Shown here piece by piece: positions 1 through 64,000 of a DNA stretch of 64,000 bases. Origin of the DNA: Spiroplasma corruscae (GTDB lineage: Bacteria; Bacillota_I; Bacilli_A; Mycoplasmatales; Mycoplasmataceae); contig NZ_CP022535.1 of assembly GCF_002237575.1 (NCBI RefSeq), forward strand, positions 1-64,000. The letters run 5' to 3'. How positions within the stretch are numbered: position 1 is the first letter of the stretch; the number at the start of each line of letters is the position of its first letter. The position numbers and the translations under genes are program-made. Below the pieces are notes generated by a model. The model had not been told where the DNA came from and searched no databases. It saw only the letters and a program-made list of their open reading frames with translations.

Positions 1-1332
1 ATGAATAACAATGATATATGAAAAAAAACTAAGGAATGATTAATCTCATCCGATTTAGTTGAACCTAACGTTTATGACGAGTATATAAAAATAGCTGAAC
101 TTAAAGAATTAAGTGATGACGAAAAAGTAATAATAGTTAAATCAGAACTTTCAAAGTGATACTTAAACACTATAAGTGATCAATTAAAAGAAAAAATTGC
201 TGAAATCACAGGAAAATTCACTAATTTAACCTTATTAACCAAGGATGAGTTTAAGAAAGAACTTGAGATCAAATCATTGGTAAGTCTAAAAAAACAAAAA
301 TCGTTACAAAATATATACTCTTTTGAAAATTTTATTACAGGTTCAAGTAATATAAATGCACTTAATGCTGCGAAATCAGCAATAAACAATTTGGGTACTA
401 AATGGAATCCATTATTTATATACGGAGATTCTGGATTAGGAAAAACTCATTTATTAAAAGCTATAAGTAGTGAAGTGGTTAAAAATGATGAAAATTTAAA
501 TGTAAAATATTTTACTTCATCAGACTTTAGAAAAAATATACTCGACTCTCTGATGGATGGTTTTAAAGAAATCGAAATGACTAAGACAAAAATGAATGAT
601 ATAGACGTCATATTAATAGACGATATTCAATTTCTGGCTAATAGTGGCAAAACAAATGAGATATTTTTTAATATATTTAATTCTTTTGTAGAAAGTAATA
701 AACAAATCGTATTATCTTCTGATAAGTTTCCAGAGCAATTAAATGGTTTTGATAAAAGAATGGTGTCAAGATTCTCACAAGGGTTAAGCGTCAGAATCGA
801 GAAGTTAGATAATGAAACATCATTAAATATAATTGACTATAAATGTAAAATTGCAAACATAAAACTTTCACAGGAAAGTAAAAAATATATATCTTCTTTC
901 TTTGGTACGGACGTAAGAAAAATAGAGGGAATAATTAATAAGATAGAATTTTATTTCATACAAAATAAACACGACTCTGAAGAGCTAATAAATATTGATA
1001 AAATATCAAAAATACTCGAAGACTACTCGTTTGCACCTGGTGGGGAGATTACAGTTCAAAAAATAAAGGATGTTGTGGCTCAAAATTATGGTGTTAGTAT
1101 TAAATCAATTGATAGTGGCTTGCGTGTTCAAAACGTGGTCAAAGCGAGACATGTTGCTATGTATCTTACAGGAGAGATATTAAAAAAGAATTACTCGGAA
1201 ATTGGTCTTGCCTTTGGTGGTAAAGATCACACTACTGTGCTGAATGCTTATAACAAAATAAACAAGTTTTTAAAGGACGACAAACTTTTCAAAGCTACAT
1301 TGAAAAAAATTAAGAAAGATATTGTGTCTTAA
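1..1332 (+). CDS. dnaA: Chromosomal replication initiator protein DnaA
   Basis: AAA+ ATPase that binds DnaA boxes, melts oriC and loads the replicative helicase. The frame opens with ATG at base 1 and gives 443 residues, reading UGA codons near the start as Trp. Walker A GDSGLGKT lies near residues 142-149 and Walker B (VILIDD) near 203-208. The C-terminal domain IV carries the DNA-binding DnaA signature VVKARHVAMYL from about residue 379, followed by the GGKDHTTV motif. The length is typical of the family. It is followed by a short spacer with a DnaA box and then dnaN, the usual order at a bacterial origin. The upstream region, probably holding more of oriC, lies outside the window. Confidence 0.98.
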
Positions 1333-1369
1333 AGGCTCAAAACCTTAATGCTATAAGCCTCAGGTGAAG

Positions 1370-1378
1370 TTATCCACA
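1370..1378 (+). promoter_or_regulatory. DnaA box between dnaA and dnaN
   Basis: TTATCCACA, an exact match to the consensus DnaA box, lies in the 98-bp dnaA-dnaN spacer. It sits just upstream of a TATAAT at 1388-1393 that may be the -10 of a dnaN promoter, so bound DnaA could affect dnaN transcription as well as origin function. A single box does not prove that oriC is here rather than upstream of dnaA. Confidence 0.75.
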
Positions 1379-1387
1379 TATTAAGAG

Positions 1388-1393
1388 TATAAT
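1388..1393 (+). promoter_or_regulatory. Possible -10 box of a dnaN promoter
   Basis: TATAAT lies 38 bases before the dnaN start codon. No good -35 hexamer is seen at 16-18 bases upstream, where the sequence overlaps the DnaA box. The call rests on the -10 match alone in an AT-rich region. Confidence 0.35.
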
Positions 1394-1430
1394 AATAATA
1401 AATTAAATAATAAATTAATAGGAGGAATAA

Positions 1431-2558
1431 ATGTTTTTTAGTATAAATAGACTCTCACTCATTGAAGAAATAAATAAATGTAATAGAATAATTGATTTTA
1501 AATCACCATCACCAAGTATTACTGGAATTAGTATTGAAGTATCTGTCGATAATTTGGTTTTGATTTCTACAAATAGTGTAATCTCTATTAAAACTTGTAT
1601 TAACGTTGGAGAAATAGACCTTATAATAAAGCAACCAGGTAACCTATTAATTAGAGGTAAGTATTTTTTGGATATACTTAGAAAAATGGATGATGATATT
1701 GTTAATGTATCTTGTGTTGAAGAAAACATTGTAGTATTATCCGGAAAGAAACTAGAATTTTCTTTAAATATACTTGATTATAATGATTTTCCTATAATCG
1801 CATTTAGAGAAAAAGGAGAAAGCATTATAGTAAATTGTGCTGATTTAAAAAAAGCTTTAAATCAAACTATAATATCTGTTAATGAATATAAACAAAAAAT
1901 TGTATTATCTGGACTTAATTTTTCTTTAAAAAACGATGTTTTTTTTATTACTGGAACTGATGGATATAGAGTTTCAAGAAAGAAGATAAATTTTTGATCT
2001 TCCGAAATTGAAGAAAAGTTTGAATCTAATATACCTTATAAAAGTGTTCTAGAGGTAATCAAATTATTACCTGAAAATGGAGAATGTAAAATAAGTATAG
2101 TTGATAATTATGCGATGTTTATAATAAATAAAACTGTCTTTCAAACATCTGTTCTTGAAGGACAATTTCCTGATGTAAATGCTGTTTTTCCAGTTGATTT
2201 TAATACAACCATATTTGTGGATAACAAAAAATTCTACAAGTTAATTTCACGTGCTGATTTACCAAACGATGACAACTCAATTCCTGTTGTTAATTTAATT
2301 CTTGAAAATGAAAAGATATTTATTAAGTCAAGTATTCATCAGGTTGGTAGTTACGAAGAAGAATTTGAAGAATTTGAATTAAAAGGAATAGATAATCAAA
2401 ACATATCATTCAATTCTAAATATTTAATTGATTCTCTAAGAAGTTTTGAAACAAGAATGATTGAAATCAACTTAATTGACTCAAAAAAACCAATTGTTAT
2501 TTCTTCTTCAGAAGATGATAGTTTAAGTCAAATTATTTTACCAATGTTTTCTAATTAA
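1431..2558 (+). CDS. dnaN: DNA polymerase III subunit beta (sliding clamp)
   Basis: Ring-shaped processivity clamp that tethers the replicative polymerase to DNA. The frame gives 375 residues and reads through one UGA (Trp) at about 1995. The start is fixed by a strong AGGAGG ribosome binding site six bases upstream of ATG 1431. Features of the three-domain clamp fold are visible, including the central LEGQFPDVNAVFP segment and the C-terminal IILPMFSN, which corresponds to the family's closing P-(M/V)-R/F strand. It follows dnaA as in most Firmicutes. A perfect inverted DnaA box lies inside the coding sequence at 2216-2224. Confidence 0.97.
2216..2224 (-). promoter_or_regulatory. DnaA box inside dnaN
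   Basis: TGTGGATAA is the exact reverse complement of the DnaA box TTATCCACA. It lies inside the dnaN coding sequence, about 840 bases from the box in the dnaA-dnaN spacer and in the opposite orientation. It may act as a titration site or be chance. Confidence 0.4.
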
Positions 2559-2588
2559 GATACCATAAAGATAAATTCTACTATTAAA

Positions 2589-2597
2589 TGCTATAAT
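2589..2597 (+). promoter_or_regulatory. Extended -10 promoter of gyrB
   Basis: TGCTATAAT combines an extended -10 TGN with a consensus TATAAT, 23 bases before the gyrB start in the 61-bp dnaN-gyrB gap. The -35 region is poor, as is common for extended -10 promoters. Confidence 0.5.
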
Positions 2598-2607
2598 TAA
2601 AAGGTAG

Positions 2608-4518
<1,911 letters not shown>

Positions 4519-4536
4519 ATTGAGGTTATTTAAATA

Positions 4537-6960
4537 ATGGAAAATAATAACATAGAAAATAGATTATTAGATATCGACATAAAAACAGAAGTTGAACGAG
4601 ATTTTCTTGAGTATTCAATGAGTGTAATTGTTAGTAGAGCACTTCCTGATCTAAAAGATGGGTTAAAGCCTGTTCAAAGAAGAATTATATATGCAATGAA
4701 TGAATTAAAGATTTTTTCTGATACTCCTCATAAAAAATCTGCACGTATTGTTGGTGAAGTCATAGGTAAATATCATCCACATGGTGACTCTTCAGTTTAT
4801 GAAGCAATGGTTAGAATGGCTCAAGATTTTTCTTATAGATACCCACTTGTTGAAGGACATGGAAATTTTGGATCTATTGATGGCGATGGAGCTGCGGCGA
4901 TGCGTTATACTGAGGCCCGTCTTTCAAAAATATCTTCACTATTACTTAGAGATATTGATATGGATACTGTGCCGTTTGTAGATAATTATGATGCACTTGA
5001 AAAAGAACCCGTATATTTAACGGGTTATTTTCCTAATTTATTAGTTAATGGCGCAACAGGTATAGCTGTTGGTATGGCTACAAATATTCCACCACATAAC
5101 CTTTCTGAGGTAATAGATGCAATTGTGGAATCTATTAACGACAAAGATATAACTATTGATAAAATTCTAACTCTTATAAAAGGTCCTGATTTCCCAATGG
5201 GTGCTTCTATGACTAATGGTAAAAGTATGATCGAAGGTTATAAAACAGGAAAGGGTAGCGTAACATTAAGAGCGAAGATTACAACTGAAGAGACAGAAAA
5301 AAGAAATAGAATTGTCATTACAGAAATCCCGTATCAAACAAATAAACTTAAAGTTGTTGAAAAGATTGCTGAACTCCATAAAAATAAAATTATATTAGGT
5401 ATTCATGATATAAGAGATGAGTCTAATTATGAAGGAATTAGGGTGGTTGTAGAAGTTCAAAAAACTGCAAACATTCAACTTATTATAAAAAAACTTTATA
5501 AACTAACAAATCTACAATATAATTTTGCAATTAATTTATTAGCTTTAAATAATGGAAAACCTGAATTATTGAATATAAAAGATATTATTAGGTTATATAT
5601 AAACCACCAAATTTTAGTGATAATAAAAAGAAGTCAATATGAGAAAACAAAACTTGAAGATAAGTTACATATTCTAAAAGCGTTAAAAGTAACCATCGAT
5701 AACATTGAAGAAGTAATTAGAATTATTAAGGACTCTAAAACAACTGCAGAAGCAAGTCTTAATTTAGGTAATAGATTTAAATTTGATGATAAACAAATAA
5801 AAGCTATACTAGATATGAGACTACAAAGGTTGGTTTCTTTAGAACATGAAAAAATTGTGAATGAAATTTTAGATATTGAAAAACGTGTCACTTATTTAAT
5901 AGAAATAATTAACTCAAAAGAACTACAACAAAAAATATTAGTTGATCAATTAATAGATATTAAAAAAAGGTTCGGAGATGAAAGAAGAACAAAAATAATT
6001 GAAGAAGAATTAACTCAAATCGAAGATGAAGAACTAATCCAAGATGACCAATTTTTATTAAGTTTATCAAATGATGGATACGTAAGAAGAATTAAGCTAG
6101 ATGAATTTAAGGTACAAAAACGCGGAGGTAAGGGAACTTTACTAAGTAATAATCAAACCGATGAAATACTTATATCCTGTATTGGTAAAGCAAAGGATGA
6201 AGTTTTATTTTTTACAAATATTGGAAAAGTATATAAAATAAAAGCTTACAAAATACCTTTATTTTCAAAAAACTCAAGAGGTATTCCATTGATTAATTAC
6301 ATTGGTATAAGTCAAGAAGAAACTGTAACTTCTGTTTTATGTTACAAACAAAATAAAAATAAGAACTTATTTCTTCTAACAAAAAACGGTATTGCAAAAA
6401 GAGTTTTGATAAAAGAGTTTGAAAAGGTGAATAATGTAGGAAAATTATCTATTGTATTAGATGAAGGTGACAAATTGATCTCGGTTGTAGCAACAAAAGG
6501 AAATGAACATCTAATAATAGCTTCTAAAAAAGGTAAAGTTATAAAAATAGAAGAAGAGAAATTTAGAATTATGTCTAGAGGTTCAAGAGGTGTTAGAGCA
6601 ATTAAGTTAGACAAAAACGATAATACAGTATCTGCTTGTTCAACTGTAAAGAATACAATGGTAGTTACTATATCAGACAAAGGAATTTTAAAAAAGACAT
6701 TAATTGAAGAATATAATTTACTTAGTCGTGGTTCAAAAGGGATTATCGGAATGAAATTAAATGATAGAACTGGTAATCTTAAGTATATTTTCTCTATTAG
6801 AGAAACAGATGAAATAATCATGGTGTCCTCTGAAGGAAAAACTATAAGAATATTAGCTAGTGATATAAACCTTCAATCAAGAAGCAGTTCTGGAGTAATA
6901 GGGTTTGATGTAAATGATAAAGAAACTGTTACTTCTGTCTCAATAAAATTTAATAAATAA
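4537..6960 (+). CDS. gyrA: DNA gyrase subunit A
   Basis: DNA cleavage and rejoining subunit of gyrase, 807 residues. The catalytic tyrosine is in [10 protein letters not shown], at about residue 124, within the winged-helix domain. A GyrA-box-like QKRGGKG is seen near residue 527 at the start of the C-terminal beta-pinwheel, with further blade repeats ([33 protein letters not shown]). The GyrA box is the element that separates GyrA from ParC, and its presence plus pairing with gyrB supports gyrase over topoisomerase IV. The stop codon abuts the parS/terminator pair. Confidence 0.96.
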
Positions 6961-6963
6961 AAA

Positions 6964-6979
6964 TGTTTCACGTGAAACA
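6964..6979. promoter_or_regulatory. parS site 1
   Basis: TGTTTCACGTGAAACA is a perfect 16-bp palindrome matching the bacterial parS consensus TGTTNCACGTGAAACA bound by ParB/Spo0J. It starts four bases after the gyrA stop codon, about 7 kb from dnaA, where origin-proximal centromere sites are expected. It is followed by TTTTTATTTAT, so the transcript could also fold into a terminator. No parA or parB gene lies in this window. Confidence 0.85.
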
Positions 6980-7000
6980 TTTTTATTTATGCGAACTTAT

Positions 7001-7016
7001 TGTTTCACGTGAAACA
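7001..7016. promoter_or_regulatory. parS site 2
   Basis: Second exact TGTTTCACGTGAAACA, 37 bp from the first copy (start to start), in the gap between gyrA and the SRP RNA gene. The spacing puts the two sites about 3.5 helical turns apart. It is also followed by TTTTTATTTAT. Confidence 0.85.
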
Positions 7017-7078
7017 TTTTTATTTATTTGATATTGTTAACTAGCTTTAAATAATTCATTTTGTTTTTTATTTTAGAA

Positions 7079-7084
7079 TATAAT
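7079..7084 (+). promoter_or_regulatory. -10 box of the SRP RNA gene
   Basis: TATAAT lies about 17 bases before the predicted 5' end of the SRP RNA, so a start near 7091 would suit the transcript. The -35 region is weak (TCATTT at a 17-base spacing). Confidence 0.45.
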
Positions 7085-7100
7085 ATGTTATTATATGAAT

Positions 7101-7180
7101 GTCATTGTAAGGGTGACGTTCGAACTTGGTCAGGACCGGAAGGTAGCAGCCATAAGAATCCAGTGCCTTGTACATTGACT
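7101..7180 (+). ncRNA. ffs: Signal recognition particle 4.5S RNA (small bacterial type)
   Basis: RNA scaffold of the signal recognition particle, which with Ffh targets nascent membrane proteins to SecYEG. The domain IV apical loop is unmistakable: GGTCAGGACCGGAAGGTAGC at about 7128-7147, containing the GGAA tetraloop and asymmetric loop that bind Ffh. The flanks GTCATTGTAAGG and CCTTGTACATTGAC pair to close the long hairpin. A run of T at 7180-7187 probably serves as terminator. The position between gyrA and tadA-dnaX matches Bacillus, where scr lies next to tadA and dnaX. The ends are approximate. Confidence 0.93.
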
Positions 7181-7202
7181 TTTTTTTATTTTTGGGGAAA
7201 TT

Positions 7203-7631
7203 ATGCAAATAAATAAAATATATAATTTATTAAATAAAAGTATTGAAAAATGTAAGAAATCAAAAGATGTGCCGGTAGTTTCTTTGTTGTATAAAGATGA
7301 ATATAATTTTTATTTAGGATTTAACACTAGACAAAAAAAGTATGAAATAAATAATCATGCTGAAATAAATTGTATAAATAAGGCTTTTAAAAAAACAAGA
7401 TCTAAAAATATGAGTGAATATAAACTTTACGTAAATTTAAAACCTTGTTTAATGTGTATCACCACTTTAGAACAAGTTAACATAAAAGAAGTATATTATT
7501 GATTGGAAAATGATAAAATTGATTATTCTAGAATTAGGTCAAGCATTATATTTAGTAAAGTATATAATAAAAGGCAAGAGGAGTTCTTTAGAAATGAACT
7601 TCAAAATTTTTTTAAAATTTTAAGAGGGTAG
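7203..7631 (+). CDS. tadA: tRNA-specific adenosine deaminase TadA
   Basis: Deaminates the wobble adenosine to inosine in tRNA-Arg(ACG). The 142-residue frame has one UGA (Trp) at about 7500. Zinc and catalytic residues of the cytidine deaminase fold are present: H52-A53-E54 and PCLMC with C82 and C85. The protein is slightly shorter than usual (about 150-165). A GGGG ribosome binding site precedes the ATG. Neighbours ffs and dnaX match the Bacillus order. A free cytosine deaminase is a less likely alternative given the context. Confidence 0.9.
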
Positions 7632-7632
7632 T

Positions 7633-9480
7633 ATGGAAAACAAAAAAGTATTATATAGAAAATATAGACCTTCATGCTTCAATGAGTTAGTAGGACATTC
7701 CGTTGTGAAAGAAATCTTAACTAAACAACTTATGAAAAAAACATTTTCTCATGCAATGATTTTCTCAGGACAAAGGGGTACAGGGAAAACTTCTTTAGCT
7801 AGGCTGTTTGCGAAAAAAGTCTTATGCGATAGTAAAGATTACATCTCTGATGAATCATGTAATAAATGTATAAGCTGTATTGAATTTAATAATGAGTCAC
7901 ACCCTGATTTATTTGAGATTGATGCTGCTTCAAATAATGGAGTAGATGAAATTAGAAGCATTAAATCTAACATTTCAACTTTACCAACAATTTCAAATTA
8001 TAAAATATATATAATTGATGAAGTTCACATGTTATCTAATGCGGCTTTTAACGCATTATTAAAAACTCTCGAAGAGCCTCCTAGGCATGCGTTGTTCATT
8101 TTAGCAACAACAGAGCAAACCAAAATCCCTGTAACAATAGTCTCTAGGTGTCAAGCGTTTAATTTTAAAAAAATTGATCAAGAAAGCTTAGTTAACAAAT
8201 TGATTGAAATAAGTATAAAAGAAGGTTTTGAAATTACACATGAAGCTGCTCTTGAAATTTACTACATAACAGAAGGTTCATTGAGAGATGCTCTAAACTA
8301 TCTTGAACAATGCATGGTAATTACTGAACATGTTATAGATATAAAAGTCTTAAAAAAACTATTTTATATATCTTCAAAAAGTGAAAAACTAGAATTTATA
8401 AGTAATATCACTCTAAATAAAGTTGATAAAATAATCAATGCACTTGAATCATTTAGTAGAATCGGTGTAGATTTTAAAGTTTTCTTAATCGGTTTAATTG
8501 ATATTCTAAAAGAAGTTGTTGAATATAAGTTATGTAAAAATACTGATTTTCTTAATGTATTAAATGAAAAAGAAGTTAAAGAGTTTGATGACATTAGTTT
8601 AGAAACTATTATTAATCTTTCTGAAAATTTAATTGATGCTTATGTAAAAGTAAAAAATACAAGCCTTGGTATAGAAGTGGTGTTGTTAGGTATCATTAAA
8701 TCATTTTCTAATAAACTTATAAGTTTAACTAATAAGATGTCTGGAACAACTACTTTAAAAAAAGAAGAAAATGACCAAGATGACGTAACTTTAAAACATA
8801 GTCCAAAAGTTTCTAACGAAATACTTGTAAATCAAGATATAAAAGAAGAAAATGACTTTATTATTGAAAAAATAACAAATCATAATCAAGAACAAATTAA
8901 TGGACATAAATTTTTGTTAGAAACTGACTATGAAAAAAAAGAGTTTCAAATGAAGTCAATGATAAAAGATAAAAATAAAGTTAAAGTGAATGTATTTTTT
9001 AGCAATGAAGATATACTTAATGAGTTGTTCTTTGCTAATAAAGAAAAAAGAGTAAGTGTAGAATCGAAATTAAACGACTTCTTTAGTGTATTAGATAAAC
9101 AAAATGAACTTACTGATTTGTTAATTCCTTTATATGATACAAAAGTTGTCGCTTCAAGTGAGAATTGTTCGATAATCGTCACTGACAACAGCTCACAAGC
9201 AAACTGAATGAATAACAAAATAAGAGATGATTCATCAATTGAAAAAGTATTTAATTTTCTTGAAGTTAAATTTATATTTGTTATAGATAAGGACCAATGA
9301 AGTTTCATAAAAAAAGATTACATAATGTATAAAAATCAAAACAATATACCAGAGTATGTAAAAAAGAGTTATAGGGAATATTATAGTAAAAAAAACACAG
9401 ATATAGATATTTCAAAAGAGAATTATATTAGAGATTTGAAAGAACACTTTAAAGAATTTGATATTGAGGTCGAAGAGTAA
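7633..9480 (+). CDS. dnaX: DNA polymerase III subunits gamma/tau
   Basis: Clamp-loader ATPase that loads the DnaN ring. The frame gives 615 residues, starting one base after the tadA stop and passing through UGA codons near 9205 and 9298. Walker A GQRGTGKTS begins near residue 46, followed by the zinc module CxxCxxC, the IDEVHMLS Walker B and the LLKTLEEPP sensor region of the family. The C-terminal half is lysine- and glutamate-rich and poorly conserved, as in other tau proteins. I see no obvious slippery frameshift signal for a short gamma form. It lies directly upstream of recR, with no ebfC/ybaB gene between them. Confidence 0.95.
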
Positions 9481-9481
9481 T

Positions 9482-10054
9482 ATGGATGATTTATTAGATA
9501 AGTTAAAAGAAATTGATGGTATCACAAACAAAATAGGAGAAAAGTTTTTAATAAACTTGATTGAAAATTTAGATAAGTTTAATTTATTGAACGAAATACT
9601 ACAAGAACTTAAAGAAAACTATAAAAATTGTGAAATTTGCAACTTTTATAAAATGAATAATACATGTGTCTTCTGCGATAATAATAAACGTGATCAAAAC
9701 TTGGTGTGTGTATTAACATCAAAAAGAGAAGCTAGAAAGTTACTAAATAGCGAATATAGAGGAATAGTACATATATTAAGAGGCGAGATTAACCTAAATA
9801 AAAATATATCTCCGGATACAATACAAATAGATAAATTATTTGCTAGAATTAATAAAGATACAGAGGTGTTATTAGCTACAAATCTTACCTTTAATGGAGA
9901 AGTTACTGCAAATTACATTATTAGTGTTATAAAAGATAAATGTAAAAAGATAACAAGATTAGCAAGAGGTATCCCTTTTGGAGGGTCGTTAGATTATATA
10001 GACGAAGAAACACTTATAAATGCAATTGAAAATAGAAAGATTATTAAAAAATAA
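9482..10054 (+). CDS. recR: Recombination mediator protein RecR
   Basis: Component of the RecFOR pathway that helps load RecA on gapped DNA. It has 190 residues, starting at ATG 9482, two bases after the dnaX stop; the frame extends upstream but MDDLLDKLKEIDGITNKIGEK matches the family N-terminus. A helix-hairpin-helix segment comes first, then a four-cysteine zinc finger (C50, C53, C62, C65), then the TOPRIM domain. The ribosome binding site lies inside the dnaX end. The length is close to the usual 198. Confidence 0.93.
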   Translation: MDDLLDKLKEIDGITNKIGEKFLINLIENLDKFNLLNEILQELKENYKNCEICNFYKMNNTCVFCDNNKRDQNLVCVLTSKREARKLLNSEYRGIVHILRGEINLNKNISPDTIQIDKLFARINKDTEVLLATNLTFNGEVTANYIISVIKDKCKKITRLARGIPFGGSLDYIDEETLINAIENRKIIKK

Positions 10055-10069
10055 TAATTTGGTGAAGAT

Positions 10070-10705
10070 ATGCTTTTTATATCACTTGAAGGAATTGACG
10101 GTTCTGGTAAGACAACAATATCAAAAATGATCAAGGATAATTTGTCTCAAAAAGGTTATAAAGTTTTGTTAACAAGAGAACCTGGTGGGGAAATTTTTGC
10201 AGAGGATATAAGACAAATGATATTAGACAAAAAAAATATAATCACCCCTTGAACTGAAACACTTTTATATATAGCGGCAAGAAAACAACATTTAGATAAA
10301 GTTGTTATACCTGCATTAAAGTCAGGTACTATTGTAATTTGTGATAGATTTATGGATTCAACGTCAGCATATCAGGGATATGCCAGAAACATAGGGATGA
10401 CTGAAATTGATGAAGTACAAAACATAGTTTTAGGCTCTACAAAACCAGATTTAACAATTTTTTTTGATATTACCCCGAATGAAGCTCATATTAGACTATT
10501 AAAAAGAAAAAGAAAACCAGATAGATTAGAAAGTGAAAATGCTTTATTTCACGAAGCTGTTTACGAAGGTTATCAAATACTTATTTCAGAAAATACAGAT
10601 AGAATTAAAGTTGTCGACTCAAGAAAACCAATTAATGAGGTTTTGCAACAAGTAGACTTTTTAATTAATGATGCATTAAATCAAAGAATGAAAAAAAATG
10701 ACTAA
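10070..10705 (+). CDS. tmk: Thymidylate kinase
   Basis: Phosphorylates dTMP to dTDP. It has 211 residues with one UGA (Trp) at about 10250. The P-loop GIDGSGKT spans residues 8-15, the REPGG motif that holds the DR[EP]-type substrate contact follows near residue 43, and the [16 protein letters not shown] segment contains the DR(Y/F) motif. Its end overlaps the start of holB by eight bases, so the two are translationally coupled. The tmk-holB pairing is the usual Firmicutes arrangement. Confidence 0.95.
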
Positions 10706-11438
10706 ATTAGATTTTTTAAATACTATCTACTCATCTATTCTAAACAAAAAACTTCATCACTCTATTATATTAGAATCTAATGAACAAGAGATTTTAGAAG
10801 AATGCGGAAAAGAGTTCGAGAGAATTTTATTTTGTGAATCTCACAGTATAGAAAATGATGATTGCAGTTATTGCAAGTTGGTAAATAATAACAATAATCA
10901 AAATTTGTACGAAGTTTTATCTGATGGTAATCAAATAAAAAAAGATACAATAAAAAAAGTTATTGCTAGACTATCGTTAACTTCTTTTCAGAGCAACTTT
11001 AATAAACTTTATATAATTAAAAATGGAGAACATTTAAAAGAAAGTGCAGCCAACGCATTACTTAAATTTTTAGAAGAACCACCAAAAAATACTTTTTGTT
11101 TAATTTTTACTAAGGATATAACAAAAATTTTACCAACAATAAAGTCAAGATCATTAATTTATAAAACGGAAAGTAAAAATAATTTAATTAGTGGAGATAA
11201 ACTATTAAATTTTTATACAAAAAAAAATAAACTCCAATTACTTGAATACTTTTTAGAACTTAAAACAAAAGATAGAGTTTCTGTCATTGATGCTCTAGAG
11301 TACAATTTTAAAGCTTTCATGAGAATTAATTTTAGAATTTCAGAATGAATAATAGAAGCGATTGAAGAAGTAGGTAAGTATAATTACTATATTTTAACAC
11401 TTGAAAACCTATTTTATAAAATTATTAAGGAGCTATAG
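10698..11438 (+). CDS. holB: DNA polymerase III subunit delta'
   Basis: Clamp-loader subunit that works with DnaX. It has 246 residues and reads UGA near 11346 as Trp. The conserved ANALLKFLEEPP motif and the following KILPTIKSRS segment are typical of delta'. A cysteine cluster (C..CSYC) remains from the zinc module, but no Walker A is seen, as expected for a non-ATPase stator. It is shorter than E. coli HolB (334). It overlaps tmk at the 5' end and shares one base with trmN6 at the 3' end. Confidence 0.85.
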
Positions 11439-12157
11439 TGAAGGTTAAAAATAAACTATTAAATTACAAAGATTTAGAAATTATCCAAGATAGCAATCAT
11501 TTTAATTTTTGTTTAGATTCAGTTTTATTAGCTCGATTTGTAACATTTAATAAAAAGGTTAAAAAAATTGTAGATATTGGAACTAATAATGCAATTATTC
11601 CATTAATTTTATCCAAATATACTAAAGCAGCGATTTATGGCGTTGAGATACAAGAAGAACCATCTATTTTGGCTAGGAAAAATATTGAAGCAAATAATCT
11701 TATTAATCAAATTGAAATTATCAATCAAGATATAAAAAACTTTACAATAAAAAGGAATAACTTTTGTGAAATAGTTGTCTGTAACCCACCTTTTTTTAGA
11801 ATCGATGAAAATTCTAACCTAAATACTAAAGAAAGTCTCGTTATTGCAAGGCACGAGAAATTCCTTAGTCTGGAAGAAATGATACATTTTTCAAGGATAT
11901 TACTTAATAATGACGGAAAGCTGGTATTTATTCATCTTGCAGAAAGATTTGAAGACATTATAATTGCATTAAATAAATCTAGTTTTTCAATTAAAAAAAT
12001 AAGATTTATTTATTCTAAGAATGAAAAGTTTAGTAACAAAATATTGGTAGAGGCTAAGTTATCAAATAATAAAGGTTGTAAGATATTTCCTCCGTTATAT
12101 ATACACAATGATGACGGAAGTTATACAAATGATGTAAAAGTTTTTTTTGAGGATTAA
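11438..12157 (+). CDS. trmN6: tRNA1(Val) (adenine-37-N6)-methyltransferase family protein
   Basis: SAM-dependent methyltransferase of the YabB/YfiC (COG4123) family, 239 residues. The start is GTG 11438, overlapping the last base of the holB TAG stop, with an AAGGAG ribosome binding site just upstream. Motif I is the VDIGTNNAIIPLIL region and the N6-adenine catalytic motif is NPPFF at about residue 116. In Bacillus this gene (yabB/trmN6) also follows holB. The exact tRNA target in this organism is inferred from the family. Confidence 0.85.
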   Translation: MKVKNKLLNYKDLEIIQDSNHFNFCLDSVLLARFVTFNKKVKKIVDIGTNNAIIPLILSKYTKAAIYGVEIQEEPSILARKNIEANNLINQIEIINQDIKNFTIKRNNFCEIVVCNPPFFRIDENSNLNTKESLVIARHEKFLSLEEMIHFSRILLNNDGKLVFIHLAERFEDIIIALNKSSFSIKKIRFIYSKNEKFSNKILVEAKLSNNKGCKIFPPLYIHNDDGSYTNDVKVFFED

Positions 12158-12161
12158 GACT

Positions 12162-13283
12162 ATGACTCTAAATAAAAATAAAAAATATATAGTGGGTGTG
12201 TCAGGGGGACCAGATAGTATTTTTTTATTATCTAAACTTATTTTAAAAGGTTATAAAAATCTTATTGTATGTCACATTAATCATAATTTTCGTAAAGAGG
12301 CTTTATTAGATCAAAAAGTTGTCGAAGATATTTGTAAAAAAAATAATACTAAATTGGTTATTAAAAACATATATTATGAAAAAAAGTTTGGAAATTTTGA
12401 ATCTTGAGCTAGAAACGAAAGATATAAAATATTCTCATCATTACTTAAGGAAAACAAATTTGACTCAATTCTTACTGGTCATAACCAAAACGATGTTGTT
12501 GAAACTTTTATTATGCAATTAGAAAAAAAATCATTAGTAAAATATTATGGGATCTCATATAGTTCGAATTTATTCGGGTGTAATATTTTGAGACCCATAT
12601 TAAATTATAAAAAAACTTATATTATTAATTGATTAAACAAAAGAAATATTGATTATGCAATTGATAAAACAAACTTGGATATAAAATATAAAAGAAATAA
12701 GATAAGAGCAAATCTAAAAGAGAAAGAGATAAAACATTTTATAAAAGAGATAAATCAAAAAAATAAGTCTCTGTCAAAAAAATATAAGACTATTAACAAT
12801 TTATTAGACAAAAGTAGTTCGTATCTAAATATTAATTACTTAAAATTAAACGATGATGATTTTAATCTTAGGTTGATATATGAGTTTCTAGTAATTAATA
12901 ATTTACAATCACATGTATTATCTACTAAGAAAGCTAAGGTTAAAGAAATCCTTAAACAAATAAGAAGTAAAAAAAACTATTTAACATATGATTTTGATAA
13001 TAGAATACTATTAAAAGATTACAATAAAATTTATATATGTGATAAAAGCATAGTTAGTACTTTTGAAACAAATAATAAACCAAATAATTGCACATACATT
13101 AATGCCGAAATTAGTAATTTAGTTTATACTAATAATTGGATAAAATGACAATCAAAATTGTATTATAAAAACAAAAAACTAAAAACCCACTTTATGAATA
13201 AAAAAGTAAGTTATTTAGAGAGATTTAAAATAATATTGGTGTTTGAACCTGAACAAAAAGTTATTTTAAATAAATTATGATAG
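12162..13283 (+). CDS. tilS: tRNA(Ile)-lysidine synthase
   Basis: Modifies C34 of tRNA-Ile(CAU) to lysidine, changing both decoding and charging. The 373-residue frame starts at ATG 12162 behind a GAGG site and reads five UGA codons as Trp, including two just before the TAG stop. The PP-loop is SGGPDS at residues 14-19, followed by CHINHNFR and the TGHNQNDVVETFIMQL segment. The KYKRNKIRANL region matches the family's RN.IR motif. The C-terminal half is poorly conserved. It lies upstream of ftsH as in Bacillus, but without hprT between them. Confidence 0.92.
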
Positions 13284-13318
13284 AATTATAAAGATTTAGA
13301 AAAAGTGAGCGGTGTTTA

Positions 13319-15232
13319 ATGAAAAATAAAAAAACGATATGGATAATATTAATCACTATATTTATATTGGCGATAATTGGTTTTGCTATTTATAGTTTTA
13401 TAGTGTCCTCAGCTGAAAAGTTGACTTATCAACAGTTTGAAGAGTTGCTTAAGCAAAACTCAATTGTTAATAGTTCTCTAGAAGAGAAAATAGTTAATGG
13501 TGTTCATGTTATTTCAGGTTCATACAATAAAGATGGGAGTCTACACAGATTTGTAGTTGGTATTAATAACCAACAATATTCTAACTTACTAGAGGACCCT
13601 ATTTTCAAAGACATAGTCGGAAGAATTATTACCAATCAAGAACTTGTTTCACCAATTTGGACTCTTGTTCAATCATTACTACCAATTGTTATTATGATAG
13701 GTGCTTATGTTTGGATTTTTAGTATGATGACAAAAGGCGGAATGGGCGGAGGAATGCTAGGCGGAAAAAACCAAAGACCTAGACAAATAAAATCCGATGT
13801 TAAGTTTTCTGATGTTGCAGGTATTAATGAAGAAAAAACTGAGCTAGTAGAATTAGTTGATTATCTTAAAAACCCAAATAAATACGCAATGATGGGTGCA
13901 AGAGTTCCAAAGGGAGTACTAATGGAAGGTCCTCCGGGTACTGGGAAAACTTTATTAGCAAAAGCAGTTGCTGGGGAAGCAAATGTAGCTTTCTTCACAA
14001 TGGCTGGTTCAGAGTTTGAAGAAATGTTTGTTGGACTAGGTGCTAGTAGAGTACGTGACTTATTCAATGATGCTAAAAAAGCAGCACCATGTATTATTTT
14101 TATAGATGAAATTGATGCTGTTGGTAGAAAAAGAAATACTGCAATGGGTTCTGCTACTAATGAACAAACATTAAATCAACTACTTGTTGAAATGGACGGT
14201 TTTGGTTCTAACTCAGGTGTCATAGTTATGGGTGCGACAAATAGGGTTGATGTTTTAGATCCAGCTTTACTAAGACCGGGTAGATTTGATAGAACTATTC
14301 AGATATCATTACCAGATATTAGAGAAAGAGAAGCTATATTAAAACTACATGCGCGTAATAAGTCTGTATCTCCTGAGATAGAGTGAAAAAGAATTGCTGA
14401 AAGAACACCAGGTTTCTCAGGTGCTCAACTTGAAAATGTATTGAATGAAGCTGCAATACTTGTTGTTAGAAATAAACGTAAGATGATAACATTAGGAGAC
14501 ATCGATGAAGCTATTGATAGAGTTGTAGGTGGTCCTGCTAAGAAATCTAGAGCAATGACAGTTCAAGACAAAAAAGTTGTATCTTATCATGAAGCTGGTC
14601 ATGCACTTATTGGTTTAAAATTAGATTCTGCTTCAAAAGTTCAGAAAGTTACAATTATTCCAAGGGGTAATGCAGGTGGTTATACAATTATGACACCAAA
14701 GGATGAATCAAATTTTTCTTCTAAAGAAGATTTATTTGCATCAATTGCTGGTTATCTGGGTGGAAGAGCAGCAGAAGAGTTAATGTTTGGTAAAGATAAA
14801 ATTACAACTGGTGCTCACGATGATCTTGATAAGGCAACAAACATCGCGAGAAGGATGGTTACCCAATTTGGTATGTCTACTCTTGGACTAACAAAATATT
14901 TAACAATGCAAGAAGAAGCATATGGTCAAACAAAAGGTGTATATTCAGATGAGATTGCTTATAAAATTGATACTGAAATTAATACAATATTAGATAATTG
15001 TTATATTACAGCCCGTGAATTAATTAGTAAGAACCTTGATTTACTTGAATTAATAGCAGAATCATTAAGGGTTCTTGAAACAATCACTGCTGAGCAAATT
15101 GAATATATCAATAAATACTCTAAACTTCCAGATGAAGTTATTAAAGAAAAAGAAAGAATGGAAAAAGAAGAAAAGAAAAAAAACGCTGGAGAAATACTTG
15201 AGTTTGAACCAGATGAGGATGAAAAAAAATAG
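13319..15232 (+). CDS. ftsH: ATP-dependent zinc metalloprotease FtsH
   Basis: Membrane-anchored AAA+ protease that degrades misfolded membrane and soluble proteins. It has 637 residues with two N-terminal membrane segments, about residues 4-30 and 100-130, flanking a short extracytoplasmic domain. Walker A GPPGTGKT begins near residue 204, the second region of homology (LLRPGRFDR) follows, and the zinc site is HEAGH at 424-428. It reads one UGA (Trp) near 14385. The ribosome binding site is weak. The stop codon lies inside the stem of the following terminator. Confidence 0.97.
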
Positions 15233-15253
15233 CACTTCACTGCTATTTTTTTT
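15225..15253 (+). terminator. Intrinsic terminator after ftsH
   Basis: The stem AAAAATAGCA / TGCTATTTTT with loop CTTCAC is followed by more T residues. The stem begins inside the last ftsH codons and contains its TAG stop. It separates ftsH from hslO. Confidence 0.85.
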
Positions 15254-15268
15254 AAATAAGGAGATATT

Positions 15269-16123
15269 ATGGATTTACAAATTAGAGCTATAAGTAATTT
15301 AAGAAATGTAAAAATTTCAATTGTAGATATTACTGAAGGTTTGGTAGAAATAGCAAGTATACAAAAACTGAGTGAAATTGCAGTTGAGGCATTAGGAAAG
15401 CTGATAATAAATACAAGTTTAGTTAGTTTATCATTGAAAGATGGTGCTAAAGTAGTTACAAATTTAAATGGTATGGGGTACTTAGGTTCTTTAATTGCTG
15501 AATTTGATAATAATAATTTTAGAGGTTATGTCCAAAACAAAGTACCAAGCATAAAAGAGGATGAACCAGGAAGTTTACTATCAAAAGCGGTTGGTACAAA
15601 TGGTTTTTTACAAGTTTCTAGATATGATAAAAAAAGTGTTGAACCCTATACTTCAAAGGTTGAAATAGCTTCAGGAGAGATTAATATGGATTTTATGTAT
15701 TACCTGCAAAAAAGTGACCAAATTAACTCGTTAATCACTTCTAGTGTAAAAATTATTAACGGAGAAGTAAAAAAAGCTTGTGGTATTATGATCCAATTAT
15801 TACCCAATTTTAAAGATGATGATATTGATTTTTTAGAAGAAAAAATTGGTACTTTAAGTTACTTAATTAGTACTCTTGAAAAAACAACAAATTATGATGC
15901 GCTTGTAAAGGATATTTGCGAGGATGCGAAAGTATTAGAAACTAGGGAAATAAAGTTTAAATGCACATGTTCTAATGATAAAGTCATGAGTTCTTTAAAG
16001 TTACTTAGCAAAGAAGAATTAAAAAAGGCTTATGAAGAAGGAGAAGTTATAGAGGTTATTTGTGATTTTTGTACTAAACAATACAACATTAGACCAGATG
16101 AAATTTTAACTTTATTAGAATAG
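15269..16123 (+). CDS. hslO: 33 kDa chaperonin Hsp33
   Basis: Redox-regulated holdase chaperone that is activated when its C-terminal zinc site is oxidised. It has 284 residues, starting behind an AAGGAGATATT site. The redox switch cysteines are C232-x-C234 and C265-xx-C268, the standard CXC and CXXC pattern. The N-terminal domain begins with DLQIRAISNLRNVKI. In Bacillus it also lies between ftsH and dusB/lysS. Confidence 0.94.
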   Translation: MDLQIRAISNLRNVKISIVDITEGLVEIASIQKLSEIAVEALGKLIINTSLVSLSLKDGAKVVTNLNGMGYLGSLIAEFDNNNFRGYVQNKVPSIKEDEPGSLLSKAVGTNGFLQVSRYDKKSVEPYTSKVEIASGEINMDFMYYLQKSDQINSLITSSVKIINGEVKKACGIMIQLLPNFKDDDIDFLEEKIGTLSYLISTLEKTTNYDALVKDICEDAKVLETREIKFKCTCSNDKVMSSLKLLSKEELKKAYEEGEVIEVICDFCTKQYNIRPDEILTLLE

Positions 16124-16149
16124 TATGATAAAATTATTTTAGTGTACTT

Positions 16150-16155
16150 TATAAT
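16150..16155 (+). promoter_or_regulatory. Possible -10 box upstream of the ABC ATPase gene
   Basis: TATAAT lies 17 bases before the start codon in the 49-bp gap after hslO. No convincing -35 is present. Confidence 0.3.
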
Positions 16156-16172
16156 TTAATAAGGAGAATAAC

Positions 16173-17063
16173 ATGACTGAAAAAATACCCGAGTTCGTTG
16201 TAATTAATAAGCCTACTTTCAACGAGTCTGATGAATTTAAAGAATTAAAGCAGAAGATTAAGTTTCAAAAACAACAAACATCAAAGTTTTCTAAAAAGAT
16301 ATTATTAGGAGATATTGTTACAACAACTGATAATAAACCTGATACTGATAAATATGTAATTGAACTTTTTGGAGTACGAAAGTGATATCAAACTGGAGAT
16401 ATATTAACCCCCGTATTAAGAGGAGTTGATTTAAAAATAGAAAAAGGTAAGTTCATTGTAATACTTGGACCATCTGGTTCTGGTAAAACAACATTATTAA
16501 ATACAATTTCAGGACTTGATAAATCTTCTGAAGGAGATATTTTTGTATTAGGAAACAATTTATCTTTATTAAAAGATTCGCACTTAACTAAATTTAGACG
16601 TGAAAATGTTGGTTTCATTTTCCAACAATACAATTTATTATCTAATTTAACAGCTAAAGAGAATGCTGAGGTTGGTGAAAACCTAAGTAAAAGAAAAGAA
16701 AATAAAATGTCATTAGTTGATATTTTCAAAACAATTGGTATGGAAGACCAAATGAATAAATACCCTCACCAAATGTCAGGTGGTCAACAACAAAGGGTTT
16801 CTATTGCAAGAGCACTTGCGAAAAGTCCTGAGATATTGTTTGGTGATGAGCCAACAGGTGCACTTGATGAAGAAATGGGTAGAAGAGTTCTGGAAATACT
16901 TGTAGATATAAAAAACAAATACAAGACTACAATTATAATAGTTACTCATAACCCTAATATTAGTGAAATTGGTGATACAGTTATTCATGTAAAAAATGGT
17001 TTAATAGATGACATTAGAAATAATGCTAACCCAAAAAAACCTTCTGATATTGATTGATCTTAA
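16173..17063 (+). CDS. ABC transporter ATP-binding protein, FtsE/LolD/MacB type
   Basis: Nucleotide-binding subunit of an ABC system, 296 residues with UGA (Trp) codons near 16383 and 17055. Walker A GPSGSGKTT begins near residue 99, the signature SGGQQQRVSIARAL near 202 and Walker B with GDEPT near 224, all intact. About 65 residues precede the ATPase domain, a basic and polar extension not usual for the family. The sequence resembles ATPases that pair with large MacB/FtsX-like permeases used in export or membrane mechanotransmission. No permease gene lies next to it, so its partner must be encoded elsewhere. Substrate unknown. Confidence 0.88.
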
Positions 17064-17068
17064 AAACT

Positions 17069-17090
17069 AGTACTTTTTAGTACTTTTTTT
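17069..17090 (+). terminator. Terminator after the ABC ATPase gene
   Basis: Inverted copies of AGTACT at 17069-17074 and 17079-17084 with a TTTT loop are followed by seven T residues. The stem is short but well placed six bases after the stop codon. Confidence 0.65.
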
Positions 17091-17131
17091 ATTTATTTAA
17101 ATTATAATTAAAATAATAGACGGAGGTTATT

Positions 17132-17446
17132 ATGCCAGTATTTACATTCAAAGGTGAAAATTTAAAAACAGTTCAAGAATATCATAAGAAAATAGGGGAA
17201 TTAGCATTACTAGTAAACGCTAAGGTTGAAAATTTTGTATTCTTGTATGAAGAAATAAGTTTAATTACTAATGATAATGATATAAATGTTCTTTATGTTT
17301 CTGTTGAATGACTTGGGAGGCCTTTAAAGCAGGAAATCGTAGCAAATCATTTACAAGATTTTTTTGGTAAATATTATAAGAAGATATATTTAAAGTTTAC
17401 TGAAATAAATAATTTTATGTATTTAAATGGCAAGTTAATAGGTTAA
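17132..17446 (+). CDS. DUF1904 family protein
   Basis: A 104-residue protein that is visible only if the UGA near 17309 is read as Trp. It begins MPVFTFKGENLKTVQEYHKK and contains INVLYVSVEWLGRPLKQEIV followed by IYLKFTEINNFMYLNGKLIG. I recognise this as the DUF1904 pattern, a small tautomerase-like family of unknown function in Firmicutes. A CGGAGG site precedes ATG 17132. Its stop codon overlaps the dusB start by one base (TAATG), so the two are translated together, which suggests but does not show a link to tRNA modification. Confidence 0.75.
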
Positions 17447-18411
17447 TGAAAATAAAAAATATAAATATAGAAGGTAGATTATTTCTTGGTCCTATGGCAG
17501 GAACAACTAATAGCGCTTTTAGAACAATCTGTCGTGAAAAAGGAGCTTCTCTTGTTTATGCTGAAATGGTTAGTATGGAGGGTTTGGTACATAATAATCA
17601 AAAAACAAAGAAAATGATTTATGTCTCTGAGATCGAAAAACCAACCTCATTACAAATATTTGGTTATGATGTAAATTCTTTTGTTGAGGGTACAAAAATA
17701 GTTGATGTAAATTCTGATTGTGACATAATTGACATTAATATGGGTTGTCCAGCACCTAAGGTAGCTCTAAGGAGTCAAGCTGGTGCAAACTTATTAAAAT
17801 TCCCAGAAAGAGTTGGAGAAGTAATAAGAGCAGTAGTTAATAGTACTGATAAACCAGTAACTGTTAAAATGAGAATTGGCTGAGATGATGAGAGCAAGAA
17901 CGTAGTTGAACTAGCAAAAATTGCAGAAGAAAACGGTGCAAGTGCAGTAGCAATTCATGGTAGGACACGAAATCAATTTTATAAAGGACAAGCAGATTGA
18001 ACATGGATTAAAAAAGTGAAAGAAGCAGTTAAAATACCAGTAATTGGAAATGGTGATGTTGTAGATGGAGAATCTGCAGAAAAAATGTTTTTAGAAACTG
18101 GATGTGACGCAATTATGATTTCTAGAGCAGCCCAAGGAAATCCATGAATTTTTAGAGAGATAGAACATTATTTAAATACTAAAACATTGTTAGAGAAACC
18201 TTCATTCAATGAATGAAAAGAGACAATTATAAGACATGCAAAATTATTAATAAATGAACTAGGTGAAGAACATGCGATTAAGGAAATGCGAAAGCAGTTA
18301 GTTTGATATATAAAGGCATATAAAAAAAGTCCAAATTATAGTGAAATGCAAAACAAAGCAGTTCAGATTGAAACTATTAAAGACCTAGAGTCAGTTATTG
18401 ACTTATACTAG
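17446..18411 (+). CDS. dusB: tRNA-dihydrouridine synthase
   Basis: FMN-dependent enzyme reducing specific uridines in tRNA. It has 321 residues and reads six UGA codons as Trp. The family start GPMAGTTNSAFR, the active-site cysteine in NMGCPAPKV, the VTVKMRIGW segment, the HGRTR motif and the ISRAAQGNPW motif are all present. It is coupled to the upstream DUF1904 gene by a one-base overlap and lies just before lysS, matching Bacillus. The specific dus subgroup is assigned by this context. Confidence 0.92.
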
Positions 18412-18427
18412 AATTAGAGGAAAAAAT

Positions 18428-19941
<1,514 letters not shown>

Positions 19942-19942
<1 letters not shown>

Positions 19943-20946
19943 TGAAGTTTGGTATTGTTTTAGGGTATGTTTCTAAACTAAATTTTAAAGATACATTAAA
20001 AGCTATCGAATTAATTAAAGATAGCTTATTTTTGGGTATAAAGAATAAGTTTAAGTTAATTTCTGTAGATAGTGGTATTGTAACAAATAAAAGAGACTGA
20101 CTAAATGACGATTTTCAACAAACAAAAAGACCAATTGATTTTGATATAATTGACAGTAAAGATTTTGGGGAGATTATATTAGCAAACAACAAATGAAGAA
20201 GAAAAATTTTATCAAATATCGAGCACCTAGAAAATAAAAAGGGTATTATATCAAAGTTTTCAACCATTGATAGAGATGCGAAAGTTGGTAATACTAGCTC
20301 GATAATATATGATGAACTAGGTATTGAGCTTTTAACAAAAGAAATAGATATGAAGTTCTTAGATAGCATATTAATAGAACTTTATTCCTTAATTTATAGT
20401 ATTGATATAAAAACAAGTGAGCAATATAAGAACTTAAAAAAATCGCACTTTGCAAAAACATTAACATTTGTTTCTTATAAGAAGTTAAGAGAATTATACC
20501 CATTATTGACCTTCAAGGAAAGAATTAATAAGTTTGCAAAAGAAAATGGAAGTTTTGTATTAAAAGACTATGTCGAAAAAATAATTAATCATAAAAGTAT
20601 GAATAGCTTTTCAGAAGATGTTTTTGATTTTAAAACATATTCTAAACTTTATGTATATAATTATGAGTGTGAAAAAGCAGTTTCAATAGGTTATGCTTCA
20701 TACCAAGTTGATAGAGAAGTTTTAAGAAAACAAAACCTCTTACTAAAAGAGAATTATAAAAATAATACTAATTATAATTATTTAATTAAGTCAAATGCAC
20801 TACCAGTTTCATTGTCTTCAGGACTTTTCATAAATAGAGTGACTATGATGATATTAGAGAAGCAACACATAGCAGAAGTGCATTCGTCTATTTGGGATGA
20901 GGAATTTATTGAATATTGTAGAGCTAATAAAATTAAAGTATTTTAA
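19942..20946 (+). CDS. Diverged asparagine synthetase A-like protein
   Basis: A 334-residue protein with the length and landmark order of ammonia-dependent asparagine synthetase (AsnA, about 330), a class II aminoacyl-tRNA synthetase relative. Resemblances I can see: NDDFQQTKRPIDFD to AsnA NDNLNGVERPVSFD; GEIILANNKWRRKIL to EIVHSLAKWKRMAL; LTFVSYKKLRELYPLL to the I.FV.S.EL...YP segment; and a C-terminal motif-3-like SSGLFINRVTMMILEKQHIAEVHSSIW. The AsnA VDQWDWE block is replaced by YDELGIE, and the RRDE arginine block by DRDA. Activity is therefore doubtful; it may be a repurposed paralogue. It starts on the last base of the lysS stop codon. Confidence 0.7.
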
Positions 20947-20954
20947 GGAGTAGT

Positions 20955-21569
20955 ATGTTTAGTATTATCATTGTGGCAAATGGGAGTTCAAATAGATTCG
21001 GTAAAAATAACAAACTATTATCTAGAATAGATGGTGAATATTTGATTAATATAACTATAGATAGGTTCTTAGAAAATAAATTAATTGAAGAAATTATATT
21101 AGTTTCTAATAATCAGGTTTTCGACAAAGTAAAAAATAAGAATGTTGTAAAAACTTTTGGTGGCGAAACTAGAGCATCATCAGTATATAATGGTTTGAAA
21201 TTAGTAACTAAAAAATATGTACTAGTACATGATGGTGCAAGACCGTTTGTTAATAAAAGCTTCATTAAAATGTTATTAGAAGAAATTAAGAATTATGATG
21301 TAGTAGTACCATATTTAAAAGTTACAAGTTGTTTAAAGCAAGTGTTTGAGGATAATACTATTAAAACAGTTAATAGAAATGAATTTATACAAACTCAAAC
21401 TCCACAAGTTTTTCTATCTAGTGTTATTAAAAAAGCATATGAGAAATTTGATGCTAATTGAATGGATGATCTTCAAGCTGTTGAAAATAACAAAAGCTTA
21501 AAAATAAAACTTATTGAAGGTGACTCTAAAAATATAAAAATAACTTATGCTAGTGATTTGAATCTATAA
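20955..21569 (+). CDS. ispD: 2-C-methyl-D-erythritol 4-phosphate cytidylyltransferase
   Basis: Third enzyme of the MEP (non-mevalonate) isoprenoid pathway, transferring CMP from CTP to MEP. It has 204 residues with one UGA (Trp) near 21459, shorter than the usual 225-240. The N-terminal IIIVANGSSNRFGKNNK is a diverged nucleotide-binding loop (usually AAGxGxRM). The GGETRASSVYNGL and VHDGARPFV motifs are well conserved, as is the TQTPQVF segment. Other cytidylyltransferases such as TarI are possible, but the Bacillus neighbourhood (ispD upstream of cysS) supports IspD. Confidence 0.82.
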
Positions 21570-21580
21570 TCATATTTATA

Positions 21581-21609
21581 TTTAATAAAATAACAAATTA
21601 ATATATAAT
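21581..21609 (+). promoter_or_regulatory. Promoter of the rpsF-ssb-rpsR operon
   Basis: TTTAAT at 21581-21586 and TATAAT at 21604-21609 are separated by 17 bases. The predicted start near 21616 leaves a leader of about 60 bases before rpsF. The same hexamer pair and spacing occurs upstream of rpmG. Confidence 0.55.
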
Positions 21610-21615
21610 TAATAA

Positions 21616-21677
21616 GCGAGTTAATTTAATATTAATTCCTTGCCTTTTCTAAGGCCAATAGACCAAAAGGAGAACCT
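21616..21677 (+). promoter_or_regulatory. Possible S6:S18-type leader of rpsF
   Basis: The leader contains a perfect hairpin GCCTT-TTCT-AAGGC at 21642-21655, just upstream of the AAGGAG site of rpsF. S6:S18 autoregulatory leaders are known before rpsF in many bacteria. I do not see the conserved CCG bulge of that motif, so the call is tentative. Confidence 0.3.
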
Positions 21678-22142
21678 ATGATAAGAAAATACGAAATTAT
21701 GTACATCATTGATAAAGATGTAGATGACGTAAAAAAAGTTGAACAAAAGTTTAATGAAATTTTAACTGCTAATTCAGGAAAAATTTTAGAGTCTGAAAAT
21801 TGAGGATTAAAAGATTTTGCATATGAAATAGATAAAAAGAAAAAAGGACATTATTGTGTTCTTATTGTTGAAACAGATTCAACTAATATATCTGAGTTTG
21901 AACGTGTTTCACACATTGATAAAAATATAGTTAGAAGTTTAATTATTAATACTGAAAATGAAAAAAACTATATTCAATCAACTATGTATGCAAAAACAGA
22001 TATGTCTAAATATAGAGAAGAAAGAAAACCTAATAGACCATATGAAAAAAGGTTTAGAAAAGATGATAATACATCTGAAAGAAAAGAACCTAAAGAAGAA
22101 GTTAAAGCCACTCCTTCTGAAGTAAAAGAAGTAAAAGACTAA
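21678..22142 (+). CDS. rpsF: 30S ribosomal protein S6
   Basis: Binds the central domain of 16S rRNA together with S18. It has 154 residues and is open only with UGA (Trp) near 21803. The family N-terminus MIRKYEIMYIIDKDV and the WGLKDFAYEIDKKKKGHY segment are clear. The last 50 residues are a charged, lysine- and glutamate-rich tail beyond the usual 95-100 residue core. A strong AAAAGGAG site precedes the start. It heads the classical rpsF-ssb-rpsR operon. Confidence 0.95.
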
Positions 22143-22153
22143 GAGGATAAAAT

Positions 22154-22606
22154 ATGAACTCTGTAAATTTAATAGGTAGAATAACCAAAGATCCAGAACT
22201 AAGAAACTCAAAAGATAATAGAGCATTCGTTGCTTTTACATTAGCTGTAAATGAGTTTGCGGGTGGTAAACAATACACACAGTTCGTACCGTGTTTTGCT
22301 TGGGAAAAAACAGCAGAAAATATGGCTAAGTACTTAAAAAAAGGTGGACAAGTATCTGTTGAAGGTTCGCTTAATGTAAGACAAGAAAATATAAATGGTC
22401 AATTTCAACAAAGTGTATTTGTTAGAGCAAACAGAGTACAATTTTTATCAAGTAGTGTACAAGATACATCATCTAATCAAGATAGATTTTCAAATTTTAC
22501 TAGTCCAGGTAACATTGGTAATACACAAAACAATAAGGCTCTTGATTTTGATTTAGTTGAAGACGAAAAAATAAAAGATGATGATTCTATATTATGAGAA
22601 GATTAA
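22154..22606 (+). CDS. ssb: Single-stranded DNA-binding protein
   Basis: Coats single-stranded DNA in replication and repair. It has 150 residues. The OB fold begins MNSVNLIGRITKDPELR and continues through FVPCFAWEKTAENMAKYLKKGGQVSVEG. After a flexible Ser/Asn linker the protein ends in an acidic tip, DDDSILWED, where the Trp is encoded by UGA at 22595. Acidic SSB tips dock repair proteins, although the usual terminal Pro-Phe is absent here. It lies between rpsF and rpsR as in nearly all Firmicutes. Confidence 0.95.
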
Positions 22607-22618
22607 AAGGAGAAAATC

Positions 22619-22843
22619 ATGGTAAAAAAATTTGTTAGAAGAAAAAAAGTTAACTTCTTTGCAAAAAATAAGATAGATTACATTGACTATAAAGATGTAG
22701 ACTTACTAAAAAAATTTATATCAATAAATGGTCAAATATTACCAAGAAGAGTTACTGGTACTTCGCCAAAACACCAAAGAATGTTAGCAATCGCAATAAA
22801 GAGAGCTAGAATTATGGGATTATTACCATTTATAGTTCAATAA
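22619..22843 (+). CDS. rpsR: 30S ribosomal protein S18
   Basis: 74 residues, the partner of S6 on the 30S platform. The signature [31 protein letters not shown] and the closing [12 protein letters not shown] are typical. An AAAAGGAG site lies just before the ATG. It is the last gene of the rpsF operon and is followed at once by a terminator. Confidence 0.97.
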
Positions 22844-22849
22844 AAAATT

Positions 22850-22875
22850 ATTATACCCAGCTGGGTATTTTTTAT
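22850..22875 (+). terminator. Terminator after rpsR
   Basis: The palindrome ATACCCAGCTGGGTAT at 22853-22868 is followed by TTTTTTATTT. It ends the rpsF-ssb-rpsR operon; rplI-dnaB starts 30 bases later. Confidence 0.85.
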
Positions 22876-22900
22876 TTGTTATAATTATTTTGGTGATTAT

Positions 22901-23347
22901 ATGAAAGTAATTTTATTAGAAGATGTAAAAAATTATGGTAAAAAAAATGATGTTGTAGAAGTGTCTGACGGATATGCAAGAAACTTTTTGATACCCAAAA
23001 ACCTTGCTAAAGTCGCTTCAACAAAAGAACTAGGGCATCTAAGAGTTTTAAAAAATAAGCAACAAGAGATAGAAAACGAAAGTAGAGAACAAGTCAATGA
23101 ATTGGTTGAAAAAATAGAGCAAATAACTTTAAAGTTCTCACTAAAACTAAATAAAGGTAAGGCATTTGGTACAATTTCTTTAAATCAAATTGTCGATGTA
23201 TTGAATAAAAGTCATGGAATTGAAATTGATAAGCGTAAGTTTGAAAGACATGAAAATATTAACAAAGCTGGTTTATACTATCTTAAAATAAAGTTGTCTA
23301 AAGAAAAAAGTGCGACTCTAAAAGTCAATGTAGAAGGAGTTATTTAG
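22901..23347 (+). CDS. rplI: 50S ribosomal protein L9
   Basis: 148 residues. The N-terminal globular domain shows the L9 signature [31 protein letters not shown], followed by the long connecting helix and the C-terminal RNA-binding domain with GKAFGTIS. The length is normal. It is separated from dnaB by three bases and the pair is probably co-transcribed, as in Bacillus (rplI-dnaC). Confidence 0.96.
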
Positions 23348-23350
23348 TAC

Positions 23351-24712
23351 ATGACAGATATCAATAATACTACTCTCATTGATTTAGAAAAAACAGTTTT
23401 AGCTATTACTTTACACTCACCAAAAGCTCGATTTGAAATAATAACTCAACTTGATGAAAATGACTTTTTTTTAAAACAACATAATATAATTTTTTCTTCA
23501 ATAAAAAAATTATCTAGTATAAGTAAAACTATATCTTTGACAAAGGTTATTGAAAGTCTTGAAAGCGAAAAGAAACTTAATGAAGTAGGTGGGGTTGAAT
23601 ATATCTCTAATATTTCTGGATATTATGTAACCGATGAAGGATTTGAAGATTATGTAGAACTAATATTTAAAAGTTCAATTGGTAGAAAACTAGATAGAGA
23701 ACTTGAGAATATAAAAAAACTTAGAGAAAATAATACACCAATTGACCAGGTGTTTTTAGAAACGCAACAAAGAATATTAGAGATAAAAACAGATATTCAT
23801 AAGGATGAAGCTACACAAATAAATAAGACAATAATTGATGTAATAAAAAAAATAGAAGAGTTATCGAAGAACGAAAACTTTATTAATGGTGTTCCTTCAG
23901 GGTTTTATTTAATAGACCAAATGACAAATGGGTGACAAAATGGTGACCTTATTATACTTGCGGCCAGACCATCAATGGGTAAGACAGCATTTGCGTTAAA
24001 TTTAGCAATTAATGCAACAACATATAATAAGTCGGTTGCATTTTTTTCTCTTGAAATGCCTAAAGAACAGTTGGTACAACGAATTTTAAGTGCTAAATCA
24101 AAAGTTAGTTCTAGTTTATTGAAAAGATCTAAAAATCTGTCTAAAGAGGTATGGAAAAGAATTTATGCAGGTGGAGAAGATATAAAAAAAATGAATATAG
24201 TTATTGATGATTCGCCTAGTATAAATGTATTGCAATTGCAATCTAAACTTAGAAAGTTGAAGAGAGATTTTAAAATAGATATATGTATAATAGACTACCT
24301 TCAATTAATTTCTTCAATATCAACAAGTTTCGAAAGTAGACAAAATGAAGTAGCTGCTATATCAAGACAGTTAAAAAAAATAGCTAGAGAATTGGAAATG
24401 CCCATTATATGTTTATCACAACTTTCAAGAAAAGTAGAATCAAGAGAACAAAAAATCCCAATAATGTCAGATTTGCGAGATAGTGGTGCTATTGAACAAG
24501 ATGCTGACATAATAATGTTTCTATATAGGGAAGCATATTATGATAGTAAAGAATTATCTTATGATTCAATTGAAACGGGTGATGTTTCAACTATAATAGA
24601 AGATACAGATGAAACTGATGTTATAATCTCTAAGCATAGAAATGGTCCGACAGGAACTGTCAAAATTAACTTCATAAGAAATTGTGGAAAGTTTTTAGAT
24701 AAGAATAATTAA
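23351..24712 (+). CDS. dnaB: Replicative DNA helicase
   Basis: Hexameric 5'-3' helicase at the fork (dnaC in Bacillus nomenclature). It has 453 residues with one UGA (Trp) near 23933. The N-terminal helical domain (LEKTVLAITL) is followed by a linker and the RecA-like core: Walker A ARPSMGKTAFALN, FFSLEMPKEQL, Walker B with IIDYLQLI, and DLRDSGAIEQDADIIMFLYREAYY. The end (ISKHRNGPTGTVKINF) is conserved. No intein is present. The ribosome binding site is weak, suggesting coupling to rplI. Confidence 0.97.
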
Positions 24713-24725
24713 TTAAGGAGAAAAT

Positions 24726-26099
24726 ATGAAGAAAGTACTTACACTATTATCAGCGCTAATGTTAACTTCAACAGCCGCTATAAATACAGTCTCATGTGAG
24801 GCACCGACTGATGGGATGGATGTTTATGTTGGCGGTAAAAAAGAATATAAACTAAAATGAAGAGGTGAAGATAAAGATATTAGAGCAACAGAGTTATTCT
24901 CTAATGGTAATAATAAATTGATGACTAATTTAACTATCCAATTGTTAGAAGCGTTAACTTATAAAGATAGTAAATATCAAAACATTGAAAAGAGAACAAA
25001 AGAACAAAAATTTTTAGGTGAGTCTGGACTTGGTTTGTCACTTGATTATATTTTGAATGACTCATATACATCAAAAAAAGCAAAAATTAATTTCGATAAT
25101 GATTCAACAAAAGATGAGTTTATAGAAGATTACACAAGGTCTTCGAAAAACACAAGATTTAAATCCTTAGATTATAAAATTAATTCCATTAAACTAGATG
25201 ATAAAAATTTAAGTGCTGAATATGGCAATTCAAATACTAAAATTACCACTTTTAATGGTAATAATTCTTTTGGAGTAACATTAGAAAATGATTATAATGA
25301 AAAAGCTGAGTTAGATAAATCGGAAGTAACAAGTGATTCTAACGTTACTAAACAAAACTTATCAGATTTTTATGATTTAAATTGAAGTACGTATTATCCT
25401 GAATTATTCGAAAATGATAGTTTTGGATATTTTAGTGAATATAAAGATAAATTGGCGTTTGCAATGTCCTCAGAAGAAGCTGACAACTTTTATGATAAGT
25501 TATTGAATAATGTTACAACTGAATCACAAAACTTAATTAAAGGAGTTAATAAAACTACTTTCAGCTTAATACATAAACAACTTGTTGATTCAAAAGATAA
25601 AGTAGAAATTGGTTTTCTTATGCCTTCTGACTTTTTATTAAAAAAAGCTGATAAAGGAGAACGTGCAATCTCTGAGTACTCTGAGGATGCATATGATATA
25701 TCAAAAGGTGCAAAACTTTTTAGAGTAAAAGATAAAAAAGAAATAGGATCACAAAATGATAAAGAAAATGAAGGAAAAACTTTCGTGTATTCAAAAGCAT
25801 TAAACGCCCCTAGTATAAGTTTAGATTTTGTGGTACCGAGTGATAATGGTGACGAAAAAAGTTACACAGTTAATATTGATGGTTTAAATAATATGGTTGT
25901 TGGATTGACACTTTCAAACTTTAAAATAAGCGAAAAAAAAGACGAGTCAAATGGAAGTGCAAGAAAAGATCTGGTTTATTATTGGTATGAACCTACAATT
26001 TATCAATTCTCAGATAAAAAGTTTTTCAAAATTGGTGAGGAAAATATGTTTGAATCTCTTGATATCGAAAAAGTTAATATTAATGTAACCAAAAAATAA
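24726..26099 (+). CDS. Lipoprotein of unknown function
   Basis: 457 residues beginning with a classical lipoprotein signal: MKK, a hydrophobic stretch, then a lipobox TVSC with the lipidated cysteine at residue 24. This fits the signals of Spiroplasma surface lipoproteins. The mature protein is rich in Lys, Asn, Asp and Ser and has no domain I recognise. It reads UGA (Trp) near 24858 and 25382. An AAGGAG site lies just upstream. It follows dnaB closely (13 bases) with no promoter of its own that I can see, and is followed by a hairpin terminator. Likely exposed on the cell surface; function unknown. Confidence 0.85.
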
Positions 26100-26130
26100 A
26101 TAATAGATTAATAATCTATTATTTATTTTT
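26098..26130 (+). terminator. Terminator after the lipoprotein gene
   Basis: AAATAATAGAT and ATCTATTATTT form an 11-bp stem with a five-base loop, followed by ATTTTT. The first base lies within the TAA stop codon. The stem is AT-rich but long. Confidence 0.7.
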
Positions 26131-26156
26131 GATATATGAGATAATTAAAATATTAT
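26129..26156 (+). promoter_or_regulatory. Promoter of the Gln/Asn-repeat protein gene
   Basis: TTGATA at 26129-26134 and TATTAT at 26151-26156 are spaced by 16 bases. The expected start would leave a very short leader holding only a GTGAGG ribosome binding site before ATG 26174. Confidence 0.5.
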
Positions 26157-26173
26157 TTGTGAGGTAAAGTCAC

Positions 26174-28111
26174 ATGAATTACTATATAAGATTTGAGAAT
26201 AATTATTTTAATGTTATAGACTATAGCTTGAATAAAGTGATTGCTTCTTTTTTAAATGAAGATGATGCGCATTTGTTTATTCAATCTTTATTTTATGTTT
26301 TTGACCCCTATAGTCCTAACATATCATGTCTTCCATTAAATGGATTCGGTTATAGCCCATTTAATTTTAGCTCATTTTATAATGAATCACCTCTTGGTAT
26401 AATGTCATTACCATATAATGGTGGAGGAATGTTTTACCAAAATTCAATTCCATCATTTACAAGCTTTTTACCAAGTAACATTCCACTAAATCAATATGTA
26501 CCACCCCAGTTGAGCAACGAACAAAAACCTTCAAATGACAATTTCCAACAACCATTCAATAGCCAACAACCATTCAATAATCAACAACCTTCAAACAACA
26601 GTTATTTCCAACAACCATTCAATAGCCAACAACCATTCAATAATCAACAACCTTCAAACAACAGTTATTTCCAACAACCATTCAATAGCCAACAACCATT
26701 CAATAGCCAACAACCTTCAAACAACAGTTATTTCCAACAACCATTCAATAGCCAACAACCATTCAATAGCCAACAACCTTCAAACAACAGTTATTTCCAA
26801 CAATCACCAAAAAATAACTTAGACTTTCAAAAAAATAATAGGGATAATAATTTAAGTAGTAATAGGCAATATAATCAACAAAGTCAAAAAACCCAAGGTT
26901 ATGATAGCTATGGTAATGAAGAAGATTTTTTAAATGAAAACAGTTTGCAAAAAGAAAGCAAATTCCTACAGTATAAGAAAAATAAAAGAGAATCATTATT
27001 TAACGATGATAAATTAAAGGAGGAGATGAGAAACTTTGATATATCTTCAAAAGAACCAATAATATTTAATGACGATACATTATCAATTGATAACTCAATT
27101 TTTGAAGAAGATAGAGAAGGTGCTATATTTAAAAATGCTGACTCTGAATTGTACTATAATAGTACTGATGATGATAGTTTAGGTGAACTCTCTGCTTACA
27201 AAAACTTAAGTAAAGCATCGGTTAAAAAAAAAGAAGTAAAAGATAGGTTAAATAATTTGACCTCACCCAATTTAGTTGATTCAAATAGTGAAATATTTAA
27301 TAATAATAGTTTTAAAAATAATGAAATATATAAGAATGAAGCAGATTCATTATTAGAAGAAGAAAGCGTTAAAAATAAAAATAATTTAAAAGAAAGAATT
27401 CAAGAAATATTACAAAAAGATAAATCTATTAATGAGGAAAAAGATAATAGTTTAAGAGAATCAACTATAGTAAATAACGATTTAAATGCAGAAGTAGATT
27501 ATAATAAAAGTCACCACGTTTCGAAAATTAATAATGACACAAAAGTAGAAGGACTATTAGATTCAAATAACTCAAAAGAAATCCCATTTAAGGATGATGA
27601 AAATCTTGATTTTATAGTTGATAAGGAACTTGATGAATTAAATGATAGTTATCAAAATACCCTAAGGAATAAGGAAATTTCAAGCAAAGTTAACTCGCCA
27701 TTAGAGTATGAAAATGACTTAATTGCAGAAGGTAAAAATTTAAACTATAATTTAAATAATGAGAAATTGGATAACCAATTAGACCAAATTAAATATGAAA
27801 AGCTTCTTAAGGAAGCTGATTTAATTAATAAAAAGCCCGAAAAAAACGCTCTTGATAGTAACAAAGAAACGGGCAAATCAATAACAAGTCTATATGAGGA
27901 CAATCTTGTTACAGTGAATAACTTTGTTCCAAAAAAAGATGATGTAATTGATCTTGGTCCAATTAACGAAGAAGATGAAATTTTCTCAACCCCTAGAAGA
28001 GATGCGGAAATGGATGATTTTGAAAACTTCGGAGTTAACAAGAAAGAAAGAAGAATCCTTAAAAGGATTGATAAACAGCAAAAGAAAGAACAAAAGAAAG
28101 AAAAAAAATAG
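26174..28111 (+). CDS. Large low-complexity protein with Gln/Pro/Asn tandem repeats
   Basis: 645 residues with no domain I recognise, no signal peptide and no clear membrane segment. The first 45 residues (NYYIRFENNYFNVIDYSLNK) look folded. Residues 50-115 are Pro/Ser/Asn-rich; residues about 122-210 are four 21-residue repeats of the form SYFQQPFNSQQPFNSQQPSNN. The remaining 400 residues are highly charged and rich in Asn, Asp, Glu, Ser and Lys, ending in a lysine-rich coiled tail (KQQKKEQKKEKK). This layout, Pro/Gln repeats plus a long acidic region, resembles cytoskeletal and attachment-organelle proteins of mycoplasmas such as HMW3 and P65, but no homology is claimed. Confidence 0.8.
   Translation: MNYYIRFENNYFNVIDYSLNKVIASFLNEDDAHLFIQSLFYVFDPYSPNISCLPLNGFGYSPFNFSSFYNESPLGIMSLPYNGGGMFYQNSIPSFTSFLPSNIPLNQYVPPQLSNEQKPSNDNFQQPFNSQQPFNNQQPSNNSYFQQPFNSQQPFNNQQPSNNSYFQQPFNSQQPFNSQQPSNNSYFQQPFNSQQPFNSQQPSNNSYFQQSPKNNLDFQKNNRDNNLSSNRQYNQQSQKTQGYDSYGNEEDFLNENSLQKESKFLQYKKNKRESLFNDDKLKEEMRNFDISSKEPIIFNDDTLSIDNSIFEEDREGAIFKNADSELYYNSTDDDSLGELSAYKNLSKASVKKKEVKDRLNNLTSPNLVDSNSEIFNNNSFKNNEIYKNEADSLLEEESVKNKNNLKERIQEILQKDKSINEEKDNSLRESTIVNNDLNAEVDYNKSHHVSKINNDTKVEGLLDSNNSKEIPFKDDENLDFIVDKELDELNDSYQNTLRNKEISSKVNSPLEYENDLIAEGKNLNYNLNNEKLDNQLDQIKYEKLLKEADLINKKPEKNALDSNKETGKSITSLYEDNLVTVNNFVPKKDDVIDLGPINEEDEIFSTPRRDAEMDDFENFGVNKKERRILKRIDKQQKKEQKKEKK
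26537..26803 (+). repeat. 63-bp tandem coding repeat, four units plus a partial
   Basis: Units lie at 26537-26599, 26600-26662, 26663-26725 and 26726-26788, with a partial fifth. Units 3 and 4 are identical in DNA; unit 2 differs from them at about two positions; unit 1 has a diverged first codon pair. Each unit is itself three 18-bp hexapeptide repeats (QQPFNS, QQPFNN/S, QQPSNN) plus nine bases coding SYF. The unit length is a multiple of three, so gain or loss of units keeps the frame. The coding strand is strongly C-rich and G-poor compared with the flanks. Confidence 0.95.
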
Positions 28112-28777
28112 ATGAGTTGAAAAAGTTATCTTAATAATGAATGAACCGAATTTATTCTTTCTAATAATTTAGATTTTGAACTAGATAAAATATGAAAGAG
28201 TTTAGAACAAATAAATAATTTTTTACCTCCTAAGGAACTAGTGTTTAATTTGTTTAATAATATTAGTGTGAATAACATTAAAGTAATAATTCTAGGACAA
28301 GATCCTTATCATGATATAGGTCAAGCTGATGGTGTTGCGTTTAGTAGCTTTAATGACAAACCCACCCCAAGAAGTCTAAGTAATATTTTTAAGGAGTTAA
28401 AAAGAGATCTTAATGTTGATCATAAATTAAACAATAGTTTAATGGGATGGGTAAAACAAGGTGTTTTTTTAATTAATACTTCATTGACTGTTGAACCGCA
28501 TAAACCTAATTCCCATAAACGATTAGGCTGAGATAGATTTATTATTAAATTATTAGAAAATTTAAATCATAAAAATAAAAATATTATTTATTGTTTATGA
28601 GGTAATTCAGCAAAAAATATATATAATAATTTTAAGAAAAAAACCAAGGATGTTATTATTACTTCCCATCCTTCCCCCTTTAGTTTTAATAAAGGTTTTT
28701 CTGGGAGTTCTGTCTTCTCAAAAATAAACATATTATTGATAAATAAGCAAATTAAAACTATAGACTGAAGTTTATAA
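28112..28777 (+). CDS. ung: Uracil-DNA glycosylase
   Basis: Removes uracil from DNA. It has 221 residues and starts at ATG 28112 right after the stop of the repeat-protein gene; nine UGA codons are read as Trp. The water-activating loop GQDPYH spans residues 62-67 and the leucine-loop region is HPSPFS from residue 186 (usually HPSPLS). The [24 protein letters not shown] segment is conserved. In many other frames the gene would look broken, but it is complete in code 4. Confidence 0.95.
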
Positions 28778-28786
28778 GAGGTATTT

Positions 28787-29686
28787 ATGGAAAAAATCAG
28801 TAACTGACTATTAGATGGTAATAATCTTGCTTATGCAATGTCAGGTATGATAGGAGCATTTATTTTAGCGTACTTTATTTATAATACATTCTCATATGTT
28901 GTTCTTAAAGAGAGATATCATGGTATAAGATTTACAACTAAAAACATTGCTTATATAACAATGTTTACTGCTATAAATGTTAGTGTTACTGTTGTAATAT
29001 CATTAACAATTCCTATAACTGTTTTTCCTCCAATTAGAATTGCATTTGAAGGTGTAATGGTTAAAATTACAGGTTTTATTTTTGGCCCTATAATTGGGGT
29101 AATGGTTGCTATTATAACCGAAGTTCTGGTTATGATTTTTGTACCGTCATTTATACATCCGGCATTTATAATTGTTGTAATATCATTTGGGTTTATTGCA
29201 GGTATAGGGTCAAGTTTATTAAGACTAGGTAAAGGGTATAATTGAGTAAATATGTTCTTAATAAACCTTTTCTTCATAATATTTGCAGTTTTCATATTGG
29301 TTATTACAGATTATTATAGTGGAGAAATAAGTTTATTCGGTTTAAGTGTGACTAAAGAAATATACAAATGATTTTTTACAGGTTCAATACTCATATGTGT
29401 ATTTTTTATATGATTAATATATTTTACATTACTCTTTAAAAAAAATACAAAAGCATTACATGTATTATTACCAATAATTTTGTTTGCAACAGCTTCAGAG
29501 TACTTATCAACTTCAATAATATCAGCATGGGGAGACGCGGGTTTCCTAGGAATAGAAGGTTCTAAAGGATATAGCGCAATGCTAATAAGTAGATTAGTAC
29601 AAGCTCCATTAAAAATATTGTTTAACTCTACAGTTTTATATTTTGCATATAAAGCAGTACATCCACTAATAAAACGTGATAGATAA
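28787..29686 (+). CDS. ECF transporter S component-like membrane protein
   Basis: 299-residue integral membrane protein with about seven hydrophobic segments. The central part (RFTTKNIAYITMFTAINVSVTVV, then PPIRIAFEGVMVKITGFIFGPIIGVMVAIITE) follows the pattern of ECF-type substrate-binding S components, including the TM1 start that faces the EcfT coupling protein. It is longer than usual (about 180-220) because of an extra N-terminal membrane segment at residues 15-42 and a long C-terminal part. A folate- or other vitamin-type substrate is possible but cannot be read from the sequence. It lies 12 bases upstream of cysS. UGA codons near 28805, 29243, 29369 and 29411 are Trp. Confidence 0.72.
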
Positions 29687-29698
29687 AGGAAATTATTA

Positions 29699-31030
29699 AT
29701 GAAACTTTTTAACTCATTCACAGGGGATATTACAAAACTAAATAGCAAAAGTGTAACTATATATACTTGTGGACCAACAGTGTATGATTATATTCATATT
29801 GGTAATGCAAGACCATTAATACTAACAGATACTTTGATAAGATATTTAGATTATAAAAATATAGATTACAATTACCTATTAAATATTACAGATATTGATG
29901 ACAAGATTATTAACAAAGCTAACCAACTTAATATTACGGAAGAAGATTTAGTAAATAAGTATAAAAAAGCGTTTTTAGAAGATATGAACAATTTAAATTT
30001 GCTAAGTCCAACTAACATTATTTCAATATCATCTAAAATTGATGAAATTATTTTTTTTATAGATGCTCTTATAGAAAAAGGACATGCTTATGAATCTAAT
30101 GGTAGTGTCTATTTTGATATTTCAAGTATCGAAGAAGAGTATGGTAAATTATCAAAGCAAGAGATTGATAATTTGTTAAATGGAGTAAGATTTGATAACG
30201 ATATCAATAAAAAAAATGCTTTTGATTTTGTTTTGTGAAAAAAAACAAAAGTTGGAAAAAAATGATTATCAAAATGAGGTTTAGGTAGACCTGGTTGACA
30301 TACTGAATGTGCACTTTTAATTGATAATTACTTTAAAAATACAATTGATATCCATGTCGGTGGAATTGATTTAAAGTTTCCTCACCATGAAAATGAAAGA
30401 ATTCAATTTATAGCAAAAAATAACATTGAGTTAGCAAGGTTTTGAATTTATAATGGTCATTTAACATTAAATAATCTAAAGATGTCAAAATCATTTGGAA
30501 ATATAATTAACGTTAAAGATTTTTTAACAAATTATGATCCAAATGTATTAAGATATATTTTTTTATCTTCAAGTTATAGACAACCTTTAAATATTACAGA
30601 TACATCAATTAATCAAGCTGTAGAATGAAATAAAAAACTACATAATTTACTTAAAACAGTAAATTGAAAATTAGCTATTAAAGAAGTATTTGAAAATAAT
30701 AAAACACCAATTGATGAAGATTTTAATCCATTAAATTTTCTTGAGAAGTTTTCTAATTATATGGACGATGACCTAAACACGCCAATGGTTATAACACTTG
30801 TTGATGATTTAATAAAAAATATAAATAAACAATTAAAAAGTGGTTACTTGGACTTGTGCATAAATGAACTAAAGGAAATTATTAAATGTCTAGGTTTTAG
30901 TTTTGATTTATTAGAGTTAACTACAGATGATATTAAATTATTGAATTTATGAAAACAAGCTAAACTAGATAAGGATTATGATAGAGCAGATAAATTAAGA
31001 CAAACTTTATTAGAAAGAAATATATTTTAA
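29699..31030 (+). CDS. cysS: Cysteine--tRNA ligase
   Basis: Charges tRNA-Cys. It has 443 residues and eleven or so UGA codons read as Trp, so only fragments are visible under the standard code. The zinc-binding C24 and the HIGN motif (residues 33-36) lie near the N-terminus, and KMSKS is at residues 261-265. The GRPGWHTECALL and [17 protein letters not shown] segments bind zinc and the cysteine substrate. An AAAGGAAA site precedes the ATG. The stop overlaps the rlmB start by one base. Confidence 0.97.
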
Positions 31031-31755
31031 TGAAAGAATTAATTGCATACGGAAAAAACGTTGTAGAAAATATTTTAATTGGTCATCCAAAAAAAGTAAA
31101 AAGAGTGTATATATTAAAAGGTTTATCTTTCACAAGAGATGCATTCTCATCATTGAAAAATAATAATATAGAATGAACAACTATTGAAAAAGAAGAATTC
31201 ACAAAAATAACAAAAGATAAATCAAGTGTACATCAAGGTTATCTAGCAATTTTAAAAGATTTTAATTATAGACAATTTGAATATATAATAAGAGAAGATT
31301 GTAAAATGATTTTAGTTCTAGACAGAATTCAAGATCCACAAAATTTTGGTGCAATTATTAGAACATCATCTCTATTAGGTGTAGATGCTATTATAGTAAA
31401 ATCAATTAATCAATCTGATATCACTCCAGTTGTTATTAAGGCATCTGCAGGAACCATATTTAATGTGCCAATTATTAAGGTTAACAGCCTTGTTAATTCA
31501 TTAATTAATTTAAAAGAAAAAGGTTTTTGAATTTTTTCTTCTGCTTTAGTAGAAAGTAGTGTAAATATGGATACCTTAGACACAACAGGAAAAAAAGTTA
31601 TTGTTATCGGCAATGAAGGAAGTGGAGTCTCAAATGGAATAATAAACATCTCAGACTTTATTTTTAAAATTAGTACAAACAATTTTAAAGATTCTTTAAA
31701 TGTTTCTGTTGCCTGTGGAATAATTTTGTATAAATTCTTCAACAATAAAAAATAG
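31030..31755 (+). CDS. rlmB: 23S rRNA (guanosine-2'-O)-methyltransferase, RlmB/TrmH family
   Basis: SPOUT-class methyltransferase, 241 residues. The N-terminal substrate-binding domain (AYGKNVVENILIGHPKKVKRVYI) precedes the knotted domain with LDRIQDPQNFGAIIRTS, IVIGNEGSGVSN and LNVSVACGIILY, the three motifs of the family. UGA codons near 31174 and 31528 are Trp. It starts on the last base of the cysS stop codon. Bacillus has rlmB at the same place, with mrnC and rae1 as extra neighbours that are missing here. Confidence 0.93.
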
Positions 31756-31771
31756 AATAGAGGTAGTTTTT

Positions 31772-32392
31772 ATGAGAAACAACTATCAAGATACTAAAAT
31801 CATTTTAAATAAAATAGTTGAACTAAAGTTCAAGGAGTTAATTTCAAGTGATGAACTAGCGTTTTTAAAAAATCTTTTATACAAAACAATTATTAATGAA
31901 CATCGTAAGTTGTCACAATTACAACTTGATGTAGAAGACTTTATTCATATTGTCTACATAACTTTGATTGAAGTGGAGAATAAGTATGATTATAAAACTA
32001 ACGTACCACTTTCAGCATATACAAATTATTTATTAAAAAAAAGAATATTGGATTATGCAAAGTTTCTGAGAAGAAAGAAAAGACTTGCAACTATACAAGC
32101 AATTAATAGTAATAGAGGAGAACTAGTCGGTTCGTTTATGTCTGCATTAGATAGAGACGTCGATGACTTTTCTTATAATCAATTTGTAGGAAATTTAAAG
32201 AATGAAGAAATTAAATCTGTTATTAATGCATACCTTCATTCACAAGCGAATGAAATAGACAAAAAAATAATAACAATGATATATGAAGGATATACACAAA
32301 AAGAAATCATTCAAAATTTAAATATAACAAGAAAGCAATTCTTAATATGCAAAGAAAATTTAAAAAAATACTTTATTAGTTTAATAAATTAG
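31772..32392 (+). CDS. Sigma-70 family factor, SigH-like
   Basis: 206 residues. A region-2-like segment lies at about 50-110 (VEDFIHIVYITLIEVENKYDYKTNVPLSAYTNYLLKKRILDYAKFLRRKK), with the core-binding and -10-recognising parts, matching the ED.IQ.G..GL pattern of SigH. A region-4-like helix-turn-helix is at about 162-200 (DKKIITMIYEGYTQKEIIQNL...). The gene sits exactly where sigH is in Bacillus, between rlmB and rpmG-secE-nusG. I therefore call it a diverged SigH orthologue. In non-sporulating Firmicutes this factor drives competence genes; the target set here is unknown. Confidence 0.75.
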   Translation: MRNNYQDTKIILNKIVELKFKELISSDELAFLKNLLYKTIINEHRKLSQLQLDVEDFIHIVYITLIEVENKYDYKTNVPLSAYTNYLLKKRILDYAKFLRRKKRLATIQAINSNRGELVGSFMSALDRDVDDFSYNQFVGNLKNEEIKSVINAYLHSQANEIDKKIITMIYEGYTQKEIIQNLNITRKQFLICKENLKKYFISLIN

Positions 32393-32408
32393 TATAGTAA
32401 TATATAAT
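32380..32408 (+). promoter_or_regulatory. Promoter of rpmG-secE-nusG
   Basis: TTTAAT at 32380-32385 and TATAAT at 32403-32408 are separated by 17 bases, the same pair and spacing as upstream of rpsF. The -35 overlaps the end of the sigma factor gene. Confidence 0.5.
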
Positions 32409-32433
32409 ATTTTAAGAAAGTATTGTGGTAATT

Positions 32434-32592
32434 ATGTCAACAAGTAGAACAAAAGCAATTATTGTGTGTGTTAATTGCCTATCGAGAAACTATACGTTTA
32501 ACAAAAGTACGATGAATAACTCAGAAAGATTAGAAATTAAGAAGTTTTGCCCTACATGCAACATGCATGTTCTTCATAAGGAGACAAGATAA
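32434..32592 (+). CDS. rpmG: 50S ribosomal protein L33
   Basis: 52 residues. The two zinc cysteine pairs CVNC and CPTC and the closing [10 protein letters not shown] are the L33 pattern of the zinc-binding (C+) type. The gene lies between the sigma factor and secE, the universal position for rpmG in Firmicutes. Its last codons contain the AAGGAG ribosome binding site of secE, and the ATG of secE follows the stop by one base. Confidence 0.93.
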
Positions 32593-32593
32593 A

Positions 32594-32989
32594 ATGGATG
32601 ATAAAAAAAAGAAAATATCTAAGGAAGAGAAAAATCAAGAAAAACTTAGAAGATTAAATGAGAAAAGACTAAAAAAAGCGGAAAATAAGAAACAATTTGA
32701 TGAGTTATTTACTGCTGTTCAAGGTCATGATGGAACACATGAAGGAAAAATAAAAGCAGCTAGAGCAAAAAAAATAAAAAAACATAAAGATAAAATAAGT
32801 TTAAAACAAGTAGCAAAGGAAGGCCCAGTTAAATTCCTAAAAGAAATAAACAAAATAAAATGATCAACTCGTGAAAATTTAAGTATGAAGTTTTTATGAG
32901 TGATTGTATTTATACTTATATTTGGTATTTTTTTCTTTGCTGTTGACTATGGTTTACAACACTTATTTGTAGAAATAAAAATTATATAA
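32594..32989 (+). CDS. secE: Preprotein translocase subunit SecE
   Basis: Essential subunit of the SecYEG channel. It has 131 residues, starting at ATG 32594 just after rpmG; a longer reading upstream exists but would overlap rpmG. The first 90 residues are strongly basic, and one membrane segment near the C-terminus (FLWVIVFILIFGIFFFAVDYGLQHLF) follows the conserved amphipathic WSTRENL helix. UGA (Trp) near 32861 is needed to reach the membrane segment. The single-helix form is typical of Gram-positive lineages, although the N-terminal extension makes it longer than usual. Confidence 0.9.
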
Positions 32990-33001
32990 AAGAGGAGCAA
33001 T

Positions 33002-33628
33002 ATGGCAATAGATTTAATTGATATAGAAGAAGAATTAGCTTCTTATAAAGGTCAGTGATTTGTAATTAACTGTAATAGTGGTCATGAAGATAGCGTAAAA
33101 TCAGATTTGTTACAAAAAATAGAGTCTTCAAGTTTAGAAGAAAAGGTATTTGATATAAGAATTTCAAAAAGCCCAGTTATGGGGAAGAACAATAAAATTG
33201 TTGATAAGAATAAATTCCCAGGATATATATTCATTAATATGCACATGACAGATGAAACTTGATTCATAATTAGAAATACCCCAGGTGTAACAGGATTTAT
33301 TGGATCTTCTGGTAAAGGTGCTAAACCATTACCATTAACGAGCGAAGAAGTTTTTAGATTACTAAACCAAGAAGAGGTTAATTCTAAGGATAAAAAAGTT
33401 GGAAAAGGAAATGCAAATCAACCGAAAAAGGAGAAAGTATTATATCAAGCAAGTTTCAAGTTAAAAGATGTTGTAACTATTAAGGATGGACCTTTTGCGA
33501 ATACAGAAGGTCAAGTAATGGAAATGGATTTTGAAAAAGGAATTGCTATTGTAAATATTGAGCTATTTGGTAGAATTACTCCAACAGAGTTTGAATTTGA
33601 TAACCTTAGTTTAGCCTACAAATATTAA
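33002..33628 (+). CDS. nusG: Transcription termination/antitermination protein NusG
   Basis: Binds RNA polymerase and couples transcription to translation or pausing. It has 208 residues and reads UGA (Trp) near 33056 and 33260. The NGN domain contains [11 protein letters not shown] and [11 protein letters not shown], followed by [11 protein letters not shown]. The KOW domain is [21 protein letters not shown] lysine-rich linker joins the two. An AGAGGAGC site precedes the ATG. It follows secE as in most bacteria. Confidence 0.96.
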
Positions 33629-33644
33629 CTATTTAGGAGATATA

Positions 33645-34151
33645 ATGAAAAATACATTAATAAAAATAAATTTAAATAATAATAAGTCTATTAAATTAGA
33701 GTTATACCCTGAAATAGCCCCAGTAACTGTCGATAATTTTATTAAACTAATAAAAGAAAATTACTTTGATAACCTAATATTTCATAGAGTTATTAAAGGT
33801 TTTATGATACAAGGTGGTGGAATGTTTCAAGATATGAGCGAAAAAAAAGGTGCATCTGAAATAGTTGGTGAGTTTAAGTCAAATGGTTGAGACAAAAACA
33901 CTCTTTCGCATGATATTGGAGTAATATCAATGGCTAGAACAATGGTCAAAGATAGTGCATCAAGTCAATTTTTTATTGTTTCAGGTAACGCTAAGTTTTT
34001 AGACGGTGAATATGCAGCATTTGGTAAAGTAATAGATGAAGAAAGCTTACAAGTCGTTGCAGATATCGAAAAAGTTGAAACTACATCAGTTAACTACTAT
34101 GATGATGTTCCAGTATATCCAATAGTAATAAAAAGTATAGAAATAATTTAA
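33645..34151 (+). CDS. Peptidyl-prolyl cis-trans isomerase, cyclophilin type
   Basis: Catalyses proline isomerisation; 168 residues and probably cytosolic, with no signal peptide. Cyclophilin core motifs are present: [17 protein letters not shown] with the catalytic Arg, and [20 protein letters not shown] (Trp) near 33888. An AGGAGA site precedes the ATG. It lies between nusG and rplK, where no such gene is normally found, so it looks like an insertion in the conserved order. Confidence 0.93.
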
Positions 34152-34172
34152 AAAGTTTATTAAATATGATAA

Positions 34173-34264
34173 TATAATAAATGGCAGATTTTTATTGTGG
34201 AAGTATTATATATTAGAGAATATGTATACGATTGGACCACAGCGAAAACAGGAGGTGTTGTATC
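34173..34264 (+). promoter_or_regulatory. Promoter -10 and long leader of rplK-rplA
   Basis: TATAAT at 34173-34178 lies 92 bases before the GTG start of rplK. The transcribed leader could form a stem from GTGG (34197-34200) and CCAC (34237-34240) closing an AT-rich arm. Leaders of the L11-L1 operon are L1-autoregulated in several bacteria, so an L1 site is possible, but I cannot identify a conserved motif. Confidence 0.35.
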
Positions 34265-34699
34265 GTGGCAAAAAAAATCACACGTGTAGCGAAACTAGAA
34301 TTTATGGCAATGCAAGCAAAACCTGGTGCTGAGTTAGCATCATTAGGTATTAATATGCCTCAATTCACTCAACAATTTAATGAAGCCACTAAAGATAGAG
34401 CAGGAGAAGTAGTACCTGTATTAATTACAGCATATGATGATAAGTCATTTGATTTTTTACTTAAAACTACTCCCGCAGCATTTTTACTAAAAAAAGCAGC
34501 AAACATTCAAAAAGGTTCTAAAAAATCAGGAACTGAAGAAGTTGCATCAATAGATGCAAGTGAAGTAAGAAAAATAGCAGAATATAAGTTACCTGATTTA
34601 AATGCAAACTCAGTTGAAGCTGCAATGAGAATTATCGAAGGAACAGCTAGAAACATGGGTATAAAAGTTAATGGAATGCCATCTAAGGAAGGTAAATAG
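34265..34699 (+). CDS. rplK: 50S ribosomal protein L11
   Basis: 144 residues. The start is GTG 34265 (MAKKITRVAKLEFMAMQAKPG), seven bases after a near-perfect AGGAGGTG site; a longer upstream reading exists but would swallow that site. The C-terminal rRNA-binding domain has IAEYKLPDLNANSVEAAMRIIEGTARNMGI, the L11 signature. It binds the GTPase centre of 23S rRNA. It lies three bases upstream of rplA. Confidence 0.97.
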   Translation: MAKKITRVAKLEFMAMQAKPGAELASLGINMPQFTQQFNEATKDRAGEVVPVLITAYDDKSFDFLLKTTPAAFLLKKAANIQKGSKKSGTEEVASIDASEVRKIAEYKLPDLNANSVEAAMRIIEGTARNMGIKVNGMPSKEGK

Positions 34700-34701
34700 T
34701 T

Positions 34702-35388
34702 ATGCCAAAATTAAGTAAAAAATTAAAAGCAGCAAATGCAAAAGTTGATAGAACAAAGCTTTACTCAATCGATGAAGCGATTAAACTTGCAAAAGAAACA
34801 TCTGTAACAAAGTTCGACTCTACTATTGATATTGCATTCAATTTAAATGTTGATCCAAGACATGCAGATCAACAAATAAGAGGTGCTATTGTATTACCGG
34901 GTGGAACAGGTAAGACTCAAAAAATATTAGCTTTAACAAAAACTAAGGTTAAAGAAGCGACTGATGCTAAAGCCGATTACGTAGGTGGAACTGAACTTAT
35001 CCAAAAAATTCAAAAAGAAAATTGATTTGATTTTGATATAGTTGTTGCAACTCCAGAAATAATGGCGGAACTTGGTAAAATAGGAAAACTTCTTGGAACA
35101 AAAGGGTTAATGCCTAATCCAAAAACAGGAACTGTTACAGTTGATATCGCAAACGCAATTAATGATATTAAAAAAGGTAAGGTTGAATACAGAACAGATA
35201 AAGAGGGAAATGTTCACTCAATTATAGGTAAAGCATCATTTGATGATCAAAACTTACTAAAAAATTACAAAGCAATTTTAGATGTTATTAAGAAAGCAAA
35301 ACCAGCCGCTGTTAAAGGTACATATATTAAAAATATATCAATATCAACTACAATGGGGCCAGGTATAAAAGTTTTAGTTGAAAATTAA
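34702..35388 (+). CDS. rplA: 50S ribosomal protein L1
   Basis: 228 residues; forms the mobile L1 stalk. UGA (Trp) near 35023. Family landmarks are [29 protein letters not shown] and [22 protein letters not shown], the second being the RNA-binding signature. In other bacteria L1 represses translation of its own operon. The gene follows rplK directly and has no recognisable terminator before the L10 leader. Confidence 0.97.
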
Positions 35389-35419
35389 TTATTATTATAA
35401 AAATAATGTTATTATATAT

Positions 35420-35534
35420 ATGCTATTCGTACCAAAGAAAGTAACGGAGATTGATCTCTTAATAATGTTGCCGAGGAATGATATATTTGATTATTCAATA
35501 TATGCTAACTTTGGTGTATTCCAAAGTTTTTATT
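35420..35534 (+). promoter_or_regulatory. L10 leader with intrinsic attenuator
   Basis: The stretch ACCAAAGAAAGTAACGGAG...TTAATAATGTTGCCGAGG fits the ribosomal L10 leader, whose kink-turn binds L10(L12)4. It is followed by a strong terminator hairpin AACTTTGG-TGTATT-CCAAAGTT at 35507-35528 with a TTTATTT tail. ACCAAAG at 35431-35437 is complementary to CTTTGGT at 35509-35515, so pairing upstream would block the terminator. This suits attenuation of rplJL by excess L10. Confidence 0.8.
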
Positions 35535-35580
35535 TGGTTAATAGTATTTAAAATAGTTTATAGAATTGGAGGTACCTAGT

Positions 35581-36081
35581 TTGTCAGTTTCAAGACCAGC
35601 ACATACAAAAAAGACTGAGGTTATTAACGAAATAGCTAGTAAAATTCAATCATGCAAAGGTATGGTTGTTGCAGAATATAAAAAACTATCTGTTGCTCAG
35701 TTAAGTCAACTTAGAAACATGGCCCGTGAAGAAAAAATCTTTATTAAAGTTTATAAAGATTCATTATTCCAAAGGGCAACTAATCAACTTAAAATTACAG
35801 GATTAGATGCATTTTTGACACAACAAAATATATTTTTATTTTCAGAAGAAGACCCAATTAAACCTGCAAAGCTTGTTGCAAAGTTTAGTAAAAAAAATCC
35901 AGATTTAAAATTAAAAGCCGGTATTTATGAAGGTAATGTTATGGATACAGCTGCAATTACTGAAGTTGCAATGCTACCATCAAAAGAAGAACTATACTCA
36001 ATGTTTGCTTCTTCATTAATTTACCCACTAAGACAGTTCATGCTTATTGTTAAAGAAATAGCAAAAACAAAACAAAACTAA
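35581..36081 (+). CDS. rplJ: 50S ribosomal protein L10
   Basis: 166 residues. The start is TTG 35581, giving [21 protein letters not shown]; an earlier TTG at 35566 is in frame but would overlap the strong GGAGGT site at 35568-35573, which is correctly spaced for 35581. [33 protein letters not shown] is the L10 core. The C-terminal helix that carries L7/L12 dimers follows. Expression is probably controlled by the leader just upstream. Confidence 0.95.
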
Positions 36082-36097
36082 GAAGGAGAATATAAAA

Positions 36098-36466
36098 ATG
36101 GCAATTACAAAAGATGACATTATTAAAGCTTTAGAAGAAATGAAGCTTACAGAATTAAATGATTTAGTTAAGGCAATTGAAGATCACTTCGGTGTTGTTG
36201 CAGCAGCAGCGGTAGCTGCTCCATCAGCAGATGCTGGAGCATCAGCTGCTCCATCAGAAGTTAGCGTTATGTTAACAAACCCAGGAGGAAATAAAGTTTC
36301 AGTTATAAAACTTGTAAAAGAAATTACAGGTCTAGGATTAATGGAAGCTAAAAAATTAGTTGACGGTACATTACCTGTAGCATTAAAAGAAAACGTAAAA
36401 GTTGAAGATGCTGAAGAAATTAAAAAACAATTAGTTGAAGCAGGAGCTTCAGTTGATCTTAAATAG
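36098..36466 (+). CDS. rplL: 50S ribosomal protein L7/L12
   Basis: 122 residues. N-terminal dimerisation domain, an alanine-rich hinge ([20 protein letters not shown]) and the C-terminal factor-binding domain with [25 protein letters not shown]. Preceded by AGAAGGAGA. It recruits translation GTPases to the ribosome and is normally present in several copies per ribosome. Confidence 0.98.
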
Positions 36467-36492
36467 TATATGTAAATCAACTTAAAATAACG

Positions 36493-36522
36493 GCAAGCAT
36501 TAAATGCTTGCTTTTGCATTTT
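36493..36522 (+). terminator. Terminator after rplL
   Basis: GCAAGCAT-TAA-ATGCTTGC forms an 8-bp stem, followed by TTTTGCATTTT. It separates rplJL from rpoB, which has its own promoter. Confidence 0.8.
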
Positions 36523-36543
36523 AAAAAAACTACTAAAAATCTA

Positions 36544-36572
36544 TTGAAATATACCATTAAAAAGTATAGAAT
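36544..36572 (+). promoter_or_regulatory. Promoter of rpoBC
   Basis: TTGAAA at 36544-36549 and TAGAAT at 36567-36572 are separated by 17 bases. This is the best promoter match near rpoB and lies between the rplL terminator and the rpoB start codon. Confidence 0.6.
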
Positions 36573-36609
36573 TTATGTGCGTATATTTCATTTGATTGGG
36601 GGACACTAA

Positions 36610-40461
<3,852 letters not shown>

Positions 40462-40476
40462 AAGGAGTAGTTATAA

Positions 40477-44244
<3,768 letters not shown>

Positions 44245-44245
44245 T

Positions 44246-44272
44246 AAATCAGGTTAACACCTGATTTTTTTA
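44246..44272 (+). terminator. Terminator of the rpoBC operon
   Basis: AAATCAGGT-TAAC-ACCTGATTT is a 9-bp stem with a four-base loop, followed by TTTT. It starts two bases after the rpoC stop codon. Confidence 0.88.
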
Positions 44273-44308
44273 TTAATTAAATGATATATTAAAAACAAGG
44301 AGAAAAAC

Positions 44309-44737
44309 ATGAAAATATATATAGGAAATGATCATACAGCAGTTGAAATGAAAGAAAAAATATGTAAATATTTAAAGGACAATAATTATGACGTAGTAGA
44401 CTTGGGTACAAACACTAGTCAAGCAGTTGATTACCCCGATTTTGGAACCGACGTAGCAAGAAAAGTAGTAGAAGATAACGCTCTCGGAATTGTTATATGC
44501 GGAAGTGGAATTGGGATTTCAATAGCTGCGAATAAGATTAAGTATGCAAGAGCTGCTTTATGTCATGAAGACAAAGCGGCTGAAATGGCAAGAAAACACA
44601 ACAATGCTAATATTCTAGCTCTTGGAGCAAGAGTTATTGCAATTGAAAAAGCAATTGATATTGTTAAAACTTTTCTAACTACAAGTTTTGAAGCAGACAG
44701 ACATGTTAAAAGAGTTAAAAAATTAGATAATCTATAA
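44309..44737 (+). CDS. rpiB: Ribose 5-phosphate isomerase B
   Basis: 142 residues; interconverts ribose 5-phosphate and ribulose 5-phosphate. The N-terminus KIYIGNDHTAVEMK and the active-site GIVICGSGIGISIAANK with its catalytic Cys are typical of RpiB/LacAB. No other LacA/LacB signature or partner is nearby, so RpiB is preferred. AAGGAGAAAA precedes the ATG. It lies 14 bases upstream of upp and supplies PRPP precursors for nucleotide salvage, a sensible pairing. Confidence 0.92.
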   Translation: MKIYIGNDHTAVEMKEKICKYLKDNNYDVVDLGTNTSQAVDYPDFGTDVARKVVEDNALGIVICGSGIGISIAANKIKYARAALCHEDKAAEMARKHNNANILALGARVIAIEKAIDIVKTFLTTSFEADRHVKRVKKLDNL

Positions 44738-44751
44738 GAAGGAGATATTAT

Positions 44752-45375
44752 ATGTCATTTACAATTATTAAACACCCTTTAATTACTGATAAGTTAACAA
44801 GAATGAGAAGAGAAGATACTTCATCCAAAGACTTTAGAGAAAATTTGAATGAAATAGGTCAACTAATGGTTTATGAAATATTCAGAGATGTCCCATTAAA
44901 AGAAGTCGATATTAAAACACCGGTTACCAAAACCAAAGGGTATACAATAGATATTCCGGTTGTTCTTATCCCAATCATAAGAGCAGGTTTAGGAATGACA
45001 GAAGGAATACAGAAATTAGTGCCTACTGCAAGAATTGCACATATTGGTTTATACAGAGATGAAAAAACTTTAGAGCCTGTAGAATACTATGCAAAAAAAA
45101 CTGAAAATATAGAGTCAAGTTATGTAATAGTGGTAGACCCTATGCTCGCAACTGGTGGTAGTGCTTCAAAAGCAATTGATATTGCAAAAGGTTGAGGAGC
45201 AAAACATATTAAGTTTGTTTGCTTAGTCTCTGTGGATAAAGGAGTAAAAAAACTTCAAAACGATCACCCAGATGTAGACATATATACAGCAAGTCTTGAT
45301 CCGGTTTTAAATAATAAAGGTTTTATCGAACCTGGCCTTGGAGACGCTGGTGATAGAATATTCGGTACAAAATAA
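44752..45375 (+). CDS. upp: Uracil phosphoribosyltransferase
   Basis: Converts uracil and PRPP to UMP in pyrimidine salvage. It has 207 residues with one UGA (Trp) near 45193. The family start [17 protein letters not shown], the PRPP-binding [11 protein letters not shown] loop and the C-terminal [17 protein letters not shown] are clear. AAGGAGATATT precedes the ATG. It lies between rpiB and the atp operon, as in several mollicutes and Firmicutes. Confidence 0.96.
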
Positions 45376-45479
45376 TATAAAATAAATTATTTTAATAATA
45401 GTTTTCAAGTTTCTTATTTTTTCAAATTAATTTTAAAAAAATTTTATTATTATATTATTTTAGGAGTAATATTAAATTG

Positions 45480-45500
45480 ATGGAACTGGATTGAGATTAA
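45480..45500 (+). other. Possible leader mini-ORF coupled to atpI
   Basis: ATG at 45480 reads MELDWD then TAA at 45498-45500, with UGA as Trp. A TTG three bases earlier is also in frame. An AGGAG site at 45462-45466 is placed for this region rather than for atpI, whose ATG overlaps the stop (TAATG). It may be a coupling peptide. The other reading is that atpI starts in its own frame from ATT 45476 or TTG 45491. Confidence 0.35.
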
Positions 45501-45859
45501 TGAATTTAATAAAAAATAAAATATTTTTTTTATATTTGGTAGTCTCAATTTTGGTTTTCTCAGTATTTCTAACTTTGATATTATATAAAGAATTAGATTA
45601 TCCATGATTAGTTGGTTATTTTTTAGGAATAGCTTGTTTCTGGTCGGGTTTTTTTTATAATCAATTTATTAGTAAAAAATTGATTAAATCATTAGATCCA
45701 TTCCTATATGCAATGCTATTTATATCAAAATTAGGTATATACATAGTTCCATTCCTTATAAGTTTTTATTTACAAGATTTCATATCGCCAATAGGTATCA
45801 TAATAGGGTTTAATGGTTTGATATTCATGCCTTTTATCCAAAATATGATTAGTAAATAA
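45500..45859 (+). CDS. atpI: ATP synthase subunit I-like membrane protein
   Basis: 119 residues with four hydrophobic segments (about 8-30, 37-58, 68-92 and 96-116), the pattern of AtpI/UncI, a chaperone-like protein for c-ring assembly. It precedes atpB as in most atp operons. Sequence conservation in this family is low, so the call rests on topology and position. It reads a UGA as Trp near 45605. The start codon is uncertain: ATG 45500 overlaps the stop of a mini-ORF, and in-frame TTG 45491 is an alternative. Confidence 0.7.
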
Positions 45860-45900
45860 TTTTTTATATGGTAGTTTTTGTTGAAAAGAGGGGTGGTTAG

Positions 45901-46671
45901 ATGGTCTCATACTTAGTTAAAGACGGATTATTTGACGGATGATTATCTTTAACTCCGCAGTTATTCTCAATTTTTTTAACATTTATAATTATTTGCACTT
46001 TTTGTATTGTATATAATGTTAAAATTAGGAACCATGATGATAGTAAAGAGTTATCAGGTTTTTTAGTAATTACGGAATTGTTTATCAGCAAAGTTGAAGG
46101 TGTTGTTATTTCTATAATGGGAAAAGAACACAGAAAACTTACCCCATATATAATGTATATTTTTATGTATATAGTTATTTCTTCGGTTGTTGCGTTGTTA
46201 GGTTTTGAACCATTAACAACTTCTTATACAACTACTTTGTCAATGGCTTTATTTACATTCATAGGTATATATTATTATGGTATTAGATACCAAAAAGCTG
46301 CATTCTTCGTAAAGTATTTGAAAAATCCAATCGAATTAATAGGTCAATTCGTTCCATTAATTTCTCTATCATTTCGATTGTTTGGAAATATGGTTGGAGG
46401 AAGCGTAATATTGGCATTGTTATATACTGCTTTAATTAATTTAGAAGGTGGTTTTGGTGGTATTGACTCTGTCTCTGTTGGTATGTCGGTCGACTGATTG
46501 ACACAATATAAATATTGATGAACAGGTTTTAATATATTTACTATTTTATTAATGCCTTGATTACATTTATATTTTGATTTATTTGATGGAGTAATCCAAT
46601 CAATAGTTTTCTCAATGCTTACATTATCTTATTGATCTAGTGCTATGCATGGAGAATCAGGTGAAGATTAA
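45901..46671 (+). CDS. atpB: F0F1 ATP synthase subunit a
   Basis: Proton half-channel subunit of Fo, 256 residues with about six membrane segments. The essential arginine is in LSLSFRLFGNMVGG, and the last segments end in LTLSYWSSAMHGE. It reads several UGA codons as Trp, including four in the last third. A GAGGGGTGG site precedes ATG 45901. The gap after atpI is 41 bases. Confidence 0.95.
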
Positions 46672-46686
46672 AAGGAGAATTAAATT

Positions 46687-47025
46687 ATGTTTATAGAAAC
46701 TTTAAGAAGTTCATGTATTTTAACAGGTGGTTCATTTATTACAATGCTACCAATTTATACATTGTTTTCACAATTCTTATTTCTTGCTGAAGCAGGAGAT
46801 AATAATACAGGATTAAAATTAATTGGTGCTGGTATTTGTAGTTTTGGTATGATTGGTGCTAGTTTAGGACAAGGAGTTGTTGGTGCTGGTGCTTGTTTGG
46901 CAATTGGACGTAACCCAGAAATAGCTCCAAAAGTAACTTCTACTCTAATTATTACTGCTGGTTTTGCAGAATCTGGTGCCATATATGCGCTTGTTATTAG
47001 TATTTTAATTATTTTTGTTGCTTAA
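46687..47025 (+). CDS. atpE: F0F1 ATP synthase subunit c
   Basis: Rotor-ring proteolipid, 112 residues. The two c-subunit helices are the [27 protein letters not shown] and [15 protein letters not shown] segments; the proton-carrying carboxylate is the Glu in FAES and the polar loop is GRNPE. About 38 residues precede the usual start and include an extra hydrophobic segment ([16 protein letters not shown]). N-terminal extensions of the c subunit occur in mollicutes. AAAGGAG precedes ATG 46687. Confidence 0.95.
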
Positions 47026-47028
47026 AAA

Positions 47029-47571
47029 ATGATTAATTTATTAGCTGACAATAGTAAAAAATATGGTATTCCAGATATAGTAGAGGGATTATTCCCAAAC
47101 CTACCTATTTTAATTGCACATATATTATCAACGATAATAATTGTTTTATTACTATCTAAACTTGTCTATAAACCTTTTAGACAAACAATAAAGGATAGAA
47201 GAAAAAAAATAAATGCATTACTTGATGAAGCTTCATCAAAACAAACTATCGCAAATAAAAATAATGCAGATGCTGCAAGGTATTTAACTGCAGCCAAAGA
47301 TGAAGCAAAAAGCATTGTTGACTCAGCAAGAGGACAAGCTGATAGCATAAAGTTTGAAATTATTAATAACGCAAAAAAAGAGGCTCAAAATATTCAAGAG
47401 CATGCTAACAAAATATTAGAATATGAAAAAGATGAAGCAAGAGAATCAATAAGGAAAGAAATTATTGATATAGCATTTGATGTTGCAGAAAAAGTTGTAG
47501 CAAAATCAATATCAAAGAGTGATAACGATAAATTAATAAATGACTTTTTGAATAGTATAGATGGTAAGTAA
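47029..47571 (+). CDS. atpF: F0F1 ATP synthase subunit b
   Basis: Peripheral stalk subunit, 180 residues. One N-terminal membrane segment (LPILIAHILSTIIIVLLLSKLVYKPF) is followed by a long, charged coiled coil. The start is ATG 47029, three bases after the atpE stop, with no strong ribosome binding site, so it is likely coupled to atpE. No lipobox is seen, unlike the lipoprotein b subunits of some mycoplasmas. Confidence 0.93.
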   Translation: MINLLADNSKKYGIPDIVEGLFPNLPILIAHILSTIIIVLLLSKLVYKPFRQTIKDRRKKINALLDEASSKQTIANKNNADAARYLTAAKDEAKSIVDSARGQADSIKFEIINNAKKEAQNIQEHANKILEYEKDEARESIRKEIIDIAFDVAEKVVAKSISKSDNDKLINDFLNSIDGK

Positions 47572-47573
47572 AT

Positions 47574-48119
47574 ATGGAAAAACAAAATATAATTCATAAC
47601 TGAGCTATTGCAATTTCAAATCTAGCTATAGAAGATAAAAAAACTGACGAGTATATTGCTAGTATTAAAGATCTAATCACATTATTTGAAAAAAATTGAG
47701 ATGTAAAAGAGTTTTTTTCTAATAATTTTATTGAAGAAACAGTTAAAGAAAAGGTTATTGATGTAAGTCTAAAAAAACAGATTAATGACTTACTTATTAA
47801 TGCTTTAAAACTAATGGTAAAAAGAAAAGTTTTTGACTCAGTCTGCTCAATTTTAAAGTACTCTTTAAAATTACTTTACGAAAGTAAAAATATAGAAAAC
47901 GGAATAGTATTATCTTCAGTAAAAATTAGTGATTCTATGATTACAACAATTGAGCAAAAACTTTCAACTAAGTTAAATAAGAAAGTAAAACTTGAAAATG
48001 TAATTGATGAATCAATTATCGCTGGTATTTTAGTAGAAGTAGCTAATAAAAGTTATGACTTTTCTATAAAAGGAAAAATTGAAGATATTAAAAACGATTT
48101 AAAAGAAAACAGAAATTAA
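47574..48119 (+). CDS. atpH: F0F1 ATP synthase subunit delta
   Basis: Connects the peripheral stalk to the F1 head. It has 181 residues, starting two bases after the atpF stop; UGA codons near 47601 and 47697 are Trp. The N-terminus (IIHNWAIAISNLAIEDKKTDEY) and the C-terminal VDESIIAGILVEVANKSYDFSIKGKI segment, matching the family's IGGV.V..GD...D.S pattern, identify it. Sequence is poorly conserved in between. Confidence 0.9.
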
Positions 48120-48132
48120 GGAGTGATTAGTA

Positions 48133-49704
48133 ATGTCGCTTAAAATAAATGAAATATCAGAAGTAATTAAAAAACAGATTAAAGACTACGGAAAGAAAGT
48201 TATTGAATCTGAAGAAGGTAAAGTAGCAAGTATTGGTGACGGAGTTGCATTGTTATATGGTTTAGATAATGTCATGATGGGGGAATTATTATTATTTCCA
48301 AATGATATTTTTGGAATGGTATTGAACTTAGAAGATGGTGCTGTAGGTGCTGTTGTTATGGGAGATGAATCTAAAATTAAACAAGGTGATAAAGTTACTC
48401 GTACAAAAAAAATTATTGAAACCGCTGTTGGAGATGAACTTTTAGGAAGAGTCTTAAACGGTATTGGTTTACCAATAGATGGTAATGGACCTTTAAAAAA
48501 TAAAAAATTTAGTTCTGTTGAAAAAATTGCTTCCGGAGTTATGTCAAGAAAATCAGTTAATCAACCTCTTGAGACAGGTATTCTTTCAATTGATTCAATT
48601 ATCCCAATTGGAAAAGGCCAAAGAGAGTTAATTATTGGAGATAGACAAACTGGTAAAACAGCTATCGCAATTGATGCTATTATAAATCAAGTTGGTAAAA
48701 ATGTTAAATGTATTTATGTTGCGATTGGGCAAAAAGAGTCAACTGTAGCACAAGTAGTTGAAAAGTTAAAAAGAGCAAATGCAATGGAATATACAGTAGT
48801 TATTTCAGCATCAGCATCTGAACCTGCGCCTATGCAATATATATCTCCATATACAGGGGTTACAATTGCTGAAGAATGAATGTCAAAAGGTGATGATGTA
48901 CTTATCGTCTATGATGATTTATCAAAACACGCTATTGCATACAGAACATTAGCTTTACTTCTAAGAAGACCACCAGGTAGAGAGGCTTATCCAGGTGACG
49001 TATTCTACTTACACTCAAGATTACTTGAAAGAGCAGCTCGTGTAAATGAAAAATTCGGTGGAGGAAGTATAACTGCTTTACCAATTATTGAAACACAAGC
49101 CGGCGATATATCAGCTTATATACCAACAAATGTTATTTCTATTACTGATGGTCAAATATTCTTATCAGAACAATTATTTAACTCAGGTATTAGACCAGCG
49201 GTTGATACTGGTTTATCAGTTTCGAGAGTTGGTTCTTCAGCACAAATAAAAGCTGTTAAGCAAACAGCGGGAACTTTAAAACTTGAGTTAGCACAATATT
49301 ATGAGTTACAAGCTTTCGCTAAATTTGGTAGTGATCTTGATGAAACTACAAAAGCAACTCTGGATCATGGTTCAAAAATTGTGGAACTTTTAAAACAAAG
49401 GCAATATAAACCTATATCACAAATTGATCAAGCAATTATACTTTTAGCTATAAAAAAAAGATTAATTAAATGAATACCACTATCAGAAGTGTTGAATTAC
49501 AAAGAAAGAATAATGAACTTCTTTAGTACAGATAAAAATGGACAAGCTCTTAGAAAACATTTAGAAACAGAAAAAGAGTTTAGTGAGAAATTGGAAAAAG
49601 ATATTTACACCCAACTTGTAATTATATTAAAATCTATAACTTCAAACCTTAATGGTTATGTAGTTTCTGATTATGGTGATGAAAAAGAATTTAAAGGACT
49701 TTAA
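48133..49704 (+). CDS. atpA: F0F1 ATP synthase subunit alpha
   Basis: Non-catalytic nucleotide-binding F1 subunit, 523 residues. Walker [10 protein letters not shown] starts near residue 169, and the [17 protein letters not shown] signature of alpha/beta subunits is present near residue 355. UGA codons near 48877 and 49471 are Trp. AAGGAG lies upstream of the ATG. Position after atpH and before atpG is standard. Confidence 0.98.
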
Positions 49705-49707
49705 CAA

Positions 49708-50553
49708 ATGGCTAACTTAAGTGAGTTAAAAAATGAGCTAAGATCAACTAAAGACATAGGTAAAATAACGGGTGCTATGGAACTTGTTGCAACTGCAAAG
49801 TTAAAAAAGATATCAAAAAGATTAGGAAATATTCAAAGTTATTTAAATGATGTTTATGAAATATTTAATTACATAATTACACATACAAATGACTCAAAAT
49901 ATATGAAAAAAAAGGGGAAAGAACCAGATAACATACTATGAATAGTTATTGGTTCTAACCTAGGACTATGTGGTGGTTATAATTCTAATATAATTAAATT
50001 AGTTAAAAAACATGTATCTAAAAATGATTTAATTATACCGATTGGTACTAAAGTGCTTAACTTTGCAAAATTTAATAACTACAATATATATAAATCATTA
50101 ACAAATATTGATGTTGATTTCTCAAATGAACAATCAAGAGAGTTATCAATTTGATTGCTTGAAAACTATTTAAAAAATGAGTTTGGAGCAATAAGAATTA
50201 TTTACACAAAATTTATAAATAATGTTACTTTTGATGCGACAGTCTTAAATATGTTACCAATTGAGGTTCCTAAAGATGATAAAGATCACGATGATTTAAC
50301 ATTAGAACCTAATGCAGAAATAGTTCTACAAACTAGTGTTTCGATGTATTTAAACACAATTCTATTTGGAACAATCATTGAATCACAAGTTTCGGAACAA
50401 GCAAGTAGAAGAATGGCTATGGAGTCTGCCACTAAAAATGGAAAAGAAATAGCAGAAAAACTAGGTATTTTATATAATAGAAAACGTCAAGAAGGTATAA
50501 CTCAAGAGATTAGTGAAATCGTTGGTGGTGCTAATGCTCAAAGTAGCGATTAA
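49708..50553 (+). CDS. atpG: F0F1 ATP synthase subunit gamma
   Basis: Central rotor shaft, 281 residues. The N-terminal coiled coil (LRSTKDIGKITGAMELVATAKLKK) and the C-terminal helix (SEQASRRMAMESATKNGKEIAEKLGILYNRKRQEGITQEISEIVGGA, in part) are conserved. UGA codons near 49939 and 50152 are Trp. It starts three bases after the atpA stop. Confidence 0.97.
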
Positions 50554-50567
50554 TGGAGGTAATATAA

Positions 50568-52248
<1,681 letters not shown>

Positions 52249-52249
52249 A

Positions 52250-52290
52250 ATAAAAGAAAACTTGGTTAACCCAAGTTTTCTTTTTCTAAA
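52250..52290. terminator. Bidirectional terminator between atpC and the exonuclease gene
   Basis: GAAAACTTGG (52256-52265) and CCAAGTTTTC (52271-52280) form a 10-bp stem with loop TTAAC. TTTTT follows on the plus strand, and the A-rich stretch on the other side gives a U tract on the minus strand. It serves both convergent operons. The right arm lies within the last codons of the minus-strand exonuclease gene. Confidence 0.88.
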
Positions 52291-53201
52291 AGAGCTTTTC
52301 TTTCCATGTAAAGCTTTTGTTGTTCATCATATTTATCGCTTATCATTTTAGTGAATGCTCACATTCTTTCTCTTTTTAAAAACCCCATAAATCTAACATA
52401 GTTTACTCTAAGTGGTCTAAAATTAATTCTTCCAAGATCAACATTATTTAGTATCTTTGTTATTTTTTTGTTTTTTAGAACATGTTCTTTACATTCCTCT
52501 AGTTTTTTTTGTTTATCCTCAGGGAAGTCGTTCATATTTTTAAAAATGTTCTCTACATTTCCATATTTTTTTATTAATTTAATTGCAGTTTTGTAATGCA
52601 AACCTTTTACACCTTTTATGTTATCTGACTGGTCACCTAATAAAGATTTAATATCTGGGATTTGATGCGGTAGACAACCAAATTTTTCTATTACCTTTTC
52701 TTCGGTAACAACTTCTCTCTCTGTCTTTTTTGATTGCTGTGATACAATTTTAACGCTGTCGTTTACTAGTTGATAAGTGTCTTTATCATTTGAAAATATT
52801 TCTACGTCATATCCTAGCTTAACAGCTAGTCTAGAAATTGTACCCATGATGTCATCTCCTTCGTATCTTTCCTTTTCATATCAAGGAATATTTGCGGAAG
52901 TTAAGAAATCTCTTACTAACTGCATTTGTGGAATTAACTCAGGAGGAGTATCTTTCCTTGTAGCCTTATAGTCAGGGTATATTTCTCTTCTTCAGCATTC
53001 TTTACCAACATCAAATGTTACTATTATTGTATGATATAATTCAGACTTTATTAATTGGTATATATTTGCAACAAATACATAAACCGCATTTATAAGTTTG
53101 CCATCTCTATTAATTGCAACTTTTTTTCTTTTTAGACTCCCATAGTAACCCTTATGTAATAAATGATAACCATCAATTATTACAACTTTCTTCTTTTCCA
53201 T
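52266..53201 (-). CDS. 5'-3' exonuclease (PolA N-terminal domain type)
   Basis: Stand-alone 5' nuclease related to the N-terminal domain of DNA polymerase I, used to remove RNA primers and flaps; 311 residues. It begins EKKKVVIIDGYHLLHKGYYG with the first metal-binding Asp, and has VEIFSNDKDTYQLV and the helix-three-turn-helix LLGDQSDNIKGVKGLHYKTAIKLIKKYGN. UGA codons are read as Trp in several places. The last ten codons run through the shared terminator stem, ending at TAA on 52268-52266. Mollicutes often carry this enzyme without a full PolA. Confidence 0.93.
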
Positions 53202-53221
53202 GCACTTTCACCTTTCAAATG

Positions 53222-53791
53222 TTAAAAATAATCTAGAGTTTCACTCAAGATTTCAATTTTGAAATTAATTTCTTTTAATAATTCCTTAGTTTTTATTATA
53301 ATAATAGATATGACATAACTATCTTTGTATTCAAAGATAGTGTTTGATTCACCAGATATTTTAAACAAAAAATTACTTATTGATTTACTATCTTTTAAGT
53401 CATATCTTAGTTTTAATTTATACATTAGTTGTACTTTTTTTAGCTCTATATTTGAAAGTAATTTTGTAGCGCCTGAGCAGTATGCCTTTTGTAAATTACC
53501 TTTACCTAATTTCACACCACCATAGTATCTAACTACTAATATTGCAATATTTGTTATATTCTTTTTATTAATTATGTTTAATAGAGCCTCCCCTGATACA
53601 CCATTTGGCTCTTTGTCATTAAAATAACCATAATCTTGTTTACTATAACCGTATTTGTATGCATAGCAATTATGTGTTGCCGCTTTATTTTTATAAAGTT
53701 CCAAAAACTGTTTTAATTCATCTTTATTATTTATTTTTCAAATATAGGTGATAAACTTTGATTTTTTAAATGTTTCATTTATTGTTAACAA
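53222..53791 (-). CDS. YigZ/IMPACT family protein
   Basis: 189 residues from a TTG start at 53791, which gives MLTINETFKKSKFITYIWKI and matches the family N-terminus (..TI......KSKFI). The core is ATHNCYAYKYG, then GEALLNIINKKNITNIAILVVRYYGGVKLGKGNLQKAYC, the UPF0029 signature. The family is linked to ribosome-associated stress control in eukaryotes; the bacterial role is unclear. A GTG at 53824 is an alternative start, adding 11 residues. UGA near 53740 is Trp, which hides the N-terminus under the standard code. It lies 20 bases upstream of the exonuclease gene, with which it is probably co-transcribed. Confidence 0.82.
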
Positions 53792-53824
53792 ATTCCTAAT
53801 TTGCAAAGTGTTTAAATAAACCAC

Positions 53825-54087
53825 GATATCTACCAATCTAATCTTATATTGTTATTTTGTTTAACACAATTTGAGTTATTTAAAAATCAAAAAATAAAAA
53901 TCTTTTTATAAATGCTAAAAACTTTTATGAAAGTTTGTTTTATAATAAGTTCTATCTTTTATATCTTACCACTTCCTAATGTGAATGTATAAATTAGTAA
54001 TTTTTTTTATTAATTATTTGAACTATACTATTATTTTCCGTCTCGAAAAGAGTATAATTAATTTAGTTTTTTTAAAGGAGTTTTTGT
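53825..54087. other. Divergent intergenic region between yigZ and secA
   Basis: A 263-bp AT-rich gap between divergent genes. On the plus strand TATAAT at 54053-54058, preceded by AGAG, is a likely -10 for secA, with an AAAGGAG site at 54074-54080. On the minus strand TTGTGT followed by TATAAG (around 53840-53870) may drive yigZ. I see no tRNA, open frame or strong hairpin in the middle. Confidence 0.45.
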
Positions 54088-56982
54088 ATGGCAAGAGATA
54101 AGGTCATAATTAAGAATCATGGTAAAATTGCAGATAAAATAATTGCAATGGAAGAAGTTTATAAAAGTTTAAAAGACGAGGATTTTGTAAATAAAACAGC
54201 AGAATTTCGTGAAAGACTAAAAAATGGGGAATCTTTGGATGATATTTTAGTTGAAGCATTTGCTGTTGTCCGTGAAGCTGCTTCAAGAGTGTTAGGTTTA
54301 AAAGCATATAGAGTTCAATTAATTGGTGCAATCATTTTACATCAAGGTGATATAGCAGAGATGAGAACCGGGGAAGGTAAAACACTTACTGGTCTATTTC
54401 CGGCTTATTTAAACGCATTAACAGGCGAAGGTGTGCATGTGGTTACAGTTAATGAATATCTTTCACAAAGAGATAGTGAAATTAATGGTAGAGTTTATTC
54501 ATTGCTGGGTCTAACAGTTGGTCTCAATGGAAGATCACTTAATAAGGATGAAAAAAGAAATGCATATGCACAAGATATAACTTATACAACAAACGCAGAA
54601 CTAGGTTTTGACTATTTAAGAGATAATATGGTTTATCAGTATAGTCAGAAAGTTCAAAAAAAATTAAACTATGCAATTATTGATGAGGCTGACTCAATAT
54701 TAATTGATGAAGCGAGAACACCACTTATTATTTCAGGTGGTAGTCAGAATCGTATTAATTTATATAAAGCTGCTGATACTTTCTCTAAATCAATATCACG
54801 TGAAAATGATATTGAAATTGATCTTGAGTTTAAGCAAGTCTATTTAACTGAAACAGGAATTGATAAGGCTCAAAAATATTTTAGTTTAGATAATTTATTT
54901 GATGTAAAAAACACAGAGTTATTTCACTTAATAATGAATGCTCTAAAAGCTAATTTCACTTTTAAAAAAGAAGTAGAGTATACAGTCCAAGATGGAGAAG
55001 TTGTGTTAATTGATCAGTTTACTGGTAGAGTTATGCCTGGTAGAGCTTATAGTGATGGCTTACATCAAGCAATACAAGCAAAAGAAAATGTAAATATTGA
55101 AGAAGAAACTATTACACTAGCAACAATTACATACCAAAACTTTTACAGACTATATAATAAATTATCTGGTATGACAGGTACTGCAAAAACAGAAGAAGAA
55201 GAGTTTTTGAAAATTTATAACACAAGAGTTATCTGTTGTCCAACCAATAAACCAATCATAAGAAAAGATGAACCTGATTTAACATTTGGTACTAAAAATG
55301 CAAAACTTAAAAAACTTGTTACTGATTTAAAAGAACTTAATGAACAAGGTAGACCTGTACTAATCGGTACTACTTCTGTTGAATCATCAGAGCAAGTTGC
55401 AAGATATTTAGAAAAAGCTGGGCTCAAGTTTGAAGTTATAAATGCAAAAAATCATCATAGAGAAGCTGAAATAGTAGAAAAAGCGGGGCAGTTTAAATCT
55501 ATTACATTAGCTACAAATATGGCGGGTAGAGGAACTGATATTAAATTAAGTGATGAGACTAGAAAACTAGGCGGTCTTTTTGTAATGGGTGTAGAGAGAA
55601 ATGAAGCTAGAAGAATTGATAATCAATTAAGAGGTAGAAGTGGTAGACAAGGAGACCCTGGTACATCAAGATTTTATGTCTCAATGGAAGATGAATTGAT
55701 GGTAAGGTTCTCAGCCCCAAAACTTAGACAAATGTTTTTAAAACTTGGCGATGACCATATTGAATCTAAGTTATTAACAAGAGCTATTACAAATGCTCAA
55801 AAAAAACTTGAAGGGTTAAACTTTGACCAAAGAAAAAATGTTCTTGATTATGACAATATATTAAGTCAACAAAGAGAAGCAATGTATGCACAGAGAGATT
55901 CAATTCTTTTACAGGATGACCTAAAGAATGTTATAAGTAGATTCCAATACACAGTTGCTTATGAAACTGTTCAAAATAATTCTGAACTAGTAAGAGGTGA
56001 AAGTTTAATAAACATTAGTCAGTTACTTAACTCTCTTAACGGAAATTTAATTGCATCTAATTCATTATCTGAAAAAGATCTAAATGGTTTGGAAAAACAA
56101 CAAATAGCAAAAATTTTGCAAGAAAAAATGATGGAGAATTATTTAGAGAAAACAAAAGATGTTCCGTCTAATGTAATTTCAGAACTTGAAAGAAGAACGA
56201 TTATACAAGCCTTTGATAAACATTGAACAAAACACATTAACTTATCACAGAAGTTAAGAAGTGGTATTTATTTACAACAATATGCACAAAACAACCCACT
56301 ACACGAATATGTCGAAGAATCAGCAAGATTATTTAATAGAATGAAAATATTAATTGCACAAGATACAATAGACAACTTAAATGAATCTTTCATAAGATCT
56401 ATTGATCAAAGTGATATTCAACAACCTCAAGAAAAAAAAGTTATAGATATAACAGATAAAGATATAAATGATATATTAACTGAGTGAAAGGTTGAGAAAG
56501 AAAACTTTTCTAGACCAACGGTCGAAAAAAGGTTTAAAGAATTAGAAGTAGAGTTTAAAGATAATGCTCAATTGTTAGAAAGAACTAGATTTCAATTCTT
56601 TATACTTGATGGTTTAATGAATAAACTAGATGAAATTTATAATAGTCAAAACCAGAAGATGATGAATCTAAGTCAAGAAGAACTAGATTCTCTACTTAAA
56701 AAATTTGACCTATTCGAAAAAAAATTTACTAAAGAGGATATTAAAAACAAAACTGAAAAAATGTTATTAGATAAAACCGATGAAGAAAAAAATGCAATTA
56801 TGATTGAAGCACAAGTTCTTTTTGCAATAGCAGACAAATTACAACAAGAAACTAAAGATTTTGTCGTAAAAGATAAAGAGGGTAAAATTAAAAAAGTAAT
56901 TAAAGTTAAAGATGATGGTTCGATTGATCCTGATGAAATACACGATACAGAACAGGTGCAAACAAAAACAAAGATAGGTTAA
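54088..56982 (+). CDS. secA: Protein translocase motor SecA
   Basis: ATPase that drives preproteins through SecYEG; 964 residues. Walker A MRTGEGKT begins near residue 92, with IIDEADSILIDEARTPL as the DEAD-box motif and ATNMAGRGTDIKL plus QLRGRSGRQGDPG in the second helicase domain. UGA codons near 56224 and 56485 are Trp. The C-terminus is charged and ends KTKIG, without the zinc-binding tail of some SecA proteins. AAAGGAG precedes ATG 54088. It works with secE in the same window. Confidence 0.98.
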
Positions 56983-57005
56983 AGGCTAGTAATAGTCTTT
57001 TTTTA
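56981..57005 (+). terminator. Terminator after secA
   Basis: AAAGGCTA-GTAA-TAGTCTTT forms an 8-bp stem with one G-U pair, followed by TTTT. It begins within the secA stop codon. Confidence 0.75.
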
Positions 57006-57033
57006 TTGTACTAGAACTGAAAGGAGAACAATT

Positions 57034-58527
57034 ATGGAAAATTTTAAAAACAAAAAAAAGTTCAAATGAAGAATTCCAACAGCTTTTACTATTTTAATAT
57101 CAATAACTTTACTATTGATATTAATTTCATGAATACCAGGTACAACTAGTGATTGAACCGATACAGATGGAACAATTCAAAAAGGTGGCCCTGCTGGGTT
57201 ATTTGATTTATTTATCGCTCCAATAAACGGTCTTAAAAACAAGATTGATGTTGTGATATATATTTTAATAATAGGTGGTTTCCTTGGTGTAGTAGTAAGC
57301 TCTAAAGCACTCGATGCCGGAATTGGAAGATTAGTAAAAAAAATGAAGGGAAGAGAGTTGCTGATTATTCCAATTGTTATGATTTTATTTTCTATTGGTG
57401 GTACCGTATTTGGGATGTGCGAAGAAACAATTGCTTTGTATCCTGTTTTAATTCCAGTATTATTAGCAGCTGGATTTGATGTTATAACAACTATTTTAGC
57501 AATCCTTTTTGGTGCTGGTATTGGTGTAGTATGTTCAACAATTAATCCGTTTGTTATTCAAATCGCAGTTGATAATGCAAACGTAAGTGGTTTAAAAACC
57601 TCTACTGGTATAATTTTAAGAATTATATCATGACTAGTTTTAACTTCAAGCGGAATAGCTTTTGTAATGTGATATGCAATCAAAGTAAAAAATGACCCAA
57701 AAAAATCTCCTGTTTATGAAGATAAAGATATACACGAAAAATTGTTTGCGATATCTCAAGATATACCTAAGTTTACTAAGAAACGAAAAGCTATTTTAGC
57801 AATATTTAGTGTAACTTTCATTATAATGATATTCTCCTTAATTGCATGAAATCAATTTGGTTTGAGTGTATTTGAAACATTTACTAAATGAGTTAGTCAA
57901 AAATCTCCATATATTGCAAGATTTTATAATCCAATTGGTAGTTGAAATTTTTTAGAAACTTCCGCCTTATTCTTGTTATCTTCAATAGTTATTGGTTTTA
58001 TTGAATGAAAAGGAGAAGAAGACTTCGTTGAGAGTTTTATTAAAGGCTCATCTGATATTTTGTCCGTATGTTTAGTGATAGCATTTGCTGGAGGAATTGG
58101 TTTTATTATGGAGCATACAGGAATGCAAAAAGTTTTAGTAAACTCACTATCATCTCCAATGAGAGGGATTGGTAAATACGGTTTTATTGTGCTTGCGTTT
58201 TTATTCTTTTTATTAATTTCTGTATTTATTCCTTCTACATCCGGATTTGCAACAGCGGTATTTCCGGTATTAGGTCCTATAGCAAATAGTATTACGATAG
58301 GTCTAACATCGGGTACAATAACTGCTTTTTCATTTGCGAACGGAATAATAAATGTAATTTCACCAACTAGTGCAACATTAATGGCAGTTCTATCTTTATC
58401 TAAAGTGTCATATGGTAAGTTTATAAAGGCTAGTTGACCATTAATATGTAGTCTAATATTTATTTCGATTATAATTTTATTAATTGGAGTTTCATTACCA
58501 CTTTCAAATGAAAGCCCATGGTTTTAA
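57034..58527 (+). CDS. YfcC family (C4-dicarboxylate/ArcD-like) membrane transporter
   Basis: 497 residues with about 12 membrane segments. The N-terminal KWRIPTAFTILISITLLLILISWIPG and the CEETIALYPVLIPVLLAAGFD motif, together with the later STSGFATAVFPVLGPIA and ISPTSATLMAVLSLSKVSYGKFIK, are the hallmarks of the YfcC/DcuC-related family. Some members are arginine/ornithine antiporters and others carry peptides or dicarboxylates; the substrate here cannot be read from sequence, and no arginine deiminase genes are nearby. About a dozen UGA codons are read as Trp. A strong AAGGAGAAC site precedes ATG 57034. Confidence 0.85.
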
Positions 58528-58665
58528 GTCATAAAAGATTATATGAAGTGTGTAAAAAAAGTATAAAATAAGTTTACTTTTTAATTTATTTTATGTAAAA
58601 TAAAATTTACTAATAACTAGGCAAAAGAAACCTAGATTTTTTAGTTTTTTATTGGTGGTGAAAAA
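58528..58665 (+). promoter_or_regulatory. uvrB leader with AT palindrome and hairpin
   Basis: The 138-bp gap before uvrB holds a perfect AT palindrome, TTATTTTA-TG-TAAAATAA (58586-58603), and then a hairpin CTAGG...CCTAG (58617-58635) followed by ATTTTTTAG. The hairpin may end the upstream transcript or attenuate uvrB. No LexA-type box is recognised. Confidence 0.45.
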
Positions 58666-60648
58666 ATGGAAAAAGAAAATAGAATTTTTGAATTAGTTAC
58701 TGAATATAGTCCTGCTGGCGATCAACCAAGTGCAATAAAAAAACTCGTTGAAGGTTTAAAACAAAATAAAGAACACCAAGTACTTCTTGGTGCTACAGCA
58801 ACGGGTAAAACTTTTACAATGGCAAATGTTATTAAAGAAATAAATAAACCAACTTTGATATTAGCCCATAATAAAACGTTAGCAATGCAGCTTTATATTG
58901 AACTTAAGGAATTTTTCCCAAGAAATAGAGTCGAATATTTTGTGTCTGACTTTGACTTTTATCAACCAGAGGCCTATGTGGCAGCTAGGGATTTATATAT
59001 TGACAAAGATGCTAGAAAAAATAATGATTTATCAATGTTGCGATTAAGTGCAATGAATGCTTTAGTAACAAGAAAAGATGTTATTGTTGTAGCAAGTGTT
59101 GCGGCAATATATGCTAGTCAAGATCCTAATGAGTATAGTAAGGTATTCTTTGAATTAAAAGTAGGTCAGCAAATATCAAAGAAAGATTTATTAACATTTT
59201 TAGTTAGAACTGGTTATGTAAGAAATGATATTGCACTTGAAATGGGTAATTTTAGTGCAAAAGGTGATGTGATTAACATTGCACCAAGTTGAACTGATAA
59301 TTACAATATCAGAATATCCTTGTTTGGTGAAGAGATAGAAGCTATTGAAATGGTAGATTCATTGAATAATAATGTAATAGACAGACTTCGTTTATTTACT
59401 GTTTTCCCTGCGTCTGCTTATGTTACTAACTTCGATAAACTAAAAATAGTAATTGATAATATACGTAATGAGTTAGACCATCGTGTCGATGAATTAAACA
59501 AGTTAGGAAAGTTTATTGAAGCAGATAGGTTATTAAAAAGAACAAATTATGATTTAGAAACAATGGCAGAATTTGGAGTATGTAATGGAATTGAAAACTA
59601 TTCTGCACATCTTGATTTCAGAATGCCTGGCGAAGCTCCATTTACTATTATCGATTATTTTGGAGATGACTTTTTAACTATTATAGACGAATCACATATG
59701 ATGATGCCACAAATCAGAGGTATGTTTAATACAGATAGAAGTAGAAAAACAACTTTAGTTGAATATGGTTTTAGATTACCAAGCGCCTTAGACAATAGGC
59801 CGCTGAATTTTGAAGAGTTTACTTCAAGATTGAAAAATGTTATTTATACATCTGCTACTCCTGGTGATTATGAATTACAACTAACAAATAATGATGTTGT
59901 AGAACAAATTATTAGACCAACAGGTTTGCTAGATCCCATAATTGAAGTAAGACCATCTTTAAATCAATTTGAAGATGTGATTAAAGAAATAAAACATAGA
60001 ACTCAAAAAAAACAGAAAGTTTTTATAACTACATTAACTATTAAAAGTTCAGAAGATATTTCATTTCACCTGCAATCAAGAGATATTAAGGTTGCTTACC
60101 TTCACTCTGAACTAAAAACTTTGGAAAGAAATCAAGTATTAAATGATTTAAGAAAAGGAATTTATGACGTAGTTGTTGGTGTCAATCTTTTAAGAGAAGG
60201 ACTTGATATACCAGAGGTAAGTTTAGTTTGCATTCTTGATGCTGATAAACAAGGATTTTTAAGAAATACACGTAGTTTAATTCAAACTATCGGTCGTGCA
60301 GCAAGAAACTCTGAAGGTAGAGTAATTTTTTATGCAGATACTATATCACCGGCTATGAAAGAAGCAATGGAAGAAACTGAAAGAAGGCGAAATATTCAGT
60401 CTGATTATAATCAATTGCACAATATAACACCAAAAACAATTATTAAAAAAATAATTGATATTGACGGTGAGTTTAATATTAATGATAAACTCGGAAAACT
60501 GTTAAATTCAAAGTCAAAAGAAAAGAAAATTGAAAAAGATAATTTAATAAAAAATTTAAGAAAAAAAATGTTAGAAGCAGCAAAAGAAGAAAACTATGAA
60601 AAAGCTGCAGAACTTAGAGATTTAATCATAGAAATCGAAGCCAGTTAG
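58666..60648 (+). CDS. uvrB: Excinuclease ABC subunit B
   Basis: Damage-verifying helicase of nucleotide excision repair, 660 residues. Walker A GATATGKT begins near residue 42, the beta-hairpin region with FDFYQPEAYV follows, and helicase motifs IIDESHMM (DESH) and TIGRAARNSEGRVI are present. The C-terminal UvrC-binding helix (LRKKMLEAAKEENYEKAAELRDLI) is intact. UGA near 59290 is Trp. It lies seven bases upstream of uvrA. Confidence 0.97.
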
Positions 60649-60655
60649 GAGAAAT

Positions 60656-63496
60656 ATGCAAAATAAAATAATAGTAAAAGGTGCTAGAGAACATAATTTG
60701 AAAAATGTTGATTTAGAAATCCCTAAAGAAAAATTAGTTGTATTTACAGGGTTGTCAGGAAGTGGTAAATCATCATTGGCATTTAATACAATTTATGCAG
60801 AGGGTGAGAGAAGATATATTGAATCATTATCATCATTCTCAAGACAGTTCTTAAAATCGGTTGAAAAACCAGATGTTGATGATATTGAAGGATTAAGTCC
60901 TGCTATATCAATTGATCAAAAGACTACTAGTCATAACCCTCGTTCTACAGTTGGAACAACAACAGAAATACACGATCATTTAAGAATCTTATATGCTAAT
61001 ATTGGTACTCCATATTGTATTAATGGTCATGGTCCAATAAAGTCATCATCACTTAAAGAAATAGTTGAATCAGTTAAATTAGACAGTGTAGATGATGATC
61101 AAATTTATATTTTAGCACCAATCGTAAGAGACAAAAAAGGAACACATAAAGACTTATTTATAAAACTAAAAAAAGAAGGTTTTTTAAGAGTACAAGTCAA
61201 CGATGAAATAATATCGCTTGAGAGTGAAATAAATTTAGAACAAAACAAAAGGCATAACATTGATATTGTTGTTGATAGGGTAATATATAAATCAAAAGAT
61301 GATGATTTACAATCCAGAATCTATTCTGCAATAGAAGTTGGTTTAAACTATTCTAAAGGTTTAATTAAAACATTTTACCCCGCAAAGAATAAAACATCAA
61401 AATTATTCTCAACCAATTATTCTTGTAGAGAATGTGGATTTGCTATACCTAACTTAGAACCAAACCTATTTTCATTTAACAAAAAAATCGGAGCTTGTTA
61501 TACTTGCTATGGGCTTGGTGTTAATTTAGAAGCAGACCCAGAATTAATCATGCCAGATACCTCTCTTTCAATTAACCAAGGCGCTATTTTATATTATAAA
61601 AACTTAGTTGGCACTCAAAACATCGAGTGACAAAAGTTTAAGCTACTTTGTTATAACTACTTAGTTGATTTGGATGCACCTTTAAACTCATTATCTAAAA
61701 ACCAGATAAGAAATTTATTGTATGGAAGTGATGAACCTATCGAAAGCAAAATTGTCACTTCATCTGGAAATATTTTAAAGTCATATGACTATATCGAAGG
61801 AGTAGCCAACCTGATTGAAAGAAGATTTATAGAAACAAAATCTGAAGACAATAGGAAATATTATGGAAAGTATATGATGTCAAGGATTTGTAAAACTTGC
61901 CTAGGTAAAAGATTAAACGAAATTGCCCTAAGTGTAAAAATTAATAATTTATCTATATCAGATTTTACTGAATTAACCATTGAAGAAAATTTAAATTTCT
62001 TACTTAATATTAAGTTAACAGAGAGTCAACAAAAAATTGCAAACTTGGTTTTGAACCAATTGATTTCAAGAATAAGTTTTCTAAATGAAGTAGGTTTAGA
62101 GTATTTAACTTTATCAAGATCTGCAACAACTTTATCCGGTGGAGAGTCGCAAAGAATAAGATTGGCTAAGCAATTAGGTTCAAAGTTGTCAGGAGTTTTA
62201 TATGTACTAGATGAACCATCAATTGGTTTACACCAAAGGGATAATGATAAATTAATTCTAACACTAAAAAAACTTAGAGACCTTGGAAATACCTTAATTG
62301 TGGTTGAGCATGATGAAGACACAATGATGGAAGCTGATTGAATAGTTGATATCGGCCCAAGAGCTGGTATTGATGGTGGGGAAATAGTTGCTCAAGGTAC
62401 CTATGATGATATTTGTAAAAACGAGAACTCTATAACTGGTAAGTACTTATCAAAAAAATTATCTGTACCAGTCCCCAAAAAAAGAAGAGGTGGTAATGGC
62501 TTAAAAATTGAGGTTATTGGAGCGACTGAAAATAACTTGAAAAATATAGATATAACTCTACCGCTTGGTAAATTTATAACAGTTACAGGTGTTAGTGGTA
62601 GTGGTAAATCAACTTTAGTTGAGGAAGTCATTTTTAAAGGTTTAAAAAAAGAGTTACATAAAGAGTTAATTAGAGCTGGTAAGTACAAAAAAATTAAAGG
62701 GTATGAAAATATTGATAAAATAATATATGTATCACAGGACCCTATTGGAAAAACCCCAAGATCTAATCCTGCTACCTACACTTCTGTATTTGATGATATT
62801 AGAGATTTATATGCAGAAGTTCCAGAAGCTAAAATTAGAGGTTATAAAAAAGGGCGATTTAGTTTTAATGTTCCTGGTGGAAGATGTGACGCATGCCAAG
62901 GTGATGGAATCATTAGAGTTGACATGCAATTTCTCGGATTTGTTGAAGTAGTATGCGAAACTTGCGAAGGTCGTAAGTATAATGAAGAAACTTTACAAGT
63001 TAAATATAAAGGAAAAAACATTTGAGATGTATTAAATATGACTGTTAAAGAAGCGAATGATTTTTTTGAAAATATTCCAAAAATAAAAGAAAAACTTGAA
63101 ACGATCTTAGCGGTTGGACTTGGTTATATTAAACTTGGACAAAATGCAACAACTTTATCAGGGGGAGAAGCTCAAAGAGTTAAATTATCTACATTCTTAT
63201 TAAAAAAACAAACTGGTAAAACACTTTTCCTTCTTGATGAACCTACTACTGGACTTCACATAGATGATGTCAAAAGATTAATTGAAGTATTAAATATTTT
63301 AGTAGACCAAGGAAATACAGTTTTAACAATAGAGCATAACTTAGACTTTATAAAAGTTTCTGATTATGTCATTGATTTAGGACCTGAAGGCGGTTATAAT
63401 GGCGGAGAAGTTTTGGTTACAGGAACACCAGAACAAATTATTAAGAGCGATAAAAGTTTTACAGCAAAATATTTAAAAGGATATTTAAATGATTAG
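60656..63496 (+). CDS. uvrA: Excinuclease ABC subunit A
   Basis: Damage-sensing ABC ATPase of nucleotide excision repair, 946 residues. The first Walker A GLSGSGKS spans residues 32-39 and the second (GVSGSGKST) lies in the second ATPase half. Two signature regions [15 protein letters not shown] and [15 protein letters not shown] are seen. Zinc modules include CRECGF...CYTCYG and CDACQGDG...CETCEG. UGA codons near 61628, 62339 and 63023 are Trp. An AGGAGA site precedes ATG 60656. Its last codons overlap the folC start by eight bases. Confidence 0.98.
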
Positions 63497-64000
63497 AGTT
63501 GATGAAAGTTTTATAGAGACAAAAATTTTATTTAGAAAAAAGTATAACTTAAAAAAGCTACTTGAAGATGTCGGTAATCCACAAAATAATATAAAAGTAA
63601 TAAATGTGGTTGGTACAAACGGAAAAGGTTCAACATCAAAATTTATTTATGATGGCTTAAGAACTAAGTATCAAAATGTTGGATTATTTATATCACCTGC
63701 TTTTATATACCAAAATGAAAGAGTACAAGCAAACGGACAATATATTGACGATGAATCTCTTAAAAAAATTTATGAAGATAATAAAAAAACTTTTCTAGAA
63801 TATGAACTAACATTCTTTGAAATCTGGACTTTTATAGCAATAGTTTATTTTAATGCTAAAGGGGTAGAATATGCCGTAATTGAAGCTGGTATTGGTGGTA
63901 AATTAGATTGTACAAATCTATTTAACAACCAAGTCGCTGTATGTTTAACTTCAATAAGTTTTGACCATACAGAGTTGCTTGGTAATACTATAGAAGAAAT
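63489..64000 (+). CDS. folC: Folylpolyglutamate synthase (5' part)
   Basis: Partial gene of 170 codons running off the right edge. It adds glutamates to folates. The P-loop GTNGKGS spans residues 42-48 and is followed by [15 protein letters not shown] and the ATP/folate-binding [23 protein letters not shown] segments of the FolC/Mur ligase family. It starts inside the end of uvrA. Contains no UGA codon in the visible part. Confidence 0.9.

Follow-up and report, generated by a model that had tools for sequence, protein, structure and literature searches.

A modular low-complexity protein encoded beside ung in Spiroplasma corruscae, a candidate cytoplasmic scaffold of MreB-rich spiroplasmas

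The attachment-organelle core proteins of Mycoplasma pneumoniae (P65, HMW1, HMW3, P30 and P200) contain long disordered P/Q/N-rich and charged sequence and belong to the scaffold of a wall-less cell. P65, which multimerises, is required for stabilising P30 and HMW2 (PMC11940719). The ribbon of Spiroplasma contains Fibril and MreB1-5, and the protein lists published for Triton-extracted cores (PMC5289999, Table 1) and for isolated ribbons (PMC9582952, Table 2) of S. eriocheiris contain no entry for an unknown soluble protein near 40 kDa.

The gene described here lies in a 64,000-nucleotide stretch of the Spiroplasma corruscae chromosome (the window), in a genome of 1.2 Mb in which TGA is read as Trp. 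With 5% Pro, 16% D+E and a disordered index overall, the composition of its product is that of the acidic, proline-rich disordered (APR) region used to characterize attachment-organelle proteins. An earlier note on this DNA had likened the layout of the protein to mycoplasma cytoskeleton and attachment-organelle proteins. As a statement of homology this likeness could not be upheld: Pfam searches extended to E 5 with the full-length protein and with its ends detected no EAGR box, 23 sequences of the N-terminal module (module A) likewise had none, and neither Pfam nor NCBIfam returned a match of any other kind. Judged by these searches, the target is not an EAGR-box attachment-organelle protein. 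In contrast to the M. pneumoniae proteins, it belongs to a different lineage, shares no detected domain with them and has no evident coiled-coil block; moreover, the disordered region of P65 is N-terminal, whereas that of the target follows a folded N-terminal module. By analogy, it may still work like these disordered core proteins. Fibril and MreB1-5 show no sequence similarity to the target, although module A occurs in MreB-rich lineages.

No credible match came from sequence searches of Pfam, NCBIfam and PDB, whether with the full-length protein, with its ends or with module A, and the target family is unnamed in the libraries searched (Pfam, NCBIfam). A homologue with a different known role, which the earlier note would have taken as evidence against a scaffold, was thus not found in these three resources. 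No description of the target protein was found in the open-access literature, which is not proof of absence.

The gene, its neighbours and transcription signals

The coordinates of all features are collected in Table 1. The open reading frame has no in-frame TGA, so that its translation is identical under codes 4 and 11. Much of the earlier description of the protein was borne out. Residues 1-44 lie on the folded side of the charge-hydropathy index and the remaining protein on the disordered side, the C-terminal part is charged (D+E+K+R 38%) and ends in a Lys-rich tail, and the absence of a signal peptide was confirmed and extended to any transmembrane-like stretch (max KD19 0.75). The Gln/Pro/Asn repeats are equally real, the repeat block being beyond chance according to TRF, and the Q/N-rich composition of the linker that contains it fits a prion-like domain; this linker is the least conserved part of the protein. 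The word giant was too strong for 645 residues, though one orthologue reaches 2209. Minor matches elsewhere in the same genome, at 71% over about 110 bp and at 96% over 25 bp, resemble low-complexity DNA.

Table 1. Features of the target gene and its immediate surroundings (window coordinates).
Feature	Position	Strand	Remarks
Lipoprotein gene, 457 aa, upstream neighbour	24726..26099	+	LP_plasma signal model E 7e-4, just under cut-off
Inverted repeat, 11 bp perfect, 3-nt loop	26099..26123	+	followed by T-rich tract (to 26130); read directly from sequence
Promoter-like site TTGATA-16-TATTAT	26129..26156	+	scores 10/12
Whole target gene	26174..28111	+	ATG start, 645 aa plus stop; 26/60 family genomes have an orthologue
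Module A, residues 1-44, small N-terminal domain, predicted beta-beta-beta-alpha	26174..26305	+	profile match E 1.9e-23; averaged Chou-Fasman propensity; common to other protein types
Linker 1, Q/P/N-rich, disordered, variable	26306..27046	+	QNP 43%; charge-hydropathy index -0.19; omega about 0.2-0.7 in relatives
63-bp tandem repeat, 4.2 copies (21-aa unit NSYFQQPFNSQQPFNSQQPSN)	26541..26803	+	TRF 99% matches, score 498
Module B, residues 292-345, FNDDTLSIDNSIFEED..GAI..NSTDDDSLGELSAYK	27047..27208	+	profile match E 5.4e-20
Linker 2, charged, disordered, variable	27209..27859	+	omega about 0.3-0.7 in relatives
Module C, residues 563-619, SITSLYEDNL..DDVIDLGPINEEDEIFSTPRRDAEMDDFENF	27860..28030	+	profile match E 1.6e-32 for C+D
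Module D, basic Lys/Arg-rich tail	28031..28108	+	sequence and orthologue alignment
ung (uracil-DNA glycosylase)	28112..28777	+	start codon directly after target stop; elsewhere in genus overlapping or within about 12 bases

The gene order in the window is rpsF-ssb-rpsR-rplI-dnaB-lipoprotein-target-ung; downstream come a gene resembling ECF-S (E 1e-7 with the folate ECF-S model, short of the cut-off) and cysS. The adjoining lipoprotein gene was correctly noted before. It neighbours ung in the absence of the target in g2 (G020), in g10 (G051) and in three of the four g12 genomes, and since it is kept in genera without the target, the lipoprotein beside dnaB is best seen as an independent conserved neighbour. 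The inverted repeat and T-rich tract at its end might form a weak terminator of the lipoprotein gene that separates it from the target; the scan of the region missed this repeat because its stem is nearly GC-free. The own promoter proposed earlier for the target is plausible at the site listed in Table 1 but not significant, as promoter-like sites in the region are no more frequent than expected by chance (30 observed versus 27.6+/-5.5). The gene is probably co-transcribed with ung, given that its stop abuts the ung start; stop and start overlap by one base in eight relatives (G002, G006, G009, G011-G014 and G016). Elsewhere in the window, positions 6948-7026 carry an imperfect tandem repeat (37 bp x 2.1) with the palindrome TGTTTCACGTGAAACA, which resembles a ParB-type parS site.

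Conserved modules, orthologues and MreB-rich genomes

Alignment of the orthologues revealed four conserved blocks, A, B, C and D, the remainder being low-complexity sequence with species-specific repeats. Module B has the consensus NNTDDDSLGExSAY, and D42, S44, G46 and E47 of the module are invariant in 25 sequences; in module C (VIDLGPxxEEDxIFSTPRxDAE) the D, G and P of DLGP are invariant. By pairwise synonymous/nonsynonymous estimates, omega in A, B and C+D lies mostly at 0.03-0.2, with values up to 0.48 for comparisons with few substitutions, as against 0.2-0.7 in the linkers of closely related pairs; the pairs that include the window's own gene are mostly saturated at synonymous sites, and the argument therefore rests on closer pairs of relatives. 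Linker composition is alike among orthologues and the repeats arise anew in each species, with periods of 21, 14, 24 and 6 residues. By the charge-hydropathy line, all 25 orthologues count as disordered when taken whole and as folded in module A, and none of the 25 has a transmembrane segment. The C-D end is tandemly duplicated in two genomes (L041, L050). From these alignments and estimates, modules A to D are what evolution keeps, while the eye-catching repeat block is the least conserved part. The protein can thus be described, on sequence evidence, as a conserved small module A, disordered linkers that keep their composition only, and modules B, C and basic D under strong purifying selection, all in a fixed genomic position.

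The drifting linkers and the length range of the orthologues (356-2209 aa) are also what a fast-evolving low-complexity gene would show that has no specific role and is kept by its operon position. We regard this as very improbable, because the low omega in A, B and C+D largely refutes it; in addition, all modules are retained together, and the gene occurs in every genome of the genus.

Each of the 20 genomes of the genus (g1) carries a single orthologue, which precedes ung and has the lipoprotein upstream in all 20. On this gene order, the target is present without exception and in conserved synteny throughout the genus, and is not peculiar to one species. Among the 60 genomes of the family, A, B and C+D co-occur in the same 26 (g1 20/20, g4, g5, g6 and g9 3/3), a result that also answers the earlier suggestion to search both ends of the protein in relatives. 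Profiles of A and B were run in 320 genomes of the order, and that of C+D in the 60 family genomes; outside the family, the A and B profiles gave nothing better than E 0.0017 in the order, and the module B matches there, at E 0.003 or worse, were taken as chance. Two scans of named genomes, and searches of viral contigs and plasmids, yielded no confirmed relative. The lipoprotein-target-ung arrangement extends to other genera (G023, G047-G049), and in G024 the target is present with ung elsewhere. The largest orthologue (L037:2204-8833 (+), 2209 aa) was enlarged by growth of the low-complexity linker. In G025, a genome of 80 contigs, the orthologue is split between neighbouring frames of 152 and 178 aa (L057:3612-4660 (+)), which reflects either gene disruption or a sequencing or assembly error.

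The family splits into 42 MreB-rich genomes, with 4-9 matches to the MreB family and a best E no higher than 2e-127, and 18 MreB-poor genomes, with 1-3 matches and a best E of 5e-19 to 2e-61, possibly including DnaK cross-matches. The window's own genome has eight MreB matches. Module A is found in 40 of the 42 MreB-rich and in none of the 18 MreB-poor genomes (Fisher p 2e-13, ancestry not corrected for); the two MreB-rich genomes that lack it belong to g10. At least two parallel absences of the target in MreB-poor lineages are suggested, since the genomes without it fall in two separate groups of the ung tree (g3/g7 and g2/g12), a tree with many weak branches from which g10 and g11 are missing. 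MreB-richness, lineage and genome size are confounded, and independent losses are few. The link of module A to MreB is a co-occurrence across the genomes compared.

This distribution bears on the possibility that the target is a cell-division or pole-organising scaffold, a client of the FtsZ/SepF type, rather than a component of MreB ribbon or envelope anchoring. Division scaffolds typically carry short, conserved acidic motifs within disordered chains, and modules B and C are motifs of this kind. However, the target is absent from the MreB-poor relatives, which divide too, and a division role seems to us distinctly unlikely.

Module A in other proteins

Module A is, by profile matching, the N-terminus of a wider, lineage-specific family. 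Its first profile had also matched, more weakly, additional loci of the genus and of g8. We defined this family by a profile E below 1e-3, distinguished four types (I-IV) within it, and built a wide profile from several module-A protein types. The target lies well inside the family (Table 1; E 9.3e-18 with the wide profile) and, with A, B, C and D together, belongs to type I as defined here; no other protein of its own genome carries module A in the wide-profile search. The wide profile found the module in g1, g4, g5, g6, g9 and all 14 g8 genomes, whereas no match in g2, g3, g7, g10, g11 or g12 was better than E 0.03. In a class sample of 395 genomes, G434 gave the single weak match beyond the family (E 2.3e-5). 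It involves the C-terminal end of a protein of 298 aa (L119:2021-2917 (+)) that is unlike other members and is encoded beside a membrane protein; this likeness possibly arose by convergence.

Type II proteins are soluble. They begin with A and the motif (V)SYGNITIN, continue with a middle that is variable or coiled-coil, and finish with LTxxEINNFIxKLE; they occur in 14 of the 20 g1 genomes at E<=0.05, a few of them marginal. In two of them (L112:968-2020 (-) and L113:774-1832 (+)) the middle is a long heptad-like KIKKLEE coiled coil, and a third (L096:2667-3446 (+)) carries IVEKPVEKIVEK repeats. A Pfam match of the latter to IMCp (alveolin; E 4.7e-4, under cut-off) was set aside as a V/K/E/P repeat that is probably compositional rather than homologous. 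Type IV is represented once in each of the 14 g8 genomes (loci L099-L102 and L105-L109 among them) and has the same layout as the target, namely A, P/Q/N-rich and acidic sequence and a basic tail; its gene adjoins truA in the four loci inspected.

Type III proteins combine A, a linker, one transmembrane segment and Big_2/Ig-like repeats, and reach about 1000 aa. All five examined have 6-8 K/R before the transmembrane segment and 1-3 after it, and since the basic side precedes the segment, the positive-inside rule places module A in the cytoplasm. At type III loci (L093, L095, L103, L091 and L092, with fuller copies at L114, L116, L117 and L118), the gene often forms a tandem with another module-A gene whose product is soluble. 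These ectodomains would suit an accessory role in adhesion: Ig-like surface proteins would be backed by a platform of module-A proteins in the cytoplasm, and the target would serve this platform and not cell shape. We hold this to be quite unlikely, as the target is also present where no type III member was found, the window's own genome included. The target itself has none of the Big_2 repeats.

The fold of module A was approached by averaged Chou-Fasman propensities, a weak method, which gave three strands followed by a helix. AlphaFold2 with a single module-A sequence returned an all-helical model of low confidence (pLDDT 66, pTM 0.32) that contradicts the beta pattern and was not trusted. 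In secondary-structure order and in the helix start F-x-[ST]-x-x-[DE]-A, module A presumably resembles AP2/Arm-type or DUF2188-like domains, which we take as a lead only; none of the 23 module-A sequences had a Pfam match better than E 0.037, and solved structures gave no module-A match by sequence. The strand-helix order shared with AP2/Arm-type DNA-binding domains, the basic tail D and the position of the gene in a block with ssb, dnaB and ung, its stop abutting the start of the latter, could together indicate a nucleic-acid- or nucleoid-associated protein. Against this, Ig-like membrane proteins carry module A at their cytoplasmic end, which would be odd for a DNA-binding domain. The module is also close to neutral, with an absolute net charge of 0.00-0.16 per residue, it has no Pfam match to AP2/Arm-type families, and the gene block is partly ribosomal and includes a lipoprotein. 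We therefore consider a nucleoid function unlikely.

A possible role in MreB-rich spiroplasmas

The reading that we tentatively favour, while holding it somewhat short of probable, is that the target is a soluble cytoplasmic scaffold, or tether, of MreB-rich spiroplasmas, which would serve shape maintenance or surface-protein anchoring via the MreB cytoskeleton or the inner face of the envelope. The earlier suggestion of a new Spiroplasma scaffold survives in so far as the predicted protein is soluble, cytoplasmic, modular, of low complexity and confined to MreB-rich (helical-type) lineages; it is not new to one species. Module A could act as a docking or self-assembly domain that gathers the target and the related membrane proteins at a common place in the cytoplasm, most likely on the MreB-based cytoskeleton or along the inside of the envelope. 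Modules B and C may be linear motifs that bind partners, tail D may bind acidic membrane lipids or nucleic acid, and the Q/P/N linker would be a flexible spacer that sets the reach of the protein and possibly condenses.

The published core and ribbon lists of S. eriocheiris give the MreB link no direct support. We take this species to belong to the g8 lineage, whose genomes are without an A-B-C-D protein. The g8 module-A protein, of about 40 kDa, has no evident match in these lists, where MreBs of that size could mask it. More speculatively, module A might be a common docking unit that ties type III, type II and types I and IV to one internal structure, in a shape-and-adhesion system evolved independently of, and analogous to, the mycoplasma attachment organelle; we think this doubtful.

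As the linkers drift, a class of hypothetical proteins appears species-specific. With a distribution that follows MreB-richness, and with disordered scaffolds and Ig-like membrane proteins joined in one family, the module-A proteins may offer testable candidates for the coupling of ribbon, membrane and surface in wall-less helical bacteria.
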